Of a DNA stretch of 64,000 nucleotides, positions 1 to 64,000 are shown piece after piece (position 1 is the first letter of the stretch; the number at the start of each line of letters is the position of its first letter). A model generated the notes under the pieces. The model did not search any database. It was given only the letters and a program-made list of their open reading frames with translations, and was not told the DNA's origin. The stretch covers positions 1 through 64,000 of the forward strand of contig JALHOE010000002.1 in assembly GCA_022843175.1 (NCBI GenBank), in the 5' to 3' direction. The position numbers and the translations under genes are program-made. The DNA comes from Deltaproteobacteria bacterium (GTDB lineage: Bacteria > Myxococcota_A > Polyangia > Polyangiales > JADJMO01).

Positions 1-2456
1 CCGGCGGCGTTGGGCGCGGGGGTGCGGCGCTGCGCGACGGCCGCGGCGGTCTCGACCGCGTCGCGCGTCTTCTCGACGCCGAGCGGCCAAGCGTCGGCGG
101 CGCCGAGGTCGAGGTGACGGGTGACCGCGAGCGCATAGATCACGGGACGGAGCAGCGTGGCCGCCTCGGCGTCCTGCGCGAGCTCTCCGTACTTGGTGCT
201 GCGCGCGATCGCCGCGTCGAGCGCGTCCTTCTCGTGGTCGGTGAGGCGGAAGCGACGGAGCTGCGCCGCGGGGTGCAAGCCGAGAGGGCGCTCCTCGATC
301 GCGCGGAGCGTTTGGTCGATCCTCGCCTGGTCGTTCCAGGCGCGCGACGCGAGGAGCACGGCCGCGAGCGCGTCGATCGGCGTGGGCTCGGTGTGGTGTT
401 GCCCGATGAGGAAGTCGTGACCGCGGTAGAACGCGTAGTTGCCGTCGGAGACGATCTGCGCGAGGGCGCGGAGCCGGTCCTCCATTTGGCGCTCGAGCGC
501 GATCGCCAGCTTGTCGGCGCGGAGCACGCCGTCGGTGACGAGCTGTCGTCCGATCGGCTTCTTGGTGACCTTCGCGTTCTCGAGCGACTGCGCGAGCAGG
601 CGCGCGTCGATCACGCCCGCGGCGACGAGGAGATCGCCGAGGCGCGCGCCGCCGAAATCGCCGCCGATTTTCAGCGGGATGGAGCTCTCGAACACCAGGG
701 CATACTCGCCGCCGGCCGCCGGCCTCAGCACCAGCGAGCCGGTGAGCGAGCGCGCGAGGATGTGCACGAGGAGGTTCGGGAGCGGCGTGCGGAGGAGCGC
801 TCCCTCGACGTCGGACTCGACCCCCGGCGGCACCAGCGGCGGTCGCGCGGTCTCGGCCTGCTCGGGCGGCGGCGCGGCGATCGCCTCGACGAACGGCGCC
901 GCGGTGTAGACCGTCCGGTCGTCCATCACCGGCGTCGGCGTCGCGTGGAGCGCCGGCGTCGACGGCTTGGCCTGCGCGCGCGCTGCGTCGCCGATGCGAC
1001 GTGCGACGAACGACGGATCGCTCGCGACGACGCGCGAGATCTGCCGGTCGTCCTGGCCGAGCCGGAACTCCGCGGCGCCGTCGGCGATGGCGCCGCTGTG
1101 GTCGACGACGACGCGCAGCACCGGCGTGCTCGTGCCGTAGAGCTCGACGACCACGGCGATCTCGCCGGTGGAGAGCTCGACGAGGATGCCGGGCGGCAGC
1201 GTGCCGAGCGCCGCCATCAGGAGCCGGAGCGCGGTGCGATCGGCGGCGTCGCCGAACGTGCGGGCGCTGCCGCTCGCGTCTTGCTCGAGGAGGATCAGCG
1301 CCTCGGCGGTGGTCTTGGCCTCGAGCCCGGGGGTGGGGGTGAGCAGCTCGTTGTACGCGCGCGCGGTGGCGAGAATGCGCGCGTGGAGGGTGGCCGGCCG
1401 GAGGCCCCGGTGCACCGGACCGAGGCGACTGGTGCGCCGTAGCCAGAGCGCCTCGTACGCGATGACCGTGCGCACGATCGAGGGCTCGTTGACGCGCCCG
1501 AGCGCGGTCATCACGCCCGCGGTGCCGGCGGGCAGCGCGAGATCGGCCTCCTCGCTCAGCATCGCGAGTGGCGTCGACTCCTCGTCGGTCTCGAGGTGGA
1601 GCGAGCGGAGCGCGCGCGGCAGCCCGACGTCCTGCAGCATCGCGGCCATGGCGATCCGCGTGAGCGTGACGCGGTCGTCGGTGATCTGTCGCGCCATCGC
1701 CACCGCGAGGATCGCGGTGTTGACCGCTTGTCCGGCGAGATCGTGGTTGGCGTTGCGCACCGACGTGACGCCGAGGAAGCTCGGGCGCGCGCCGTCCGAC
1801 AGGTCGACGAGCGTCTGCGCGATGCGCTTGATGCGACGGGGGAGCACGTAGTGGCCGGCGGCGAGATCCTCGTGGAAGCGGCGGAGGATGACGATCGCGG
1901 ACGCGTACGCGCGCACCAGGCGCTGCTCGTCGTCGAGCGCCTCGTCGCCGAGCGCGCGCAGCACGGTGGCGCTCGCCGCGCTGCGGATGCGGAGATTGGT
2001 GAGCTCGTGGTGCGGGAACTTCAGCCGCGGGTCGCGAAGCACCGCCACGACGCCGGCGAGGAACTTGCGGAGATCGCTCGGTCCGACGTCGACCGAGAAC
2101 GCGATCTCGGAGCCGCCACAGCGCTCGAGGATGCCCTCGATCTCGCGCGCGAGCTCGTAGATCGAGCGATTGGCCTTGAGGGGCTCGCCGGCGAAGTAGA
2201 CGTAGCCGCCGGCGAAGAAGATGCTCGCGCCCTCGGCCGCACGGACGTGGTACTCGCGCAGCGTCTCGGCGGTGGCCTCGAGCTGACGTCTCGTCGCGTC
2301 GTTGTCGAGCGCGTGGATCTGGCCGATGCGGAGCAGCCGCTGCAGCTGCTGCACGATCTGCGGCGCCATGTCGCGCGCGTGACGACGGCGCACGTCGCGC
2401 CCCGCGTCGCGGGTCGCGAGGTCGATGCGCGCCTCGGACGCCTCGGTCGTGGTCAC
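1..2456 (-). CDS. Degenerate HD-GYP / PATAN (DUF4388) regulatory protein, C-terminus outside window
   Basis: An open minus-strand frame runs from a GTG at 2456 to the window edge without a stop, giving at least 818 codons. The first about 150 residues form an alpha/beta module that recurs in the adjacent kinase. Residues around 205-400 look like an HD-GYP phosphohydrolase domain: His238 and Asp239 are present, but the second motif, normally H-D-I-G, reads Q275-D-V-G, so catalysis is doubtful. From about residue 553 a PATAN/DUF4388 domain follows (L-P-N-L-L, then L-T-G-S-L-V-L-R). The GTG overlaps the TGA of the kinase gene by four bases, so the two are probably translationally coupled. A signalling or scaffold role is inferred; HD-GYP proteins normally cleave cyclic di-GMP. 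Confidence 0.8.
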   Translation of the reverse strand, partial: MTTTEASEARIDLATRDAGRDVRRRHARDMAPQIVQQLQRLLRIGQIHALDNDATRRQLEATAETLREYHVRAAEGASIFFAGGYVYFAGEPLKANRSIYELAREIEGILERCGGSEIAFSVDVGPSDLRKFLAGVVAVLRDPRLKFPHHELTNLRIRSAASATVLRALGDEALDDEQRLVRAYASAIVILRRFHEDLAAGHYVLPRRIKRIAQTLVDLSDGARPSFLGVTSVRNANHDLAGQAVNTAILAVAMARQITDDRVTLTRIAMAAMLQDVGLPRALRSLHLETDEESTPLAMLSEEADLALPAGTAGVMTALGRVNEPSIVRTVIAYEALWLRRTSRLGPVHRGLRPATLHARILATARAYNELLTPTPGLEAKTTAEALILLEQDASGSARTFGDAADRTALRLLMAALGTLPPGILVELSTGEIAVVVELYGTSTPVLRVVVDHSGAIADGAAEFRLGQDDRQISRVVASDPSFVARRIGDAARAQAKPSTPALHATPTPVMDDRTVYTAAPFVEAIAAPPPEQAETARPPLVPPGVESDVEGALLRTPLPNLLVHILARSLTGSLVLRPAAGGEYALVFESSIPLKIGGDFGGARLGDLLVAAGVIDARLLAQSLENAKVTKKPIGRQLVTDGVLRADKLAIALERQMEDRLRALAQIVSDGNYAFYRGHDFLIGQHHTEPTPIDALAAVLLASRAWNDQARIDQTLRAIEERPLGLHPAAQLRRFRLTDHEKDALDAAIARSTKYGELAQDAEAATLLRPVIYALAVTRHLDLGAADAWPLGVEKTRDAVETAAAVAQRRTPAPNAA

Positions 2457-5200
2457 CGCGCCTCCGGCTGATGCAGGCGGGTCTCGATGCCGCGCGCGGC
2501 CTCGTCGAGCGCGCTCTTGAGGACGTCGGAGCCGCCGAACCACGCGCCGCGCGCCGCCTTGATCGCCTCGAGCGCCTCGGCCGAGCGGGCGTGCGCGCCG
2601 AGGAGCCGCGCGGCGAGCACTCGGCTCTGCTCGCGTCCCTCGCTCCGGATCATGCCGCTCTGTTTCACCAGCTCGATCGCGAGCGCCTCGGCGCGCGCGG
2701 GGTGGAGCGCGTTGAGGGTGCCGAGCATCTCACGGCGCTCGACGTCGAGGAGCTGGTGGAACCCCTGGTCCTGGATGCGGCGCACCAAGAGCGGGCCGAC
2801 CTCGCGGAGCCGGTGGCGGGCGATGGCGCGGAGGGCGGCGACGCGGACGTCCTCGCGGGTGTGCTCGAGGAGCGCCTGCAGCTCGTTGGCGAACGCCGCG
2901 CCGCCGGAGGTGCGCGCGGCCATCGCCTCGATGCGCAGCACGACGTCGGGACCGGCCACGATGGACTCGAGCAGCTCGCGCGCCGGCGGCGTGCCGAGGC
3001 GGACGAGGACGCTGAGGATGCGGCGCGCCGTGCCGAGCCGCTCGTGGCTGAGACGGCCGGCGATGGTGCGCTCGTAGCCGGGGCCGACGCGCACCAGATA
3101 CATCTCGAGCGCCTCGGCGACGCGCTGGTCCTCGGCCTCTTCGCCCTCGGCGAAGTGCGCGAGCGCGTCGAGCGCGCTGCCGAGCTCCTCGGCGGAGACC
3201 CGCGCGAGGGCGGTGAGCAGCACCTCGACGAGCTGCGGGAAATCGGGGGCGTTACGCAGCGCCGTGCGCAGGCCGTGGACCACGAGCTCGAAGACGTTGC
3301 GGCCGAGGATCGAGCTGGTGAGCTCGGTGGCGAGGGTGTCGGCGTCCTCGCCGCGCGCGCGCATCGCGAGCACCTCGAGCGCCGCGCCGTGCAGATCGAG
3401 CACCACCCCGGGGCGATGGGCGACGATCAGATCGGCGCACGAGTCGCGCACCGGATCGAGCACGACCGACACCTCGCCCGAGCGGCGCGCGTCGAGGTAG
3501 GCGTCGACGAGGCCGTCGATGTAGCGCTCGGTCCAGCGCTCCGGCGGCACCGCGAGCTGCGTGCGCAACGCGGCGCGGGTCGTCGAGTCGACGATGCCCC
3601 ACCCGCGCGCGCCCGCGTCGCGCCGCGAGCTCGGTGACCCGTCGGCCGCGAGCGCGCCCTTGTCGGTCGAGACCACCATCGCCCGCGCCTCGAGCTCGGC
3701 GCCGCGCGCGGCGTCGATCGCCAAGCGCTCGAGCTCGTCGGACTGCGCGTGAAACGCCTCGCGCTGCGCGAACGTGCCCTCGGCGAACCCGGACTCGAGG
3801 ATCGCCTCGATGTTGGCGAGGCCGGCGTCCCACAACAAGGTGGCGAGGTCGTCCTCGGGCGCGAGATCGCGCTGGGGATCGGTGAGCATCACCTCGACGA
3901 GCGCGCGCAGCTCGGGCTCGGTGACGCCGATCCGAACGTGCAGCCCGCGCATGCCCGCCTCGAAGAGCGCGTAGGGCACCGCGTCGAGCGGGGGCGCCGG
4001 CTCCCACACCGTCGTTTGCCCGAGCGTGAAGGCGTAGGGCCGGATGTCGACCGTGATCGTGCGGTCGTCCGCGGTGCGGAGGCGGTGCGCCTCGACGACG
4101 CTCTCGAACAGCGCGCGCAGCCGCCGCTCGGTCTCGGGGTGTGCCCAACCGTACTGACGAACCGCCGGGAGCAAGCGCTCGAGCGACTTGAACAGCGCGC
4201 GGAGTCGAACGAGGTGCGGGTCGTCCTCGGCGAGCGCGGCGCGCGGCTCGGGGCCGGGCGCGAAGTCGACCTCGATCGGAGCGGCGTGGTCGCCCTCGGC
4301 CGGCGGCTCCGCCGTGCGACCGAGGATGCGCAGCACCTCGGCGCGCATCTCCTGGGCATCCTGGAAGCGGTTGCGGCGGTCCCAGGCGAGCGCTTTGTCG
4401 ACGAGCGCGATGATCTCGACCGGCACGTCGGTGGCGACGCGCGCGAGGGAGGGCGCGGGCTGCGTGGCCGCGAGGATGAGCGCTTCGTCGTTGGAGCGAC
4501 CCTTGTGCAGTCGCTGGCCCGAGAGCACGTAGAAGAGGATCGCGCCGACCGAGAAGATGTCGGCGCGTCCGTCGAGCTTGTCGCCGAGGCCACGCGCCTG
4601 CTCGGGCGACATGTAGCTCGGCGTGCCGATCGCCGTGCCCGCGCGCGTGTGCTGCGCCGCGGGCAGCGACTCGCGGTGCTGCGCGACGCCGAAGTCGAGC
4701 ATCTTCACCTTCCCCTCGGTGGTGAGGAAGATGTTGGCCGGCTTGACGTCGCGGTGAACGACCCCCGTCGCGTGACACGCCGAGAGGAAGTCGAGGAGCT
4801 GCTCGGTGACCTCGAGCGCGTCGGAGACGGCCAGCCGACCGCCGTTGCGGCGGATGATCTGGTCGAGGGTCTCGCCCTCGAGCAGCTCCATCACGAGGAA
4901 GTCGGCGCCGTCCTCGGTGACGTCGTTGTCGAACACCTCGACCCGGCCCGGGTGGGGCACTTTGTTGCCGAGATAACCCTCGCGAAGAAAGCGTTCGCGG
5001 ATGACCGGATCGCGCGCGAGCTCGGGGTAGAGGATCTTGAGCGCGGCGCGACGGCCGTTGCGGTGGGTCGCCGCATACACCTCGGCCATCCCTCCGCTGC
5101 CGATGAGGGCGTCGACGTGCCACTTCCCGTTGACGACCGTCCCGACGCGCTTCTCCGGTCCGGACGGCGCCACCGCGGCTGCGCGGCGCGCCTCGTCCAT
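2453..5200 (-). CDS. Hanks-type Ser/Thr protein kinase with long C-terminal HEAT-like region
   Basis: The 915-residue product opens with a complete eukaryotic-type kinase domain: glycine loop G34-S-G-G-M-A-E-V41, ATP lysine K55, catalytic H149-R-D151 with K153 and N156, and metal-binding D169-F-G. A S-P-E-Q activation-segment end follows. After residue about 330 comes a module resembling the N-terminus of the downstream HD-GYP/PATAN protein, then about 400 residues of helical, leucine- and alanine-rich sequence that looks like HEAT-type repeats. I see no membrane segment, so it is probably cytoplasmic. The stop overlaps the start of the next gene (GTGA). It likely phosphorylates Ser/Thr in a signalling pathway shared with that partner; substrates cannot be read from the sequence. 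Confidence 0.9.
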   Translation of the reverse strand: MDEARRAAAVAPSGPEKRVGTVVNGKWHVDALIGSGGMAEVYAATHRNGRRAALKILYPELARDPVIRERFLREGYLGNKVPHPGRVEVFDNDVTEDGADFLVMELLEGETLDQIIRRNGGRLAVSDALEVTEQLLDFLSACHATGVVHRDVKPANIFLTTEGKVKMLDFGVAQHRESLPAAQHTRAGTAIGTPSYMSPEQARGLGDKLDGRADIFSVGAILFYVLSGQRLHKGRSNDEALILAATQPAPSLARVATDVPVEIIALVDKALAWDRRNRFQDAQEMRAEVLRILGRTAEPPAEGDHAAPIEVDFAPGPEPRAALAEDDPHLVRLRALFKSLERLLPAVRQYGWAHPETERRLRALFESVVEAHRLRTADDRTITVDIRPYAFTLGQTTVWEPAPPLDAVPYALFEAGMRGLHVRIGVTEPELRALVEVMLTDPQRDLAPEDDLATLLWDAGLANIEAILESGFAEGTFAQREAFHAQSDELERLAIDAARGAELEARAMVVSTDKGALAADGSPSSRRDAGARGWGIVDSTTRAALRTQLAVPPERWTERYIDGLVDAYLDARRSGEVSVVLDPVRDSCADLIVAHRPGVVLDLHGAALEVLAMRARGEDADTLATELTSSILGRNVFELVVHGLRTALRNAPDFPQLVEVLLTALARVSAEELGSALDALAHFAEGEEAEDQRVAEALEMYLVRVGPGYERTIAGRLSHERLGTARRILSVLVRLGTPPARELLESIVAGPDVVLRIEAMAARTSGGAAFANELQALLEHTREDVRVAALRAIARHRLREVGPLLVRRIQDQGFHQLLDVERREMLGTLNALHPARAEALAIELVKQSGMIRSEGREQSRVLAARLLGAHARSAEALEAIKAARGAWFGGSDVLKSALDEAARGIETRLHQPEAR

Positions 5201-5288
5201 CAGTCTCCTGCCTCCTGAGGGTCGATGCTAATCCCTACGCGGCCCGCATTGTCGGCTGTTGCGCAGCGCCTTGCGAGGACAAAAGGCC

Positions 5289-6158
5289 TCAACCCAGCGG
5301 GGCGAGAAACCCCCTCGCGACCTCGGCGGTCGACCGGCCCTCCACGTCCACCGCCCGGTTCAGCCGGCGCATGGTGGCAGCATCGATTTTTGCTGAAAGG
5401 CCGCGGAGCGCCTCGCCCACCCCCGGCCGGCTCTCGAGGACGGAGCGCCGGACGACCGCGGCCGCTTCGTAGGGGGGAAAGAAGGCCTTGTCATCGGTGA
5501 GCTGGACGAGGTCGAGCTTCTCGATGAGCCCGTCCGTGGAGTTGCCGGCGATGACGTCGACCTTGCCGTCGGCGAGCGCGCGGTAGGTCAGCGACAACTC
5601 CATGGTCGCGGGCGTCGCGCTGAACGCGAGGCCGTATCTCGCGGCGAAGGCCTTGTAGCCGTCGGCGCGCTCGACGAACTCGTAACCAAACCCCGGGCGC
5701 ATCTGCGACGCGTGGGGCACGAGGTCGCTCACCGTGCGCAGCCCCTTCGCGGTCGCGTCGGCGCGGCGGACGAGGATCGCGAAGGTGTCGTCGAAGCCGA
5801 GGGGCGGCATCCACACCGCCCCGAACTTCTCGGGCCACACCCGCTCGACCTCGGCGCGCACCGCGGCCGGATCGGTGAGCCGACGCGGGTCCTTGAGGAT
5901 CGCGCTGAACGCGGTGCCGGTGTACTCGACGTAGACGTCGAGGTCGCCGCTGACGAGCGCTTGATGGCACACGAAGGTGCCGCCGAGGTTCTCCTTGCGC
6001 GCGACCGCGAAGCCCTTTCGCTCGAGCTGTTGGGCGACGATCTCGCCGAGCAGCACGCTCTCGGAGAAGTTCTTCGAGCCCACGCGCACCGCGCCGCGAT
6101 CGCGCCTGCACGCGAGGGGCAGGGCGGCGAGCAGGGAAAGGACCGCGCGGCGCCTCAT
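5289..6158 (-). CDS. Osmoprotectant ABC transporter substrate-binding lipoprotein (OpuC/OsmF-like)
   Basis: The 289-residue product starts best at the ATG at 6158, giving a twin-basic signal sequence ending L-P-L-A-C, a plausible lipoprotein signal. The mature start V-G-S-K-N-F-S-E is typical of the quaternary-ammonium binding family (OpuAC PF04069; glycine betaine, choline, carnitine). Later G-N-S-T-D-G-L and an acidic-aromatic C-terminal half also fit. It should capture a compatible solute outside the membrane and deliver it to the permease encoded four bases upstream. An upstream in-frame ATG at 6200 exists, but would place 14 residues before the signal peptide and overlap the permease gene. 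Confidence 0.9.
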   Translation of the reverse strand: MRRRAVLSLLAALPLACRRDRGAVRVGSKNFSESVLLGEIVAQQLERKGFAVARKENLGGTFVCHQALVSGDLDVYVEYTGTAFSAILKDPRRLTDPAAVRAEVERVWPEKFGAVWMPPLGFDDTFAILVRRADATAKGLRTVSDLVPHASQMRPGFGYEFVERADGYKAFAARYGLAFSATPATMELSLTYRALADGKVDVIAGNSTDGLIEKLDLVQLTDDKAFFPPYEAAAVVRRSVLESRPGVGEALRGLSAKIDAATMRRLNRAVDVEGRSTAEVARGFLAPLG

Positions 6159-6162
6159 GCGC

Positions 6163-6774
6163 TCAGGATAGACGCCGTTCGACGGCGCGCAGCACGACAT
6201 CGGTGAGCACCGCGAGCAGCGCCGCCGGCACCGCGCCGAGGAGGATCAATCGATTGTCGACCACCGCGACCCCGCGGAACACGAACGTACCGAGGCCCCC
6301 GGCCCCGATCGCCGCGGCGATGGTCGCGGTGCCGATCGAGGTCACCGCCGCGACCCGGATGCCGGCGACGATCGTCGGGAACGCGAGCGGCAGCTCGACG
6401 CGGAGGAGCCGCTGGCGATCGGTCGCCCCGAGACCGCGCGCGGCCTCGACGATCGCGGGATCGATCCCGCGGAGGCCGACGACGGTGGTGCGCACGATCG
6501 GGAGCAATGCATAAAGTAGCAATGCAATGACCGCAGGCGTGGCGCCGATGCCCCCGATCAGCGGGAGGGGCAGGAGCAACCCGAACAGCGCGAGGCTCGG
6601 GATGGTCTGCACCACGTCGACGACCGCGAGCACCGGGCGCTCGAGCCGCCGCTCGGCGAGCACGCCGAGGGGGAGGCCGATGAGCACCGCGCCGAGGGTG
6701 GCCCCGAGCGACAGCGCGAGGTGCTCGCCCGTCCGGGTGAGGACCTCCGCGAGGTGCTCGCCGACGTAGCTCAC
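6163..6774 (-). CDS. Osmoprotectant ABC transporter permease (OpuCB/ProW-like)
   Basis: The 203-residue membrane protein has five or six hydrophobic segments and the BPD_transp_1 signature: the E-A-A-R-G-L-G-A-T coupling helix at about residues 110-118, then P-L-A-F-P-T-I-V. Length matches OpuCB/OpuCD permeases (about 200-215 residues). A GTG start at 6774 overlaps the TGA of the ATPase gene. Only one permease is encoded, so the channel is probably a homodimer, unlike systems with two permease genes. Confidence 0.9.
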   Translation of the reverse strand: MSYVGEHLAEVLTRTGEHLALSLGATLGAVLIGLPLGVLAERRLERPVLAVVDVVQTIPSLALFGLLLPLPLIGGIGATPAVIALLLYALLPIVRTTVVGLRGIDPAIVEAARGLGATDRQRLLRVELPLAFPTIVAGIRVAAVTSIGTATIAAAIGAGGLGTFVFRGVAVVDNRLILLGAVPAALLAVLTDVVLRAVERRLS

Positions 6775-7499
6775 AGCGCGCCTCCGAGCACCGCGAGAGC
6801 GCGCCGTGCGGTATCGGCGTAGTCGGACGCGGCCGGCGCGCGGAGGAAGCCGTCGCGCGGGGCGTCGAGCACCACCGCGCCGTCGCGGAGGAGCACGATG
6901 CGATCGCTCATGGTCAGCGCCTCGACGACGTCGTGGGTGACGAGCACCGTCGTGGTGTCGCCGAGCGCCCGCGCCACGTCGCGCTGCAGCTCGCTGCGCA
7001 GCAGCGGATCGAGGGCCGCGAACGGCTCGTCGAGCAGCATCAGCCGCGGGCGGGCGGCGAGCGCGCGGGCGACGCCGACCCGCTGCCGCTCACCGCCGGA
7101 CAGCTTGCGCGGCATCGCGCGCCGAAACCGCTCGGCCTCGAGGCCGACCAGCGCGAGCACCTCGTCGACGCGGGCGTCGATGCGCGCGGCGTCCCACCCG
7201 AGCAGGTGCGGGACGAACGCGACGTTGTCGGCCACCGAGAGGTGCGGGAACAACGCGCCGTCCTGGATCACCCAGCCGATGCTCCTCCGGAGGGCGACGT
7301 CGACGACCCGCCCGTCGACGCGCACGGTGCCGCGCGCCGGCTCGACGAGGCCGTTGATCAACCGCAGGCAGGTGCTCTTGCCGGCGCCGCTCGGCCCGAG
7401 GAGGGCGACCCGCTCGCCCTTTCGGATGGTGAGCGTGACGTCGCGCACAATGGCGCGCCCGCCCGCGTGCACCTCGACCGACGCGAGCGCTACGTCCAT
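6771..7499 (-). CDS. Osmoprotectant ABC transporter ATP-binding protein
   Basis: The 242-residue ATPase has Walker A G-P-S-G-A-G-K-S-T, a Q-loop (V-I-Q-D), signature L-S-G-G-E-R-Q-R-V, Walker B L-M-L-L-D-E-P and an H-loop (T-H-D). It powers uptake with the downstream permease and binding protein. The start at 7499 gives a standard N-terminus and overlaps the stop of the lipoprotein gene (TGATG); a longer in-frame extension to 7700 is arginine-rich shadow. It is shorter than OpuCA/ProV and lacks the C-terminal CBS pair that senses ionic strength there, so activity control must differ. Confidence 0.92.
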   Translation of the reverse strand: MDVALASVEVHAGGRAIVRDVTLTIRKGERVALLGPSGAGKSTCLRLINGLVEPARGTVRVDGRVVDVALRRSIGWVIQDGALFPHLSVADNVAFVPHLLGWDAARIDARVDEVLALVGLEAERFRRAMPRKLSGGERQRVGVARALAARPRLMLLDEPFAALDPLLRSELQRDVARALGDTTTVLVTHDVVEALTMSDRIVLLRDGAVVLDAPRDGFLRAPAASDYADTARRALAVLGGAL

Positions 7500-7945
7500 C
7501 AGCGGGGCGCGTAGCGGAGGGTGATCTCGAGCGAGGCGGTGCCGCCCGCCGGCTCGCTGAACTTGAGCTTCTGCGCCGCGTCGCACAGGCACTTGCTCAG
7601 CGCGCTCGCCGCTTCGGCGGTGGACGACACGACCTCGCCGCCCTCGCCGATTCGAACGGTGAGGTTGGCGGTGGTGGGCTCGGTGACGTGGACCGCGCAC
7701 GGGCGGAATCGCCAGCGCTCGCGGCCGAGCGTCTCGCCGGCGTTGGTGAGCGCGGTCTTGGGGAAGACCGCGACCGAGACGACCGTGGTCTCGTGCACGT
7801 AGACCGGTGCGTCGCCGCTCACGTCCTGCAGCTCGGCGAGCAGATCCACGTCGACGGCCGTGTCGACGGCCACCGAGACCGGCTCCGACCTCGGCCGTTC
7901 GCGGCTACAGCCGAGAAGGATCGCCACGCAGACGAGCGCACGCAT
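7499..7945 (-). CDS. Lipoprotein with AgmX/PglI-like C-terminal domain
   Basis: The 148-residue product has a short signal peptide with lipobox L-L-G-C near residue 13. Its last about 70 residues show the pattern seen in myxobacterial AgmX/PglI C-terminal domains: a G-E-V segment, two cysteines about 2 residues apart (C-L-C), a short F-x-x-P link and a terminal beta strand ending L-R-Y. Family assignment rests on pattern only. It is the first gene of the osmoprotectant transporter operon, overlapping the ATPase gene by one base; no role in transport is known. Confidence 0.75.
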   Translation of the reverse strand: MRALVCVAILLGCSRERPRSEPVSVAVDTAVDVDLLAELQDVSGDAPVYVHETTVVSVAVFPKTALTNAGETLGRERWRFRPCAVHVTEPTTANLTVRIGEGGEVVSSTAEAASALSKCLCDAAQKLKFSEPAGGTASLEITLRYAPR

Positions 7946-7965
7946 GCTAAGGGGAATCCTCGCAC

Positions 7966-8685
7966 GTGCGCAGCGTCCTTGTCCTCGACCGAATCGACCT
8001 CGTTTCGTATCGCGACCACCTCGCCGTGCTCGTGCGCGGCGCGGTGCCGGTCGACACGTGCGCGCGGTGGGTTCGCGGCGTGCTCGCCGCGCGCGACGCG
8101 TGGACGAGCGACTTCGGCGGAGAGCAGTTCGCGCTCGGTCGCGCCTTCTACACGCACTTCGAGACCGGCCACAGCGACGACTACTTCCGCGACGCCCCCG
8201 CGAGCGACGCGCGCGTGCAGGACGCGGCGCCCGGCCTGCAAGAGGCGATGCGCGCGCTGGTCGGCGTGATGACCGGCTCGCGCGTGGTGCAGCGCCGCGG
8301 GTGGTGCGGCCCCGGCGTGCACGTGTTCCCGGCGGGCGAGAAGGTCGCGCGCGCGGGCGGAGTCGTTCACTTCGACGTCGAGGGCCTCGGCCGCCACCAC
8401 CTCGACGCGCGCAAGCCCGCCCTCTCGCTGGTGGTGATGCTCCAGCCTCCCTCTGCGCAGGGTGGCCTTCGGGTGTGGGACGCCACCTATCACGGCAGCG
8501 AGCACCCGACGGACGAGCAGCTGGCGGCCCACAGCGAGCTCGTCACGTACGAGGTCGGCGACGCGCTGCTGTTCGACAGCTACCGCCTTCACCAGATCCA
8601 GCCGTTCGACGGCGCGCGCGACCGCATCACGGCGACAGTGCACGCCGCGGAGATCTCGCGCGGCGTGTTCGAGAGCTGGTTCTAG
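7966..8685 (+). CDS. 2OG-Fe(II) oxygenase-like protein
   Basis: The 239-residue product starts at a GTG at 7966. It carries the facial-triad pattern of 2-oxoglutarate/Fe(II) oxygenases: H135-F-D137 and H209 (Y-R-L-H-Q-I), followed about ten residues later by Arg in a G-A-R-D-R-I-T context that would hold 2-oxoglutarate. Segment L-L-F-D-S-Y-R before the distal His is the usual double-stranded beta-helix strand. It resembles prolyl-4-hydroxylase-type enzymes; the substrate is unknown. It stands alone, divergent from the lipoprotein gene with 20 bases between starts, and is followed by tandem repeats. Confidence 0.75.
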   Translation: MRSVLVLDRIDLVSYRDHLAVLVRGAVPVDTCARWVRGVLAARDAWTSDFGGEQFALGRAFYTHFETGHSDDYFRDAPASDARVQDAAPGLQEAMRALVGVMTGSRVVQRRGWCGPGVHVFPAGEKVARAGGVVHFDVEGLGRHHLDARKPALSLVVMLQPPSAQGGLRVWDATYHGSEHPTDEQLAAHSELVTYEVGDALLFDSYRLHQIQPFDGARDRITATVHAAEISRGVFESWF

Positions 8686-8692
8686 CGGCAGA

Positions 8693-8858
8693 GGCGCTCG
8701 CTGACGCGCGCGCCTATTCGGTGGTGATCCCACAGGCGCGCGCGTGAGCGAGCGCCTTCATCCCACAGGCGCGCGCGTGAGCGAGCGCCTTCATCCCACA
8801 GGCGCGCGCGTGAGCGAGCGCCTTCATCCCACAGGCGCGCGCGTGAGCGAGCGCCTAT
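8693..8858. repeat. REP-like type B cluster: one inverted copy plus four 33-bp tandem copies
   Basis: A 22-base element at 8693-8714 (core CGCTCGCTGACGCGCG) is followed by four head-to-tail 33-bp units beginning at 8727, 8760, 8793 and 8826. Each unit contains the reverse complement of the element (core GCGCGCGTGAGCGAGCGC). The first element can therefore pair with any of the four. The array fills the gap between convergent genes ending at 8685 and 8865, so a transcript-end or stability role is plausible. Copies of the same core recur at 24816-24972. Confidence 0.85.
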
Positions 8859-8864
8859 GGCCAG

Positions 8865-9437
8865 CTACGCCAGCTTGCGTAGGTAGTGGAACTTGGGATC
8901 GGTGAGATCCTCGTCGGTGAGTCCCCAGTCGTCGTCGCGCGGGATGAGGTAGAGCGCGTCGCCCTTCACGCTCGCGAAGTTGATGTGGGGGAGCCCCTCG
9001 ATGATGTGTTGGAACACATCGCGCCGCCACAGGTGCTCCTGGGGAATCGTGCACCGTTGGGCGAGCATTCGCTCGGTGGGGGTGCCCTGGATGAGGAGCA
9101 CGGCGACGGTGAACGTGAGGTAGCGCGGCTCGCCGCGGTACGGGTCGAACACGCCGGAGGGCGCCTTGCGCGAGCCCTCTTCGGTGAACATGCCGTTGCA
9201 CCACATTTGAAAGTCGCTCTGCGCCTTCTGGTCGTCGTCGAAGAAGTCCCAGCAGCCCATCACGATGTTGGGGACGGCGGGGACGAGCAGGTTGGTGATC
9301 TGGCGGTAGACCGCCCACTTCTGCTGGAACCCGAGGGCCGACGGATGCGCCTGCAGCACCGAGCGCAGCCCGGTGTGCAGCGCGTCGCCCGCCTGGAACG
9401 GCACGCACACCTCGAGCGCGAGGATCGAGTGAGACAT
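8865..9437 (-). CDS. Conserved-looking protein of unknown function (last gene of the CULT/AspH operon)
   Basis: The 190-residue product starts at the ATG at 9437, overlapping the stop of the upstream gene (TGATG). It has no signal peptide or membrane segment and contains several Trp, Phe and acidic residues (for example M-G-C-W-D-F-F-D-D-D and a C-terminal D-D-D-W-G). I do not recognise a family. Its job must be judged from context: it is translationally coupled to a membrane protein and lies in the same transcript as the AspH-like and cereblon-like genes. Confidence 0.7.
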   Translation of the reverse strand: MSHSILALEVCVPFQAGDALHTGLRSVLQAHPSALGFQQKWAVYRQITNLLVPAVPNIVMGCWDFFDDDQKAQSDFQMWCNGMFTEEGSRKAPSGVFDPYRGEPRYLTFTVAVLLIQGTPTERMLAQRCTIPQEHLWRRDVFQHIIEGLPHINFASVKGDALYLIPRDDDWGLTDEDLTDPKFHYLRKLA

Positions 9438-10828
9438 CAGCCGAACCCCCAGCCGCCGCCGCCGCCGCCGGTCGGTTTGACGGGCGCGCGGTTCCAGCTG
9501 CCGTTGCGGTGGTGACGCCAGCCGAGGAGGGCGCCGGTGCCGACCGCGATCATCACCGGCACGGTGCCGAAGTTCGCCGGACGCGGCTTGAGCGTGGCGG
9601 TGCCCTTGCCCGTGGAGTGCGGCGTCGTGCGCGCGGAGGGACGCCAGTCGCGCGCGCCGGCGAGGACGTTCCCCGGCGACTTCGGCTTCGGCGTGGGGAG
9701 CTTCCACGGATAGTCGACGAGGAGCTGCAGATCGCTGTCCGGGCTGCCCCCGTAGCAGTGCGGCTCGATGGTGACGTCGTCGGTGGGCTGCGCGACGTCC
9801 TTGCCCTTGCACGGCTTGAACGCGCCGGCGCCGATCATGCGCACGTCGATGCCCGCCGCGCTCCAGGCGACGACGTCGTCGTTGACGTCGTCCATCTCCT
9901 TGGTGTCCGACTCGAACGGCGTGACGTACATGACGCGCTTGATGCCGAGCGTGCTGAGGTTCTGCGCGCTCGGGAGCTTGGCGACCCAGCGGTTGTCGAA
10001 CTGCTTGGTCTCGTCGACGTAGGGCGCGAGGCGGTCGCGGTCGAGCACGAAGGCCGGCGGCTTGCCGCCCGCGGCTGCGCGGTTCTTGCGGAACAACGGC
10101 TGGTAGTAGAGCGCCGCGGCGAGGGTGCGGTGCGCCGGGACGACGCCGCGTGGGTGCGGCCAGTTGTCGAAGGCGAACACGACGTCGAACAACCCGTACA
10201 TGCCGGCGGCGAACGCCACCGCCTCGGGGCCCTGGAGATCGACGACGACGGCGACGTCGTCGACCGCGGCGAGCTGCATCGCGAGCGCGCGGCCGCGGGC
10301 GAAGGCGGTGTCCATAAACGTGTTATGGATCGGCGCCAGCACGTCCTTGAGGGGCTTGAACGCCTCCGCCGCGTCGGCCTCGGCCGTCTTGGTGGGCATG
10401 GCCGTGGGGGCCTGGAAGAGCGTGGGCGACCAGTACGGCCGGTATTTGGCGGTGTCCGGCTGCATGTCGTCGGCGAGCCGGGGGATGAGCGCGCTGTCGA
10501 ACTGCACGCTGGAGGCGCCGTCGAAGGTGAGCGCCTCGCTGCGGGAGCCGAAGTTCCAGCCGTACTCCTTCTGGATGTCGAGGGTGGGCTTGGGCTGGGG
10601 GAGGGGCGCGGGGCCCGAGGAGGGGCCGTCGTCGTCGCCGCTCGTTGCGAGCGCGAGGAAGAGGCCGACGCCCGCGAGCGACGCGCCGACGATGAGCACC
10701 GTGCGCATCGCGCTCCGCCGCGTGGGCTGGTCCTCGGTGGCGGCGGCGAGCTGTTGCTGCCACCAGCGAGCGCCGATGAGGCCCGGCTTGTCGACGGTGC
10801 CGTCTCTCTGGAAGGGATCTTCGCTCAT
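9437..10828 (-). CDS. Membrane-anchored protein of unknown function with large extracytoplasmic domain
   Basis: The 463-residue product has an about 40-residue cytoplasmic N-terminus, one hydrophobic helix (T-V-L-I-V-G-A-S-L-A-G-V-G-L-F-L-A-L-A-T, about residues 43-62), a Pro-rich linker and a long soluble region. The region has two cysteines far apart and alpha/beta-looking strands such as V-A-V-V-V-D-L-Q-G and I-K-R-V-M-Y-V-T-P. A hydrophobic stretch (G-T-V-P-V-M-I-A-V-G-T-G-A) near residue 427 may be a second membrane contact, and the tail is G-rich (six Gly then W-G-F-G). No family recognised. It directly abuts the AspH-like gene without a spare base. Confidence 0.75.
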   Translation of the reverse strand: MSEDPFQRDGTVDKPGLIGARWWQQQLAAATEDQPTRRSAMRTVLIVGASLAGVGLFLALATSGDDDGPSSGPAPLPQPKPTLDIQKEYGWNFGSRSEALTFDGASSVQFDSALIPRLADDMQPDTAKYRPYWSPTLFQAPTAMPTKTAEADAAEAFKPLKDVLAPIHNTFMDTAFARGRALAMQLAAVDDVAVVVDLQGPEAVAFAAGMYGLFDVVFAFDNWPHPRGVVPAHRTLAAALYYQPLFRKNRAAAGGKPPAFVLDRDRLAPYVDETKQFDNRWVAKLPSAQNLSTLGIKRVMYVTPFESDTKEMDDVNDDVVAWSAAGIDVRMIGAGAFKPCKGKDVAQPTDDVTIEPHCYGGSPDSDLQLLVDYPWKLPTPKPKSPGNVLAGARDWRPSARTTPHSTGKGTATLKPRPANFGTVPVMIAVGTGALLGWRHHRNGSWNRAPVKPTGGGGGGWGFG

Positions 10829-11623
10829 CTACTGGAGGGCTTCGAGCAGCTCTGGGCGGAGATCGCCATCGATGCGAATGGAGTACCGGAAGAATGGGTC
10901 GGGGTCGACCCCGTGATAGTCGCCGTCGTTGAACCAGTAGGCGCGGCCCTCGACCGGGTGCTTGGTGCGGGTGTCCTCGTCCCACAGGAAGAGCCGCTTG
11001 TTGCCGGCCGGCGCGATGGTGATGAACGGCGCCGGCGCCTCGGTCGCGGGATCGGCGTCCCGGTGGACGGTGCCGAAGTCGTTGGCGTGGAGTCCCATGA
11101 TGTTGCAGCGCCCCACCGCGACGAACGGGAGCGACTCGGCGAACGCGATCGTCTTGGGGAAGAAGGCTCGCGCGGTGCGGCTCCAGACCTTGCCCTCGGG
11201 GTCGGCTTTGTCTCCCCACCAGCGGTTGGGCATCAGCTCGACGTACACCTTCCACGGGAAATACACGCCGAATCGCGCCTCGAGCCAGAGCATCTGCCGG
11301 CGCGAGAGCGGCACGTCGCGCTCCTCTCCGAAGGTGAGCTCGTGACGGCGCGCGGGATCGATCCCGCGCGGATCGTCCGACAGCTCGCGAAACGTGGCGA
11401 ACTCGGCGTCGGTCATCGCGGCGATCACCTCGCCGTAGTCGACCCACGGCTCGCCCTCGAGCGACGGCGGCACGATGCCCATCGAGCGGTGCGAGCCGCC
11501 GGTGTAGTCGACCGGGATCTTGGTGAGCGCGAGGCAGATCTCCTCGTGGACGGCCGGGAGCGCGCTCAGATCGAGGTGCTCCTCGAGGCGTAGGTAGGGC
11601 TTGCCGAAGATGCCGGTGATCAT
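10829..11623 (-). CDS. AspH-like 2OG-Fe(II)-type oxygenase, paralogue 1
   Basis: The 264-residue product ends with the aspartyl/asparaginyl beta-hydroxylase (cupin) pattern: H187-R-D189, then H237 in D-Y-H-G-V, then R-Y-S-I-R with an Arg suited to bind 2-oxoglutarate. The N-terminal half (F-G-K-P-Y, Y-T-G-G, F-P-W-K-V-Y) is shared only with the second copy at 20500-21306. The ATG at 11623 overlaps the TGA of the CULT gene, so the two proteins are probably made together. It should hydroxylate a protein, peptide or small amide; the substrate is not evident. Confidence 0.75.
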   Translation of the reverse strand: MITGIFGKPYLRLEEHLDLSALPAVHEEICLALTKIPVDYTGGSHRSMGIVPPSLEGEPWVDYGEVIAAMTDAEFATFRELSDDPRGIDPARRHELTFGEERDVPLSRRQMLWLEARFGVYFPWKVYVELMPNRWWGDKADPEGKVWSRTARAFFPKTIAFAESLPFVAVGRCNIMGLHANDFGTVHRDADPATEAPAPFITIAPAGNKRLFLWDEDTRTKHPVEGRAYWFNDGDYHGVDPDPFFRYSIRIDGDLRPELLEALQ

Positions 11624-11979
11624 TCCGCGATCCGGTCGGTGATCAGGCCATGAAACACCGAGGCGCCCTCGAAGCGCCAGCCGAGATGTGCGTCGCAGCG
11701 ACCGCACAGCACCAGCTGCCAGGTATGGCCGGCAAACCAGGTGAAGAAGGACTCGCGCGGGCCGAGCGGACGCAGGCCGGGAGCCTCGGCGAAGCAGCGC
11801 AGCGTGAAGGTCAGGCCGCTCGGGTTGGTGAGGCGGTGGGTGTGGGCGCCCTCGATCTCGAGGCGCTGATCGGGGGTGGTGATCGGGTGGCGGCAGGCGG
11901 CGCAGATCACCGCGCGGTCGAGGGCGGGGGCGTCGAGGTTCTCCCGCTCCCTCTCCTTCTCCGCTTCGCCCTTCGCCAT
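11620..11979 (-). CDS. Bacterial cereblon-like single CULT-domain protein
   Basis: The 119-residue product is almost entirely a CULT domain. Zinc ligands are C26-x2-C29 and C92-x2-C95; the ligand cage is W81, W87 and W101. The Trp spacing (6 and 14) equals that of the Magnetospirillum CULT protein MsCI4 (Trp79, 85, 99), and flanking motifs F-T-W-F, L-C-G-x-C, H-L-G-W and the tail G-L-I-T-D-R also fit. In animals this fold in cereblon binds cyclic imides such as C-terminal aminoglutarimide and thalidomide. The bacterial role is unknown. It is first in an operon with an AspH-like oxygenase and two proteins of unknown type; the start is 18 bases from that of the divergent DUF350 gene. Confidence 0.92.
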   Translation of the reverse strand: MAKGEAEKERERENLDAPALDRAVICAACRHPITTPDQRLEIEGAHTHRLTNPSGLTFTLRCFAEAPGLRPLGPRESFFTWFAGHTWQLVLCGRCDAHLGWRFEGASVFHGLITDRIAE

Positions 11980-11997
11980 CGTGATAGCTTCGCACGC

Positions 11998-12855
11998 ATG
12001 GAGCTCAAGCCGCTCTACGCGCTGTTGTTCGGTGGGGCGATGACCATCGTCCTCCTACTCCTGCTGCGGATCGGCCAACGCATCTTCGTGCCGGGCCACA
12101 CCGTCGGCGGGGATCTCGCCAAGGGCAACAGCGCCCGGCGCCTGCTCCAGGTCGGGCAGGTGCTCGCGGTGTTCCTCATCGCCGCCGCGGCCGTGAAGAA
12201 CTGCGTCGAGGGTCAGGATCTCAAGCGCGACATCGTGTGGGCGCTGCTGATGGGGGCGCTCGGACTCATGCTCCTCGTCGTGAGCGGGCGCGCCGGGCTG
12301 ATGCTGCTCCTGCGCTCGCGGCTCCCGGCCGAGATCGATCGCGGCAACATCGCCGCCGGTGTGGCGGCCGGCGCGCACTACGTCGCTACCGGCATCATCA
12401 CGTCGCGCGCGGTCGCCGGAAACGACCTCCCGAGCCTCGGGCTCTCGCTGGTGTTCTTCCTGCTCGCCCAGCTCACGCTCCACGTGTTCGTCTCGCTGTT
12501 CCGCTTCCTCACCGTCTACGACGACGCAGAGCAGATCCAGGGCGAGAACCTCGCCGCGGCGATCAGCTACGGCGGCGTCGCCATCTCGATCGCGATCCTC
12601 ATCGCGCGCGCGCTCGAGGGTGACTTCGTGAGCTGGGCGATCTCGCTCAAGGGCTACGGCGTCGCGCTGCTGTTCGCCTTCGCGCTGTGGCCGGTCCGCC
12701 AGCTCCTCGTGCAGACGCTGCTCCTCGGGTATCCGTTCACGCTCCGCGGCGGCAAGCTCGACGACGGCATCTCCGCCGAGCGCAACGAGGGCATGGGCAT
12801 CCTCGAAGCGGTCTCGTACCTCGCGACGGCGCTCTCCATCGCTCGTCTCGCATGA
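11998..12855 (+). CDS. DUF350 membrane protein (tandem DUF350)
   Basis: The 285-residue product has about eight hydrophobic helices in two similar halves, each of about four, as in DUF350/YjfL proteins carrying a repeat. Charged residues are few and lie in loops. An upstream in-frame extension to 11650 would read through the CULT gene, so the ATG at 11998 is taken as start. The stop overlaps the next ATG (ATGA), coupling it to a glutathionylspermidine-synthase-like ATP-grasp enzyme, the same pairing as YjfL and YjfC in enterobacteria. The function is unknown; an envelope or ion-related role is inferred. Confidence 0.88.
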   Translation: MELKPLYALLFGGAMTIVLLLLLRIGQRIFVPGHTVGGDLAKGNSARRLLQVGQVLAVFLIAAAAVKNCVEGQDLKRDIVWALLMGALGLMLLVVSGRAGLMLLLRSRLPAEIDRGNIAAGVAAGAHYVATGIITSRAVAGNDLPSLGLSLVFFLLAQLTLHVFVSLFRFLTVYDDAEQIQGENLAAAISYGGVAISIAILIARALEGDFVSWAISLKGYGVALLFAFALWPVRQLLVQTLLLGYPFTLRGGKLDDGISAERNEGMGILEAVSYLATALSIARLA

Positions 12856-14096
12856 ACGTCGCGTCGATCGAGGAATACGATCGCTTCGCCAAGCAGATCG
12901 TCGCGGGCGGCGTGCTCAGCGATCCGTGGATCGGCGGGCAGCCTCGCTTTCGCCGCGCGCCGGTCTTCGTGCCCCGGGCGCTCGCGCAGCAGATGGCTCG
13001 CGCCGCCGAGGAGGTCGCCGTCGTGTACGACGAGGCGTGCCGCATCGTCGACGGCGAGCAGGAGCTGCTCGACGAGTTCTTCATGCTGACGCCGTTCCAG
13101 AAGGCGATGTGGATCGCGTCGGCGCCGCTCTGGCACGGCATCGCCCGCGCCGACGTCTTCGTCACCCGCGACGGCCTGCAGATCGCCGAGCTCAACTGCG
13201 ACACGCCCACCGGCGAGGCCGAGGCGGTGGAGCTCAACGCGCTCGTGGCCGGCGAGCACTCCCTCGCGCACGACCCCAATCGGTTCCTCGAGTCGCGCAT
13301 CTGCGCCATGGTCGAGACGATGCGCAAGGAGCTCGCCAGCGACGGACCGAAGGCGCTCGCCATCGTCTACCCCACCGAGTTCACCGAGGACCTGTCGCTG
13401 GTCCGGCTCTACCGCAAGTGGTTCGAGTCGCGCGGGTGGTCGGTCGTCCTCGGCTCGCCCTACAACCTCGACGGCGGCGAGGACGGCGTGCGACTGTTCG
13501 ACACCGAGGTCTCGGTGGTGATGCGCCACTACAAGACCGACTGGTGGGGCGAGCGCGCGTCGGCGTGGAGCGACGACCCGATCCTCGACTCGCGCCCGCT
13601 CGAGGACGAGATCGCGACGCTCTTCGCCGGCATGCTCCACAAGCGCTGCGCCGTCATCAACCCGTTCGGCGCGGTGCTCCCGCAGAACAAGCGAATGATG
13701 GCCTTCATGTGGGAGCACATTCACCGCTTCTCGCCGCGCGCGCAGAAGGTGATCGAGCAGTACGTGCCGGTGACCTCGCGCCTCGAGATCGTCCACGAGG
13801 AGCAGCTGCTCGTGGAGAAGGCGCAGTGGGTCATCAAGAGCGACTACGGCGCGGAGGGCGACGAGGTCATCGTCGGCAAGCACGCGACGGACGAGGAGTG
13901 GGCCGCGACGCTCAAATTCGCGCGGCCCGGCCGCTGGATCGCCCAGCGGTATTTCGAGGCCGAGGAGGACGATCTCGGCGAGGCCGTGAACTACGGCGTG
14001 TATCTCGTGGCGGGCGAGGCGTCCGGCCTGTACGCGCGGGTGCAGGCCGGGCCCACCGACGATCGGGCGCTGAGCGCGCCCACGTTGATCACGTGA
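12852..14096 (+). CDS. Glutathionylspermidine synthase-like ATP-grasp ligase
   Basis: The 414-residue product matches the ATP-grasp half of glutathionylspermidine synthetase/YjfC. Visible motifs are I-A-E-L-N-C-D-T-P-T-G-E (substrate and Mg contact), V-I-K-S-D-Y-G-A-E-G (ATP-grasp glycine-rich strand) and P-G-R-W-I-A-Q-R-Y-F, then N-Y-G-V-Y-L-V near the C-terminus. The amidase domain of E. coli GspS is absent. The family forms amide bonds using ATP; whether the acceptor is a polyamine, a peptide or a protein cannot be told. It overlaps the DUF350 gene by four bases. Confidence 0.88.
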   Translation: MNVASIEEYDRFAKQIVAGGVLSDPWIGGQPRFRRAPVFVPRALAQQMARAAEEVAVVYDEACRIVDGEQELLDEFFMLTPFQKAMWIASAPLWHGIARADVFVTRDGLQIAELNCDTPTGEAEAVELNALVAGEHSLAHDPNRFLESRICAMVETMRKELASDGPKALAIVYPTEFTEDLSLVRLYRKWFESRGWSVVLGSPYNLDGGEDGVRLFDTEVSVVMRHYKTDWWGERASAWSDDPILDSRPLEDEIATLFAGMLHKRCAVINPFGAVLPQNKRMMAFMWEHIHRFSPRAQKVIEQYVPVTSRLEIVHEEQLLVEKAQWVIKSDYGAEGDEVIVGKHATDEEWAATLKFARPGRWIAQRYFEAEEDDLGEAVNYGVYLVAGEASGLYARVQAGPTDDRALSAPTLIT

Positions 14097-14099
14097 CGA

Positions 14100-14675
14100 T
14101 CACATGATGCACATCATGCCGGGCTTCACGCAGATGTTCATGAGCGGGTTGCAGCACACGGTGCCCGCGCCGCACACGACGTCGCCGCACTTCTCGCCCG
14201 TGGGGGCGGCGCGCTTGGTGAACGTCTGCTTGAACGAGCCGTCGCGCTTCGCGAGGGTGAGCACGCCCTTGGCCGACAGCGTCACGGTGTAGTCGCCGAG
14301 GACCTTCGAGAACTCGAGCGACGGCTTGTCGTACGAGGCGAGGACGAGCTTGCTGCCGCTGACGCGGTAGACGCCGCCGGCGTTGAGGGTCGCCGCGTCG
14401 CACGGCGCCATGATGCAGCGGACGCCGGTGTCGATCGCCGCCTCGAAGCGACGGCCCTTGAGGAAGCCGCCGAGGGTCTCGGCGTAGTCCTTGGTGAAGG
14501 TGATGTTGTAGAAGGCGCCGCCGCTGGTCGCGTCCCAGGTGCCGTAGACCTTCGAGGTCGCGAGCGCGTCGTCGGCCTCGTCGATCGGACCGTCGTCCTG
14601 CTGCGCGGACTGGACGGCGCAGCCGCCGAAGAGGGTGGAGGCGGCGAACATCACGGCGATCAGGGCGCTACGCAT
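14100..14675 (-). CDS. Lipoprotein with Cys-rich C-terminus, unknown function
   Basis: The 191-residue product has a lipobox (F-G-G-C) at about residue 19 and an Asp-rich linker. The body resembles a small beta-barrel lipocalin-like fold (V-Y-G-T-W-D-A, Y-R-V-S-G-S-K-L, G-V-L-T-L), then a C-terminal cysteine cluster (C-G, C-G-A-G, C-C-N and two more) typical of secreted myxobacterial proteins. A GGAGAAA ribosome site lies 7 bases before the ATG. It is convergent with the ATP-grasp gene, with three bases between their ends. Confidence 0.75.
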   Translation of the reverse strand: MRSALIAVMFAASTLFGGCAVQSAQQDDGPIDEADDALATSKVYGTWDATSGGAFYNITFTKDYAETLGGFLKGRRFEAAIDTGVRCIMAPCDAATLNAGGVYRVSGSKLVLASYDKPSLEFSKVLGDYTVTLSAKGVLTLAKRDGSFKQTFTKRAAPTGEKCGDVVCGAGTVCCNPLMNICVKPGMMCIM

Positions 14676-14884
14676 GGCTGTTTCTCCTGGGAAAACCCGG
14701 CAGGGAAGGTGAAGGCGGATGTCCTACACAGTCTTACCCCGCCGCGCAAGCCCGCATGACAGTCGGGTGGGGGTCGACCACCCACCCCTGTTCGAGACGA
14801 CGATTCCACGCGGCGTTCTTCGTCGGTGTCGCGCGCGCGTGACGCGGTTCGCGCGGTGGAACAGCGGTTGCTGAAGGGCCGCCC

Positions 14885-16123
14885 ATGGTTCGCTCGCTGG
14901 CCGCAGTGCTCGTCTCGTCGTTCGTCGTGGGTCTCACCGGCTGCGCCATCGAGGGCGATCCCGGCGTCGACCTCGAGCGCGAGGCCGAGGGCATCACCAG
15001 CTGCACGATCAAGACAGCGACCGGCTATCGGTCCGGCACCGCGTTCACGATCAAGGTGGTGACCGTCGACGGCAAGCCAGTCGAGCTCGCGACCGCGATG
15101 GCGTACGTGCGCATGCAGGCCGCGGCGAAGAAGGCCGGCGTCGGCGTGTGGATCGTGAGCGGCTTCCGGACGATGGCGGAGCAGAAGTATCTCTACAACT
15201 GCTACCTGACGAAGTCGTGCAACGGCGGCAACCTCGCCGCGCGGCCGGGGTACTCGAACCACCAGAGCGGTCACGCGCTCGACCTCAACACCTCGGCGTC
15301 CGGCGTGTACTCGTGGCTGTCGAAGCACGGTGCGAGCTACGGCTTCAAGCGCACCGTTCCGAGCGAGGCGTGGCACTGGGAGTACTGGGGCCCGATGACG
15401 GCCGGCCCGTGCACCGACAAGGACGGCGACGGGATCCTCAACGAGAAGGACAACTGCCCGAGCAACGCGAACAAGACCCAGGACGACCTCGACAAGGACG
15501 GCAAGGGCGACGTCTGCGACGGCGACGTCGACGGCGACGGCGTCGTGAACGAGAAGGACAACTGCCCGCGCGAGAAGAACGCGACGCAGGTCGACACCGA
15601 CAAGGACGGCAAGGGCGACGCCTGCGATCTCGACGACGACAAGGACGGGATCGTCGACACCAAGGACAACTGCAAGCTGGTGGCGAACGCCGATCAGGCC
15701 GACCTCGACAAGGACGGCAAGGGCGACGCCTGCGACACCGATCGCGACGGCGACGGCATCGAGAACAGCAAGGACAACTGCCCCGACGACAAGAACGCCG
15801 ATCAGGTCGACAGCGACGCCGACGGCAAGGGCGACGCGTGCGACGAGACCGCGCCGCCGCCGCCGTCCGAGGAGCCGCCGTCCGATACGCCCGGCGCGCC
15901 GCCGGTCGACGACTGCCAGACGGGCGACTGCGGCGACAAGACGACCGAAGCGCCCGGCGAGACCGCCGACCTCGGCGACGGGCACGATCACGCCGATCCG
16001 CCCGCGGACACCGCGATGAGCGGCGGCTGCGCGCTCGGCGGGAACGGCTCTTCTTCGGCTGGCGCGGCGTTGCTGGCGCTCGCGCTGATGATGCTGACGC
16101 GCCGTGCTACGAAGAGGGCGTGA
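14885..16123 (+). CDS. VanY-type D-Ala-D-Ala carboxypeptidase with thrombospondin type 3 repeats and MYXO-CTERM-like tail
   Basis: The 412-residue product has a signal peptide with lipobox L-T-G-C near residue 20. An M15 peptidase domain follows, with zinc motifs [10 protein letters not shown] and the C-terminal W-H-W-E. From about residue 175, at least four calcium-binding thrombospondin type 3 repeats (D-x-D-G-D-G, D-N-C-P) follow, then a Pro/Ala/Asp linker. The C-terminus is G-G-C then a hydrophobic helix and T-R-R, the MYXO-CTERM sorting layout. It should trim peptidoglycan stem peptides at the cell surface. It is coupled by four bases to the serine acetyltransferase gene, a pairing without an obvious reason. 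Confidence 0.9.
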
Positions 16124-17073
16124 GCAGCTCCTCGTCCCCGCCCGAGCCCAGCCTGCAGCCCCTCGTCGACGCGATGCTCGCGAGCTATCGCGGCGACGCC
16201 CGGGCGCACCACATCAACAAGCGGTATCTGCCGTCGCGCGACGAGGCGATCAAGATCGTGCAGCTGCTCCTGCAGCTGGTCTATCCGGGGTACTTCGGGC
16301 GGCAGGATTTGAGCGACGACGACGTCGGCTATCACGTGGGTGTCTTGCTCTCGACGTTGCGCGAGAAGCTCGAGCAGCAGATCGAGCTCTGCCTCTGCTA
16401 CCGCGGCGAGGAGCACGGCAAGCCCGACGTGCCCAAGTGTCGCAACGAGGGGCGCGCGATCGCGCGTCGGTTCCTCGAGCGGCTGCCGGCGATGCGGGCG
16501 CTCCTGCTCGAGGACGTGCAGGCGGCGTACGACGGAGATCCGGCGGCGCTCAACTTCGACGAGGTGATCCTCGCGTACCCCGGGTTGCTCGCGGTCACCG
16601 TCTACCGCATCGCGCACGAGCTCCACCAGCTCGCGGTGCCGATGATGCCGCGAATCATGACCGAGTGGGCGCACACCAAGACCGGCGCCGACATCCACCC
16701 CGGCGCGCAGATCGGGCGGGCGTTCTTCCTCGACCACGCGACCGGCGCCGTCATCGGCGAGACCACCGTGATCGGCGATCGCGTGAAGCTCTATCAGGGC
16801 GTGACGCTCGGAGCGCTCTCCATCGCCCGCGACGCGCGTGGCCGCGTGATCCGCGGGACCAAGCGCCACCCCACGGTCGAGGACGACGTGACGGTGTACG
16901 CCAACGCCACGGTCCTCGGCGGCAAGACCACCCTCGGCAGGGGCAGCGTCGTCGGCGGCGGCGTGTTCCTCACCCACGACGTGCCCAAGGGGGGCCGCGT
17001 CGCCCTCAAGACGACCGAGATCGAGGTCGACCGCGGCAGCGCCGCCATGGACCCCGCCGACCTGGATTTGTAG
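16120..17073 (+). CDS. cysE: Serine O-acetyltransferase (long EpsC-type)
   Basis: The 317-residue enzyme makes O-acetylserine from serine and acetyl-CoA, the first step of cysteine synthesis. The left-handed beta-helix of hexapeptide repeats begins near residue 190: D-I-H-P-G-A-Q-I-G, catalytic D-H-A-T-G, V-I-G-E-T, then K-R-H-P-T-V and [10 protein letters not shown]. An N-terminal helical region of about 170 residues is longer than in E. coli CysE (273 residues total) and fits the EpsC/SATase-long class. GTG at 16120 overlaps the stop of the upstream peptidase gene. An in-frame extension far upstream is antisense-like shadow. Confidence 0.92.
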
Positions 17074-17077
17074 ACCA

Positions 17078-17185
17078 GGAGCCGCGACCGTCAGGGAGCG
17101 GGTTCTCGAGCGGGTTATCGAGTGAGGGCTCGAGCGGGGGTTCGAGCGGGGGCTCGACAACCCGCTCGCTCACGCTCGCGGCTCC
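17078..17185. repeat. REP-like type A hairpin between convergent genes
   Basis: The left arm at 17078 (GGAGCCGCGACCGTCAGGGA) pairs imperfectly with the right arm ending at 17185 (CTCACGCTCGCGGCTCC). The long loop holds several GAGCGGGTT- and GGGGGTTCGAG-like direct repeats. It lies between the stops of cysE (17073) and the extensin-like gene (17205), suiting a bidirectional terminator. This copy is more diverged than those at 20338-20489. Confidence 0.75.
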
Positions 17186-17204
17186 CCATGAGCATCGTTG
17201 CGGG

Positions 17205-18134
17205 TTATTCGCCGCAGTGGTCGTCTTTGTAGTCGGCCGGCGGATCGTCGGTGCGGAAGCCCGGGTCCCAGGTCCACTTGGTGGACCACGACGTGGGCGT
17301 GCCGCTGCGGCCGATGTCCATGTGGAAGTGGTTGCGGTGCGCCGAGTTGTAGTTTGGCGTGAGCGCGATGCCGAACACCTTGGTGGACGTGGCGTCGCAG
17401 GCGAGCGTGTAGAGCTCCTTGCTGATGCCGGTCTGCGCGGCGAGGCCGCCGGTGCAGGTGGGCAGCGTCGAGATCACCCAGTGCCGCGCGTCGTTGATGT
17501 CGTAGCGGGTGCCGTCTGCTTTGTAGAGGTAGCGGACGTCGACGGCGCGGCCCCACGAGTGATTGGAGTAGCCGCTCGAGCCGCACACGGGCTCGGGGTC
17601 GTCGATGCCTCGGCAGAAGTTGGTGGTGCTCCACGAACAGCAGCAGCGGTAGCAATACGAGCCGAGCGTGCCGACCCGGACGAAGCCCTTGGACTTGAGC
17701 AGGTCGGCGAACTTCGACAGCGTGAGCGCGAACTCGCACGCGACCGGATCGCCCATCGGCGTGGTGCCGGTGCCGCTCGCGAAGAGGACGCCGTTGATCG
17801 GGCCCGTGATGTTGACCGCGTCGACGACGCCGCGCGCGGCCGTGACCTTGTAGGAGATGCCCTTGGCGGTGAGCTGCGAGCGGCAGGGGCTGCCGGCGTC
17901 GACCACCGCGGTGTCCGTCTTTGGTGGGGCGGTGTCGGCGGGCGCGTCGTTCTCGGTCGCGTCGGCGGGCGCGTCGGTGAGGGTGACGTCCTCGGGGGGC
18001 GTGGCGGCGTCGGCCGGCGAGATCTCGGCGCCGGCGTCCTGCTCCTCGGTGGGGAGCGGCGTGGCGGCGATATCGCCCTCGCTGCTGCCGCAGGCGGCGA
18101 GGGAGACGGTCAGCGTGAGGAGCAGCGCGCGCAC
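17205..18134 (-). CDS. Extensin-like / M15-fold lipoprotein
   Basis: The 309-residue product starts at a GTG and carries a lipobox (L-A-A-C, residue about 15), a Pro/Asp/Ala linker to about residue 80, and a C-terminal domain of the Extensin-like_C type, related to D-Ala-D-Ala peptidases. Metal motifs are S-N-H-S-W-G-R-A-V-D and N-H-F-H-M-D near the C-terminus. Numerous cysteines (Y-C-Y-R-C-C-C-S) suggest disulfide bonding outside the cytoplasm. Peptidoglycan cleavage is inferred from fold and motifs. Confidence 0.85.
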   Translation of the reverse strand: MRALLLTLTVSLAACGSSEGDIAATPLPTEEQDAGAEISPADAATPPEDVTLTDAPADATENDAPADTAPPKTDTAVVDAGSPCRSQLTAKGISYKVTAARGVVDAVNITGPINGVLFASGTGTTPMGDPVACEFALTLSKFADLLKSKGFVRVGTLGSYCYRCCCSWSTTNFCRGIDDPEPVCGSSGYSNHSWGRAVDVRYLYKADGTRYDINDARHWVISTLPTCTGGLAAQTGISKELYTLACDATSTKVFGIALTPNYNSAHRNHFHMDIGRSGTPTSWSTKWTWDPGFRTDDPPADYKDDHCGE

Positions 18135-18194
18135 GGACCCGAGCGTAGCAGACGATTTCGCGATCGCTCTTCGACCCGGTGCTCACGGAGCGGT

Positions 18195-20333
18195 ATGGAT
18201 CGAGCGATGCGTTGGGGATGCATTTGTTTGGTTTGGCTCGCGGGGTGCGGTCACCCCGCCGAGACACACCCGGATGCGTCGGTGCCCGATGTGGGCGACG
18301 CGGGCGACGCCGAGCCCCCGCCGTTCGACGAGGGGGCGATCGATCCCGCGAAGCCCCCGCTGATCCCGGTCGGGTTCGACGCGTTCCGGATGTGGGACCG
18401 GTGGGCACACCTCCGCATCGGGCAGCGCACGTACATGCGGAGCACGTTCGATCGCACCGGTCACAACCGCGCCGCCGACGCCGCCCACTACCTCCGCAAG
18501 CGCGCAGACGCCTACGTTCCGCTCGACGTGGCAGGCAGCGGCGTGCTCGCGTTCGTCCGCACCAATCATTGGCACGGCTCGCCGTGGCACTACACGGCCG
18601 ACGGCAGGGACACGATCGTCGCCGAGACGACCACCGCCGATCCGACCAAGCCGATCACCGGCTCCACGTTCATCCCGCAAGAGGTCTTCCCCGAGCCCCT
18701 GGCCTTCACCTGGTCCACGACGAAGGGGGCCGATCTGAGCTGGGTGCCGGTGCCGTTCACCCAGTCGTTCGAGCTCGGGTACGAGCGCGCCTTCTACGGC
18801 ACGGGTTACTATATATTTAACCTATACGATTCGAGCAGCGCGCTCTCGCGCCCGATCGAGACGTGGGACGTGAAGGCGCCGCCGGAGGACGTGCTCAACC
18901 TGTTGCGGCACGTCCGCGGCGACCTCGGGCAACCGGTCGCGCTCGAGGGCGCGCGGACGATCCGTACGCTCCGGCTCACCCTCCCGCGGGACCGCGCGGC
19001 GCTCGGACACGAGCGAATCCGGATCACGTGGGACGACCGCGCGGCGCCCTCGGTCGACGCGCCGATCGCGCTGTTCTTCGGCGCCGGTACGCTGTTCAAC
19101 CGCGACGGCCGCGAGTTCCTCGTCCGCGCGTTCCCCTCGACCATCCGCTACGCCGGCGACTCGATCGTCCTCACGTCGTCGTTCCCGATGCCGTTCTTCT
19201 CGCGCGCGCGGATCGAGGTGCCGGACGGGGTGAAGCTCGAGGTGCTGAGCGAGCCGCTCGGGGCGCAGCGGCACGTGGGGTACTTTCACGCGACCTACCG
19301 CGACCACCCCGTGCCGACCCCGAGCCAGGACCTGGTGCTGCTCGACACCAAGGGCGTCGAGGGGAGCGACGCGTGGTGCGGTCACTTCGTGGGCACGTCG
19401 TTTCAGTTCTCGGACGCCGCCGATCTCACGACGCTCGAGGGCGATCCGCGCTTCTTCTTCGACGACAGCCAGACGCCGCAGGCGATGGGCACCGGCACCG
19501 AGGAGTGGGCGGGCGGCGGCGATTACTGGGGCGGCCAGACCATGACGTTGCCGTTCGCGGGACACCCCACGGGCGCGCCCTCGCCGGACAAGGCGCTCGA
19601 GGCCGAGGACAAGATCGAGTCCGCCTATCGGTTCCTCCTCTCCGACCTCATGCCGTTCGGTCGCAACGCGCTCATCCGCCTCGAGCACGGCGCCGAGAAC
19701 CAGGCGACGCAGCACTACAAGACGGTGACGTTCTGGTACGGCCGGCCGCGCGCGTGCCTCGTGCAGACCGACGCGCTCCACGTGGGCGACGCGGCCGACG
19801 AGGCGAAGCACGCGTGGACCGCCGAGGGCGCCTCGGAGCCCGAGACGCTCGAGAGCCGCTACGAGTGGGGCATCGACTGGGACCGCTTCAAGATGCTCTC
19901 CGTGTATCCGCCGTCGAGCGACACCGGCCGGCGGATGACGGGACCGAGCGAGATGACGCTGCAGATCGACCCGAACAACTTCGGCGTCGTGCTGCGGCGG
20001 AAGTTCGACCAGTCGTTCGTCGACCAGCGCGCGGAGGTGTGGATCGACGGCGAGCGGGCCGGCGTGTGGTACTTCGCGGGCTCGAACACGGCGCTCTTCG
20101 GGTGGACGCCGGGGACCACCGAGACGTTCAACGCGCCGCCCGAGAAGATCACGAGCAACCGCCGGTGGCGCGAGGAGGAGTTCATCGTCCCGCGCAGGCT
20201 CACCCGGGGGAAGAAGGAGCTCCGCGTGCGCATCGTGCCGATCGGCTCGCCCCAGCCGCTCCTTCCGGGCGAGCCGACACCGGAGCGGGTGTGGAGCGCG
20301 TATCGATACTGGGCGTACTCGTGGGTGCTGTAG
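18195..20333 (+). CDS. GH172 (DUF2961) family glycosidase, lipoprotein
   Basis: The 712-residue product has a lipobox (W-L-A-G-C) at about residue 18 and an Asp-rich linker. The rest matches the DUF2961 family, now glycoside hydrolase family 172, whose members act on fructofuranosyl or arabinofuranosyl linkages. The typical core is F-F-F-D-D-S then G-T-G-T-E-E-W with a G-G-D-Y-W-G-G loop (about residues 430-455); the acidic residues there are the likely catalytic ones. A second ATG at 18207 could also serve. Codons at about 18807-18830 include a short AT-rich run (Y-Y-I-F-N-L-Y), unlike the rest. It is monocistronic, ending in paired REP hairpins. Confidence 0.85.
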   Translation: MDRAMRWGCICLVWLAGCGHPAETHPDASVPDVGDAGDAEPPPFDEGAIDPAKPPLIPVGFDAFRMWDRWAHLRIGQRTYMRSTFDRTGHNRAADAAHYLRKRADAYVPLDVAGSGVLAFVRTNHWHGSPWHYTADGRDTIVAETTTADPTKPITGSTFIPQEVFPEPLAFTWSTTKGADLSWVPVPFTQSFELGYERAFYGTGYYIFNLYDSSSALSRPIETWDVKAPPEDVLNLLRHVRGDLGQPVALEGARTIRTLRLTLPRDRAALGHERIRITWDDRAAPSVDAPIALFFGAGTLFNRDGREFLVRAFPSTIRYAGDSIVLTSSFPMPFFSRARIEVPDGVKLEVLSEPLGAQRHVGYFHATYRDHPVPTPSQDLVLLDTKGVEGSDAWCGHFVGTSFQFSDAADLTTLEGDPRFFFDDSQTPQAMGTGTEEWAGGGDYWGGQTMTLPFAGHPTGAPSPDKALEAEDKIESAYRFLLSDLMPFGRNALIRLEHGAENQATQHYKTVTFWYGRPRACLVQTDALHVGDAADEAKHAWTAEGASEPETLESRYEWGIDWDRFKMLSVYPPSSDTGRRMTGPSEMTLQIDPNNFGVVLRRKFDQSFVDQRAEVWIDGERAGVWYFAGSNTALFGWTPGTTETFNAPPEKITSNRRWREEEFIVPRRLTRGKKELRVRIVPIGSPQPLLPGEPTPERVWSAYRYWAYSWVL

Positions 20334-20337
20334 TCCG

Positions 20338-20489
20338 GGAGCCGCGACCGTGAGGGAGCGGGTTGTTCTTCCCCTGCGACAACCCGCTCGCTGACGCTCG
20401 CGGCTCCGGACGGCGCGCTGGAGCCGCGACCGTGAGGGAGCGGGTTGTTCTTCCCCCGCGACAACCCGCTCGCTGACGCTCGCGGCTCC
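20338..20489. repeat. Two tandem REP-like type A hairpins
   Basis: Two near-identical 70-bp hairpins occupy 20338-20407 and 20420-20489. The left arm begins GGAGCCGCGACCGTGAGGGA and the right arm ends CTGACGCTCGCGGCTCC, with a short TTCTTCCC(C/T) loop. They lie between the convergent GH172 gene (stop 20333) and the AspH-like gene (stop 20500). The right-arm core CGCTCGCTGACGC is shared with the type B family. Confidence 0.9.
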
Positions 20490-20499
20490 CATCGTGCGG

Positions 20500-21306
20500 T
20501 TAGCGGGCGATTGCGCGGAGGAAGGCGGGGTCGAAGACGCCGTCTACGCGGATTGAATAACGAAAATATGGGTCGGGCTCGACACCGTGCCAGTCCATGT
20601 CGTTGAACCAGTAGATCCGCGAGCCGACGACGAGCGGCTCGCCCTCGGGGCCGGTGCGGAGCGCGAAGCGCTTGTCGCCGCGCGGGCAGAACGAGATCGA
20701 CTGCGCGATCGACTCCGAGCGGCCGGGCTCGCTGTCGCGGTGGTAGGGGGCGTGGTCGTGCGCCTCGAGCCCGAAGAGCACCACCCGGCCGATCTCCACG
20801 AAGGGGAGCGACTCGATGAAGCCGACCGTCTGCGGGAAGAGCTCGCGCGCCTCTTCGGAGAACGACTTGCCCTCGCCGGAGTGCTTGTCCTCCCAGCGGT
20901 CGTTCTCGAGGAGGTGGTAGCAGATCTTCCACGGAAAATAGACGTGGTGGCGGAGCTTGAGGAGCTCGAGCTGGCCGCGGGTGAAGGGGTGGTCGGTCTC
21001 GTCGCCGAAGCGGTAGGAGCGCCACTCGGCCGGGTCGAACACGCTCGGATCTTCGGCGAGCGAGACGAAGTCCTGCCACTCCTCGAACGTCATCGCCTCG
21101 ATGGCGTGCATCGCGTCGCGGTAGCCGTCGTCGACCTGCCAGGGCGCCACGACGCCCATCCACTTGAGCGTCCCGCCCGTGTACGAGGGCTCGACCCGGG
21201 CGAGGCCGAGGGTGAGCTCCCGGTCGAGCGCGGGGAACACGCTCACGTCGAAGAACGGCTCGAGGTTGACGTAGGGCCGGCCGAACAGGCCGCAGAGGCG
21301 GCTCAC
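20500..21306 (-). CDS. AspH-like 2OG-Fe(II)-type oxygenase, paralogue 2
   Basis: The 268-residue product is clearly homologous along its whole length to the protein at 10829-11623: F-G-R-P-Y near the start, Y-T-G-G, F-P-W-K, E-S-L-P-F-V-x-x-G-R, and the metal/cosubstrate set H189-R-D191, H in D-W-H-G-V-E-P-D-P, and R-Y-S-I-R-V-D-G. The GTG at 21306 overlaps the stop of the Rieske gene (GTGA). It probably hydroxylates a substrate related to, or made by, the Rieske enzyme; this is inference from coupling. Confidence 0.75.
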   Translation of the reverse strand: MSRLCGLFGRPYVNLEPFFDVSVFPALDRELTLGLARVEPSYTGGTLKWMGVVAPWQVDDGYRDAMHAIEAMTFEEWQDFVSLAEDPSVFDPAEWRSYRFGDETDHPFTRGQLELLKLRHHVYFPWKICYHLLENDRWEDKHSGEGKSFSEEARELFPQTVGFIESLPFVEIGRVVLFGLEAHDHAPYHRDSEPGRSESIAQSISFCPRGDKRFALRTGPEGEPLVVGSRIYWFNDMDWHGVEPDPYFRYSIRVDGVFDPAFLRAIAR

Positions 21307-22271
21307 GAGTACGCCCGCCGGATCATGTCGTCGAACGCGATCATGCCGTCCTCGCTCTCTGCGTAGCACAGCGGCGTCCACACGCCCTCGCGGAGGCCCT
21401 CCATCTGCCGTTCGCAGATCGCGCGGTCCTCGTCGTTGGTCTTCTGCCAGAACTCGACGACGTCGGGGTGGTCGAGGTGCGCGACCGCGGGATGGAACAG
21501 GATCGAGAAGTCGACGCGCGTGCGGTCGGGGGCGAGCGGCGAGAGCCGATACGAGAGCACGTAGTCGGGCTGCACGCTGAACAGCGAGGTGGGAAACAGG
21601 AGCGCGTCGTGCACCACGCCCGGCTCGGCGATGAGCGGGCGGCCGTGACGCTGCCCGTCGCGCGAGACCGTCTCGGCGAGGAGCTCCATGCGGCCGCCGA
21701 GCCACGGCCCGCCGGTGACGATCGAGGACGAGCGCGCGAAGGGCGTGTGCCGCTCGAGCCCCGGGTGCACGCTCGGAAAGTGGTGCGACTCCTGGAAGTT
21801 CTCCACCAGGAGCTTCCAGTTGGCGGAGACCTCCCAGCGCGCGCGATGGCCGGCGCGCAGCATCGCCAGATCGGCGGTGATGAAATGGGGCGCGGGCAGG
21901 GGCGCGGCGCGGCGCGACACGAAGACGAAGCCGCCCCACGTGGTGACGTGCGCGCGCACCAGGCCGTCGCACTCCTTGCCGCGGCCGGAGAGGTCGTAGG
22001 ACCAGCCGTGATACGGGCACACCAGGCGGGCGACGCGGCCGGACTCGCCGTCGACGATGGTCGAGGCGCGGTGGCGACAGACGTCGAACATCGCGCGGAG
22101 CTCGAGATCCTCGCCGCGGACGACGATGAGGCGGCCGGGGCCGCGAATCCAGGCGCCGGGGAGGGGGACGTCCTCGACGCGGCCGATGCAGGTCCAGTGG
22201 TCCGCGATGAGCTTTTGATCTGCCGCGTGCGATGCGTCGGACAGATAGACCTCGGCGGGGAGGGGGAGCAT
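21303..22271 (-). CDS. Rieske non-haem iron oxygenase
   Basis: The 322-residue product has a Rieske [2Fe-2S] motif C65-x-H67 and C85-x2-H88, then a catalytic domain with E161-S-H-H164-x4-H169 supplying the mononuclear iron ligands in the N-W-K-L-L-V-E-N-F-Q context of the ring-hydroxylating / choline monooxygenase class. No ferredoxin reductase is adjacent. The substrate is unknown. The ATG at 22271 is only nine bases from the ATG of the divergent lactonase gene. Its stop overlaps the AspH-like gene, so an oxygenase pair is made from one transcript. Confidence 0.88.
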   Translation of the reverse strand: MLPLPAEVYLSDASHAADQKLIADHWTCIGRVEDVPLPGAWIRGPGRLIVVRGEDLELRAMFDVCRHRASTIVDGESGRVARLVCPYHGWSYDLSGRGKECDGLVRAHVTTWGGFVFVSRRAAPLPAPHFITADLAMLRAGHRARWEVSANWKLLVENFQESHHFPSVHPGLERHTPFARSSSIVTGGPWLGGRMELLAETVSRDGQRHGRPLIAEPGVVHDALLFPTSLFSVQPDYVLSYRLSPLAPDRTRVDFSILFHPAVAHLDHPDVVEFWQKTNDEDRAICERQMEGLREGVWTPLCYAESEDGMIAFDDMIRRAYS

Positions 22272-22280
22272 GCTTCCTCG

Positions 22281-23501
22281 ATGAAGAGTAGCCACTCGCT
22301 TGCGCTCGCGGCTGTGGTTCTGATGGGCTGTGGGAGCGAGGCAGAGGCCGTCCCGGCCGAGCAGGACTCGGCAGCGGGCGAGGACGTCGCGTCGAGCGAT
22401 ACGAACGTGACGATCCACGACACGAGCGTCGACGAGACATCGAACCCGATGGACTCCGCGATGATCGACGTATTGCCCGACACGGCAGTGGCCACCACCG
22501 CGTACGTCTACGCGGGGTGCGGCAACGGCGACATCCAGCAGCTGGGGTTCGACGTGGCCACCGGCGAGCTCACCCCGCGGGCGAAGTTTCCGGGCGGGAG
22601 CAACCCGTCGTTCCTCGCGGTCGATCCCACGGCGAAGTATTTGTACGCGGTCAACGAGGGCTCGAGCGAGGTCGCCGCGTTCTCCATCGCGAAGGGCACC
22701 GGCGCGCTCACGCTGCTCAATCGCGTGTCGTCGATGGGCAACGGGCCGGCGTTCGTCTCGGTCGACAAGACGGGCAAGTTCGTGCTCGTCGCCAACTACG
22801 GCGGCGGCAACGTCAACGTCTTCAAGATCGAGGCCGACGGCAGGCTCGGCGCGCGCACCGGCGGCGACGCCGCGGGCAACAAGTCGCACTCCATCCTCAC
22901 CGGCCCGAGCAACAAGTTCGCGTACGTGCCGGCGCTCGGCACCGACTCGATCGCGCAGTACGCGTTCGACGACAGCAAGGGCACGCTCACCGCGCTCTCG
23001 CCGGCCCGCGCGTCCACCGCGGCGGGCGCCGGGCCGCGGCACATCGACTTCCACCCGAGCGGCGCCTTCGCCTTCGTGGTCAACGAGCTCGACGACACGA
23101 TCATGTCGTTCAAGATCGAGACGAGCGGGGCGCTCACCTCGCAGCAGACGCTGTCGACCCTGCCGAGCGGCGTGAGCGGCGCGAGCAACAGCGGCGCCGA
23201 CATCCACGTGCACCCTGGCGGCAAGTTCGTCTACTCGTCCAACCGCGGCCACGACAGCATCGCCATGTTCTCGATCGACGCCGCGGGCAAGCTCGCCTCG
23301 CTCGGGCACGAGCCGACCGGCGGCCAGCGGCCGCGCAACTTCCACATCGACCCGACGGGGCAGATCCTGCTCGCCGCCAACCAGGCGTCAAACAACGTCG
23401 TGACATTTCGCATCGGCGCCGACGGCAAGCTCAGCAAGCTGAAGACCGTCTCGCTCGGCGCTGCACCCGCGTACGTCGGCGTGGTACACGTGCCGATGTG
23501 A
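22281..23501 (+). CDS. Lactonase-family beta-propeller lipoprotein (6-phosphogluconolactonase-like fold)
   Basis: The 406-residue product has a lipobox (L-M-G-C, residue about 17), an Asp/Thr linker and seven-bladed propeller repeats of the lactonase (PF10282) family: blades show G-x-x-P-x-F-(L/V)-x-V-D and G-K-(F/Y)-(L/V)-x-(A/V)-x-N-Y/E patterns, with G-P-R-H-I-D-F-H-P-S-G and R-P-R-N-F-H-I-D-P-T-G. Export makes a cytoplasmic phosphogluconolactonase role unlikely; a binding or lactone-cleaving surface role is possible. It overlaps pdxH by four bases. Confidence 0.85.
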   Translation: MKSSHSLALAAVVLMGCGSEAEAVPAEQDSAAGEDVASSDTNVTIHDTSVDETSNPMDSAMIDVLPDTAVATTAYVYAGCGNGDIQQLGFDVATGELTPRAKFPGGSNPSFLAVDPTAKYLYAVNEGSSEVAAFSIAKGTGALTLLNRVSSMGNGPAFVSVDKTGKFVLVANYGGGNVNVFKIEADGRLGARTGGDAAGNKSHSILTGPSNKFAYVPALGTDSIAQYAFDDSKGTLTALSPARASTAAGAGPRHIDFHPSGAFAFVVNELDDTIMSFKIETSGALTSQQTLSTLPSGVSGASNSGADIHVHPGGKFVYSSNRGHDSIAMFSIDAAGKLASLGHEPTGGQRPRNFHIDPTGQILLAANQASNNVVTFRIGADGKLSKLKTVSLGAAPAYVGVVHVPM

Positions 23502-24061
23502 ACGATCCCATCGAGAGGTTCGTCGAGTGGTTCGACGCGGCGGTCGCCGCCGCGGTGCCCATGCCCGACGCGATGGTCCTGTCCACCGCCGGGCCGTCGT
23601 CGCGGGTGGTGCTCTATCGCGGCCTGTCCGACGGCTCGCCGCGGTTCTTCACCAACTACGAGAGTCGCAAGGGCCACGAGCTCGAGCGCGACCCGCGCGC
23701 GGCGCTGCTCTTTCACTGGGCCACCATGGAGCGTCAGGTGCGGATCGAGGGCGTCGTCGAGAAGATCTCCGCCGCGGAGTCCGACGAGTACTTCGCGTCG
23801 CGCCCCTACGGCCACCAGCTCAACGCGTGGGCGTCCCACCAGAGCAGCACGATCCAGAGCCGCGACGAGCTGCTCGCGCGCGTCGAGGAGCTCACCAAGA
23901 AGTATCCCGCGGGCAGCGTGCCGCGGCCGCCGCACTGGGGCGGGTATCGCGTGGTGCCGAGCGCCGTCGAGCTGTGGCAGGGCCGCCCCGACCGCATGCA
24001 CGACCGCGTCCTCTTCGAGCGCGAGGGCAGCGGTTGGGGCTTCCGCTTGCTGTCGCCGTAG
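23498..24061 (+). CDS. pdxH: Pyridoxamine/pyridoxine 5'-phosphate oxidase
   Basis: The 187-residue FMN enzyme oxidises pyridoxine or pyridoxamine phosphate to pyridoxal phosphate. Family features are M-V-L-S-T, S-S-R-V-V-L-Y-R-G, F-F-T-N-Y-x-S-R-K-G (FMN phosphate), W-x-x-x-x-R-Q-V-R-I-E-G, Y-F-x-S-R-P and the C-terminal dimer signature W-Q-G-R-x-x-R-x-H-D-R. It is shorter than E. coli PdxH (218 residues) because the N-terminal arm is missing, as in many bacteria. A GTG start overlaps the upstream stop. Confidence 0.95.
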   Translation: MNDPIERFVEWFDAAVAAAVPMPDAMVLSTAGPSSRVVLYRGLSDGSPRFFTNYESRKGHELERDPRAALLFHWATMERQVRIEGVVEKISAAESDEYFASRPYGHQLNAWASHQSSTIQSRDELLARVEELTKKYPAGSVPRPPHWGGYRVVPSAVELWQGRPDRMHDRVLFEREGSGWGFRLLSP

Positions 24062-24098
24062 GCGCCGGCGCTTCCAAGCGGCCACCGACTTTGCGACC

Positions 24099-24803
24099 AT
24101 GCGGCGCATGGTTCGCTACCTCTTGGCCGTCGCGCTCCTGGCGATCGGGTGCAAGCCGCGCGCGGGGAGCTCGTGCGAGGGCGATCAGCAGGCGTGTCTC
24201 GACAAGACCACGCGCCTCGTGTGCGTGAACGGCAAGTTCGTGGCGATGCCGTGCAAGGGCGAGCGCGGGTGCTGGCTCGGCCCCAAGAAGACCAACTGCG
24301 ACATCACCGGCAACGGCGACGGCGACCTGTGCGGGCCGAGCGAGCGCGGGCTCGTGGCGTGCCACGGCAGCAAGGAGCAGCTCGTCTGCCTCGACGGGAA
24401 GTTCACTGCGTACAAGTGCCTCGGCAAGGCCGGCTGCGAGAACTCCACCAAGTGCGACGACTCCGTCGCCGAGGTCGGCAGCAAGTGCAACAGCTTCGGC
24501 TACGCGTGCAGCGTCGACGGCAAGCAGCGGCTCAAGTGCATCGACGGCGTGTTCCTCAAGACGCACGAGTGCCGCGGGCCCGACAAGTGCGAGGCGTACC
24601 CGCCGTCGATCCACTGCGACCTGTCCGTGCAGCAAGTGGGCGATCGCTGCGAGCCGGACGAAGAGGGCATGTACGCGTGCAACGCCGACCACACCCAGCG
24701 GCTCCGATGCCTCAAGGGAAAGTTCGGCGTCGAGGGCGACTGCACGGGCCCGAAGGGTTGCACCTACAACAAGCTCGACACCAACGTGTACTGCGACAAA
24801 TAG
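24099..24803 (+). CDS. Cys-rich repeat lipoprotein of unknown function
   Basis: The 234-residue product (or 231 from the ATG at 24108) has a lipobox (L-A-I-G-C). The rest is about four repeats of roughly 50 residues, each with the layout G-x-x-C, A-C-x, x-x-L-x-C-(V/L/I)-(N/D/K)-G-(K/V)-F and a terminal C-D. Even cysteine number and export suggest disulfide-bonded modules. I do not recognise a named family. The gene ends in a composite REP array. Confidence 0.75.
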   Translation: MRRMVRYLLAVALLAIGCKPRAGSSCEGDQQACLDKTTRLVCVNGKFVAMPCKGERGCWLGPKKTNCDITGNGDGDLCGPSERGLVACHGSKEQLVCLDGKFTAYKCLGKAGCENSTKCDDSVAEVGSKCNSFGYACSVDGKQRLKCIDGVFLKTHECRGPDKCEAYPPSIHCDLSVQQVGDRCEPDEEGMYACNADHTQRLRCLKGKFGVEGDCTGPKGCTYNKLDTNVYCDK

Positions 24804-24815
24804 GCCCGCCGAGAT

Positions 24816-24974
24816 AGGCGCGCGCGTAAGCGAGCGCCTCACCTGGAGCCGCGACCGTGAGGGAGCGGGTTGTATTTGAGGTCAGGCGCTCGCTGACGCG
24901 CGCGCCTCACCTGGAGCCGCGACCGTGAGGGAGCGGGTTGTATTTGAGGTCAGGCGCTCGCTGACGCGCGCGCC
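24816..24974. repeat. Composite REP array: type B copy plus two 68-bp units joining types A and B
   Basis: A type B copy begins at 24816, then two exact 68-bp tandem units begin at 24837 and 24905. Each unit fuses the type A left arm (GGAGCCGCGACCGTGAGGGA), a TTGTATTTGAGGTCA spacer and an inverted type B copy. The array separates the convergent genes ending at 24803 and 24974. It shows that the two families are mobilised or amplified together. Confidence 0.9.
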
Positions 24975-25624
24975 TAGTGGCACTTCTTCTCGAGGAGCTC
25001 GGCTCTCTGCTCCAGGATCGCGTCGTCCTTCTTGGCGTTGAACTTCCGCAGCGCCTTCGCCCCCTCGCACGGGCTCAACACCTCGACGAGCTCGTTCAGC
25101 ACGTCGACGTCGTCGCTCGTCGCGAGGAGCGCCTGGTAGTCGGCGGCGGCCTCGGCGTTCTTGCGGAACTGCCGGTGGATCTGCGCGCGAAGGAGGAGAA
25201 ACTCCTTCCGCCGCTCGACGAGCTTGTTCGCCGAGGCGAGCGCGCCGCTGTAGTCGTTGAGGCCGCGGTAGCCCTCGACGCCGAGGCTGCGCACGGCGTC
25301 GTTCTCGCCGCACTTGGCGAGGAAGGCCTCCGAGCAGTCCACCGCGCCGCGATGGTTCTTATGACCCACGTAGAGCTGCAGCAGCTTGTGGGCGCCGCTC
25401 GCATCGCACGGATCGCCGTCGAGCTTCGCCTCGAGCGTCCGCACCAGCTCTCCGTAGACGCCGTAGTCGATCGGCGGCGGCGGCTTCGGGCGCGACAAAA
25501 AGTAAGCGGCGCCGCCCGCGATCGCCGCAACGACCGCGAGGGCGCCGAGGATCCGCGGAACGCCGCTCTGGAGGATGGGACCCTTCGGCCCCTCACTCGA
25601 GGGCGGCGCTTCGCGGTACGGCAT
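24974..25624 (-). CDS. Membrane-anchored TPR-like protein
   Basis: The 216-residue product has a short cytoplasmic N-terminus, one hydrophobic helix (L-G-A-L-A-V-V-A-A-I-A-G-G-A-A-Y-F, about residues 27-43), a Pro-rich linker and helical repeats resembling tetratricopeptides (Y-R-G-L-N-D-Y-S-G-A-L-A-S-A, and A-E-A-A-A-D-Y-Q-A-L-L-A). It follows ahcY by two bases and is likely cotranscribed with it. No link to methionine metabolism is known. Confidence 0.8.
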   Translation of the reverse strand: MPYREAPPSSEGPKGPILQSGVPRILGALAVVAAIAGGAAYFLSRPKPPPPIDYGVYGELVRTLEAKLDGDPCDASGAHKLLQLYVGHKNHRGAVDCSEAFLAKCGENDAVRSLGVEGYRGLNDYSGALASANKLVERRKEFLLLRAQIHRQFRKNAEAAADYQALLATSDDVDVLNELVEVLSPCEGAKALRKFNAKKDDAILEQRAELLEKKCH

Positions 25625-25626
25625 GA

Positions 25627-26949
25627 TCAGTAGCGATAGTGCTCCGGCTTGAACGGGCCCGCCACGTCCTGGACGCCGATGTACGCCGCCTGGTCCTTGG
25701 TGAGCGTGGTGAGCTCGACGCCGAGCTTACCGAGGTGAAGGCGCGCGACCTTCTCGTCGAGCTTCTTCGGGAGGACGTGCACGCCGACGGCGTACTTGCC
25801 CTGCTCGGTCCAGAGCGCGATCTGCGCGAGGACCTGGTTGGTGAACGACGCGCTCATGACGAACGACGGGTGGCCGGTGGCGCAACCGAGGTTGAGGAGG
25901 CGGCCGCTCGCGAGGAGCGTGAGGCGCTTGCCGTCCGGGAAGATGAACTGGTCCACCTGCGGCTTGACGTTCTCGCGCTTGATCTCCGGGTTCGACTCGA
26001 GCCACTTCACGTCGATCTCGGCGTCGAAGTGGCCGATGTTGCCGAGGATCGCCTCGTTCTTCATCAGCTTCATGTGCTCGGGACGAATGACGTCCTTGCA
26101 GCCGGTCGCGGTGATGAAGATGTCGCCCTGGGCAGCGGCCTTCTCCATCGTGGTGACCTGGTAGCCCTCCATGGCAGCCTGGAGCGCGCAGATCGGGTCG
26201 ATCTCGGTGATGAGGACGCGGGCGCCGAGGCCGCGGAGCGACTGCGCGCAGCCCTTGCCGACGTCGCCGTAGCCGCAGACCACGGCGACCTTGCCGGCGA
26301 ACATGACGTCCGTCGCGCGCTTGAGGCCGTCGCCGAGCGACTCGCGGCAGCCGTAGAGGTTGTCGAACTTCGACTTGGTGACCGAGTCGTTGACGTTGAA
26401 CGTCGGGACCTTGAGCTCACCCTTCTTGTGCATCTCGTAGAGGCGGTGCACGCCGGTGGTGGTCTCCTCGGAGATGCCGCGAACCGGATCGTCGCCCGCG
26501 AAGAGGTCGGGGCGCTTCTGGTGGGCGAAGACGGTGAGGTCGCCGCCGTCGTCGAGGATCATGTTCGGGCCCTTGCCGCCCTTGAACGCGTTGATCTGCT
26601 GCTCGATGCACCAGTCGTACTCGGCCTCGGTCTCGCCCTTCCAGGCGAAGACCGGGACGCCGGTGGCGGCGATCGCGGCGGCGGCGTGGTCCTGCGTGCT
26701 GTAGATGTTGCACGAGGTCCAGGTGACCTCGGCGCCGAGCGCGGTGAGCGTCTCGATCAGCACGGCGGTCTGGATCGTCATGTGGAGGCAGCCGGCGATG
26801 CGGGCGCCCTTGAGCGGCTGCGACTTACCGAACTCCGCGCGGAGGGCCATGAGGCCGGGCATCTCGGTCTCGGCGATGCGGATCTCTTTGCGGCCCCAGT
26901 CGGCGAGCGAGATGTCGGCGACCTTGTAGTTCTTCTTCTCGGTGCTCAT
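25627..26949 (-). CDS. ahcY: Adenosylhomocysteinase
   Basis: The 440-residue enzyme hydrolyses S-adenosylhomocysteine to homocysteine and adenosine, relieving product inhibition of methyltransferases. Characteristic sequences are present: [11 protein letters not shown], the NAD motif V-x-G-Y-G-D-V-G-K-G, [17 protein letters not shown], and the C-terminal K-P-x-H-Y-R-Y. Length is near full for the family. The ATG overlaps the stop of the upstream ArsR-methyltransferase gene (ATGA), tying expression to that regulator. Confidence 0.98.
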
Positions 26950-27911
26950 TTCGATTTTCTCCTGTTGGGTACTCGTGCGACGAGCACTTGCCAGGGCAGG
27001 TGCGCGTCAGGGGTCTTACCGGTGGGCTTGGGCAGCGGACGCACGACGACGTCGTCGAGATCCGCGGTCATCTTCTTCAATTCTCGGGCCTCGAACCCGA
27101 GCCACAGATCGGCTTGCTCGCGCATCGACTCGTCGTCGTGGCGCGCGTAGTCGATCACGACGATGGCGCCGCCGGGCTTGGCCAGCGCGACGAGCGAGCG
27201 CAGCGCTGCGGCCGGCTTCGGCGCGTGGTGGAGGAAGCGCGCGGCGAACACGACGTCGGCCGCGGGGACCTTCACGCGCTCGATGTCGCCCTCGATGAGC
27301 GTCACGTTCTTGAGGTGGTGCGCCTCGACCCTGGCGCGCGCGCGCTGCAGCTGGGCCGGCTCGCGATCGAAGGCGATGACCTTGTCGAAGATCGGCGAGA
27401 GGACCTCGAGCAGGCCGCCGTCGCCGGTGGCGGCGTCGATCGCGAGCTCGCGGTGGGGGATGAGCGCGGCGAACGCGGCGAGGTAGGGGGCGAGCTCGGG
27501 CTGCGAGCTCGGCAGCTCGCGCGCGCCCTTGCCGGCAGCGCCGAAGAAGGCGCGGGCGACCTCGTCGCGCTGGCCGATGACGTCGGCGATGCGGGCGAGC
27601 GAGCCGTCGGCCTCGCAGAGCTTGCGACCGGCGACGAGCGCGTCGGCCACCACGGCGTCGCGCATGGCCTCGTCGGCCAGGCGGACGAGGACGCGCGTGC
27701 CCTGTTTGCGCTCACTCATCAGGCCGGCGTGGCGCAGCGGCGCGAGGTGGCGCGAGACGTTGGGCTGCGACTCGGCGAGGAGCTCGGCGAGCTCACCGAC
27801 CGCGAGCTCCTCTTCGGCCGCGAGGGCGAGCAGCCGCAGACGGACGGGCTCGCCGAGGAGCCGGTAGAGCTCCCAGCGCGCGCTCGTTGTCTCCGCGGTC
27901 GGCGTCGCCAC
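26946..27911 (-). CDS. SahR-like ArsR regulator fused to SAM-methyltransferase domain
   Basis: The 321-residue product joins an N-terminal ArsR winged helix ([17 protein letters not shown] recognition helix, about residues 45-62) to a class I methyltransferase fold ([13 protein letters not shown] motif I, later [10 protein letters not shown]). This architecture with ahcY downstream is that of SahR, an S-adenosylhomocysteine-responsive repressor of the methionine cycle; the methyltransferase domain would serve as the ligand sensor. It starts at a GTG with an imperfect palindrome just upstream and overlaps ahcY. Confidence 0.85.
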
Positions 27912-27918
27912 GGGAAGG

Positions 27919-27942
27919 ATCTATGTCTTTATGCGGATGGAT
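27919..27942. promoter_or_regulatory. Candidate operator of the SahR-like regulator
   Basis: An imperfect inverted repeat, ATCTAT-N12-ATGGAT, ends eight bases upstream of the regulator's GTG start. It sits in the only noncoding gap (41 bases) ahead of the regulator-ahcY operon and is AT-rich compared with its surroundings. Autoregulation is inferred; the sequence has not been matched to a published SahR motif. Confidence 0.4.
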
Positions 27943-27952
27943 GCAAGTAGCG

Positions 27953-30376
27953 TCAAATACCTGCGGTTTCAAAGGCCCCTGCCAGGTCGGGGCGGGCCCG
28001 GCGCAGGGGCTCGAGGAGCTCCGCGGCGAGGGGCGAGCTCAGCGCGGCGAGCTGCGTCACCGTCCAGCTGTCGGCCTCTTCGACGAGGCGAGGGCCGACC
28101 TTGCGGAGGTAGTCGTCGCCCGCGAGCGTGACGAGCCACGCGTCGAACGGTGACGGCTCGGCGGCGAGGATCCCCGCCCTCGGATCCTTGCCGTGCGCCC
28201 ACTCGAGCTCGGTGCGCGCCCTCTTCGTCTTGCCGAGCGCGAGCTCGAGCATGCGCGCGACCTCACCCTCGGCCTTCACTGCGGTGAGCGCGGCGCGGAC
28301 CTTCTTGCGATCGAGGATCGGCGCGCGCTGCCGGTCGCTCTTGATGCGGAACGGCTTCTCCGGAACGCGACGGAGCACGAAGCCGAGCTCGAAGGCGGCC
28401 GCGGCCATCGCTCCGTGGGTGCTCTCGGCGAGCACGTCGGCGAACGCGAGCACCGTCTCGGCGCCGCCGATCAGCACCTCGAGGAGCAGCGCGAGGTCGG
28501 CGCCGAGCCACGCGGGGAGGTTCGCTTTGGTCGCCGCGAACTTGGCGAGGAGCGCGCGCGCTTCGCCGCCGTAGAGCGGGCGCTCGTCGGCGAGGGCCTT
28601 CTTCACGCCCTTGTCGGCGAGGGTGAACGACCTCTCGGCGAGCCCGATCGCGCGCACCCACGCGGTCGCGACGCGGCGGCCCCAGTACACGTGCATCAGC
28701 GGGGCGCCGGCGTTGAGGAGGTACTCGAGGGTGACGCGCACGTTCGCCATCTCCTCGTGCATGCCGCCGTGGAGGAGCTGCACGCCGTGGGGCCAGCCGC
28801 GTTCGAGGAGGAAGTTCTGATACGGCGTCTTGCCCGGGCCGTGCGCGGGACGCGGCGGCGCGATCGGGAAGTCGCCCGGCGGCCAGGCGTTGCCGCCCGC
28901 GTAGAAGCGGAGCGTCGCGAGCGGCAGGAGGAAGTGGCGCGGGTGCGAGTTGGGCTCTCCGGGCAGCCGCGTGATCTGCCGCCGCGCCTTGAGCGCCTCG
29001 ACCATCGTGAAGAGATCGACCGTGGACTTCTCGCCCGCGAGCGGCCACTGGAAGTCGTCGAGCTCGAAGAGCTTCACGGCGCCGGGCGGCGCGCCCACCG
29101 TCTTCTTCAGCGCGGTCTCGTCGAGGAACAGCTTGTCGCGATGGTGCGTGCACACCTCGAGGAGCAGGCCCTCTTCGGGCGTGAGCAGGTGGAGCTCCAT
29201 CAGGCGATCGTCGACGGGGCCGAGGATGTCGGGGATGTGCAGGCTCACCTGCACGTCCTCGCCTGCGAGCGCGACGACGAAGTAGTCGGGCGGGAACGCG
29301 CTCGGAATGAGGCGGGTGCCGCGGCTGTCCTTGATCGGCTGGCCCTTCGCGTCGTGCTCGCCCCACACGTGGAGCACGTTGTTCGCCGCCACGCGGTTGG
29401 TGTCGTCGAGCCAGATCGGCTCCATGTCGCTCTGGGGCACGAGCAGCTTGTTCGACGACGGCTTCTTCGCGCCCGGGCCGTAGGCGTTCACGTCGCGGTT
29501 GACCGGCTCGTTGCCACGCGGGTTGAAGGTGATCGTTTGCACGACCAGCGTGTCGCCCTCGCGCGACGCAAAGCCGGTGACGCGCATCGCGCCGGTCGTG
29601 TAGTTGGCGTTGTCCCAGATCGGCAGGTCGAAGCCCTCGGCGGCGGCGTCGAGCGCGCCGACGTTCCAGATCGGCCCCGGCGGCTCGTCGATCGCCGGCG
29701 CCGCGTCGAGGAGCGCGCGCACGGCGGGCGGGATCGCGAACGCGGCCGCGCGATCTCTCAAGAGCGCGGCGGCTTGCGCGTTGCCCGCCTTCGCGAGCTC
29801 CTCGAGCCACGGGAAGCGCCCGGGGTGGGCGTCGATCCATTTGCGCGCGACCTCGAGCGGATCTGTCGCCGCGGGCTGCTCCGTCGCGTCGTCGTGGCGA
29901 TCGGAGGCGAAGGCGCCGGGCTGGGTGAAGTCCGGCAGCTGCGCGTCGAGCGCGCGCGCGCTGAGGGCGACCTCGAGCGCCTCGCGGGTGTCGATCGCGA
30001 GCAGGCACGGGAGCACGCACCACGGGATGTTGTGGAGCGTGCCGCGGCGATCGATCCGCGAGCGGAGCCAGGGGAGGATGCCGTCGCCGTAGCGCTCGAG
30101 CAGCGAGAGGTTGTCGAACCCGCGCACGTGGAACGCCCACTTGATGCGCTGCGCCTCGCGCACGAACTCCGCGGCGTCCTCCAGCGAGAGGAGCGCGGCC
30201 CAGACTCGATCGCTCTCGAGGACGAACGTCCCGTCGATCATCTCGCCGTCGCCCTTGCGGTAGATCTCCGTCGCGGCGACGAGGGCGCGCGCCTCCTTCA
30301 GCGGCATCAACCCGCGCTTGTCGGTCTTCTTCACGCGGGCGTTGGTAATTGCGGATTCGACCTGCGGTCCCGGCAT
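27953..30376 (-). CDS. Large protein of unknown function
   Basis: From the ATG at 30376 the product has 807 residues; a longer frame to 30613 is arginine-rich and is not favoured. There is no signal peptide or clear membrane helix. The middle region (about 250-600) looks beta-rich with motifs W-D-N-A-N-Y-T-T-G-A-M-R-V and F-N-P-R-G-N-E-P-V-N-R-D; both ends are helical with leucine-rich repeats that may be HEAT- or TPR-like. I do not recognise a family. It ends 41 bases before the SahR-like gene on the same strand and could be cotranscribed with it. Confidence 0.7.
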   Translation of the reverse strand: MPGPQVESAITNARVKKTDKRGLMPLKEARALVAATEIYRKGDGEMIDGTFVLESDRVWAALLSLEDAAEFVREAQRIKWAFHVRGFDNLSLLERYGDGILPWLRSRIDRRGTLHNIPWCVLPCLLAIDTREALEVALSARALDAQLPDFTQPGAFASDRHDDATEQPAATDPLEVARKWIDAHPGRFPWLEELAKAGNAQAAALLRDRAAAFAIPPAVRALLDAAPAIDEPPGPIWNVGALDAAAEGFDLPIWDNANYTTGAMRVTGFASREGDTLVVQTITFNPRGNEPVNRDVNAYGPGAKKPSSNKLLVPQSDMEPIWLDDTNRVAANNVLHVWGEHDAKGQPIKDSRGTRLIPSAFPPDYFVVALAGEDVQVSLHIPDILGPVDDRLMELHLLTPEEGLLLEVCTHHRDKLFLDETALKKTVGAPPGAVKLFELDDFQWPLAGEKSTVDLFTMVEALKARRQITRLPGEPNSHPRHFLLPLATLRFYAGGNAWPPGDFPIAPPRPAHGPGKTPYQNFLLERGWPHGVQLLHGGMHEEMANVRVTLEYLLNAGAPLMHVYWGRRVATAWVRAIGLAERSFTLADKGVKKALADERPLYGGEARALLAKFAATKANLPAWLGADLALLLEVLIGGAETVLAFADVLAESTHGAMAAAAFELGFVLRRVPEKPFRIKSDRQRAPILDRKKVRAALTAVKAEGEVARMLELALGKTKRARTELEWAHGKDPRAGILAAEPSPFDAWLVTLAGDDYLRKVGPRLVEEADSWTVTQLAALSSPLAAELLEPLRRARPDLAGAFETAGI

Positions 30377-30510
30377 CGGGGCGCGATGGTAGCTCAGCGC
30401 CGAGTGGCCGCGGGCACGCTTCCGTGGCGACGCGGACACGCGCCCGCCCCCGCTCTCCGCGCGGATCGCCCGCATTCTCGGGCGGCGCGGTCCGTGCTGA
30501 GGAGCGCAGC

Positions 30511-31278
30511 ATGAGAGCGCTGGTCGCGTTGCTGCTGGTCGCGTGCGGTCGTCCCGAAGAGCTCCCGATCGCGCGGGACCAGGTCGTCGCCGCGCCCTCG
30601 ACCTCGAGCGCACCCGCGCCCCCGCCCGTGCCCGCGCCGTCGCTCCCGACGACGCCCGCCGTCGTACAGGAGCTCCCGAAGACGGTCTCGCCGGTCTCGG
30701 GCGCCGCGTTCGCGGCGGCGGTGTCCGTCGAGGCGAGCTCCGGTCGCATCGCGCTCGTCGACGCCGCGGGGGGCAAGACGTTCGTGACCGACGGACCGGC
30801 CGACACGGAGCCGACGTTCGCGCCGCACCGTCGGGCGCTCGCGTTCGTGCGGGTGCGTTCCGAGAATCACCACGACCTCTACGTGCTCGCGGCCGGGGGG
30901 GCGCCGAGGCTCGTGCTCGAGGGACGGCCGGCGCCCGCGGAGATGGACGTCGAGCGCTGTCTCCTCGACATCAACCAGCCGTTCTTCTCGCCGGACGGCA
31001 CGACGATCTTCTTCCAGACGTCCGCGTGGGTGACGTCGTGGGCCGCCCACGCGCTCGATCTGGTGTCGGGCAAGGAGCGGTTCCTCTACGACGGGGCGAC
31101 CCAAGAGGTGCTCCCGAACGGCAACCTCGTGGCGAATCACTTTCGCATCGTGTGGAGCAAGACCGGCGTGAGCGAGGGCCGGCAGGAGGTCTGGACGCTC
31201 AACGATCCGGACGGCAAGGAGCTGCGCACGCTCCCCACCAACGCGCTCGCGCGGCGGAAGGTGCTGGCGTCGCTGTAG
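30511..31278 (+). CDS. Lipoprotein with TolB-like (PD40) propeller repeats
   Basis: The 255-residue product has a short signal with lipobox L-V-A-C, a Pro/Ala/Ser linker to about residue 45, then PD40/WD40-like blades such as T-E-P-T-F-A-P-H-R-R-A-L-A-F-V and N-Q-P-F-F-S-P-D-G-T-T-I-F-F. Too few blades are visible for a full propeller, so the domain may be small or complete itself by oligomerising. It diverges from the 807-residue gene over 134 bases. The role is unknown. Confidence 0.7.
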   Translation: MRALVALLLVACGRPEELPIARDQVVAAPSTSSAPAPPPVPAPSLPTTPAVVQELPKTVSPVSGAAFAAAVSVEASSGRIALVDAAGGKTFVTDGPADTEPTFAPHRRALAFVRVRSENHHDLYVLAAGGAPRLVLEGRPAPAEMDVERCLLDINQPFFSPDGTTIFFQTSAWVTSWAAHALDLVSGKERFLYDGATQEVLPNGNLVANHFRIVWSKTGVSEGRQEVWTLNDPDGKELRTLPTNALARRKVLASL

Positions 31279-31303
31279 TTTCCGCGCGCAGTTGCGTCGG
31301 CGC

Positions 31304-31741
31304 TCACGCAGGCGGAGCGGTGAGCTCGGGCAGGGCGGCGAGCGCCCGCTCCGCGTCCTCGAGATCGCCCAGACGAGTGTCGATGAGCTCCCAGAGGCGC
31401 TCGGGATCCACGTCGCCATAGTCGTGCACGAGGATGTTGCGCAGACCGGCGAGGCCGGAGAGGCGAGCCTCGAGGGCCCGGGGGATCACGTTGGCAGCGA
31501 CCAGCGCGGGAAGAACCTCGCGATAGGTGCTCGGGATGGGGAGGCCGCGGCCAGCGAGCACGTGATGGCCGATGTCGAAGATCGCTTCGGCGGCGACGTG
31601 AAGGGCACGCTCTGCGGCCAGGCGGTGCAGCGGATCGCCGGCGCGCTCTGCCGCGGTCATCGCGCCCAGACGTCGCAGCGAGACCAGCACCTGTGCGAGG
31701 TGCGCGAGACGCGCGAGCACGACCGCGGGACGGACCGTCAC
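31304..31741 (-). CDS. hepT: HEPN ribonuclease toxin (HepT, DUF86)
   Basis: The 145-residue helical protein has the HEPN RNase motif R-N-I-L-V-H-D-Y (R-x4-H-x-Y) at about residue 100. In characterised MntA/HepT pairs, the toxin cleaves RNA and the partner inactivates it by adding AMP to the motif tyrosine. The GTG at 31741 overlaps the antitoxin stop (GTGA), giving the usual coupled order. Confidence 0.9.
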   Translation of the reverse strand: MTVRPAVVLARLAHLAQVLVSLRRLGAMTAAERAGDPLHRLAAERALHVAAEAIFDIGHHVLAGRGLPIPSTYREVLPALVAANVIPRALEARLSGLAGLRNILVHDYGDVDPERLWELIDTRLGDLEDAERALAALPELTAPPA

Positions 31742-32169
31742 CGCCGCCCGCTCCCGACATGTCCGGTGGAGGCGAGGACGACCATCCGATCGCGGCGGGC
31801 CGCGTCCTCGACCGCGAACCGCGCGTGGCGGACGAAGCTCTCGACTGCGAGCTCGTCGCGCTCGTGGAGGAGGCGTCCGGTCGTGACGACCTCCCACGCG
31901 ACCGCGGGCGCGACGGTCGCGAGGTCGATCACGTCGAGCTCCCGACCGATGAGCGAAGCGACCCGGTCCATCAGCGCGAAGCGGTCGTTGCCGAGCGGAG
32001 GCGTGCACAACACGGCGAGATCGACGTCGGAGTCCGCGCGCGCTCGCCCCGTCGCGAGAGAGCCGAACAGCCACACGCCGGCGACAGCGCGCCCGGCGAG
32101 CTCGGGCGTGCTCAGCAGCGCGGCGAGCGCGGCGTGCACGGGATCCACGCCCTCGAGCGTAGCATTCAT
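31738..32169 (-). CDS. mntA: Minimal nucleotidyltransferase antitoxin (MntA)
   Basis: The 143-residue protein carries the minimal nucleotidyltransferase signature G-S-x10-D-V-D exactly (about residues 36-50), with a later hydrophobic D-V-I-D strand for the third acid. It should AMPylate and silence HepT encoded directly downstream. The ATG at 32169 overlaps the stop of the DUF218 gene, so the pair may share that gene's promoter. Confidence 0.9.
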   Translation of the reverse strand: MNATLEGVDPVHAALAALLSTPELAGRAVAGVWLFGSLATGRARADSDVDLAVLCTPPLGNDRFALMDRVASLIGRELDVIDLATVAPAVAWEVVTTGRLLHERDELAVESFVRHARFAVEDAARRDRMVVLASTGHVGSGRR

Positions 32170-33161
32170 CGCACGCACGTCGCGTCGGCGTGCTTGTCGT
32201 CGGCCCAGAAGCGATAGGGCGTCAGCCAGAAGCCGAAGTCCGCGCCGACGCTCGCTTGGCGGTGGCTGCCCGTGAGGAAGCCGAAGTCGCGGAGCGAGCG
32301 CTGATCGATGCTGCCGCCGATGAGATCCCAGGTCGTCCACTCCTGCATGTAGCCGACCTGGATGCCGGTGGTGACCACGTACGCCGCGCGCCCGCCGAGC
32401 GCGACGACGAGCCCCGCGGTGTTCCGCAGGTTGGTGTGGGTGTGGTCGGCGCACGGGTCGACCACGATCGACTCGAGCGGCACGTGGTGCTCGCAGTGGA
32501 GGAAGTAGGCGAGGATCCACGTCTCGTAGACCGGCGAGTGGATCGCGCCGCCGCTCACCGTCACCACCGGGCCGACGCCCGCGTGAAACGCCTCGGCCGC
32601 GCGCGCGGCGCGCTCGCGGTTCTGACCGAGTCGATCGAGCGAGAGCGCGTTGAGCTGCGGGCACGCGTCGCCCGGACGCCACTTGAGGAGCGGCGTCTTC
32701 TCCTGCATCGGCGTGCCGTACCCGAAGGTGGCGACGGCGGCGTACGGGTAGCGCTTCTTCGGGATCGAGCGAAGCGCGGTCGCGTTGGTGCGCGCAGCCA
32801 GGATGCGCTCGTTCGGGGGGAGGGCGCACCGGAGCTCGAGGGGCAGATCGCGGTTGTCGCCGCTCGCGATCGCGTCGTAGCGCGCGAGCTCCTTCGACAG
32901 ATCGGGCGCGGTGTAGCCGCAGCCCTCGGGGATCGGATCGGCCTTCGCGCCCGGGTAGCGCACGCGCACGAAGCACGACTTCGCGTCGACCTCGGGGAAC
33001 GAGCCGTGGGTGCGAACGCTCGACGGCCAGTCGGAGCACAGCGTCTTCCGATCGAGATCCTTCGGGGCGTGGGCGCCGCACGCGCACGGGGTCGCGGGCG
33101 CGGGGACGGGGGCGTGCTGGTAGCAGGCGCCCAAGAGCATTCCGAGCAGCGCGCCACGCAT
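32166..33161 (-). CDS. DUF218 (YdcF/SanA-like) domain lipoprotein
   Basis: The 331-residue product has a lipobox (L-L-G-A-C) at residue about 13. A DUF218-like core follows from about residue 195: V-V-T-V-S-G-G-A, H-V-P-L-E-S-I-V-V-D-P, then the signature T-H-T-N-L-R-N-T-A (typical s-x-n-T-x-x-N). DUF218 proteins act in envelope biology of unclear chemistry. The first 190 residues, rich in Cys and Pro, are not a domain I recognise. Confidence 0.75.
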   Translation of the reverse strand: MRGALLGMLLGACYQHAPVPAPATPCACGAHAPKDLDRKTLCSDWPSSVRTHGSFPEVDAKSCFVRVRYPGAKADPIPEGCGYTAPDLSKELARYDAIASGDNRDLPLELRCALPPNERILAARTNATALRSIPKKRYPYAAVATFGYGTPMQEKTPLLKWRPGDACPQLNALSLDRLGQNRERAARAAEAFHAGVGPVVTVSGGAIHSPVYETWILAYFLHCEHHVPLESIVVDPCADHTHTNLRNTAGLVVALGGRAAYVVTTGIQVGYMQEWTTWDLIGGSIDQRSLRDFGFLTGSHRQASVGADFGFWLTPYRFWADDKHADATCVR

Positions 33162-33199
33162 CGGAGCCAGGATATCGGTTCGGGCTTGCCGGGAGGCCC

Positions 33200-33222
33200 G
33201 AGGCCCGTTAAGAAGGGGCCTC
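33200..33222. other. Small inverted repeat just upstream of tRNA-Val
   Basis: A perfect 7-bp stem (GAGGCCC / GGGCCTC) with a 9-base loop ends two bases before the tRNA. It lies in the short gap between the divergent DUF218 gene and the tRNA. It may be a transcription signal or a remnant of recombination; nothing decides between these. Confidence 0.4.
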
Positions 33223-33224
33223 TC

Positions 33225-33296
33225 GGGCGTTTAACTCAGCGGTAGAGTGCGACCTTCACACGGTTGAAGTCACAGGTTCAAATCCTGTAACGCCCA
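33225..33296 (+). tRNA. tRNA-Val (anticodon CAC)
   Basis: A 72-nt cloverleaf can be folded by eye: acceptor GGGCGTT/AACGCCC, D-stem ACTC/GAGT, anticodon stem CGACC/GGTTG with loop TTCACAC (anticodon CAC, reads GUG), T-arm ACAGG-TTCAAAT-CCTGT, discriminator A. CCA is not encoded. A tyrosine integrase gene ends 36 bases downstream, so the 3' end of this tRNA is the likely attachment site of the following island. Confidence 0.92.
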
Positions 33297-33332
33297 CTAA
33301 CGAATCATCGAGAAAACAAGGCTGTCGAGAGC

Positions 33333-34592
33333 TCAGGCTCCGGCGGCCTTCTTCCTTTCTTGAGCATGCAGACCACCATGCAGACCACTCGAGACGCCGG
33401 CGAGGGTGATGACCTTCGCGATCGCCTGACGCTTCTCGGCCTCGGCGACGGTGCTGTAGTGGTGCTGCATGGTCTCGGTTGCGTGACCCGAGATCGCGCG
33501 GGTGACGATGTCCTTCACCTCGGCGGCGCGTGCGAGATCCTGGAAGGATCGGCGCATCGCCTTCGGGGTGATCTTCTTCTTCAGCCCGATCGCACGCCTG
33601 ACGACGTCGAACGGGCGATCGAGGCATGAGCGCGAACGGTGCCCTCCCGTCTCCGACGGGAAGAGCAGGTCCGAGTCGCGCATCGGTCCCTCGGGCAGCT
33701 GCTCGACGTGCTGCTCGAGGATGGTGACGAGCTCCGGCGGCAGGACGATCTTCTGCCGGATCTTCGTCTTGGTGGTCTCCATCACTTCGTCGCCCTTCAC
33801 CTGTGATCGCCGGATGAGCAGCACGCCGGTCTTCGGATCGAAGTCCGGCGTCGCGCCCTTCCGACGGAGCGGACGAAGCGTGGACGGTCGCTGCCCGAGG
33901 AAGAACCCGAGGCACGCAAACGCGTAGTGCTGCGGGTACTTCTCCTTCAGCGTGGCGAGGAACAGCCCGAGCTCCTCATGGGTGCAGCTGTTCGGTTCTT
34001 CTTCGGTGTAGCCGTGCTCACTGGTGTCGAACTTCTTGATGCCGACCATCGGATCGCGGGGCAGCTCGTATCGCGCGACCGCGGCCTTCGTGAGGACACG
34101 GAGCACGTCGATCCACCCGTTGACCGTGGACGGCGCGTAGTCGCCAGCCGCGATCTTCGCGCCCGCTTCGTTCCGCCACGCGACCATGTCCGCGTGACGG
34201 AGCTTGTCGACCGCGATCGGTCCGAGCTGCGGGACGATGTGGTGCTCGAGGATGCCGCCCCACTTGTCCCGCCCCGCGGCCGACTTGATCTCACCGTTCA
34301 CGACCTTCTCCTCGAAGAGCGTGGCGGCGAACTCGCCGAATCCGATCGATGGCTTGTTCTCCACCGCGATCCCTTCGCGAATCGTCCGCAGCTCGCGCTG
34401 CAGGAGCTCGAACGCGACGAGCGCGTCGGTCTCCAGCAACACCATGCGCACCTGCTTGATCGTGCCCGAGCGCGGATCGATCGCTCGACCCCGCACGAGG
34501 TGTCCTCCTTCCTTTCTGCGCCACACCCCCGGCTTCGAGGGCTTCGGCGCGATCCAGCTGTTCCATCGCTTGACCCACTTCGTTTCCGCCAT
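33333..34592 (-). CDS. Tyrosine site-specific recombinase (integrase)
   Basis: From the ATG at 34592 the protein has 419 residues. It has an N-terminal SAM-like core-binding domain (about 80-190) and a catalytic domain with first Arg in L-G-Q-R-P-S-T-L-R, a box II of P-K-A-M-R-R-S-F (Lys where many have His), G-H-A-T-E-T-M-Q and the nucleophile Tyr in H-H-Y-S-T-V. It would integrate and excise the element at the adjacent tRNA-Val. The long in-frame extension upstream to 35108 is not credible because it covers the excisionase-like gene. Confidence 0.92.
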   Translation of the reverse strand: MAETKWVKRWNSWIAPKPSKPGVWRRKEGGHLVRGRAIDPRSGTIKQVRMVLLETDALVAFELLQRELRTIREGIAVENKPSIGFGEFAATLFEEKVVNGEIKSAAGRDKWGGILEHHIVPQLGPIAVDKLRHADMVAWRNEAGAKIAAGDYAPSTVNGWIDVLRVLTKAAVARYELPRDPMVGIKKFDTSEHGYTEEEPNSCTHEELGLFLATLKEKYPQHYAFACLGFFLGQRPSTLRPLRRKGATPDFDPKTGVLLIRRSQVKGDEVMETTKTKIRQKIVLPPELVTILEQHVEQLPEGPMRDSDLLFPSETGGHRSRSCLDRPFDVVRRAIGLKKKITPKAMRRSFQDLARAAEVKDIVTRAISGHATETMQHHYSTVAEAEKRQAIAKVITLAGVSSGLHGGLHAQERKKAAGA

Positions 34593-34929
34593 CGTGTCCT
34601 CCAGATGGAGGAGGACCGGAGCGTCCGTCCTCCAGCTTAGCGGGCGGCAGACCGACGAGGTAGCGATCGAGGTCGCTGATGCTCCACATCCAGCACCCGC
34701 GTCCGCCGCGACGGCCGGCGGGAAGCAGTCGACCTTCGCGATGCGCTTTGCGGATCGCGGAGTCGTTCTTGTAACCGCAGTACGCCGCGGCTTCGCGGGT
34801 GGTGAGGAGCGTTCGTTGCCGCACGAGACCTGCGATGCGGCGCGGGCGGGGCCGGAAGGTCGCGGAGCTGGGGGCTTTCGGTCCCGGTCGACAGCGAGCG
34901 GCCCTGGGTTGCCGCCGCCGTTGTTGCAT
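34291..34929 (-). CDS. MerR/excisionase-type helix-turn-helix protein, overlapping the integrase start
   Basis: The convincing part lies near 34650-34830: L-L-T-T-R-E-A-A-A-Y-C-G-Y then I-R-K-A-H-R-E-G-R-L and W-x-W-S-I-S-D-L-D-R-Y-L, the layout of helix-turn-helix excisionase (HTH_17) proteins, here directing excision or controlling the integrase. The frame stays open 300 bases into the integrase gene in another frame, ending at 34291. Either the two genes truly overlap, or the ancestral stop was lost. The N-terminus (start 34929 or a later GTG) is uncertain. Confidence 0.6.
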   Translation of the reverse strand: MQQRRRQPRAARCRPGPKAPSSATFRPRPRRIAGLVRQRTLLTTREAAAYCGYKNDSAIRKAHREGRLLPAGRRGGRGCWMWSISDLDRYLVGLPPAKLEDGRSGPPPSGGHDGGNEVGQAMEQLDRAEALEAGGVAQKGRRTPRAGSSDRSALGHDQAGAHGVAGDRRARRVRAPAARAADDSRRDRGGEQAIDRIRRVRRHALRGEGRER

Positions 34930-35019
34930 CTGCTGCTATCCTGCGCGGAGGCGGTCGCCCACACCGATCCGGTGCGTGGGTCGCGACCGACACGGACAGG
35001 CTTCCTCCGAAGCGTCCGG

Positions 35020-35214
35020 CTAGCGGGGCTCCCGGACGAGGGCGCCGTTGTCGCGCCGCCGCCCATGCCGCGGCTGCTCTTCATCGCACGCGGCGCGGAC
35101 GCCGGCACCGTTAACTGGCACGTGGTGATCTTGAAGGCACGCGGCGCAGAAGGCCGTCAGCGCACCGCATCGGTGACACGGCAGCGGCCCTTGCTCACCA
35201 TTCGGACGAGTCAT
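35020..35214 (-). CDS. Small putative zinc-ribbon protein
   Basis: The 64-residue frame from the ATG at 35214 contains C-H-R-C-G-A-L-T-A-F-C-A-A-C followed by H-H, a pattern suited to bind one or two zinc ions. Small Zn-finger proteins commonly accompany integrases. Low complexity of the tail and the absence of a clear ribosome site keep confidence modest. Confidence 0.4.
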   Translation of the reverse strand: MTRPNGEQGPLPCHRCGALTAFCAACLQDHHVPVNGAGVRAACDEEQPRHGRRRDNGALVREPR

Positions 35215-35356
35215 GCTGCAGGGCTCGGGTTTGCGATCCATGCGATCCGCGGCGTCGGGTTCTCGGTGCATTCCACATATCGACCGGAGGCGGATGCGAG
35301 TTGCGTCGCAGCGTCCCCTTGTCCGCCGTCCGCCCCCCGAGTCTCATTCGGACGCC

Positions 35357-37924
35357 ATGGACTTCGACAAGCTCGCCGAGGGCATAGGTGACGTCGATCC
35401 GCGTGATCCGCTCGCGCTGTACGAGACGCTCGACCGCCAGCAATCGCACCATACCCTGCGCCCAGCGCAGATCGCGCTCTTGAAGGCCTGGGCTGAGCGT
35501 CGCGACGAACGAGACGTCGTGCTCAAGCTTGCGACCGGCGCGGGCAAGACGACCATCGGCCTTGTCGTTCTCTACTCGCACATGATGGAGACTCAGAGGC
35601 CGTGCCTCTTTCTCTGTCCCACCAACCAGCTCGTCGACCAAGTCGCTCAGGAGAGTCAACGATGCGGCATCCCTGCCGTCGCCGTGTTGGGCGGCGTCGA
35701 GATCCCGCCTGAGGCTCTCGCCGCTCACGCCATCATCGTGACGAGCGTGCAGTCGATCTTCCAGGCCCGGGCTGGCCGGTTCGAGAAGGCAGGCATCCAC
35801 GCGCTCCTCGTCGACGACGCCCACGCCGCGATCGAAATCGTTCGGCAGCAATTTCGACTCACGATCCCATGCGACGATCAGTTGTTCGACGAACTTCATG
35901 CGTTGTTCCGAACGGCTCTGCGCGATCAGAATCGCGGCTCGGCCGAGGAGCTCGAGGCGGGCGTGGGCGTTGGGGGGCTTGAAGTTCCGTACTGGGTCTG
36001 GGTCGAGCACCTCGACGCCGTCACGAGCCTTCTGGTCGACCGTTCGAAGACCGAGGACGAGGCGTACCGCGCTCGGCGCAGCGGTACCGGACCCAAAGAC
36101 CGATCGCTTCTTGAGGGAATGCCGCTGACGTGGGGCCTATTGAAGAACGTGCTGCACGGGTGCCGTTGCGTCTTCTCCGCGAAAGCCGTCGAAATCGCGC
36201 CCGAGGTGCCCCCCGTCGAACGCGTGCCGACGTACGAAGGTGCGCAGCGCCGCATCTTCATGTCGGCGACGATCTCCGACGAGTCCGTCTTGGTCCGCGA
36301 GCTCGGTTGCTCGGAGGACGCGGCGAAGAATCCCGTGGAGCTGGCCGACGCTGGCGGCGTCGGCGAGCGCATGGTCCTCGTGCCGCGGCTGATGACCGCG
36401 CAGCCGTCCGAAGCGCTCAAGTGGGATGAACTCGCGGAGATGTGCAAGCGGGTCGCCGAGAAGGGGAAGACCGTCGTCGTGCTTGCGCCGACACACGCGG
36501 CCGCGAAACGATGGGCTACGGTTGGGGCGCGAGTGGTCGCGACCTCCGACGAGGTGCCGGCCGCAGTTGCGGATCTGCGCACGCAACGAACTCGATTCGT
36601 CGCGTTCGCAAATAGGTATGACGGTCTCGACCTTCCCGACGAGGCGTGTCGACTGCTGGTGCTCGACGGCGCACCGGTCGCGTACTCCGTCGTCGACATG
36701 GTCGACATGGCTTGTCGCGGTGCCGGCGCAGTCCGACGTCGCACCGTGATGCACCGTATCGAGCAGGGCCTCGGTCGCGCCGTGCGTTCGCCGTCGGACT
36801 ACTCCGTCGTTCTGCTCTACGGCAACGAGCTCGTCGAGAACATCTCCATGACGGCGACGCGGGACGATCTCACCGAACAGACGCGGAAGCAGATCGAACT
36901 CGGCATGACGATCGCGAAAGATGTTCGACAGGGTTCGGGCTGGCGGACTGAGATCGAGACGTTGATCTGGCAATGCCTCAACCGCGATCCGGGTTGGCGG
37001 CGCGCCTATCAGAAGTTCGCGAAGACGACGACACCTCCCTCGCGCACCACGGCACCCTCCCGGCTTGCGCGGGCTGTCGCCGAACGTCGCGCGTGGAATC
37101 AGCACATCGCCAACCGAGGCACCGACGCGGCCTCAACGCTGCGCACGTTCCTTAACACCCATACCCTCCCCGCCGCCGAGCAGGCCTTCCTGCTTCAGCG
37201 CGTCGCGTGGTACCTCCGTCGTGACGAGCCAGCGCGATCACTTGAGGTGCAGACGGCCGCGCGAGAGGTGGATCCGCAGTTGCTGATGCCCTCCGGAGGG
37301 GTGAAGTACCGAAAGACCAGCCCTGCCGCGGCGGGCAACGCCGCACGCTTCGTCGCCTGGTTGGAGCAATTTGACCATCCCAACGCGGCGATCGCGGCAC
37401 TCGATGCGTTGCGCGCCCGACTGACCTTCGCGCCGGAGGCTTCACACGATCTGTTCGAGCAGGCGCTCTGTGACCTCGGCGCACTCCTGGGCTTCGATGC
37501 CCGGCGCCCGGACAAAGAAACCCGCGATGGTCCGGACGTGCTGTGGCTCGACGGACAACTGGTTGTCCCGTTGGAGGCCAAGAACCGCACGAAGCCGGAC
37601 ACACAGGAGATCGCGAAGCATGTGGCCGGGCAGCTGATGCAGGCAGAGGCATGGGCGAAAGAGACGTACGCCGATCGTGGCAACATCGTTCCGATCACGG
37701 TGCACCCGATGACGAAGGTCGGTACGTACGCACGTCTGCCAGCGAGCGCCCGCGTGATGACCGCCACGCACATCAGCAGCATCATCGACGGCGCGCAGGC
37801 AGTTGTCGGGTCGATGCAGAAGACCGCGGGCAGTTTTTCTCCCGAGGCCGCAGCGAAGAAGCTCTCGGAACACCGCCTGGGCCTTGCGGCTATCGTCAGC
37901 ACGCGTACCGCGGCGCCGACCTAA
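35357..37924 (+). CDS. SF2 helicase with C-terminal PD-(D/E)xK-like nuclease domain
   Basis: The 855-residue product has helicase motifs I (A-T-G-A-G-K-T-T, about residue 60), II (V-D-D-A-H, about 155), III (F-M-S-A-T-I) and VI (H-R-I-E-Q-G-L-G-R-A-V-R). After about 200 linker residues a nuclease-like segment appears: D-G-P-D-V-L-W near residue 725 and V-P-L-E-A-K-N (E-x-K), the core of PD-(D/E)xK folds. DNA unwinding with cleavage is expected, as in restriction or phage-defence enzymes. No methylase or specificity gene lies beside it, so target choice is unclear. Confidence 0.85.
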   Translation: MDFDKLAEGIGDVDPRDPLALYETLDRQQSHHTLRPAQIALLKAWAERRDERDVVLKLATGAGKTTIGLVVLYSHMMETQRPCLFLCPTNQLVDQVAQESQRCGIPAVAVLGGVEIPPEALAAHAIIVTSVQSIFQARAGRFEKAGIHALLVDDAHAAIEIVRQQFRLTIPCDDQLFDELHALFRTALRDQNRGSAEELEAGVGVGGLEVPYWVWVEHLDAVTSLLVDRSKTEDEAYRARRSGTGPKDRSLLEGMPLTWGLLKNVLHGCRCVFSAKAVEIAPEVPPVERVPTYEGAQRRIFMSATISDESVLVRELGCSEDAAKNPVELADAGGVGERMVLVPRLMTAQPSEALKWDELAEMCKRVAEKGKTVVVLAPTHAAAKRWATVGARVVATSDEVPAAVADLRTQRTRFVAFANRYDGLDLPDEACRLLVLDGAPVAYSVVDMVDMACRGAGAVRRRTVMHRIEQGLGRAVRSPSDYSVVLLYGNELVENISMTATRDDLTEQTRKQIELGMTIAKDVRQGSGWRTEIETLIWQCLNRDPGWRRAYQKFAKTTTPPSRTTAPSRLARAVAERRAWNQHIANRGTDAASTLRTFLNTHTLPAAEQAFLLQRVAWYLRRDEPARSLEVQTAAREVDPQLLMPSGGVKYRKTSPAAAGNAARFVAWLEQFDHPNAAIAALDALRARLTFAPEASHDLFEQALCDLGALLGFDARRPDKETRDGPDVLWLDGQLVVPLEAKNRTKPDTQEIAKHVAGQLMQAEAWAKETYADRGNIVPITVHPMTKVGTYARLPASARVMTATHISSIIDGAQAVVGSMQKTAGSFSPEAAAKKLSEHRLGLAAIVSTRTAAPT

Positions 37925-37990
37925 CGAGTCCGCGCCTGAGTGGCGGCGGCCGATTCAATGGGCGGCAGGAAGAAGAAGTGCGCGGCGAGG

Positions 37991-39640
37991 TCACCGACGT
38001 CGGAACAGTTCTCGTCCGGCCTGCGCCTCGAACGCGTCGGCGATGCACTCGGCGCGCTGCTCCATGAACCGTTCGAAGCCGCGCCGCGCGCTCTCGTCCC
38101 ACAAGCCGGACGAAGCGCCGTCCGGAATGAGGTGGCTCCGCAGCGCGAGTCGTCTGGCACGCGCGGTATGGGGGATCTCGAGCAGGTACTTCCGGGGCGC
38201 CTTCGAACCGATGGTTTGGTTCTCTCGCGCCACGAGGAAACAAACATTCGGCAGCGCGTTGAAGTCGCGCGCAACCAAGCCGAAACGCAGCAAGAGATGC
38301 CGGGGAAAGATGTGGTGCCGATCGGGCCGGTTGGCGATGCTCGCGTAGCTGTCGCTCGGAACGAGCTCTCCGTCCTCCAGGTATCGCGGCTTGTGGAGGC
38401 TCAAGAGGCAAAAGAAGCCGCGAGAGAGTGACGACCGCGCCGAATACTCCGCGTAGCGAAGATCGCGCAGAGGAACGGGTGCCGTGCCCTCAAAGCGCGC
38501 CGACCCGTGCTCGGCGAGCCGCTGCATGAAGCGCGCGTCCGCCGCGAGGTTCTTTCGATAGCCTCGCCCGCTGTAGCGATCGGAAACCGACGCGAGCCAG
38601 AACCACTGACGGAGGAGATTGGCCGCTCGGCGCGAAGGACGCTTCGCGTCGCGGTGTGCAAAGTACAACGTCAGCAGCGCGACCATTTGGGTCGACGGTA
38701 GGAAGCCGAGGTGCGCGACGCCGAAATGATTTCGGAGATAGTCGACCGCGTACGGAAGCGAGCGTCCAATGGAGCGCCAGCGCTTGTCGAACTCGCGGCG
38801 GTCGATGTCTCCGGCTTCGATGCGGCGGATCACGCGCTCCCAGGCACGTCCGGCGATGTCGGTACCGTCAAACATGAACGCGAGGACCGAGAGGATCGTC
38901 TCGTCCGGCAGATCGCCGAACCCGGCGGGCGCGAGCTTCGCCTTCGCGTCACGTACCCAGTGTCGAACTTCGAGGTTCGATGCGCGTGCGAACGCTTTGT
39001 CGGCGCTGCTCACCGGCGTGCCCTGCGCGTTGATGCGAATGAACGTCTCGCGAACGTCCTCGAGCCGGTCCGCCGACATGACCTGTAGGAAGAAGCCGGC
39101 GTTCAAGATCGCGGAGCGGCACTCGTCCATGCGCCGCCGCGTCCGCACACCGACTGCGTCGCCGCGCCGCCGTCGATCACCGAGGATGTCGATGAGGGGG
39201 ACATATCCCTCGGGCGTCGCGCCCTGCCGATAGATGAATGTGTCGCGCTCCTCGTCCGGCGCGCCCGCGTAGAAGAAGAACCGATCGAATGCGATTGGCC
39301 GACCTCGAGCGTTCTCGACGCGGCGGCGCTCGCCTGAGAGCACGTGGTAGAGCACTGACAAGCGTTGCTGCCCATCCACGATGAACCAGATTTCGCGGTT
39401 CGACTCGTCGTAATGGGGAAGGATGTGCAGCTTCTGGCGCAGCTGGGTCTGGTTGCGCCTGTTGGTCCGCCAGATCAGAGCGGACCCGATCGGGTAGCCG
39501 CGGTAGATGCTGTCCAGGAGCGTGCATACCTTGTTCGCGTCCCATACGAACTCGCGCTGGATCTCCGGGACAGCCAGGATTCTGCGCTCGAAGAGGCGCC
39601 GCAACTGGACGAGCGAGAACCGCTTTACCTCAACCTTCAA
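37991..39640 (-). CDS. DUF262/HNH restriction-type protein 1 (GmrSD family)
   Basis: The 549-residue product has the DUF262 ParB-like NTPase motif D89-G-Q-Q-R near the N-terminus, preceded by P-E-I-Q-R-E-F-V-W. An HNH-like site sits at H442-H-I-F-P-R-H-L with a downstream N-A-L-P-N-V. GmrSD-type enzymes cut modified (for example glucosylated hydroxymethylcytosine) DNA. It begins at TTG (39640) with an AGGAGG ribosome site six bases ahead. It is second of a DUF262 pair, 43 bases after the first. Confidence 0.88.
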   Translation of the reverse strand: MKVEVKRFSLVQLRRLFERRILAVPEIQREFVWDANKVCTLLDSIYRGYPIGSALIWRTNRRNQTQLRQKLHILPHYDESNREIWFIVDGQQRLSVLYHVLSGERRRVENARGRPIAFDRFFFYAGAPDEERDTFIYRQGATPEGYVPLIDILGDRRRRGDAVGVRTRRRMDECRSAILNAGFFLQVMSADRLEDVRETFIRINAQGTPVSSADKAFARASNLEVRHWVRDAKAKLAPAGFGDLPDETILSVLAFMFDGTDIAGRAWERVIRRIEAGDIDRREFDKRWRSIGRSLPYAVDYLRNHFGVAHLGFLPSTQMVALLTLYFAHRDAKRPSRRAANLLRQWFWLASVSDRYSGRGYRKNLAADARFMQRLAEHGSARFEGTAPVPLRDLRYAEYSARSSLSRGFFCLLSLHKPRYLEDGELVPSDSYASIANRPDRHHIFPRHLLLRFGLVARDFNALPNVCFLVARENQTIGSKAPRKYLLEIPHTARARRLALRSHLIPDGASSGLWDESARRGFERFMEQRAECIADAFEAQAGRELFRRR

Positions 39641-39683
39641 ACCTTCCTCCTCCGATCATGCGCACCAGCATTGATGCCGCAGG

Positions 39684-41321
39684 TCACCTGCCGAGAAACG
39701 ATTGCACGCGCGACGTGATCAAGGCGCGTCTCTTCTCCACGAACTCCGGGAACCGCTCCCTCGCGAGCAGCGCGCGATCTTCGATGAGGAAGTCGTCGCA
39801 AAGCTCCTGATCGGAGATGGATGCGAAGTAGTCCGCCGGCTCGCTCGCGTTCTTGCGGATGTTCCGCAGCTTTCCGAGGTACGCGAAGTTGCCGATGTCG
39901 TCGATGACCTCGCCGTAGAGGGGCCGATACTCGGAGTGAGGGAAGATGTGGTCGACCTCCGCACGCTCTTGCCACGAGAGCGTGTCCCGCGCTGCGTTCG
40001 GCTGCGCGATGTTGAGTGCGAGACGCGGGTTCACGTTGAGCATGTCGACCGTCGTCGCGACGTGGTGGTGCCGTTGCCGCGTCTTGATGACGTTCAGGAG
40101 GTCATCGACTGGCAGCGGCCCGCCCGACTTCTTGCGCATCACCTCGCGTAGATAGCGGATGCGCGCCTCGGGTCCGCGCCCTCCCAAGAACTTGTTGAAG
40201 AGAAGGAAGTACAGGACCGCGCGCAGCCCTTGCCGATCGGCATCCGGAACCGACCCGTTCTTCTGCAGGCTCAGGTAGTACACGATCGGAAATAGCGTCG
40301 CCGGCGGGTCGAGCAAGCTCGCGGACAACAGGCGCACGTCGGTCGAGCGACAGAAATCGAGCGTCGTCTTCAACGATGTCGCGAACACGTCGAACTTGGT
40401 CTGCATGTCCTCCCAGTGCCGCTCGATGTTCTCGACGTCGAAGGACGGAGGCGCATCCGCGATGGTGAGGAGGCCGCGGATGATGAAGTCCTTGTCGATC
40501 GGGACGACACCGATCTTCTTCTGGACGTCCGATGCGAGTGCATCGAAGGCCTCGCGAGCGCGAGTCCACTTCGTCTTGATCAGGCTGAACATCAGGTCGG
40601 AGCGCGTCAGCACGGTGCCGCCCGAGTTCACCCGCACGAAGATGTCAAGGATCTCGTTGAGGGTTCGCGCCTGCTTCGGATCGATCACGTCCTCGTCGAT
40701 CGTTTCGGCGGGAACGTCGCGGTGGAACACATCGCGCACGCGCCGGATGTTGCGTCGCGCGATCTTCGCGGCGTCGCCCTCAAGAGGAACATCGGCGATG
40801 ACTTTGTCGATCTCGTCGTCGACGAAGTTCACGTTCCACCCGAGGATGTCCGAGACGCGCACGAAGCGCTTCGGCCGATTCGTGGCGTCGTCGCGCCAGA
40901 ACTGGAAGCTGTAGTTCTTTCCCGTGCCCTCGTCGTCGTCGGAGTCGGTGGAGCCGACGCCGTCGGGGCCGCTCGTGACGTTGAAGTACAGTCGCCGATG
41001 GTCGTGGGTGCCGAAGACCGCCAGATAGAAGGACTGCAGGCGCTGTTGGCCGTCGAGGACCATCTTCAGCTTCTTGCCGACGGGCTTCACCTTCGCCACG
41101 TGGGCGAGCCCGGGAACGAAGTCGCGAACGAACTCGCGGTAAGCGACTTCCAGGAACTGCGTGTTCCACAGGAGCAGCGAGCCGAAGGGGTACCCGCGCA
41201 TGAGCGAGTCGAGCAGCTGTCGGATCTGATCCTCCTTCCACACGAAGTCGCGCTGGAGATCGGGCAGAACGATCTCCTCATCGCGGATCTCGCTGAGGAG
41301 AGTGAGGATCGATTTCGCCAT
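39684..41321 (-). CDS. DUF262/HNH restriction-type protein 2 (GmrSD family)
   Basis: The 545-residue product is a distant relative of its neighbour: P-D-L-Q-R-D-F-V-W, D90-G-Q-Q-R-L and a C-terminal HNH-like E-V-D-H-I-F-P-H-S followed by G-N-F-A-Y-L-G and K-N-A. Both copies keep NTPase and nuclease residues, so neither looks like a decayed partner. The two may form a heteromeric complex against modified phage DNA. It starts at the ATG at 41321. Confidence 0.9.
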   Translation of the reverse strand: MAKSILTLLSEIRDEEIVLPDLQRDFVWKEDQIRQLLDSLMRGYPFGSLLLWNTQFLEVAYREFVRDFVPGLAHVAKVKPVGKKLKMVLDGQQRLQSFYLAVFGTHDHRRLYFNVTSGPDGVGSTDSDDDEGTGKNYSFQFWRDDATNRPKRFVRVSDILGWNVNFVDDEIDKVIADVPLEGDAAKIARRNIRRVRDVFHRDVPAETIDEDVIDPKQARTLNEILDIFVRVNSGGTVLTRSDLMFSLIKTKWTRAREAFDALASDVQKKIGVVPIDKDFIIRGLLTIADAPPSFDVENIERHWEDMQTKFDVFATSLKTTLDFCRSTDVRLLSASLLDPPATLFPIVYYLSLQKNGSVPDADRQGLRAVLYFLLFNKFLGGRGPEARIRYLREVMRKKSGGPLPVDDLLNVIKTRQRHHHVATTVDMLNVNPRLALNIAQPNAARDTLSWQERAEVDHIFPHSEYRPLYGEVIDDIGNFAYLGKLRNIRKNASEPADYFASISDQELCDDFLIEDRALLARERFPEFVEKRRALITSRVQSFLGR

Positions 41322-41360
41322 CGCGGCCGATGGTACCCCGTTCGCGAAGCCGCGGGCCGT

Positions 41361-42026
41361 TCAGCCCGCGACGACGGAGGTGAGCTCCGCGACGAAGGCC
41401 TCCTCTCCCGACTCGAGAACCAGCGCCGTATCATGCACGCGCGAGAGCCGGAGCTGCCGACGATAGGCGTGCGCGTGCAGCGAGCCGAACACGTACACGC
41501 ATCCGACAATCTCGCCGCCAGGGGTGGTGTGCCGCTCGCCGCGTCGCCAGATCTCGCCGGTCACCTCGATCGCGGGAGCGACCTGCACGTGAACGTCGAG
41601 CTCGCGGATCTCCTCGCTGCCGATCAGCCAATCTCCCTCGCGGGCGCGGCCGAACAGATCACGCCCGAGCACTCGCGGGACGGACTCGGCGCCGCACGGC
41701 TGGTAGTACGCGGCGGCGCCGAAGCCCGGCGGGTAGCCGGCGGACGAGACGTAGTACGCGGCCCACGATGCGCGGCGCGCCGACCAGTCGGCGGAGACGC
41801 TCGCAAGGGCAGCGAGCTCGCGCGCGTCGAGCGCGAACGGCGACGTCATGACGCCGCATCGGCGCTTCAGCTCGACGCCGTCGATGCCGACCGTCCCGGT
41901 GATGCGTCCGTTCGACCAAGCGAAGACCCTCCTATCGATACGCGCACCTCGATGCGTGCGAGCGATCTCGATCAGAACGGGGGTCGATGAGCGCGCGTGA
42001 ACGACCGCAATGATCTCTTCGAGCAT
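41361..42026 (-). CDS. Protein of unknown function, defence-island context
   Basis: The 221-residue product has a strong ribosome site (AGGAGG, seven bases before the ATG at 42026). It seems alpha/beta, with a Tyr-rich segment (A-A-Y-Y-V, A-A-Y-Y-Q) near residue 100 and charged beta strands in the C-terminal half (V-H-V-Q-V-A-P-A-I-E-V-T-G-E). No family is recognised. It sits between the DUF262 genes and divergent ravA-like gene; a 39-base gap links it to the DUF262 pair, so cotranscription is likely. Confidence 0.7.
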   Translation of the reverse strand: MLEEIIAVVHARSSTPVLIEIARTHRGARIDRRVFAWSNGRITGTVGIDGVELKRRCGVMTSPFALDARELAALASVSADWSARRASWAAYYVSSAGYPPGFGAAAYYQPCGAESVPRVLGRDLFGRAREGDWLIGSEEIRELDVHVQVAPAIEVTGEIWRRGERHTTPGGEIVGCVYVFGSLHAHAYRRQLRLSRVHDTALVLESGEEAFVAELTSVVAG

Positions 42027-42303
42027 GACAACCTCCTCATCGTGGCGGCGGGGCCGCTGTTCCGGCTGTGCCACCGTGTCCTTGCGGATCGGTTGGCCGC
42101 GCTTCGTCGGGCCGGGACCCTCAGCGCATCTTGATGAGTGACGTTCGTAGTCTCGCGCAACGACTGCCGCTGCGCAACGTGGGCCATGTTCGGGACGGCT
42201 CAGTCTCACCATTGGTCCGTGGCCAAGCCGACGGGTCTCAACATGGTCTGCACCCCGACACGACGCGCTGTCAGATCGACCCGGCCCGACGCGTCCTTCG
42301 GGC

Positions 42304-43893
42304 ATGCTGAACGTCCCCGCTCGCGAACGCCTCTCCCGCATCCACCACGTTCTCGGCCACGGCCTCGTCGACCGCGACGTCGCCGCGCGCCTGCTTCTCC
42401 TCGCGGCGGTCGCCGGAGAGCACGCCCTGCTGATCGGACCTCCGGGAACCGGCAAGAGCCTGCTTGCCCGGCGTCTCGCGGGAGTCTTCCGCGAGGGACG
42501 CTGGTTCGAGCGTCTGCTCACCCGCTTCAGCGTCCCCGAAGAGCTCTTCGGTCCGCTCTCGATCCGCGCGCTCGAAGAGGATCGATACGTTCGGAAGACG
42601 GACCGATACCTGCCGACGGCGACCGTGGCCTTCCTCGACGAGATCTTCAAGGCGAACAGCGCGATCCTCAACGCGCTGCTCACGATCTTGAACGAGCGAT
42701 GCTTCGACAACGATGGGCAACGAGTGGGCGTGCCCCTCGCCACGCTCGTCGGCGCGAGCAACGAGCTGCCGGAGGGTGACGAGCTGGCCGCGCTGTACGA
42801 TCGATTCCTGCTTCGCCTTCACGTCGAGCCGGTGCGTGATGGGGACTTCCCGATGCTGCTGGCCTCCGGCGGCGACGGCGTGGATCTCACGATCGACGAT
42901 CGTCTGGCGCCGGGCGACGTCGAAGCGGTGAACGCCGCCGCGAGGTGCGTGGTCGTCCCGTCTCCCGTCGTGGAGTTGCTCGCCGAGCTCCGCACTTTCC
43001 TTCGCGCGAAGGGAATCGCGGTGTCGGATCGCCGGTGGTTGCGTATCGTCCGGTTGCTGCGTGTGGCCGCCGTGACCGATGGGCGGAGCGAGGTGTCTCC
43101 GTGGGATCTGTGGTTGGTACAGCACTGCGCTTGGCAGAAGCCCGAACAGCGCGAGCTCGTGTTCGATTGGTACGCCCAGCGCGTCGCGGCGTGGGGCGTG
43201 CGACAGCCCGAGCGTCTGTCGCGGCTCGTGTCCAAGTGGGAGCACCATGTCGAACAGCTCGCGTCGCAACAGGCGCAGCAGCGGGACGCAAAGGGTCGGC
43301 TCCTATTCAAGCGCCCCGATGGAGAACCGCACGACGCCGCGAAGTGGGTCGGCCCCGACGCGCGCGACGCTCGTCGCTTCCACGCGCCTGACGGAGCGCG
43401 CCGCGGCTACCACAACGTCGACGTGAAGAACGGCGGCAGCGGCTGGAGCTTGCAGGAGCTCGACGCGATGACCGTCCCCGAGGGGGGCGCTTTCAGCGAC
43501 TGGAACCAGCGGAAGAAGTGGCTCGCAGATCCGAAGAACATGATCACGCGCGAGCACACCTTGCCGGCGTTGCTCGGTCCGCTCCGCCACAGCAGGGTCG
43601 CGATCGAGAACATCGAACGCCAGGTGACCACCGTGGAGGCCGAGCTCGCGGCGCACCTTGCGTGGCTCGATGACCGTCTTCGCGAGGCGAACGTGGCGAT
43701 CGCGAACCACCCTTGGGTGCCGGACAGCTTCGCAGAGGTCGCGTCGCTCGGACTCAGTCGTCAGCGCGAGCACGTGCTCACGTTGTCGACGCGCCTCCAA
43801 GCCGTGCGAACGCGGATTCGCGCACTGCCTCTCGAGGCCGAGCTCCCCGATGAGGTCGACGAGCACGATGTTGCGCGTGGGGTCTCGGCGTGA
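42304..43893 (+). CDS. RavA-like MoxR-family AAA+ ATPase
   Basis: The 529-residue product has Walker A G45-P-P-G-T-G-K-S52, Walker B F110-L-D-E113 with I-F-K-A-N, sensor-type G-A-S-N-E-L-P, and an arginine finger region D-R-F-L-L-R. Length and the extended C-terminal triple-helix-like part match RavA. MoxR ATPases act as remodelling chaperones with a VWA partner, here encoded directly downstream with a GTGA overlap. In this island it may drive or gate the nearby protease and helicase; that is inference. Confidence 0.92.
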   Translation: MLNVPARERLSRIHHVLGHGLVDRDVAARLLLLAAVAGEHALLIGPPGTGKSLLARRLAGVFREGRWFERLLTRFSVPEELFGPLSIRALEEDRYVRKTDRYLPTATVAFLDEIFKANSAILNALLTILNERCFDNDGQRVGVPLATLVGASNELPEGDELAALYDRFLLRLHVEPVRDGDFPMLLASGGDGVDLTIDDRLAPGDVEAVNAAARCVVVPSPVVELLAELRTFLRAKGIAVSDRRWLRIVRLLRVAAVTDGRSEVSPWDLWLVQHCAWQKPEQRELVFDWYAQRVAAWGVRQPERLSRLVSKWEHHVEQLASQQAQQRDAKGRLLFKRPDGEPHDAAKWVGPDARDARRFHAPDGARRGYHNVDVKNGGSGWSLQELDAMTVPEGGAFSDWNQRKKWLADPKNMITREHTLPALLGPLRHSRVAIENIERQVTTVEAELAAHLAWLDDRLREANVAIANHPWVPDSFAEVASLGLSRQREHVLTLSTRLQAVRTRIRALPLEAELPDEVDEHDVARGVSA

Positions 43894-45335
43894 TCTCCGA
43901 CGGCACGGCGCTCCAACGCCGCTTCGGTGCGTGGGAGGACTGTCCGCACGAGATCTTCGACGCTCTCGCAACGGTCACGACCGGCGACTTCGACGAGCGG
44001 ATCGCTTCGTTGATCACTTGGAGAACCGAGCTGCTCGCTGGACGGGTACCGGCGCCGCTTCCGACCTGGCCTCCGTCTTGGGTCGCCGCACCCTTCGTGA
44101 GCGTTCTGACCCACCTCGGCCTGCAGCGATTTTGTCGTGAGCAGCCGACGCTCGTCGACGAGCTACTGCTCGATCTCATCGCGGAGTCCGAACGCCGAGC
44201 CGCAATCCGTCGCGCCCGCATCGCGGCGCAGATCGCCGAGGAACTCGCTGCGCGCGCCGCACTGCGGAGGAAGTTCGCGAGCCGCGGACGCCGTCGCGAG
44301 TCTCTGGACGGCGAGCACATCGAGCGCGGCGTCGATCGCGAACTCATGGCGGAAGCGTGGTGTGCCGACCGTTGGCGCGAACGGGTTCGTGTGTGGCTGG
44401 AGATCGAGAAGACGTTCGGCGAGCTCGGGCGCGTGCTCGGATTGGGTTGGGATCTGTCCCGCGGCGTCCTTCGTCACGTGGGTTTCGATCGGCTCGCGCG
44501 GCTGCGCGACGTTGTCGCCCGTCTCCCCGAACTCCGCGACGTGATCCGAATGCTCGGACGTCTCCAACCGAGCGCAGAGTCGACGTCATCGATCGAGGAT
44601 GTCGTCGCCGTACTGCGCCGCGTGCCCGTACCGGTTCGGACGCCGCTCGTCGTCGCGGAGGCGCGCGGCATCGACCGCGGTGGCGAGATCGATCGCATGC
44701 TGCCGAGCGAGGCGATGCTTATTCGCCGGCCGCTGCTTCGTCGCGTCTGGCAAGCGCGGCTCATCGAACGTCAGCTGACGACGTTCCTGATCGACGGTCT
44801 CGACACGGATGAGCGCGAGGTCGTGCAGACGGAGGCGCGACGGCGTCAGCACGACGAGCGTGGGCCGATCCTGATTCTGATCGACACGTCGGGGTCGATG
44901 GCGGGCGCGCCGGAGATCGTGGCGAAGGCGATCGCGCTCGAAGCCATGCGCGTCGCCCATCGTGATGGCCGACGGTGCATCCTGATGTCGTGGAGTGGGC
45001 CGGGGCAAATCGCGGAGCGCGAGCTCGCGCTCACGCCGGGCGGCGTCGGCGCATTGCTCGACTTCCTCGCGACGTCATTCTCGGGCGGCACGGATCCCGA
45101 GGGACCGCTGCGCCGCGCACTCTCGCGGGTGACCGAGGAGGCGTGGCGTGCGGCCGACGTCATGATGGTTTCCGACGGCGAGTTCCCCGTCCGATCGAAC
45201 CTCGTCGAAGAGATCCGCGTGGCGAGGGAGCGATATGGACTGCGTGTGGTCGGGGCCTGCCTTGGCGATTCGAGCGCGATGCGCTCGGTGTGCGAGCCGT
45301 GCTTCGCCGTTGAGTCCTGGCTGCGAGGCGTCTGA
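43890..45335 (+). CDS. ViaA-like VWA-domain protein
   Basis: The 481-residue product has a C-terminal von Willebrand A domain with the MIDAS motif D332-T-S-G-S and later G-G-T-D (Thr ligand) and M-V-S-D-G-E (Asp ligand). The helical first 300 residues fit ViaA, the partner and stimulator of RavA. Its GTG start overlaps the AAA+ gene, so a stoichiometric complex is likely. It ends 11 bases from the convergent HEPN-like gene. Confidence 0.9.
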   Translation: MISDGTALQRRFGAWEDCPHEIFDALATVTTGDFDERIASLITWRTELLAGRVPAPLPTWPPSWVAAPFVSVLTHLGLQRFCREQPTLVDELLLDLIAESERRAAIRRARIAAQIAEELAARAALRRKFASRGRRRESLDGEHIERGVDRELMAEAWCADRWRERVRVWLEIEKTFGELGRVLGLGWDLSRGVLRHVGFDRLARLRDVVARLPELRDVIRMLGRLQPSAESTSSIEDVVAVLRRVPVPVRTPLVVAEARGIDRGGEIDRMLPSEAMLIRRPLLRRVWQARLIERQLTTFLIDGLDTDEREVVQTEARRRQHDERGPILILIDTSGSMAGAPEIVAKAIALEAMRVAHRDGRRCILMSWSGPGQIAERELALTPGGVGALLDFLATSFSGGTDPEGPLRRALSRVTEEAWRAADVMMVSDGEFPVRSNLVEEIRVARERYGLRVVGACLGDSSAMRSVCEPCFAVESWLRGV

Positions 45336-45346
45336 CCAGGCTCTCC

Positions 45347-46441
45347 CTACGCGAGCTCTGGCAGAATCGACGCGAGCTTCGTCTGGCCTGGCACCTCGCG
45401 CAGTCGCTTCGCGAGGTCTGCCTCACGCAGCTCGAGGTGGCGCGCGAGCAACGATGTCATCGAGTAATCGATCGCCGTTCGTACCGTCAGTCGTACGATC
45501 ACGGAGGCGTCGTACCACTCCGGAAAAGCCCGACGCACGAGCATGTTTCCACGATGCTTCGTGAACCGATTGTTCACTTGCCTGGGCGTGAGGTCCGCGA
45601 GCCGGGCAACGTCCTCGATGAGGCCCAGCGCCTGGACGTTACTCAGTGTCAGGTCGCCGATCGACTCGTACGTGATGTCGTCTTCAGCAGTCTCGGCCTC
45701 ACCAGGAGGCGGTTCGTGTACCTCGCCGTCGAGCGGAAGGATGTTTCGAACAAGCACCTTTCCGTGAACGCTCCCGAGCCGTCGCGTCACCTTCGTCTGC
45801 GTCCATCCGGTGACCTGCGCGAGCTTCTGTCGAATCGAGAGATCGGCGAGTGCGCGCGAGGCCGTCATCGCTCCAAGGTCCGTCGTCGAAGTCGCGCCAG
45901 CTGGCTGTCGCGGTGCCGGCGTCGAGCGTTCCTCGGCAGGCGGCTCCTTCGGCGCTTCGACTACGGTCGGCGCGATCGGCGGCGGGTACAGCGCGGTGAA
46001 CTCGCCGAACAGATACTCGATCGAGATGAAGCCCGCCTTCACGCCGGCCCATGGGTCGCCTGGACGTAGCCCCGGCTGCTTGTAGACGTCGTCGCTCCGC
46101 AAGTGCGCGGAGACGTTTCCCAGCCCCTTCAGCAGGTGCAGGTGGTGAATGAAGTCGGGCGACGTGCGCGCGCGCAGGCGAGGCGTGACCTCCTGGATGA
46201 GTGCCTGGAGCTCGGCGTGCGCGCGCTTCTCGGGATCGAGCACGCCCTCCTCGCGCGCGATGTGGCGCAGGAGTCCCTCGGCGATGCGGCGCATTCCGAT
46301 GCGCAGGGCCAGGATGTCTCCGCGCTCGACACGGCCTCGGAGCATCGAGAGCTCCTCCTCGAGCCCGGACATCGCGGCCCCCTTCTGCAGAAGGCGCTCG
46401 CAGTCTTCAACGACGTGCGAGGGAGGCTTCGTCGCGTCCAT
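45347..46441 (-). CDS. HEPN/DUF4145-like protein with C-terminal repeats
   Basis: The 364-residue product starts at the ATG at 46441. A helical domain near residues 20-125 ends in L-K-G-L-G-N-V-S-A-H, which resembles the DUF4145-type HEPN motif (G-N-x-x-A-H). After a Pro/Glu linker there are two similar about 60-residue segments (about 180-235 and 260-310), each holding a V-T-R-R-L/V-N-N-R-F helix followed by N-M-L-V-R or V-L-V-R-N-I. They look like DNA- or protein-binding helices. It diverges from the DUF3800 gene. Nuclease activity is doubtful because the canonical R-x4-H is not seen. Confidence 0.65.
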   Translation of the reverse strand: MDATKPPSHVVEDCERLLQKGAAMSGLEEELSMLRGRVERGDILALRIGMRRIAEGLLRHIAREEGVLDPEKRAHAELQALIQEVTPRLRARTSPDFIHHLHLLKGLGNVSAHLRSDDVYKQPGLRPGDPWAGVKAGFISIEYLFGEFTALYPPPIAPTVVEAPKEPPAEERSTPAPRQPAGATSTTDLGAMTASRALADLSIRQKLAQVTGWTQTKVTRRLGSVHGKVLVRNILPLDGEVHEPPPGEAETAEDDITYESIGDLTLSNVQALGLIEDVARLADLTPRQVNNRFTKHRGNMLVRRAFPEWYDASVIVRLTVRTAIDYSMTSLLARHLELREADLAKRLREVPGQTKLASILPELA

Positions 46442-46573
46442 GCCGCGGCAAGATACCCGATCGCTCACGCGTCGCGCACGCCCTGAGAGCCCGCGACACA
46501 TCGCGTCGCTCCGATCCTCTTCCCGAAGCGACGTGCATCCCGTAGGAATGGTCGGACCCCCAGGAGAACGCCG

Positions 46574-47641
46574 TTGCCCGCATGGCTGCTGTTCATCGAC
46601 GAGTCCGGGAACTTCGCGGATCCGGATGATGACGTCGTCGTCGGCGGCTGGCTCGTTCGCGCGTACGACACCGATCAGTTGCGCGCCGCGCTCCGTCAAC
46701 GCCTCGACGTCAGCCTTCCAACGATCCCGTTCCCACCACACGCCGCGCACCTCGACGTCGCAGTCAGCCGCGCGTTCTTGCAAGGTTCGATCGGCGGTGA
46801 CGCATCATGTGAGGACGCGTTGCAGGCTCTCTCGCGCGCTACCGCGGAGATCGCTGCGGTCGTGCGCAACGCGCGGGAGAACCGGCGCGTGCCGTCCGTT
46901 GCCGATCTTCGCAAGGCGGACGTCTGGCTGCGAAGGAACTACCCGCGCCTCTGGCGAGAGCTCGCCGAACGTCGCGATCGTGAGGAGCACCAGCGACTCA
47001 CGTTGAACGCGGCTCTGTCGCTCGCGGCAAACGCGCGCGAATCGTTTGCGGTCGCAGCGTTCGATCGCGCGGGCCGCAGCCGACGTAACGACCGCGAGCG
47101 GTACGAAGGACTGCTTCGCGCGTGCGTCGAACGGGTTGCCCTTCACATCGCTCCGCGGGGCTCGTTCTCGTTCGTTCACCTCCGTGTCGCCGAACGCGAT
47201 CTGAACGACGGAACCACCACACGACGTCTCGACGTCCCACGCGTCGAGCACATCTTGCGGTCGGCCGAACCGATGTTCGAAAGCTCGGACGCCCGCGCTC
47301 TCGTGCGATCGGTCGGTCCGTTCGACGCGACCACTCATCCGGGAGTCGTGATCGCCGATCATCTCGTCAATCGCTTTCGGCGGATCGCTCGCCGAGCGTC
47401 GAGCTGGCGCGAGCTCGCGGTCGAGTTCGAAATCGCGACGCGGATGGCGATCGAGGGGGGCTGCGGACGACTCGACGGTGCGCAGCTCCTACCTGCGGCG
47501 ACCGACGACGGCCCCGCCCACGCTGCCGTGCTCGCAGCGATGTCCGACAACGCGAAGCACCGGGGCAACCCTGAACAAAGCGGGTGGGTGGCGGAACAGG
47601 CGGCCGCATGGATCTCGGCTGCAGAGGGGTGGCGGCGATGA
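46574..47641 (+). CDS. DUF3800-like (RNase H-fold) protein
   Basis: The 355-residue product begins W-L-L-F-I-D-E-S-G-N, the hallmark of DUF3800, and has a later conserved-type acidic site V-I-A-D-H-L-V-N-R. DUF3800 proteins adopt an RNase H-like fold and are frequent in defence islands; nuclease activity is suspected. Translation probably starts at TTG (46574), eight bases after AGGAG; no ATG fits. It heads a run of four coupled genes ending at 51531. Confidence 0.75.
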   Translation: MPAWLLFIDESGNFADPDDDVVVGGWLVRAYDTDQLRAALRQRLDVSLPTIPFPPHAAHLDVAVSRAFLQGSIGGDASCEDALQALSRATAEIAAVVRNARENRRVPSVADLRKADVWLRRNYPRLWRELAERRDREEHQRLTLNAALSLAANARESFAVAAFDRAGRSRRNDRERYEGLLRACVERVALHIAPRGSFSFVHLRVAERDLNDGTTTRRLDVPRVEHILRSAEPMFESSDARALVRSVGPFDATTHPGVVIADHLVNRFRRIARRASSWRELAVEFEIATRMAIEGGCGRLDGAQLLPAATDDGPAHAAVLAAMSDNAKHRGNPEQSGWVAEQAAAWISAAEGWRR

Positions 47642-48762
47642 CACCCTACGAGTGCATCGTCACTCTTTCAGCGATGCGCGGCCGAAATCGCGCATCGTGG
47701 ACCGCAGCCTATGCCGAGTGGCAGCGTCTGGTACGCACGGTGTCGAGGGGCGCGGTGACGCCGACGGGCGGGAAGCCGTTCTTCATCAGCGACGTTCTGC
47801 GTGACGAGGTCGTCGAGGAGGTACAAGCGGCACTTGCTAGCCGAGCGACCGAGATCATGCAGGTTGTCATCGACCGGGTCGGTGCGCCGATGCCGACGGA
47901 GGACGCCGACGCCGTTCTTGCCCCGCACGGCAGCGCCACGCTCGGTGACGCGGACCGCATCGTGGTGAGCTACGTGCGCACGAGTCTCGGAAACCGAGCC
48001 GTGTCTGAGCTCCGCAAGGGATGGCGCCGCGCAGAAGACGAGCTTCGTCACGCCGCGACAGCCACACCAGCGGAGGGGCATGATGACGAGACGCTCGAAG
48101 CAAAGGAGGCCGACGCGGCCCTCGTGCGCGCAAAGGACGCTCTTGCTACAGCGATGGCGCGCGTGATCGATGCGGCTGCACCACGCTATGGCGAGGCATA
48201 CCGCGAGCAGTGCGACGATCTCAAAGCGCTGGCCGACGGTAGCGTTTCCATGGAGGCGATCGTCCTTCGCGCGCTGTCACGCGAAGACTCGGTTGTCGAC
48301 ACCGATGCTGCCGTGCACATCGCCTCGATTCAGAGCGTCGTCGAGACCCTCTCGCCTTCGGCCGACGCCGACGAGGTCAGAGAGCGCGCCGAAGCGCGGG
48401 ACGCTCGCTTCCTCGCAGAACACGTCACGCGCAATCGGCAGCGTCTCGTGGATCTTCAGCGCGCCGCGGGCGCGCCCGCGGAGGCAGTGGACGCGCTACT
48501 CGCAGCGGTGGCCGCGTTCGAGGCGTTCTCGAGGGATCGGTGGCGATCGCCCGCGGGCAACCGCGCCGCGGAGCGCATCTATAAGGCGCACGAACGGATG
48601 CGCACTGCGTTGGCGGCAGCGCTGCGTGAGCTATGTGATCAGGGCCAACTCGAACCCGACGATGCCGCGATCGCCGCGCGTATCATTGCCGAGCTCTTCA
48701 CGCGCCGTCAGAAACGCGTCGGCCGCGCGTCTCTCGGGATGAGAGGCACCCATGGCAAGTGA
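47638..48762 (+). CDS. RNA polymerase sigma-factor-like protein
   Basis: The 374-residue product has, near residues 105-130, a segment (Y-V-R-T-S-L-G-N-R-A-V-S-E-L-R-K) that matches sigma-70 region 2.3/2.4 spacing (aromatic, R-N-x-A-x-x-E-L-R). The rest is helical and charged; no clear region 4 is seen, so this is a partial resemblance. It overlaps the DUF3800 gene (ATGA) and the next gene by 11 bases. It could switch on island transcription or be a degenerate sigma adaptor. Confidence 0.5.
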   Translation: MTPYECIVTLSAMRGRNRASWTAAYAEWQRLVRTVSRGAVTPTGGKPFFISDVLRDEVVEEVQAALASRATEIMQVVIDRVGAPMPTEDADAVLAPHGSATLGDADRIVVSYVRTSLGNRAVSELRKGWRRAEDELRHAATATPAEGHDDETLEAKEADAALVRAKDALATAMARVIDAAAPRYGEAYREQCDDLKALADGSVSMEAIVLRALSREDSVVDTDAAVHIASIQSVVETLSPSADADEVRERAEARDARFLAEHVTRNRQRLVDLQRAAGAPAEAVDALLAAVAAFEAFSRDRWRSPAGNRAAERIYKAHERMRTALAAALRELCDQGQLEPDDAAIAARIIAELFTRRQKRVGRASLGMRGTHGK

Positions 48763-49783
48763 CATTCCCCGCGATTTGCTTGACGAGCTCGGCTTGAGCG
48801 CCGAGCAGCTCGTGCTCGTCGCGGACGAGCTGCCGCCCGCATCCCGGCGTGGGCTCGGCTTCGCGCGACGGCCGGTCGCGCTTGAAGATATCGAGCAGCA
48901 CCCGCAGTTCAGCGCACCGTTGAAGGCTGCCGTCGACGCCCTCGTTCCGATCCATCGCTGGGAGCCGGACTCCACGGTCGTCGCCCTTCGAGTCCCTGCG
49001 GAGGCAGTCTCGCTCGTTCGGGGCGAACGGCGTGTGACCGCCGCTGGATTGGTTCTGCTCGATGGCGGCGCTGGGATCTGCGCGGTGCGGGTCCAGACTG
49101 CGAGCGGCGAGGTCGTCGTCATCAACCACGAGGGACATGTCCGAGCCTTGCGCGTCCTCGCCGATGCAGCGCTCGAAGAGCGACTTCGCGACATCGTCGT
49201 CGGCAGCGTGCGCGTGGACGTGCCGACGCTCGATGAGCTCTTGGAGGATGCCGGAGCAGCGATGTGGCTCCGCGCGGCGGCCGAGGAGCTCGCTTCCTCC
49301 CCACGACGCTTCGATCGCGTCGCCGGATGCGGGCTCATCGCACGCGTCTGGGGGCCCGTCGACGCCGCCTCGCGACGCGCGTTCTCGAGCGGCGAAATGA
49401 CCTCGCCACGTGATCGTGCCGAGGAGTGGCGCGCACGACTCTCCGATGATGCACGCAGCGAGCTCGCGCGCGAGATGTTACTCGCGGCCGACGACTGGGA
49501 GAGTATGTTCACCGTCACGCTCGATCGTGCATGCGGGGGTGAACACGACGCTGAAGCTGTCGTCGCCGTCATCCACGCCCGTGATGATCTCGAGGCCGTG
49601 GCTTGGTTCACGGCCGGGACTCGGTTCGACTCGGTCGTGCGTGCGCGTCTCGACCAGCTCGATCTCCTCGCCATGACCCGTCGTAGCGAGCTCTTCGTCT
49701 TCCGCGATGCATTCGCGAAGGACGCTCGTCTCGAGGCGCTCGGATGGATCGCCAGCGAGCTGTGGTGGGGTCAGCTGGCATGA
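48752..49783 (+). CDS. Protein of unknown function between sigma-like and Lon-like genes
   Basis: The 343-residue product has no signal or membrane segment. Its first 60 residues (L-L-D-E-L-G-L-S-A-E-Q-L-V-L-V-A-D-E-L-P) resemble a small helical head, then beta-rich stretches (T-V-V-A-L-R-V, E-V-V-V-I-N-H-E-G) and a helical C-terminus. It begins 11 bases inside the sigma-like gene and overlaps the Lon-like gene by four, so it is a fixed member of the module. No family is recognised; an adaptor or substrate role is possible. Confidence 0.7.
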   Translation: MASDIPRDLLDELGLSAEQLVLVADELPPASRRGLGFARRPVALEDIEQHPQFSAPLKAAVDALVPIHRWEPDSTVVALRVPAEAVSLVRGERRVTAAGLVLLDGGAGICAVRVQTASGEVVVINHEGHVRALRVLADAALEERLRDIVVGSVRVDVPTLDELLEDAGAAMWLRAAAEELASSPRRFDRVAGCGLIARVWGPVDAASRRAFSSGEMTSPRDRAEEWRARLSDDARSELAREMLLAADDWESMFTVTLDRACGGEHDAEAVVAVIHARDDLEAVAWFTAGTRFDSVVRARLDQLDLLAMTRRSELFVFRDAFAKDARLEALGWIASELWWGQLA

Positions 49784-51531
49784 ACTCGCTAAGAGACGCG
49801 CTACGAGATTCGCCGCCCGACCGCGGTGTGGGCGAGGTCAGCGCCGCGCTCCGCCACCCGTGGTGCTGGCCGACGTTCGACGAATCACTGCTGGACGCAG
49901 CGCGTCGGCTCGCCGCCGATCCGGAGCCCGCTCCGCCGGGGCACGTCGTGTTGCTCGCCGTCGCGGGTGCGCGGACGACGCTCTACCGCTTTCGGCCGGG
50001 TCGAGCCACGAGGTTCGCTCCGAGTTTTCACGGCTCGGCCATCGATGCACTTCGTCGTGCACGGCAGCTCGCGGCGACGTACCTCCCGATCCTCCCCGTC
50101 GTTCGTCGCATCGAACGCGACGAAGAGTGGGGCGTCGAGTTCGTCGCGCAGATCGGCGACGGCTACGACGAGCGTTTGGAGGGCGGCTCATTCGCGCTCG
50201 CCATGTTGCTCGCGAATGCTTCGTACATGCTCGACGTCGTGGTCCCCTCGAGCCTTGCCGCGACGGCGTGCGTCGAAGCGGACGGATCGGTCGGAGGGGT
50301 CGACGGCCTTCCGCAGAAGATCAAGCTGGTCGTGGAGTCAGGCCTGGGGATCCGCAGCTTGATCGTTGCGTCGACACAGAAGCTTGAGGCCGAGCGCATT
50401 CGCAATGAGCTCGGAGGTGCGATCGAGATCATCGGCGTGTCGACGATCGCCGAGGCGCTTTCGATCGCGTTCCCCGATCTCGAGCGTCGGATCGGTGACC
50501 ACCGCGCGGATCCAGCGCGCGCGCAAGAAGCGGCCAACGAGATCTTCCGGCTGACCGTCGCCGGCACCGGCCGGTTGGTGAGCTGGAGAGGCGTCGTCGC
50601 GTCCGCCGACGGGATCGAGAGATCGCTATTAGGCCGCAGCGACCAACCGTCCTTGCGGGCGCTGTGGGAGGCGCGCGTCGCGAAAGCGATCGCCGAGCGT
50701 CACGAGGGAAAAGTTGCGCTCATGGCATCGTTGGATAGCGAGTTCGAACGCTATCCGCAGGCGATCCGCACCCGGCTCTGGGCGCACGTCGTGCAGTCCG
50801 CAGCCGACTGCAACGACGAGGAGGCGAGGGCCGCCATCGCGAAGGCGCGTCCGCGGCTCCCAGAACCACCGGCGCGGCATGCCGACGATCTGCGCCTCGC
50901 CGGCGCCCTCGGTCGCGCATACGCCGCAATTGGTTCCTATCGGGACGCGTTCCAGCTGCTCGGTGAGGCGTGTCGCGGATGGCGCGAGCTGCAGTCAGTC
51001 CACGAATCGAGCTACGCGCTGAGCGAGCTGGCTCGCGTTGCGGGTCTGATTCGATCAGTAGACGTCGAGGAGTTGCAGCGTGGACCGTGGCAATCGGTCG
51101 TCGACGATCCGCACACGACCGCGCTGTCGACGGCCTTCGCCTACGCAGCGCTCGCCCGCGCGTACGTACAGCATGGTCATCCGCAGGGCGCGCTCACGTT
51201 GCTCGACAAGCAGGACCGGTTCGAGTGGGAGCTCATGCCCCCGCACCTACGCTGGGCCCGCGGCCGGTGGCGTGCGCGTGCATTGGATCTCGCGGGCAGC
51301 AGCACCGACGCGGAACGGGTTCGAATCGAACTTGCTCTGCAGGCCGGCGCGCACGTGCAAGTACATCTCGCTGCTCTCGATGCGGCGATTGCGCGTGGTC
51401 AGGACGTCGACTCCGCCCTCGCGAAGCTGCGCGCGTTGGCGAACCGCGACGTCGATCGTGTGATCGTGCGCACCGAGAGGTCGATCCCCGACGACGTCGC
51501 CCGCGCCGTGGCCGACGAGTATCGGTATTGA
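49780..51531 (+). CDS. Lon-type (S16) protease domain with TPR-like C-terminus, no AAA+ module
   Basis: The 583-residue product contains a peptidase S16 fold at about residues 85-225. The candidate Ser-Lys dyad is S137 (G-G-S-F-A-L-A-M) and K180 (G-L-P-Q-K-I-K), 43 residues apart, the same spacing as S679/K722 of E. coli Lon, and the strand A-C-V-E-A-D-G-S-V-G-G-V matches. No ATPase domain is attached. From about residue 300 helical pairs (A-L-G-R-A-Y-A-A-I-G-S-Y-R-D-A-F, A-L-A-R-A-Y-V-Q-H-G) resemble TPRs. A regulated protease that responds to a partner is inferred. Confidence 0.8.
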   Translation: MNSLRDALRDSPPDRGVGEVSAALRHPWCWPTFDESLLDAARRLAADPEPAPPGHVVLLAVAGARTTLYRFRPGRATRFAPSFHGSAIDALRRARQLAATYLPILPVVRRIERDEEWGVEFVAQIGDGYDERLEGGSFALAMLLANASYMLDVVVPSSLAATACVEADGSVGGVDGLPQKIKLVVESGLGIRSLIVASTQKLEAERIRNELGGAIEIIGVSTIAEALSIAFPDLERRIGDHRADPARAQEAANEIFRLTVAGTGRLVSWRGVVASADGIERSLLGRSDQPSLRALWEARVAKAIAERHEGKVALMASLDSEFERYPQAIRTRLWAHVVQSAADCNDEEARAAIAKARPRLPEPPARHADDLRLAGALGRAYAAIGSYRDAFQLLGEACRGWRELQSVHESSYALSELARVAGLIRSVDVEELQRGPWQSVVDDPHTTALSTAFAYAALARAYVQHGHPQGALTLLDKQDRFEWELMPPHLRWARGRWRARALDLAGSSTDAERVRIELALQAGAHVQVHLAALDAAIARGQDVDSALAKLRALANRDVDRVIVRTERSIPDDVARAVADEYRY

Positions 51532-51541
51532 AGCCAGCGGG

Positions 51542-51730
51542 TCACCCGCCGTGGTCGAAGCAGTACCCGGACGTCGTCGCGAGGTCACCACATCGAATGC
51601 AGCGGCGTGGCGAGTCGAGCCGCGCGAGCGTCGTCACGCGGGGGCAAGGCTGAGCGGAGCGCCCGCGAGATCGAGCCTGGGTCAACGTGGTGCTGGGCCT
51701 GGGGTACGACGAGGGTCGGCGGTTCGTCAT
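51542..51730 (-). CDS. Possible small zinc-finger protein
   Basis: A 62-codon frame ends with R-C-I-R-C-G-D-L-A-T-T-S-G-Y-C-F-D-H, a credible C-x2-C...C-x2-H zinc site at the very C-terminus. Its upstream half is Arg/Pro/Ser-rich and could be shadow. It is opposite in direction to both neighbours and lies in an otherwise noncoding gap. Confidence 0.3.
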   Translation of the reverse strand: MTNRRPSSYPRPSTTLTQARSRGRSAQPCPRVTTLARLDSPRRCIRCGDLATTSGYCFDHGG

Positions 51731-51754
51731 GCCCAGCAGACGCTTGTCGACGCG

Positions 51755-51795
51755 ATGATCTGACAGACCGCGGTTCGCGCGGTCTGTCAGATCAT
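51755..51795. terminator. Perfect 18-bp inverted repeat (GTTCG loop) before the helicase gene
   Basis: The arm ATGATCTGACAGACCGCG (51755-51772) and its exact complement (51778-51795) flank a five-base loop. It lies about 220 bases past the Lon-like gene and 24 bases before the helicase ATG. No T-run follows. It may terminate the four-gene transcript, hold a ribosome site in structure, or bind a dimeric regulator. Confidence 0.55.
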
Positions 51796-51819
51796 TCCGC
51801 CGGTCGTGTCTTCCACGGC

Positions 51820-54294
51820 ATGACCACCTCCCTCATCTCGCTTCTGGACTCCGAAGGCTTCCGCGTAGCCGGTGTTGCGCATCTCGCAGGACGAGAGCCG
51901 TCCTACGTACCGCTGCCCAACGGCCTGGAACCCGTCGTGCGCGATGACGTCGTCGCGCGCCACCCCACCGGGCTGTACCGTCATCAGGCCGCGGCGCTCG
52001 ACGTCCAGCTGCAAGGCGAGGACGTCGTGCTCGCTACTCCGACGGCCTCCGGCAAGACGCTCGTCTTCACGACGTACGCCGCGCACTTGCTGCAAAGCGA
52101 TCCGACGGCTCGGATCCTCGCAGTGTACCCGGCGCGCGCTCTCATCACCGATCAGCTCGACGTCTGGAACGAAGCGCTCGCGGCGATCGGTGAAGAGGCG
52201 GGAGTCATCGATGGCCGCGTAGTCCTCGCGGCCCGGCCGGCGATCGCGAAGCGATGCCGTGTATTGCTCATGACGCCCGACGTCGTTCACGCCTGGTTGC
52301 TCGCGCGCTCGTCGGATCCGGTGTCGCGTTCGGTCCTCGACGGACTCCGCCTGATCGTCCTCGACGAAGCGCACGCGTACGAGGGCGCGTTCGGCACGCA
52401 CATGGCGTACCTGATGCGGCGCTTGGATGCGGTGTCGTGCCGTCCGCAGATCGTCGCGAGCACGGCGACGATCGCCTCGCCCGCCGACTTCATCGAGAGC
52501 CTCACCGGACGTCGTGTGACCTGTATCGACGGCTCGTTCGATGGCTCCGAGGCGCCGCCGAAGGACGTCCTGCTCGTCCGCGCGAGCCGGCCGACGCCCG
52601 ACGTGTACGCCGCGGTGATCCGCGCCGTCGCTCGAGGGAGCCGCGGGCGTTTTCTCGCCTTCGGTGACTCCCGGATGCTCGTCGAGCGGGTCGTCTCCGC
52701 GATGCATCGGCAGGGGCGCGTGGACGACGACGTCGATGCGGATGACGCGGCGCCGTCGGACGTCCTTCCATACCGCGCCGGGTACGAGGAAGAAGATCGC
52801 GCACGCATCCAGCGCGCGCTCGACGAGGGTGAGCTCGCTGGCGTCGTGGCCACGAGCGCGCTGGAGCTCGGGATCGACATTGGAACGATCGAGACCGTGG
52901 TCCTGCTCTCGAAGCCTCCCTCGATGAAGTCGTTCTGGCAGCGCTTCGGACGCGCAGGACGTCGTGCCACACGCGGTACCTGCGTGATCGTCGACGCGCA
53001 GCAGGCGATCGACGACGGGGACGACGCTCTCCGCGCGTACCTCGATCGTCCGATCGAGCCCTCGCGACTGTACCTGCAGAATCGATACATCCAGTACGCG
53101 CAGGCGCTGTGCGCGGCGCACGAGATCCGCGCCCGAGGCGACGTGCGACGCGAGGCGTTCGACTCGCTCGTTTCGACGTTCCGCGCGATGCTCGAGAACG
53201 AGCTCACGCCGACCGCGCCGGTCGAGCCCGAGCTGTTCTCGCTGAAGCAGCGAGCGCAGGGCGGTCCGCACCTCGAGTTCCCGCTGCGGACCGCCGGCGA
53301 TCGCGAGCTGCGTCTGCACTTCGGGCAGCAGCCGCTCGGGCGCGTGACGATGGGCCAGATGTTGCGCGAGGCGTATCCCGGCGCGATCCACCTGTACCTC
53401 GGTCGCGCGTACCGCGTGCTCGGCGTGAACGTCCGCCGTGAGCGCATCGATTGCCGTCGCGATCGCGCGTACCGCACGCGCCCGATCGCGCAGGCGATGG
53501 TCTTCCCCGACTTCCGCGAGCCGCTGCAGCTTCGCGTCGCGGACGGCTGTTTCGTCGGCGAGCTGCCGATGCAGGTCAGCGAGCGTGTGCTCGGCTTCCG
53601 CGAGACGCGTGGCAAGGAGTGCATCGAGCATGAGTACGGACCGCAGTCGCCCTGGGCGCAGCAACCGCTGCAGAGGTACTACGAGACGACCGGCGTCTGC
53701 TGGTTCCGCGCGGGAGGCGCGAGCATCAAGGCCGCGGAGGCGGTGCGCGACGCATTCTGCACGCGCTTCGGCATCCAACCGCAGGACGTCGGCGTTGGCG
53801 CGTTTCACGCGAAGGGATCGCCGATCGGCAGCACGCCGTGCAAGGGCGTCTGCATCTACGACGCGACGTCCGGCAGCCTGCGGCTCACCGAGTTGCTCGC
53901 GACGAACTTCGTCGAGGTGCTCGGCTTGGCCGCCGACACCGTCGAAGCGCATGGTCACACACAGCTCGCGACGGAGCTCCGCGAGCTCGCGCGCGACGCC
54001 GAAACGTGTCGACCCTGGGATCCGGGTGTCGCCGCGGTCGCTCGTCCGCATGGCGATCACCTCGTCGAAGTGATCGCGCCCGGGCAGACGGCGCTCTACT
54101 TCGGTGGGGCCGAGCCGGAGCAGGTCGAGATCCGCGACGTGCGCTACACGCCGCACGGCGTGATGTACGTCATCGAGCCGCCGACGCGTGCCGGCCGCCG
54201 CATGGTCGCGGTCAGCGCGGTGAAGCCGCTCGGCGGCGAGACACGCATGACGTGGTGGGACCTCACCGAGGGCTGCGAGGTTCGCGCGGCCTGA
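51820..54294 (+). CDS. MrfA/YprA-like SF2 helicase
   Basis: The 824-residue product has a Q-like L-Y-R-H-Q, Walker A P74-T-A-S-G-K-T80, D182-E-A-H with A-Y-E-G-A-F-G-T-H, motif III S-T-A-T-I, then A-L-E-L-G-I-D-I-G and Q-R-F-G-R-A-G-R-R in domain 2. This is the MrfA/YprA order. The C-terminal 400 residues hold scattered cysteines (E-C-I-E-H, V-C-W-F, P-C-K-G-V-C), a possible metal site. MrfA works in DNA repair; DISARM-type helicases are relatives. It follows the Lon-like operon and ends two bases from a convergent gene. Confidence 0.88.
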   Translation: MTTSLISLLDSEGFRVAGVAHLAGREPSYVPLPNGLEPVVRDDVVARHPTGLYRHQAAALDVQLQGEDVVLATPTASGKTLVFTTYAAHLLQSDPTARILAVYPARALITDQLDVWNEALAAIGEEAGVIDGRVVLAARPAIAKRCRVLLMTPDVVHAWLLARSSDPVSRSVLDGLRLIVLDEAHAYEGAFGTHMAYLMRRLDAVSCRPQIVASTATIASPADFIESLTGRRVTCIDGSFDGSEAPPKDVLLVRASRPTPDVYAAVIRAVARGSRGRFLAFGDSRMLVERVVSAMHRQGRVDDDVDADDAAPSDVLPYRAGYEEEDRARIQRALDEGELAGVVATSALELGIDIGTIETVVLLSKPPSMKSFWQRFGRAGRRATRGTCVIVDAQQAIDDGDDALRAYLDRPIEPSRLYLQNRYIQYAQALCAAHEIRARGDVRREAFDSLVSTFRAMLENELTPTAPVEPELFSLKQRAQGGPHLEFPLRTAGDRELRLHFGQQPLGRVTMGQMLREAYPGAIHLYLGRAYRVLGVNVRRERIDCRRDRAYRTRPIAQAMVFPDFREPLQLRVADGCFVGELPMQVSERVLGFRETRGKECIEHEYGPQSPWAQQPLQRYYETTGVCWFRAGGASIKAAEAVRDAFCTRFGIQPQDVGVGAFHAKGSPIGSTPCKGVCIYDATSGSLRLTELLATNFVEVLGLAADTVEAHGHTQLATELRELARDAETCRPWDPGVAAVARPHGDHLVEVIAPGQTALYFGGAEPEQVEIRDVRYTPHGVMYVIEPPTRAGRRMVAVSAVKPLGGETRMTWWDLTEGCEVRAA

Positions 54295-54296
54295 GG

Positions 54297-55643
54297 TTAC
54301 TTTTCCGCCGCCTCTGGGATCTGCAGCTGCTTGTACAGCCGCTCAGCCTCCGCGTCCGCGCCTGTGCGATAGAGAACCCGCACGCAGATGTGCGGACCCT
54401 TCTTTCCTTCCTGGCTCTTCAAGCAGGTTTCATAGAAGAGACGCGAGGCACCTGTTGCGCGCTCCGTGCCGGTGGTCGCGAAGCTGAGCGGGTCATCGTA
54501 GGTGACTCGCTTCGCTGCGTTCTTGTGTTGCTCCGCGGTGTCCTCGCGGCACGCGTAGAGTCGCACACTGATGTCCTGAGTCGCGACTACATCGACTCGT
54601 TGCTCGCTGCGGTGCTCCTCGATCATCGAGAACGGAAGCTTCACCGTCCAACCCTTGCTGTCTGAGGAGATCCGCAGCGCATCGATGCGTGGCGCGGTGC
54701 TCGCCGTTGCGGACGTCGTTGGCGCGACAGCCGAATCGGCCGCGCTCGGCACCGCGGTGGGGACGTTCGTGGCGGCGCCGGCGGCGCCCGAACCCACCGC
54801 AGCGGGCGCGACGGAGTCTCTCGGTGAAGATCGCGGTTCGTCTCCAGCTTCTCGTTGGCGACGCAGCAGTGCAGTGACAGCCACGCCAATCGCGACGCCG
54901 GTGAGCATCATTCCCAGAAGAAGCCATCGGCGAGCTCGCGTTCCGGCGCCGCGTGCACCGTCCCTATTTCGTCGATCCGAACCGGTCTCGGTCGACTCGG
55001 TGAGGCGCGCCTCGAGACTGGTGTTCGCCGCTCGTAAGGTCGCGATTTCGGCGTTGCGAGCGGCCGTCATCTCCCCCAACTGCGCTTCGAGGCGCTGCCG
55101 GGCAACGCGTTCCTCTCGCAACGTCGCTTCAATCTCGCTTGAAAGTATTCGCGGACCCTTCGGCCTTGGTCCCTCGCTCAGTCGCCGAAGGCGGTCAGCG
55201 TGCTTCCGGAGCTGGTTGGCAAGACTGGCGTCGAGGTCCCAATGCCTCTCGGCTTCGCTCGCAAACCACGTCGTAGCGCCGGCCAACAAACCAACGGCAA
55301 CCCACGCCTCGGCCCATGGCGGGTTCTCGGCCGCCCACGCTCGAACGTGTGCACCCTGGTTCCCAAGATGCTGAAGGGTGGGCAGCCATTGGTCGAGCGC
55401 GCGGTGCTTCGCACTCGCGCGCTTACTCAGCTCCGACAGGTCGGGGGACTTCCCGCCGCTCCCCGCGAATGGGTCCTTCTTCTCCTCGCGTACGAGGATC
55501 GCAGCGCACAGTGCTTCTGCGGCGCGCCGCGCATTCCAAAGCGCGGCGTCCGGGCGGCGCTCGGCGTCGTCGAGGATTTGGACGAGGCACGAGGCCAACG
55601 CCTTTGCGTAGTCGCAGAATGCCTCGTCGACCTGGCCACCCAT
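54297..55643 (-). CDS. HEPN/DUF4145-like protein with coiled coil and membrane helix
   Basis: The 448-residue product begins with a helical domain whose L-Q-H-L-G-N-Q-G-A-H (about residue 92) recalls DUF4145-like HEPN sequences and parallels L-G-N-V-S-A-H in the gene at 45347. A coiled coil follows (about 165-215), then basic residues, a membrane helix (W-L-L-L-G-M-M-L-T-G-V-A-I-G-V-A-V, about 240-258), an Ala/Ser/Pro linker and an extracytoplasmic domain of about 120 residues with three cysteines. This is a cytoplasm-to-periplasm sensor layout. The function is unknown. Confidence 0.65.
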   Translation of the reverse strand: MGGQVDEAFCDYAKALASCLVQILDDAERRPDAALWNARRAAEALCAAILVREEKKDPFAGSGGKSPDLSELSKRASAKHRALDQWLPTLQHLGNQGAHVRAWAAENPPWAEAWVAVGLLAGATTWFASEAERHWDLDASLANQLRKHADRLRRLSEGPRPKGPRILSSEIEATLREERVARQRLEAQLGEMTAARNAEIATLRAANTSLEARLTESTETGSDRRNRDGARGAGTRARRWLLLGMMLTGVAIGVAVTALLRRQREAGDEPRSSPRDSVAPAAVGSGAAGAATNVPTAVPSAADSAVAPTTSATASTAPRIDALRISSDSKGWTVKLPFSMIEEHRSEQRVDVVATQDISVRLYACREDTAEQHKNAAKRVTYDDPLSFATTGTERATGASRLFYETCLKSQEGKKGPHICVRVLYRTGADAEAERLYKQLQIPEAAEK

Positions 55644-55752
55644 CGCGTCGCGTGAGGTTACCTGCGGCTCATGCGCGGCGCGACGTCGACGTGCGCGAGC
55701 CGAGCGCCGCCGCCACGGGCGAATATCGAGGTCACGGTAGACGAGCGCGAAA

Positions 55753-58191
55753 CTAGCCGATGTCCATCATCGTCCCCGGTCGCTTGTGGAGGTAGTATCG
55801 GTCGAACGTGTCGAGGAAGCGCGCTGCACACACGTACCAGAAGTTCGGCCCGGCCTTCTCGCTCGCCACGATGCCTCGCGCAGCCGCGTCCTCGAGCGCC
55901 TTCGCGGACGGGAGGTAGCCACGCTCGCGCGCGCGGAAGTCGCGGTTGTGACCCGCGCTCGGCATGTCGGCGTGCAGCATCTCGTGGAACATCAGGTACT
56001 CGAGGACGAAGTACGGGATGTCGGGCGAGTCGAGGACGCAATTCACCGTGATGCTCCGGTCCGAATACCGATAGAAGCCCCAGAGCCGCGGGTTTGGCCG
56101 CTCGCTCCACCGCAGTTCGCCGACGTTCGGCGCGCCGTTCGGGAAGTGCCGCTTCACGCTCGCGACGCTGTCGCGGAGCGCGGCGAGCGAGTACCCGGCC
56201 TGCGTCGGGGACCATGGGGCCGGCGGGGTCTGCGGAACGATGCGCTCGACCTCGGGGATGACCGTGGGCCGCGGCGGCGTCAGTAGGTTGATGCGCTCTC
56301 GCGTGACGTCCTCGAAGAACGCGTGGAGGTCGTCGCGATACACGCTGCGGCACGCGCTCTTCGCGTTCCACACCTGCTCGATCATCTGACGCTCGTCCTG
56401 CGGCGTCATGTTCGCGGAGACGATGCGCTCCGCGAGCGTGCGCGGATCGAACTCGCGCTTCTCCTCGAACGTGTAGTGCTCGATCTCGCAACCCTTGCGC
56501 TTCGCGTCGAGCATGGCCTTCACATCGGCCCAGCGCGGAAGCGGATCGGGAACATCCGCGAAGTACCGCCGCACGAGGTCGCGGGCAACGTCCTCGGTGA
56601 TGTCCGCGGGGATGCTGTCCGCGTTCCGGTGCGCGGCGAGCATCGCGGCATAGCCGGCGACCTGATTGTCGAAGACCATCACGCTCCGGCGTTGCTGATC
56701 GTCCTCGAACGGCTCGTTCCATGCGTACCAGCTGTGCGGCAGGCATTGGAAGACGCCGGTGAACTGCCCGCGCACGTTGCTCTGAAGGAGCCGATACGCC
56801 TCGCGAACGAGCTCCATCGGGACGACGACGACCTGCGCGCCACTGCGCACCGAGGGCGTCTGCTCGACATCGTCGGCTTGACGGAGCGCGTACTCGGCGT
56901 CGAGGACGTTGAACTGCTCCCACGTGTCGAGGAACGTCACGAGGTGCGCAACGTCGTTCCCGCCGGACTGCTTTCCTCGGAGCGCGCGGCCCACCATCTG
57001 CGAGAGGAGCCCCTCGGATCGCGTGGGCCGCGCGATGAACACGGTGCGCGTGTGCGGCGCGTCGAACCCCTCCGTGAGCATCTCGACGTTCACGAGCACG
57101 TCCGGTTTGCGCCGGTCGCGGTACCGCTCGATTACCTCTTGGGCATCCTTGCGGCTGTAGTCAACGTAGTCCGCATCGACCCCGCGGTTCTTGAACTCTT
57201 CGGCGAGCGTCGCCGCGTGCAGCGAGTCCGCAGCAAAGACGATCGTCGGACCGTAGACGTCGCGCTTCGAAACGTAGTGGTCGACGATGAGCGCGTTGCG
57301 ATGGGCGTTCTTCGCGAGGCGGCGCAGGACGTGCGGACCGATCTCTCCGTAGCGCGCGAGGTGCTTGTAGTCGGCGTCGGTGAAGTCCTTCTCGAAGTTG
57401 ACCTGCGTCTTCACCGTCTCGAACGCCGGCGCCGCGAGGATCCCCTTCTCGGTCAGCTCGCGACGTGTGACCTGATAGATCACCTTCTGATCGAAGAGCG
57501 CGGCGAGACGGCGCTCATCCTCGTCGCTCGCTCGCACTGGTGTCGCCGTGAGCCCGAGGAGCTTGCAGCCCAAGCTCTTCAGCCCGCGAAGGAGGCGCGC
57601 ATACCCGGGCGCGGGGGCGTGGTGCGCCTCGTCGACGACGACGAAGACGCCGTGCTGTGCCTCGTCGACGTACTGCTGTACGAATCCGCGGTTGCCCTCG
57701 AGCACCGCGGTCTGCATCGAGGAGAAGACGACGTCGTGGTCGCGGCTCACCGTCGACCACTTCGCATCGCTCGACGACGTCGCGATCAGGTTGAGTGACG
57801 CCTTCGGGAAGGCGGCGTTCCCGAGGGTTCGGAACGTCGACATCGCTTGGCGCAGGAGGCTGCGCCGATGCGCGAGCCAAAGCACGCGACCGCCGCGGCG
57901 CACGTGTTGTTCGAGCAGCCACTGTGCTGCGAGCACCGTCTTCCCGGCCCCCGTCGGGAGAACGACGACCCCGGACTGGCGGCACTCATTAATGTAGTGG
58001 GCGGTCATCCGATCCCAGGCGGCGAGCTGGTGGTCGCGGGGCTTCATCGGCAGCGCGACGTCGCGCACGCGCAGACGAAGGTCGGATTCCCATGCCGATG
58101 CCGCATGCGCCGCTGGCGCGCCCGTCCGATGGACGGCGCGGCGAGAGTGATTGACGGCGTGGGAGGCGTGAGTCGAAGGCGGCGTTTTCAT
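55753..58191 (-). CDS. DEAH helicase fused to a SprT-like metalloprotease
   Basis: From the ATG at 58191 the protein has 812 residues (a GTG at 58239 adds 16; a later M49 starts the conserved part). SF2 motifs: P79-T-G-A-G-K-T85, D187-E-A-H-H, L-T-A-T-P, and M-V-G-R-A-L-R-G. From about residue 660 a SprT-like domain follows with H736-E-M-L-H740 (HExxH) and a third ligand in G-H-N-R-D-F. SprT/Spartan proteases cut DNA-crosslinked proteins. A helicase joined to this could strip or destroy proteins bound to invading DNA. The XRE gene lies upstream on the same strand. Confidence 0.85.
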   Translation of the reverse strand: MKTPPSTHASHAVNHSRRAVHRTGAPAAHAASAWESDLRLRVRDVALPMKPRDHQLAAWDRMTAHYINECRQSGVVVLPTGAGKTVLAAQWLLEQHVRRGGRVLWLAHRRSLLRQAMSTFRTLGNAAFPKASLNLIATSSSDAKWSTVSRDHDVVFSSMQTAVLEGNRGFVQQYVDEAQHGVFVVVDEAHHAPAPGYARLLRGLKSLGCKLLGLTATPVRASDEDERRLAALFDQKVIYQVTRRELTEKGILAAPAFETVKTQVNFEKDFTDADYKHLARYGEIGPHVLRRLAKNAHRNALIVDHYVSKRDVYGPTIVFAADSLHAATLAEEFKNRGVDADYVDYSRKDAQEVIERYRDRRKPDVLVNVEMLTEGFDAPHTRTVFIARPTRSEGLLSQMVGRALRGKQSGGNDVAHLVTFLDTWEQFNVLDAEYALRQADDVEQTPSVRSGAQVVVVPMELVREAYRLLQSNVRGQFTGVFQCLPHSWYAWNEPFEDDQQRRSVMVFDNQVAGYAAMLAAHRNADSIPADITEDVARDLVRRYFADVPDPLPRWADVKAMLDAKRKGCEIEHYTFEEKREFDPRTLAERIVSANMTPQDERQMIEQVWNAKSACRSVYRDDLHAFFEDVTRERINLLTPPRPTVIPEVERIVPQTPPAPWSPTQAGYSLAALRDSVASVKRHFPNGAPNVGELRWSERPNPRLWGFYRYSDRSITVNCVLDSPDIPYFVLEYLMFHEMLHADMPSAGHNRDFRARERGYLPSAKALEDAAARGIVASEKAGPNFWYVCAARFLDTFDRYYLHKRPGTMMDIG

Positions 58192-58239
58192 GCCGTCGAG
58201 ACGCGTGAGCGCGGGCGATCTGACAAGCAGCGGGCGCAC

Positions 58240-58546
58240 CTCGTCCCGCGCAGGGGGGCTTGCGAGTCGTGTCGTCGTTCGACGGCGTCGTCGGTCACGG
58301 CGTCGTTCGGCACCGCGCGATGCCGGCTTCTCGGAACCCCTCCCGTGCGCACGCTAGCGTCCTGTTGCTGGTGGGTATGCTCGCGGCGCGTCCCTACAAC
58401 GCCCGGATCAAGCAAATCTCCGTCGGATCGGGCGCCCTGAGCATCGCCGACGAGGGGTCGTCGGCGATGCAAACGGAGCCAGGAGGCTTCTCGTGAGCCA
58501 GCGGAGGGGCTGAACGCGTGAGCAGTCGTTGGCGGGTGGCTGCGGG
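58240..58546. other. Gap upstream of the helicase-SprT gene
   Basis: These 307 bases hold no convincing gene. They follow the XRE stop and would contain the promoter of the helicase-SprT gene if it is transcribed separately. I see no strong repeat or hairpin. Confidence 0.5.
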
Positions 58547-58807
58547 TCACCGTTCGCGGCGGGTGCCCTCGGTCGACTGCGGCGGTCGCAAGAGCTCCCA
58601 GAAGTCGACGCCGATCGCGTGCGCGATCACCGCGAGCGTGCGGACCGTCGGGTTCACCGCGCCCTGCTCGATCCGCTGCCAGCGCTTGTACGGGATGCCC
58701 GACACGCGCGCGGCGTCTTCCTGGGTGAGGTCGGCAGCGAGCCGCGCCTCCGCGATCCGGCGGCCCAAGGTCCGCAGCAAACGCCGCGTCGGGACGTCCT
58801 TCCGCAC
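58547..58807 (-). CDS. XRE-family (Cro/CI-type) transcriptional regulator
   Basis: The 86-residue protein is essentially one helix-turn-helix: R-R-I-A-E-A-R-L-A-A-D-L-T-Q-E-D-A-A, recognition helix near R-W-Q-R-I-E-Q-G, then T-V-R-T-L-A-V-I-A-H-A-I-G-V-D-F-W-E-L. It starts at a GTG, divergent from the kinase operon, with a perfect palindrome in the shared promoter. It could also affect the downstream helicase-SprT gene on its own strand. It is a likely repressor; inducer unknown. Confidence 0.9.
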   Translation of the reverse strand: MRKDVPTRRLLRTLGRRIAEARLAADLTQEDAARVSGIPYKRWQRIEQGAVNPTVRTLAVIAHAIGVDFWELLRPPQSTEGTRRER

Positions 58808-58842
58808 GGGCTGGACCTACCGGCATTGGCGGCGCGCCGACC

Positions 58843-58858
58843 CCTCACTAAAGTGAGG
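58843..58858. promoter_or_regulatory. Palindromic operator candidate between XRE and kinase genes
   Basis: CCTCACT-AA-AGTGAGG is a perfect 7-bp inverted repeat with a 2-base centre. It lies 8 bases before the kinase ATG and 35 bases from the XRE start, overlapping the region where the ribosome site is expected. Size and symmetry suit a dimeric XRE regulator. Binding is inferred. Confidence 0.6.
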
Positions 58859-58866
58859 TGTTGAAG

Positions 58867-60224
<1,358 letters not shown>

Positions 60225-60225
<1 letters not shown>

Positions 60226-61118
60226 TGCGGGGCCTGGCAGCGCTCTCGGTCGTCTTGATCGCTGCACCGGCGAACGCCGCGAGCGTCGAAGACGCGCGTG
60301 GGACCGCGCGCACGCTGTTCAATGAGGGCCTCGATCTCCGAAACGCCGGCGATCACGTCGGCGCAATCGCGAAGTTCAAGGCCGCGGACGCGACTTTTCC
60401 GACACCGAAGATCCGCCTCGAGCTCGCGCGCGAGCTCGTGACGTTGCGGCGTTTCGTGGAGGCGCGCGCGGTGCTTGCTTCGATTCCTTCGCTCGCCGTC
60501 GAGCCAAAGGACGAAGGGAAGTACGAGGGTGTTCGCGCCGAGGCCACCGCACTCGCCATCGACCTCGAGCGACGTGTCCCGAAGCTACGCATCACCGCGC
60601 CGGGGGCACGCGCGATCGTCATCGACGGCCGCGAGGCATCCGCGGGCGTCGTCGCCGTGGATCCGGGCCGTCACGTGATCGTCGTTCGTCGAGACGCGAA
60701 GACCGATACTCGCGAGGTCGACGTTGCCGAGGGCGACGACGTGACCCTGCGCTTCGACGAGCCTGCGCGTGCGAGTTCCGCTCGGGCAATCCCGACCGTC
60801 AGCATCGGGTTGTTCGTTGTCTCGGGTGCCGCGCTGATCGCGGGCGGCGCGTTCGCCTGGTCGGCGCGTGGAACCTACGACGATTCGGCGCCGCACTGCG
60901 GAGTCGGTGGCCGCGCGAACGCGTGCGATCCGGAAGGACTTCGTCTGCGGTCGACGGCGGGGACCCGCGCGGACATCGCGACCGTCGCCTTCATCGTCGC
61001 GGGCGTCGCGGCCGCGGGCGGCATCCTGGTGTGGAGCTGGCCGACGTCGAGCGCGACCAAGGCCTCGGTGGGTTTGCGTGTCGGTCCCGGCGCGCTGGCG
61101 TTCACGGGGAGCTTCTAG
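60225..61118 (+). CDS. Exported TPR/PEGA-like membrane protein
   Basis: The 297-residue product has a signal peptide (A-A-P-A-N-A-A), a helical TPR-like pair (L-F-N-E-G-L-D-L-R-N-A-G-D-H-V-G-A-I-A), a PEGA-like beta part (V-D-P-G-R-H-V-I-V-V-R) and two C-terminal membrane helices around 200 and 250. This layout is common beside myxobacterial kinases. It overlaps the kinase and the next lipoprotein gene by one base each, so it is a fixed operon member. Confidence 0.8.
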
Positions 61119-61747
61119 TGCGCGGCGCGTGGCTCGCTCTCGCAGTGTGTGCCTGCGGATGCCGCGCGATCCTCGGTATCGAGGACGGCGCGCCGGCGCA
61201 GTTCGAGACCGACGCGTCCTCGTCACTCGATGCGCTGGCCGATACCGCGACGGACGGCATCGTCGCGGACGTGGTCGACACCGCGGTCGACACCGCGGAG
61301 GTCGTCGACGGTGCGTTCGAGGGATGCGGCATAGTGGTCGGAACGATGATCGTTGAGGCGCTCAAGACCACGGCGGAGTTCGGCAAGCCCGGGGCGATGC
61401 TCGATGGCAACGTCGAAACGGTCTGGGGACCCGGCGACTACCGAACGCGCATCCGCTTGAATTTCCCGCGGCCGTTGACGATCGCGAGCGCGCGGATCGC
61501 CGCGTACGCGACGCCCGCGGGCGCGACGGAGAGCTACAAGTTCACAGGCTGGATCGGCGGAACGGCGATCGCGATCGGGACCCATACGGTCGTTGTGCCG
61601 AACAACGCGCCGCCGCAGTGGCTTCCGAGCATGGCCCTCGGCCCCGGCACCTACGACGCGATCACGATCGAGATCGAGGGTGGGGCGTCGTGGGTGGCGA
61701 TCGGGGAACTGGCGTTTGGAAGCACGGTCGGGACGTGCTCGTCGTGA
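61118..61747 (+). CDS. Lipoprotein with C-R-A-I-L-G-I-E-D-G mature end, discoidin-like domain
   Basis: The 209-residue product begins at a GTG overlapping a TAG. The mature lipoprotein starts C-R-A-I-L-G-I-E-D-G, then a Thr/Asp/Val linker. The C-terminal about 140 residues look like a discoidin/F5-F8 type beta sandwich (L-D-G-N-V-E-T-V-W, I-R-L-N-F-P-R-P-L-T-I-A-S-A-R-I-A, W-V-A-I-G-E-L). Such domains bind surface carbohydrate. The binding target is unknown. It overlaps the next lipoprotein by one base. Confidence 0.75.
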   Translation: MRGAWLALAVCACGCRAILGIEDGAPAQFETDASSSLDALADTATDGIVADVVDTAVDTAEVVDGAFEGCGIVVGTMIVEALKTTAEFGKPGAMLDGNVETVWGPGDYRTRIRLNFPRPLTIASARIAAYATPAGATESYKFTGWIGGTAIAIGTHTVVVPNNAPPQWLPSMALGPGTYDAITIEIEGGASWVAIGELAFGSTVGTCSS

Positions 61748-62214
61748 TGGTCCCTCGCCCGATCGCCTTCGGGCGGTTCCTCCGCGCACTCAGCGCGTTC
61801 ATCCTCGCGGGCACGCTCGGGTGTCGTGCCGTTCTCGGCATTGAGGACGGCGAACCTCCGAGCGAGCCCGCGGGAGCAGATGTTGCGCCGCTGCACGACG
61901 TGGGCGGCGCTGGCGATGCGATTGCGGCCGACGGCGATTCCGCGACCGGCACGTACGGGACCATCGCGTGCGGGGCCGAGGTGTGCAACACGAACAGCGC
62001 ACTCGGACCGGTGAAGGGCTGCTGCGTACCCGCCGACGGAGCCGCGCCGTTCTGCGCGAACTCGTGCGCCATGGGGAAGCTCCTCGGTTGCGATGATCGC
62101 TTGGACTGCCTGGCCCTCGGGAAGTCGTCGTCGATCTGCTGCACGTACGCCGACGGCACGGGCACATACTGCCGCGCGGACACGGCGTGTGCAGGTGGTC
62201 GTGAGCTTCCCTGA
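61747..62214 (+). CDS. Cys-rich lipoprotein with C-R-A-V-L-G-I-E-D-G mature end
   Basis: The 155-residue product shares the mature end with the preceding gene, showing a common origin for the N-terminus. After an Asp/Ala linker it has ten or more cysteines (C-G-A-E-V-C, G-C-C-V, C-A-N-S-C, S-I-C-C) in a compact, probably disulfide-linked domain. It is last in the kinase operon, followed by a strong hairpin. The role is unknown. Confidence 0.75.
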   Translation: MVPRPIAFGRFLRALSAFILAGTLGCRAVLGIEDGEPPSEPAGADVAPLHDVGGAGDAIAADGDSATGTYGTIACGAEVCNTNSALGPVKGCCVPADGAAPFCANSCAMGKLLGCDDRLDCLALGKSSSICCTYADGTGTYCRADTACAGGRELP

Positions 62215-62248
62215 GTTGGGAAATTCCCCGCTCGTGCGTTGACAACAA

Positions 62249-62272
62249 GCCCCCGGCCACGCGGCCGGGGGC
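62249..62272. terminator. Strong hairpin terminator
   Basis: A perfect 10-bp stem GCCCCCGGCC / GGCCGGGGGC with loop ACGC lies 34 bases past the kinase operon's last stop and 14 bases before the convergent small gene's stop. The following bases are only moderately T-rich (CTCGTCGTCTT). It could stop transcripts from both sides. Confidence 0.75.
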
Positions 62273-62286
62273 CTCGTCGTCTTCAC

Positions 62287-62475
62287 CTACCGGCGCAGGA
62301 GCAGAAGGGCGACGACGTTGATCGCCGCGAGGGCGATCGTCTTCATCAGCGAGAGCGCACGAGCCGAACACCATACGGCGCCGAACCGAGTAACGAAAAC
62401 GAGCGCGACACGGTGTCGACTCCGACGGCGAGCACGCTGCCGCGCGAGCGCGCGCGGCGACTTCTTGGAACTCAT
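62287..62475 (-). CDS. Small basic membrane protein, hypothetical
   Basis: The 62-residue frame has a strongly basic N-terminus and a C-terminal hydrophobic helix (I-A-L-A-A-I-N-V-V-A-L-L-L-L-R-R). It sits convergent to the terminator, which would suit a short gene. There is no homology basis; it may be chance. Confidence 0.35.
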   Translation of the reverse strand: MSSKKSPRALARQRARRRSRHRVALVFVTRFGAVWCSARALSLMKTIALAAINVVALLLLRR

Positions 62476-62817
62476 CGCAGACCTCCGGCATGACCGTCGA
62501 CCCCGGAAGGGACCGACAGACCCCCGCGCGCCTGATGGCGTGCGGACGCTCTGCCTCGTATGCCGCGAGAAGGTGGCCGGATGAGCTGCCGAAGGTGGTC
62601 TGGATGGCGAGTGGGCGAGGTGCTGGCGATATGGTGGGCGAGTGGCTTTGCCGCTTGTTGGCTATGCCGAGGTGCCGATGTTTGCCGAAGGTGCCCTGGT
62701 GCCGGAGATGACCGATGATGGCGAAAAATGAAGGCCGATTGTGTGTGCGCGAAGCAGTGGGCGCGCGCTTAGTGTTGGTCACGCTCCGATGAAGTCAAGT
62801 CGAGTGTCGCGCGGCCC
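62476..62817. other. Poorly coding, G/T-rich stretch
   Basis: About 340 bases without a credible gene. On the plus strand it is rich in G and T, with imperfect repetitions of GCCGA(A)GGTG (near 62588, 62667, 62685 and 62697) and fewer C than elsewhere. A minus-strand open frame across it has odd composition and reads through the terminator, so it is not called. Confidence 0.5.
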
Positions 62818-63810
62818 GTGGGCGGGCAGGACGCTCCCGGCGCGGCGCACGCGACGCCCACGGCGTACACTCACTTCGTGCGGGCTGTGCAACGGGGCAG
62901 GGATGCGATCGCCGAGTGCGCGCGCGAATACGAGCAGCGCCGGCACCGAGACGCGCGCGAGGCGAGCCGAGCGCCATTCATCGCAGCGTCGCTGACGCGT
63001 GCCAACGAATGGCTTACGCGCAACCTCGCTCGCCTTCGCGAGGTAATAGGTACGACCGCCGACTTGCCCGCGTGGACCGAGCTCGATCCGTGGGCGCGAG
63101 AGGGACTGCGGCGGTACTTCGAGGTCGTGGAGCGCGTCGAGACGAGCTTGATCGAGCGCGCGAGGTTGAGTGCCGAGCGCGACGCCCTCCTGCTCGATAA
63201 CGTGCGCATCAAGGAATGGCTGAACGCGACCGACGTCACCGCGCCGCCCACGCCGACGACCCCAAAGCGAGCGACCGGCGCGCTCGAGTCGCTGGCGGCG
63301 ATCTCGGATCCCCTTCCCTCGAACCGCGATGCGCGCGCGCTGTGGACGAGCGCTCCGCCGATGGCGCTGATGCGAACAATGCTGGACGCGGGGCACGTAG
63401 CGCTTCGCCGTCAACGCGACCATCACCCGTTGAGCGCGTCGGTCGCGGCACCTCTGGTTGCGCCGATGCGCAAGTATCTCCCGAACCAGAATGGCGCCGA
63501 GTACAGCGACGACGACCTACTCGGAGTGGCGCTGCTCAGTGCGACGCGCGTGCAACAGCGCGCGCCGCTGGTCGGCAACCGTCCGGCGGAGGCGCATTAC
63601 GTGGCGTTCATCGCCGAGGTCGAGCAAACGCATCCTGAGCTCGAGGCGGCGGACCTCGCCGATCTATGGGCGGTGTCGGTGTTGCCGTTCGTGCCGCCCG
63701 CCGAGGTGCTCAAGCTCAAGCGATCAGACCTACGCCGCGCGTGGGCTCGGAGGTTGCGGCAGTACCGATCCAGCTGGCCGCGGGATCGTGCCGCGCCGGA
63801 TGAAGTCTGA
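62818..63810 (+). CDS. Protein of unknown function
   Basis: The 330-residue frame opens at GTG 62818; a GTG at 62878 would remove a Pro/Ala-rich start. The product is strongly helical: a likely coiled segment (about 30-130), a Pro/Thr linker near 150 and a C-terminal helical domain with L-A-D-L-W-A-V-S-V-L-P-F-V. No signal peptide or membrane segment. I do not recognise it. Codon use is like that of the island genes rather than of the first 30 kb. Confidence 0.6.
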   Translation: MGGQDAPGAAHATPTAYTHFVRAVQRGRDAIAECAREYEQRRHRDAREASRAPFIAASLTRANEWLTRNLARLREVIGTTADLPAWTELDPWAREGLRRYFEVVERVETSLIERARLSAERDALLLDNVRIKEWLNATDVTAPPTPTTPKRATGALESLAAISDPLPSNRDARALWTSAPPMALMRTMLDAGHVALRRQRDHHPLSASVAAPLVAPMRKYLPNQNGAEYSDDDLLGVALLSATRVQQRAPLVGNRPAEAHYVAFIAEVEQTHPELEAADLADLWAVSVLPFVPPAEVLKLKRSDLRRAWARRLRQYRSSWPRDRAAPDEV

Positions 63811-64000
63811 TCATCGAGCGAGACATCGAGCTCGCGCCCGGTAGCACCGCAATCGAAGCGTGTGGCTCGTGACGCTCCCGTGCCGTGCTCGTCCTCGATG
63901 ACGAGCCCGCCAGTCGTGCGCGTTCTTGCGCGGCGATGAAACGCTCGTCTCGTCGCCTTCGGCATTACGTCCCGACGCGCTCCACAACGCGAATCCCTCG

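Follow-up and report, generated by a model that had tools for sequence, protein, structure and literature searches.

The stretch of DNA analysed here (the window; 64,000 nucleotides) carries one copy of an eight-gene set that comprises the genes for a Rieske oxygenase, P2b, an ATP-grasp ligase, a DUF350 protein, P2a, P0003, P0004 and P0007, and that is apparently undescribed so far. The two-sided locus at its centre is real and its halves belong together, and CULT, the gene that headed the preliminary description of this DNA, is not a member. That description had joined six genes into one pathway for amide conjugates and had placed all of them correctly to the base (Table 1), including the starts of the CULT gene (11979, minus strand) and the DUF350 gene (11998, plus strand), which diverge with 18 bases between them. 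P0007, the Rieske oxygenase and P2b are members of the set that lie outside the stretch it covered.

Table 1. Features of the locus, with positions counted from the first base of the window
Feature	Position	Strand	Remarks
P0007, 2OG-Fe(II) oxygenase-like, 239 aa	7966..8685	+	convergent with the minus-strand operon
P0004, 190-aa protein, no assigned family	8865..9437	-	relatives in 41/76 loci
P0003, membrane-anchored protein	9437..10828	-	twin Arg and hydrophobic helix, conserved C-terminal tail
P0002 (P2a), predicted 2OG-Fe(II) oxygenase fold, "AspH-like"	10829..11623	-	structure model and invariant residues
P0001, CULT (cereblon-type) domain protein by sequence, 119 aa	11620..11979	-	outside the conserved set
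Gap between divergent starts, 18 bases	11980..11997
P0005, DUF350 (YjfL-type) membrane protein, two repeats	11998..12855	+	PF03994 9.4e-33
P0006, ATP-grasp ligase, glutathionylspermidine-synthase (YjfC/YgiC) type	12852..14096	+	PF03738 7e-15
P2b, P2a paralogue, 2OG-Fe(II) oxygenase fold by homology	20509..21297	-
Rieske non-haem iron oxygenase, 322 aa	21303..22271	-	PF00848 4e-33, PF00355 1.4e-12

A gene set conserved across genera

Relatives' loci from named genomes, 76 in all, were gathered through the hydroxylase family by a pattern-based scan. A gene order found in many of them is Rieske > P2b > < ligase < DUF350 P2a > P0003 > P0004 > < P0007, where arrowheads give orientation. P0003 is encoded at 43 loci, 33 of which also carry the ligase, in the opposite orientation to P0003 at 25 and co-directionally at 8. 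The proposal that the two facing gene groups make up one functional unit is borne out by these 33 loci, at which both halves occur together. Seven of the eight co-directional loci, among them two from Archangium and one from Hyalangium, read P2a > DUF350 > ligase > P0003 > P0004; DUF350 is not seen at the eighth (L141). At ligase-bearing loci as a whole, DUF350 is nearly always present (40/43).

Ten loci encode P0003 without the ligase. Two of these, L108 and L144, contain DUF350 and reach a contig edge, and most of the remaining ones come from assemblies in which the ligase and DUF350 are seen at another locus (L114/L161, L127/L155, L110/L152, L111/L162, L113/L164 and L107/L159, for instance). 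Separation of the two operons in close relatives, which the preliminary description had named as counting against a shared pathway, is thus seen in part: some genomes split the halves physically, but a genome that does so generally still has the two. The ligase and P0004 are distributed identically over 56 genomes, with the same 11 holding both, a match for which shared ancestry inflates any significance. Because one genome (G054) keeps the ligase-DUF350 and P0003-P0004 pairs in the absence of P2a, the data suggest that the ligase, DUF350, P0003 and P0004 form the core of the set and that the oxygenases are additions.

Genes of the locus other than CULT are about 30-70% identical to their counterparts in other genera and are kept there as neighbours; we therefore conclude that these genes are real and are maintained together. 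All 76 loci carry a Myxococcota label or the former delta-proteobacterial class label, except for a few MAGs that are labelled otherwise or not at all (L115, L125, L167). Within the reach of the pattern-based scan, we read the set as restricted to myxobacteria and related MAGs. No further gene recurs with the set in 12 representative loci, biosynthetic, export and PspA-like neighbours included. A spermidine-synthase-like membrane protein without a Pfam match lies near the set in three close relatives only (L104, L106 and L108).

In the window, the genes are tightly packed. ATGA overlaps join CULT to the hydroxylase gene (P0002) and DUF350 to the ligase gene, and the remaining minus-strand junctions are likewise without gaps, with TAG followed directly by ATG between the hydroxylase and P0003 genes and TGATG between those for P0003 and P0004. 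The 18-base gap is peculiar to the window genome, as the DUF350 and P2a starts are 35-222 bases apart in 24 of the 26 relatives with the divergent layout. P2b and the Rieske oxygenase gene (20509-22271) are separated from the ligase gene by about 6.4 kb that contains other genes.

The CULT gene

By its sequence, P0001 is a genuine cereblon-type CULT domain, as had been proposed. It matches the solved bacterial CULT structure 4v32 from Magnetospirillum over the whole domain (phmmer, 2.7e-24) and animal cereblon CULT domains at about 1e-7, and alignment to solved structures reveals that the zinc-binding Cys26, Cys29, Cys92 and Cys95 and the three pocket tryptophans (81, 87 and 101) are all kept. 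Stand-alone bacterial CULT proteins have been described in Magnetospirillum (MGR_0879/MsCI4; Lupas et al. 2015, PMC4287342). P0001 resembles MsCI4 in being a stand-alone CULT domain with zinc Cys pairs and three pocket tryptophans, but has Phe103 where most MsCI4 structures have Tyr and sits inside a foreign operon.

Could CULT recognize imide or amide ends and act alongside the hydroxylase and the ligase in a pathway of six genes for amide conjugates? The intact pocket residues and the ATGA overlap of CULT with the hydroxylase start, through which the two are probably co-translated in the window genome, are consistent with this idea. Conservation of the locus argues against it. CULT is absent from all 76 of the relatives' loci and, among 56 relatives (counting the window's own genome), CULT occurs in 8, one of these being a weak match, a close ligase homologue occurs in 11, and both occur together solely in the window's genome, against 1.6 genomes expected. 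Looking from the other side, the 15-18 kb loci around six of the other relatives' CULT genes contain no module genes, and no module gene lies within flanks of roughly 1.5 kb at CULT loci sampled across the phylum. These other CULT genes also have no specific partner, the one recurrent neighbour being a generic short-chain-dehydrogenase-like protein. In the gene-neighbourhood search that had been suggested for CULT with DUF350 or ligase genes, the DUF350-ligase pair recurs with the hydroxylase, P0003 and P0004, and CULT recurs with none of them.

Synteny and co-occurrence rule out CULT as a member of the system, and as a general system the pathway built around it is largely refuted; we consider it very improbable. 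As to the amide conjugates proposed for it, the ATP-grasp enzyme probably does form amides; recognition of imides by CULT is unsupported. Most likely, CULT is an additional gene that was inserted between DUF350 and P2a, at a date that the single other genome of the window's genus in the sample does not narrow. CULT is a useful negative, since genome neighbourhood is here uninformative on the function of bacterial cereblon-like proteins.

Oxygenases, ligase and DUF350

The hydroxylase P0002 had been described as AspH. No Pfam oxygenase model, that of the AspH family (PF05118) included, matched P0002 or 19 relatives at E<=1. However, the AlphaFold model of P0002 (pLDDT 94) is a double-stranded beta-helix with the fold of 2OG-Fe(II) oxygenases, which matches 2OG hydroxylases with a Foldseek E of 6e-6 and a Z of about 12.5 (VIA), PHD2 being among the matches. 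H187, D189, H237 and R250, which give the HxD...H pattern and distal Arg, are invariant in a 20-member alignment. As modelled, P0002 is therefore a 2OG-Fe(II) oxygenase fold; its likeness to AspH holds at the level of the fold, and membership of the AspH family does not.

Additional oxygenases are frequent in the set. P2b, which is 44% identical to P2a, is found at 41 of the 76 loci, often directly after the gene for the Rieske oxygenase, and the Rieske oxygenase itself occurs at 31, mostly adjoining P2b. P0007 is present at 25 of the 76 loci and mostly occupies the same end of the locus. Its Pfam 2OG matches are weak (1.7e-4) and below the cut-off, and its HxD...H...R residues are invariant between the window protein and 6 relatives.

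The assignments of P0005 and P0006 stand as first made. P0005 matches the DUF350 family over two repeats and adjoins the ligase, whose match to GSP_synth (PF03738) scores 55.5 bits against a gathering cut-off of 29.3. Among 11 sequences of close relatives, D101, E113, N115 and the DTPTG motif of P0006 are invariant. From knowledge of GspS, we take D101, E113 and N115 to be candidate Mg-binding residues. The motif region aligns with E-NADTPT of E. coli YjfC and YgiC, to which P0006 is 18-19% identical overall.

A conserved tail as candidate ligase substrate

Among known systems, E. coli yjfL-yjfM-yjfC comes closest; it encodes a DUF350 protein, a DUF1190 protein and a peptide-spermidine ligase. 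YjfC and YgiC are both annotated as peptide-spermidine ligases and are encoded directly after DUF1190 genes (YjfM/YgiB), with DUF350 (YjfL) preceding DUF1190 in the yjf operon; in citing papers, the activity is credited to Pederick et al. 2023. DUF1190 lies beside or near the ligase at 7 of 10 plasmid loci, and at an Arthrobacter locus a differently annotated protein with a similar Gly-rich tail end is encoded just before it. A protein with a Gly-rich tail adjoins the ligase in E. coli, at most of the plasmid loci examined and in Arthrobacter.

The only protein of the myxobacterial module with a layout comparable to that of DUF1190-type tail proteins is P0003. It begins with a twin Arg and a hydrophobic helix, continues with an alpha/beta domain (residues ~72-435) and ends in a disordered but conserved C-terminal tail. 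It has no Pfam family, and its AlphaFold model (pLDDT 84, tail unordered) has no clear match in the PDB (best Z 4.6). The tail consensus is RSGSWNRSSGGWGG. A motif of the R-x-G-S-W-N-R type is present in the tails of 30 of 32 P0003 sequences, the final residue is Gly in 28 and the end is Gly-Gly in 25; the window protein ends in GFG, not GG. As conserved but unordered ends often mark recognition sites, the end of P0003 may be one.

By eye, homology of the P0003 tail to DUF1190 tails (E. coli YjfM, SRGGYGRSSSARGHWGG) looked convincing, but it failed a shuffle control: taken as a set, P0003-tail and DUF1190-tail profiles score above shuffled tails in neither direction. DUF1190 (PF06693) also has no match in 11 P0003 members or in 282 Myxococcota genomes. 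Because the tail profiles fail to beat shuffles, we limit the parallel to layout and composition. P0003 is an analogue by this comparison, not a DUF1190 member.

Like E. coli yjfIJKLMC and ygiBC, then, the myxobacterial set combines a GSP_synth-type ligase (in yjf, with DUF350) with a neighbouring anchored or lipoprotein-like protein that has a Gly-rich tail. The tail protein differs in being unrelated, larger and alpha/beta. Moreover, PspA, YjfI and DUF2491 were not seen as recurrent neighbours in the 12 representative myxobacterial loci, and the set adds four oxygenases (the paralogous 2OG enzymes P2a and P2b, the 2OG enzyme P0007 and the Rieske enzyme) as well as P0004.

How might these proteins work together? 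We tentatively favour amidation of the Gly-rich tail of P0003 by the ligase, with the oxygenases modifying the tail or the conjugate, a reading in which we infer both substrate and reaction and which we regard as a real if somewhat doubtful possibility. The set would then be a variant of the DUF350-DUF1190-YjfC arrangement. Using ATP, the YjfC-type ligase would activate the C-terminal Gly carboxylate of the exposed tail and couple it to an amine, spermidine for instance, and the 2OG enzymes and Rieske oxygenase would act as hydroxylases on the tail or on the amine joined to it. DUF350 would serve as the membrane partner and P0003 would be exported or anchored after modification, so that it would sit at the cell envelope with a modified tail. 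That the set is an undescribed myxobacterial protein-tail modification in its full form, in which a YjfC-type ligase amidates the GSWNR...GG tail of a new family of membrane-anchored proteins and dedicated 2OG and Rieske oxygenases hydroxylate tail or amine, so that a ribosomally made protein with a chemically altered end is retained at the envelope, is more doubtful still.

Synteny of the ligase with P0003, co-occurrence of the ligase with P0004, the type of ligase, the Gly-tailed neighbours of its relatives, the conserved disordered tail of P0003, the pairs kept in G054 and the oxygenase folds all argue for tail amidation. Against it are the failure of P0003 tails to score above shuffles with the DUF1190-tail profile, the absence of a DUF1190 domain, the GFG end in the window and the low identity of the ligase to YjfC (18-19% only). 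In addition, with a signal-anchor the tail would end up extracellular and out of reach of ATP unless modification precedes export.

It is also possible that the ligase and iron oxygenases together make a free metabolite with an amide bond, with P0003, P0004 and DUF350 as membrane, transport or carrier partners. There is a precedent in E-64 biosynthesis, in which, according to the portions of the source drawn on here, an Fe(II)/2OG oxygenase and an ATP-grasp ligase catalyse successive steps in the fungal cp1/cp2 clusters and the structural neighbours of the ATP-grasp enzyme include YgiC and YjfC (PMC12568646). Both systems would thus pair a 2OG oxygenase with a stand-alone ATP-grasp amide ligase, and four oxygenases seem more than modification of a tail would need. 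However, E-64 is made by a small-molecule cluster that has a second amide-forming enzyme, and those portions of the source describe neither DUF350 nor a tail protein (PMC12568646). In the 12 representative myxobacterial loci no other biosynthetic or export gene recurs near the set, and a free metabolite gives the conserved disordered tail of P0003 no role. We consider this explanation somewhat unlikely.

Alternatively, the set could be a relative of the PspA-linked operons that serves in envelope stress, with polyamine conjugates made by the ligase protecting the membrane and the oxygenases sensing oxygen or tuning the conjugate. As far as the relevant parts of the source go, operons that adjoin PspA encode DUF350, a glutathionylspermidine-synthase-like ligase, a DUF1190 lipoprotein and DUF2491 (Ravi et al. 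2024, PMC11237479), and neighbourhoods of the same DUF350/ligase/DUF1190/DUF2491 type are found at plasmid loci. The likeness to the myxobacterial set lies in a YjfL-family DUF350 protein and an ATP-grasp peptide ligase related to glutathionylspermidine synthetase. The PSP-associated operons differ in their partners, which are PspA/CesT-Tir, DUF1190, DUF2491 or band-7 proteins, and iron oxygenases go unmentioned in those parts of the source (PMC11237479). Given that no PspA-like neighbour recurs in the 12 representative myxobacterial loci and that DUF1190 is absent from the 282 Myxococcota genomes, a role in envelope stress is distinctly unlikely. The data as a whole do not tell tail amidation, the free metabolite and the stress role apart; conservation of the P0003 tail favours tail amidation.

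Both DUF350 proteins and ligases of the YjfC/YgiC type occur widely, but the physiological peptide substrate of the ligases is apparently unsettled in the literature. Here the ligase keeps company with a second, unrelated protein whose conserved tail ends in Gly. This suggests the C-terminal tail as the substrate, an idea that can be tested in culturable myxobacteria such as Sorangium, Archangium and Hyalangium.

Finally, P0004 has no Pfam family. The DUF1517 model (PF07466) does not match it, and comparison by hhalign gives a probability of 2.4% with an E of 0.019. Its relatives are 31-55% identical and always lie beside P0003 or a contig edge. Together with P2 and P0003, P0004 makes up three families defined here that Pfam does not cover.

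Genes and repeat within the window

Three genes are found between the two halves of the conserved myxobacterial set in the window. Two are presumably D-Ala-D-Ala carboxypeptidase-like secreted proteins, judging from their motifs, and the third encodes a DUF2961 protein. Between the ends of the convergent genes P0007 and P0004 lies a perfect 33-bp tandem repeat of 3.9 copies (unit ATCCCACAGGCGCGCGCGTGAGCGAGCGCCTTC). Residue 103 of the CULT protein is Phe, where most MsCI4 structures have Tyr; its best PDB match, MsCI4 chain 4v32, likewise carries Phe at the equivalent position.

Coordinates of features in the window and in loci of other genomes
Locus	Position	Feature
Window	8727-8856	33-bp repeat
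Window	11620-11979 (minus)	CULT gene
Window	14885-16123, 17205-18134, 18402-20330	Intervening genes
L106 (relative)	about 14269-16623	Large membrane protein
L225 (Arthrobacter plasmid NZ_CP104273.1)	3263-3769	168-aa protein annotated 'tRNA-dihydrouridine synthase', adjoining GSP_synth-type ligase
L226 (Roseomonas plasmid NZ_CP061179.1)	2709-5059	Two tandem GSP_synth-type ligase genes, ahead of DUF350 and DUF1190

Set members and associated genes in other genomes

Since P2a homologues occur without other set genes nearby in six loci (L119, L131, L133, L134, L136 and L140), this oxygenase family has further contexts too. A gene for a large membrane protein, downstream of P0004, is confined to three close relatives (L104, L106 and L108). 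A Pfam search with this protein gave no match; we take it to be similar to membrane spermidine synthases in their multi-TM half, a likeness that, if true, would suit a polyamine link.

Because the 168-aa protein of the Arthrobacter plasmid ends in VTRGGFGGGAKGGGGHGG, its synthase label is probably wrong, and the protein looks like a DUF1190-type tail protein.
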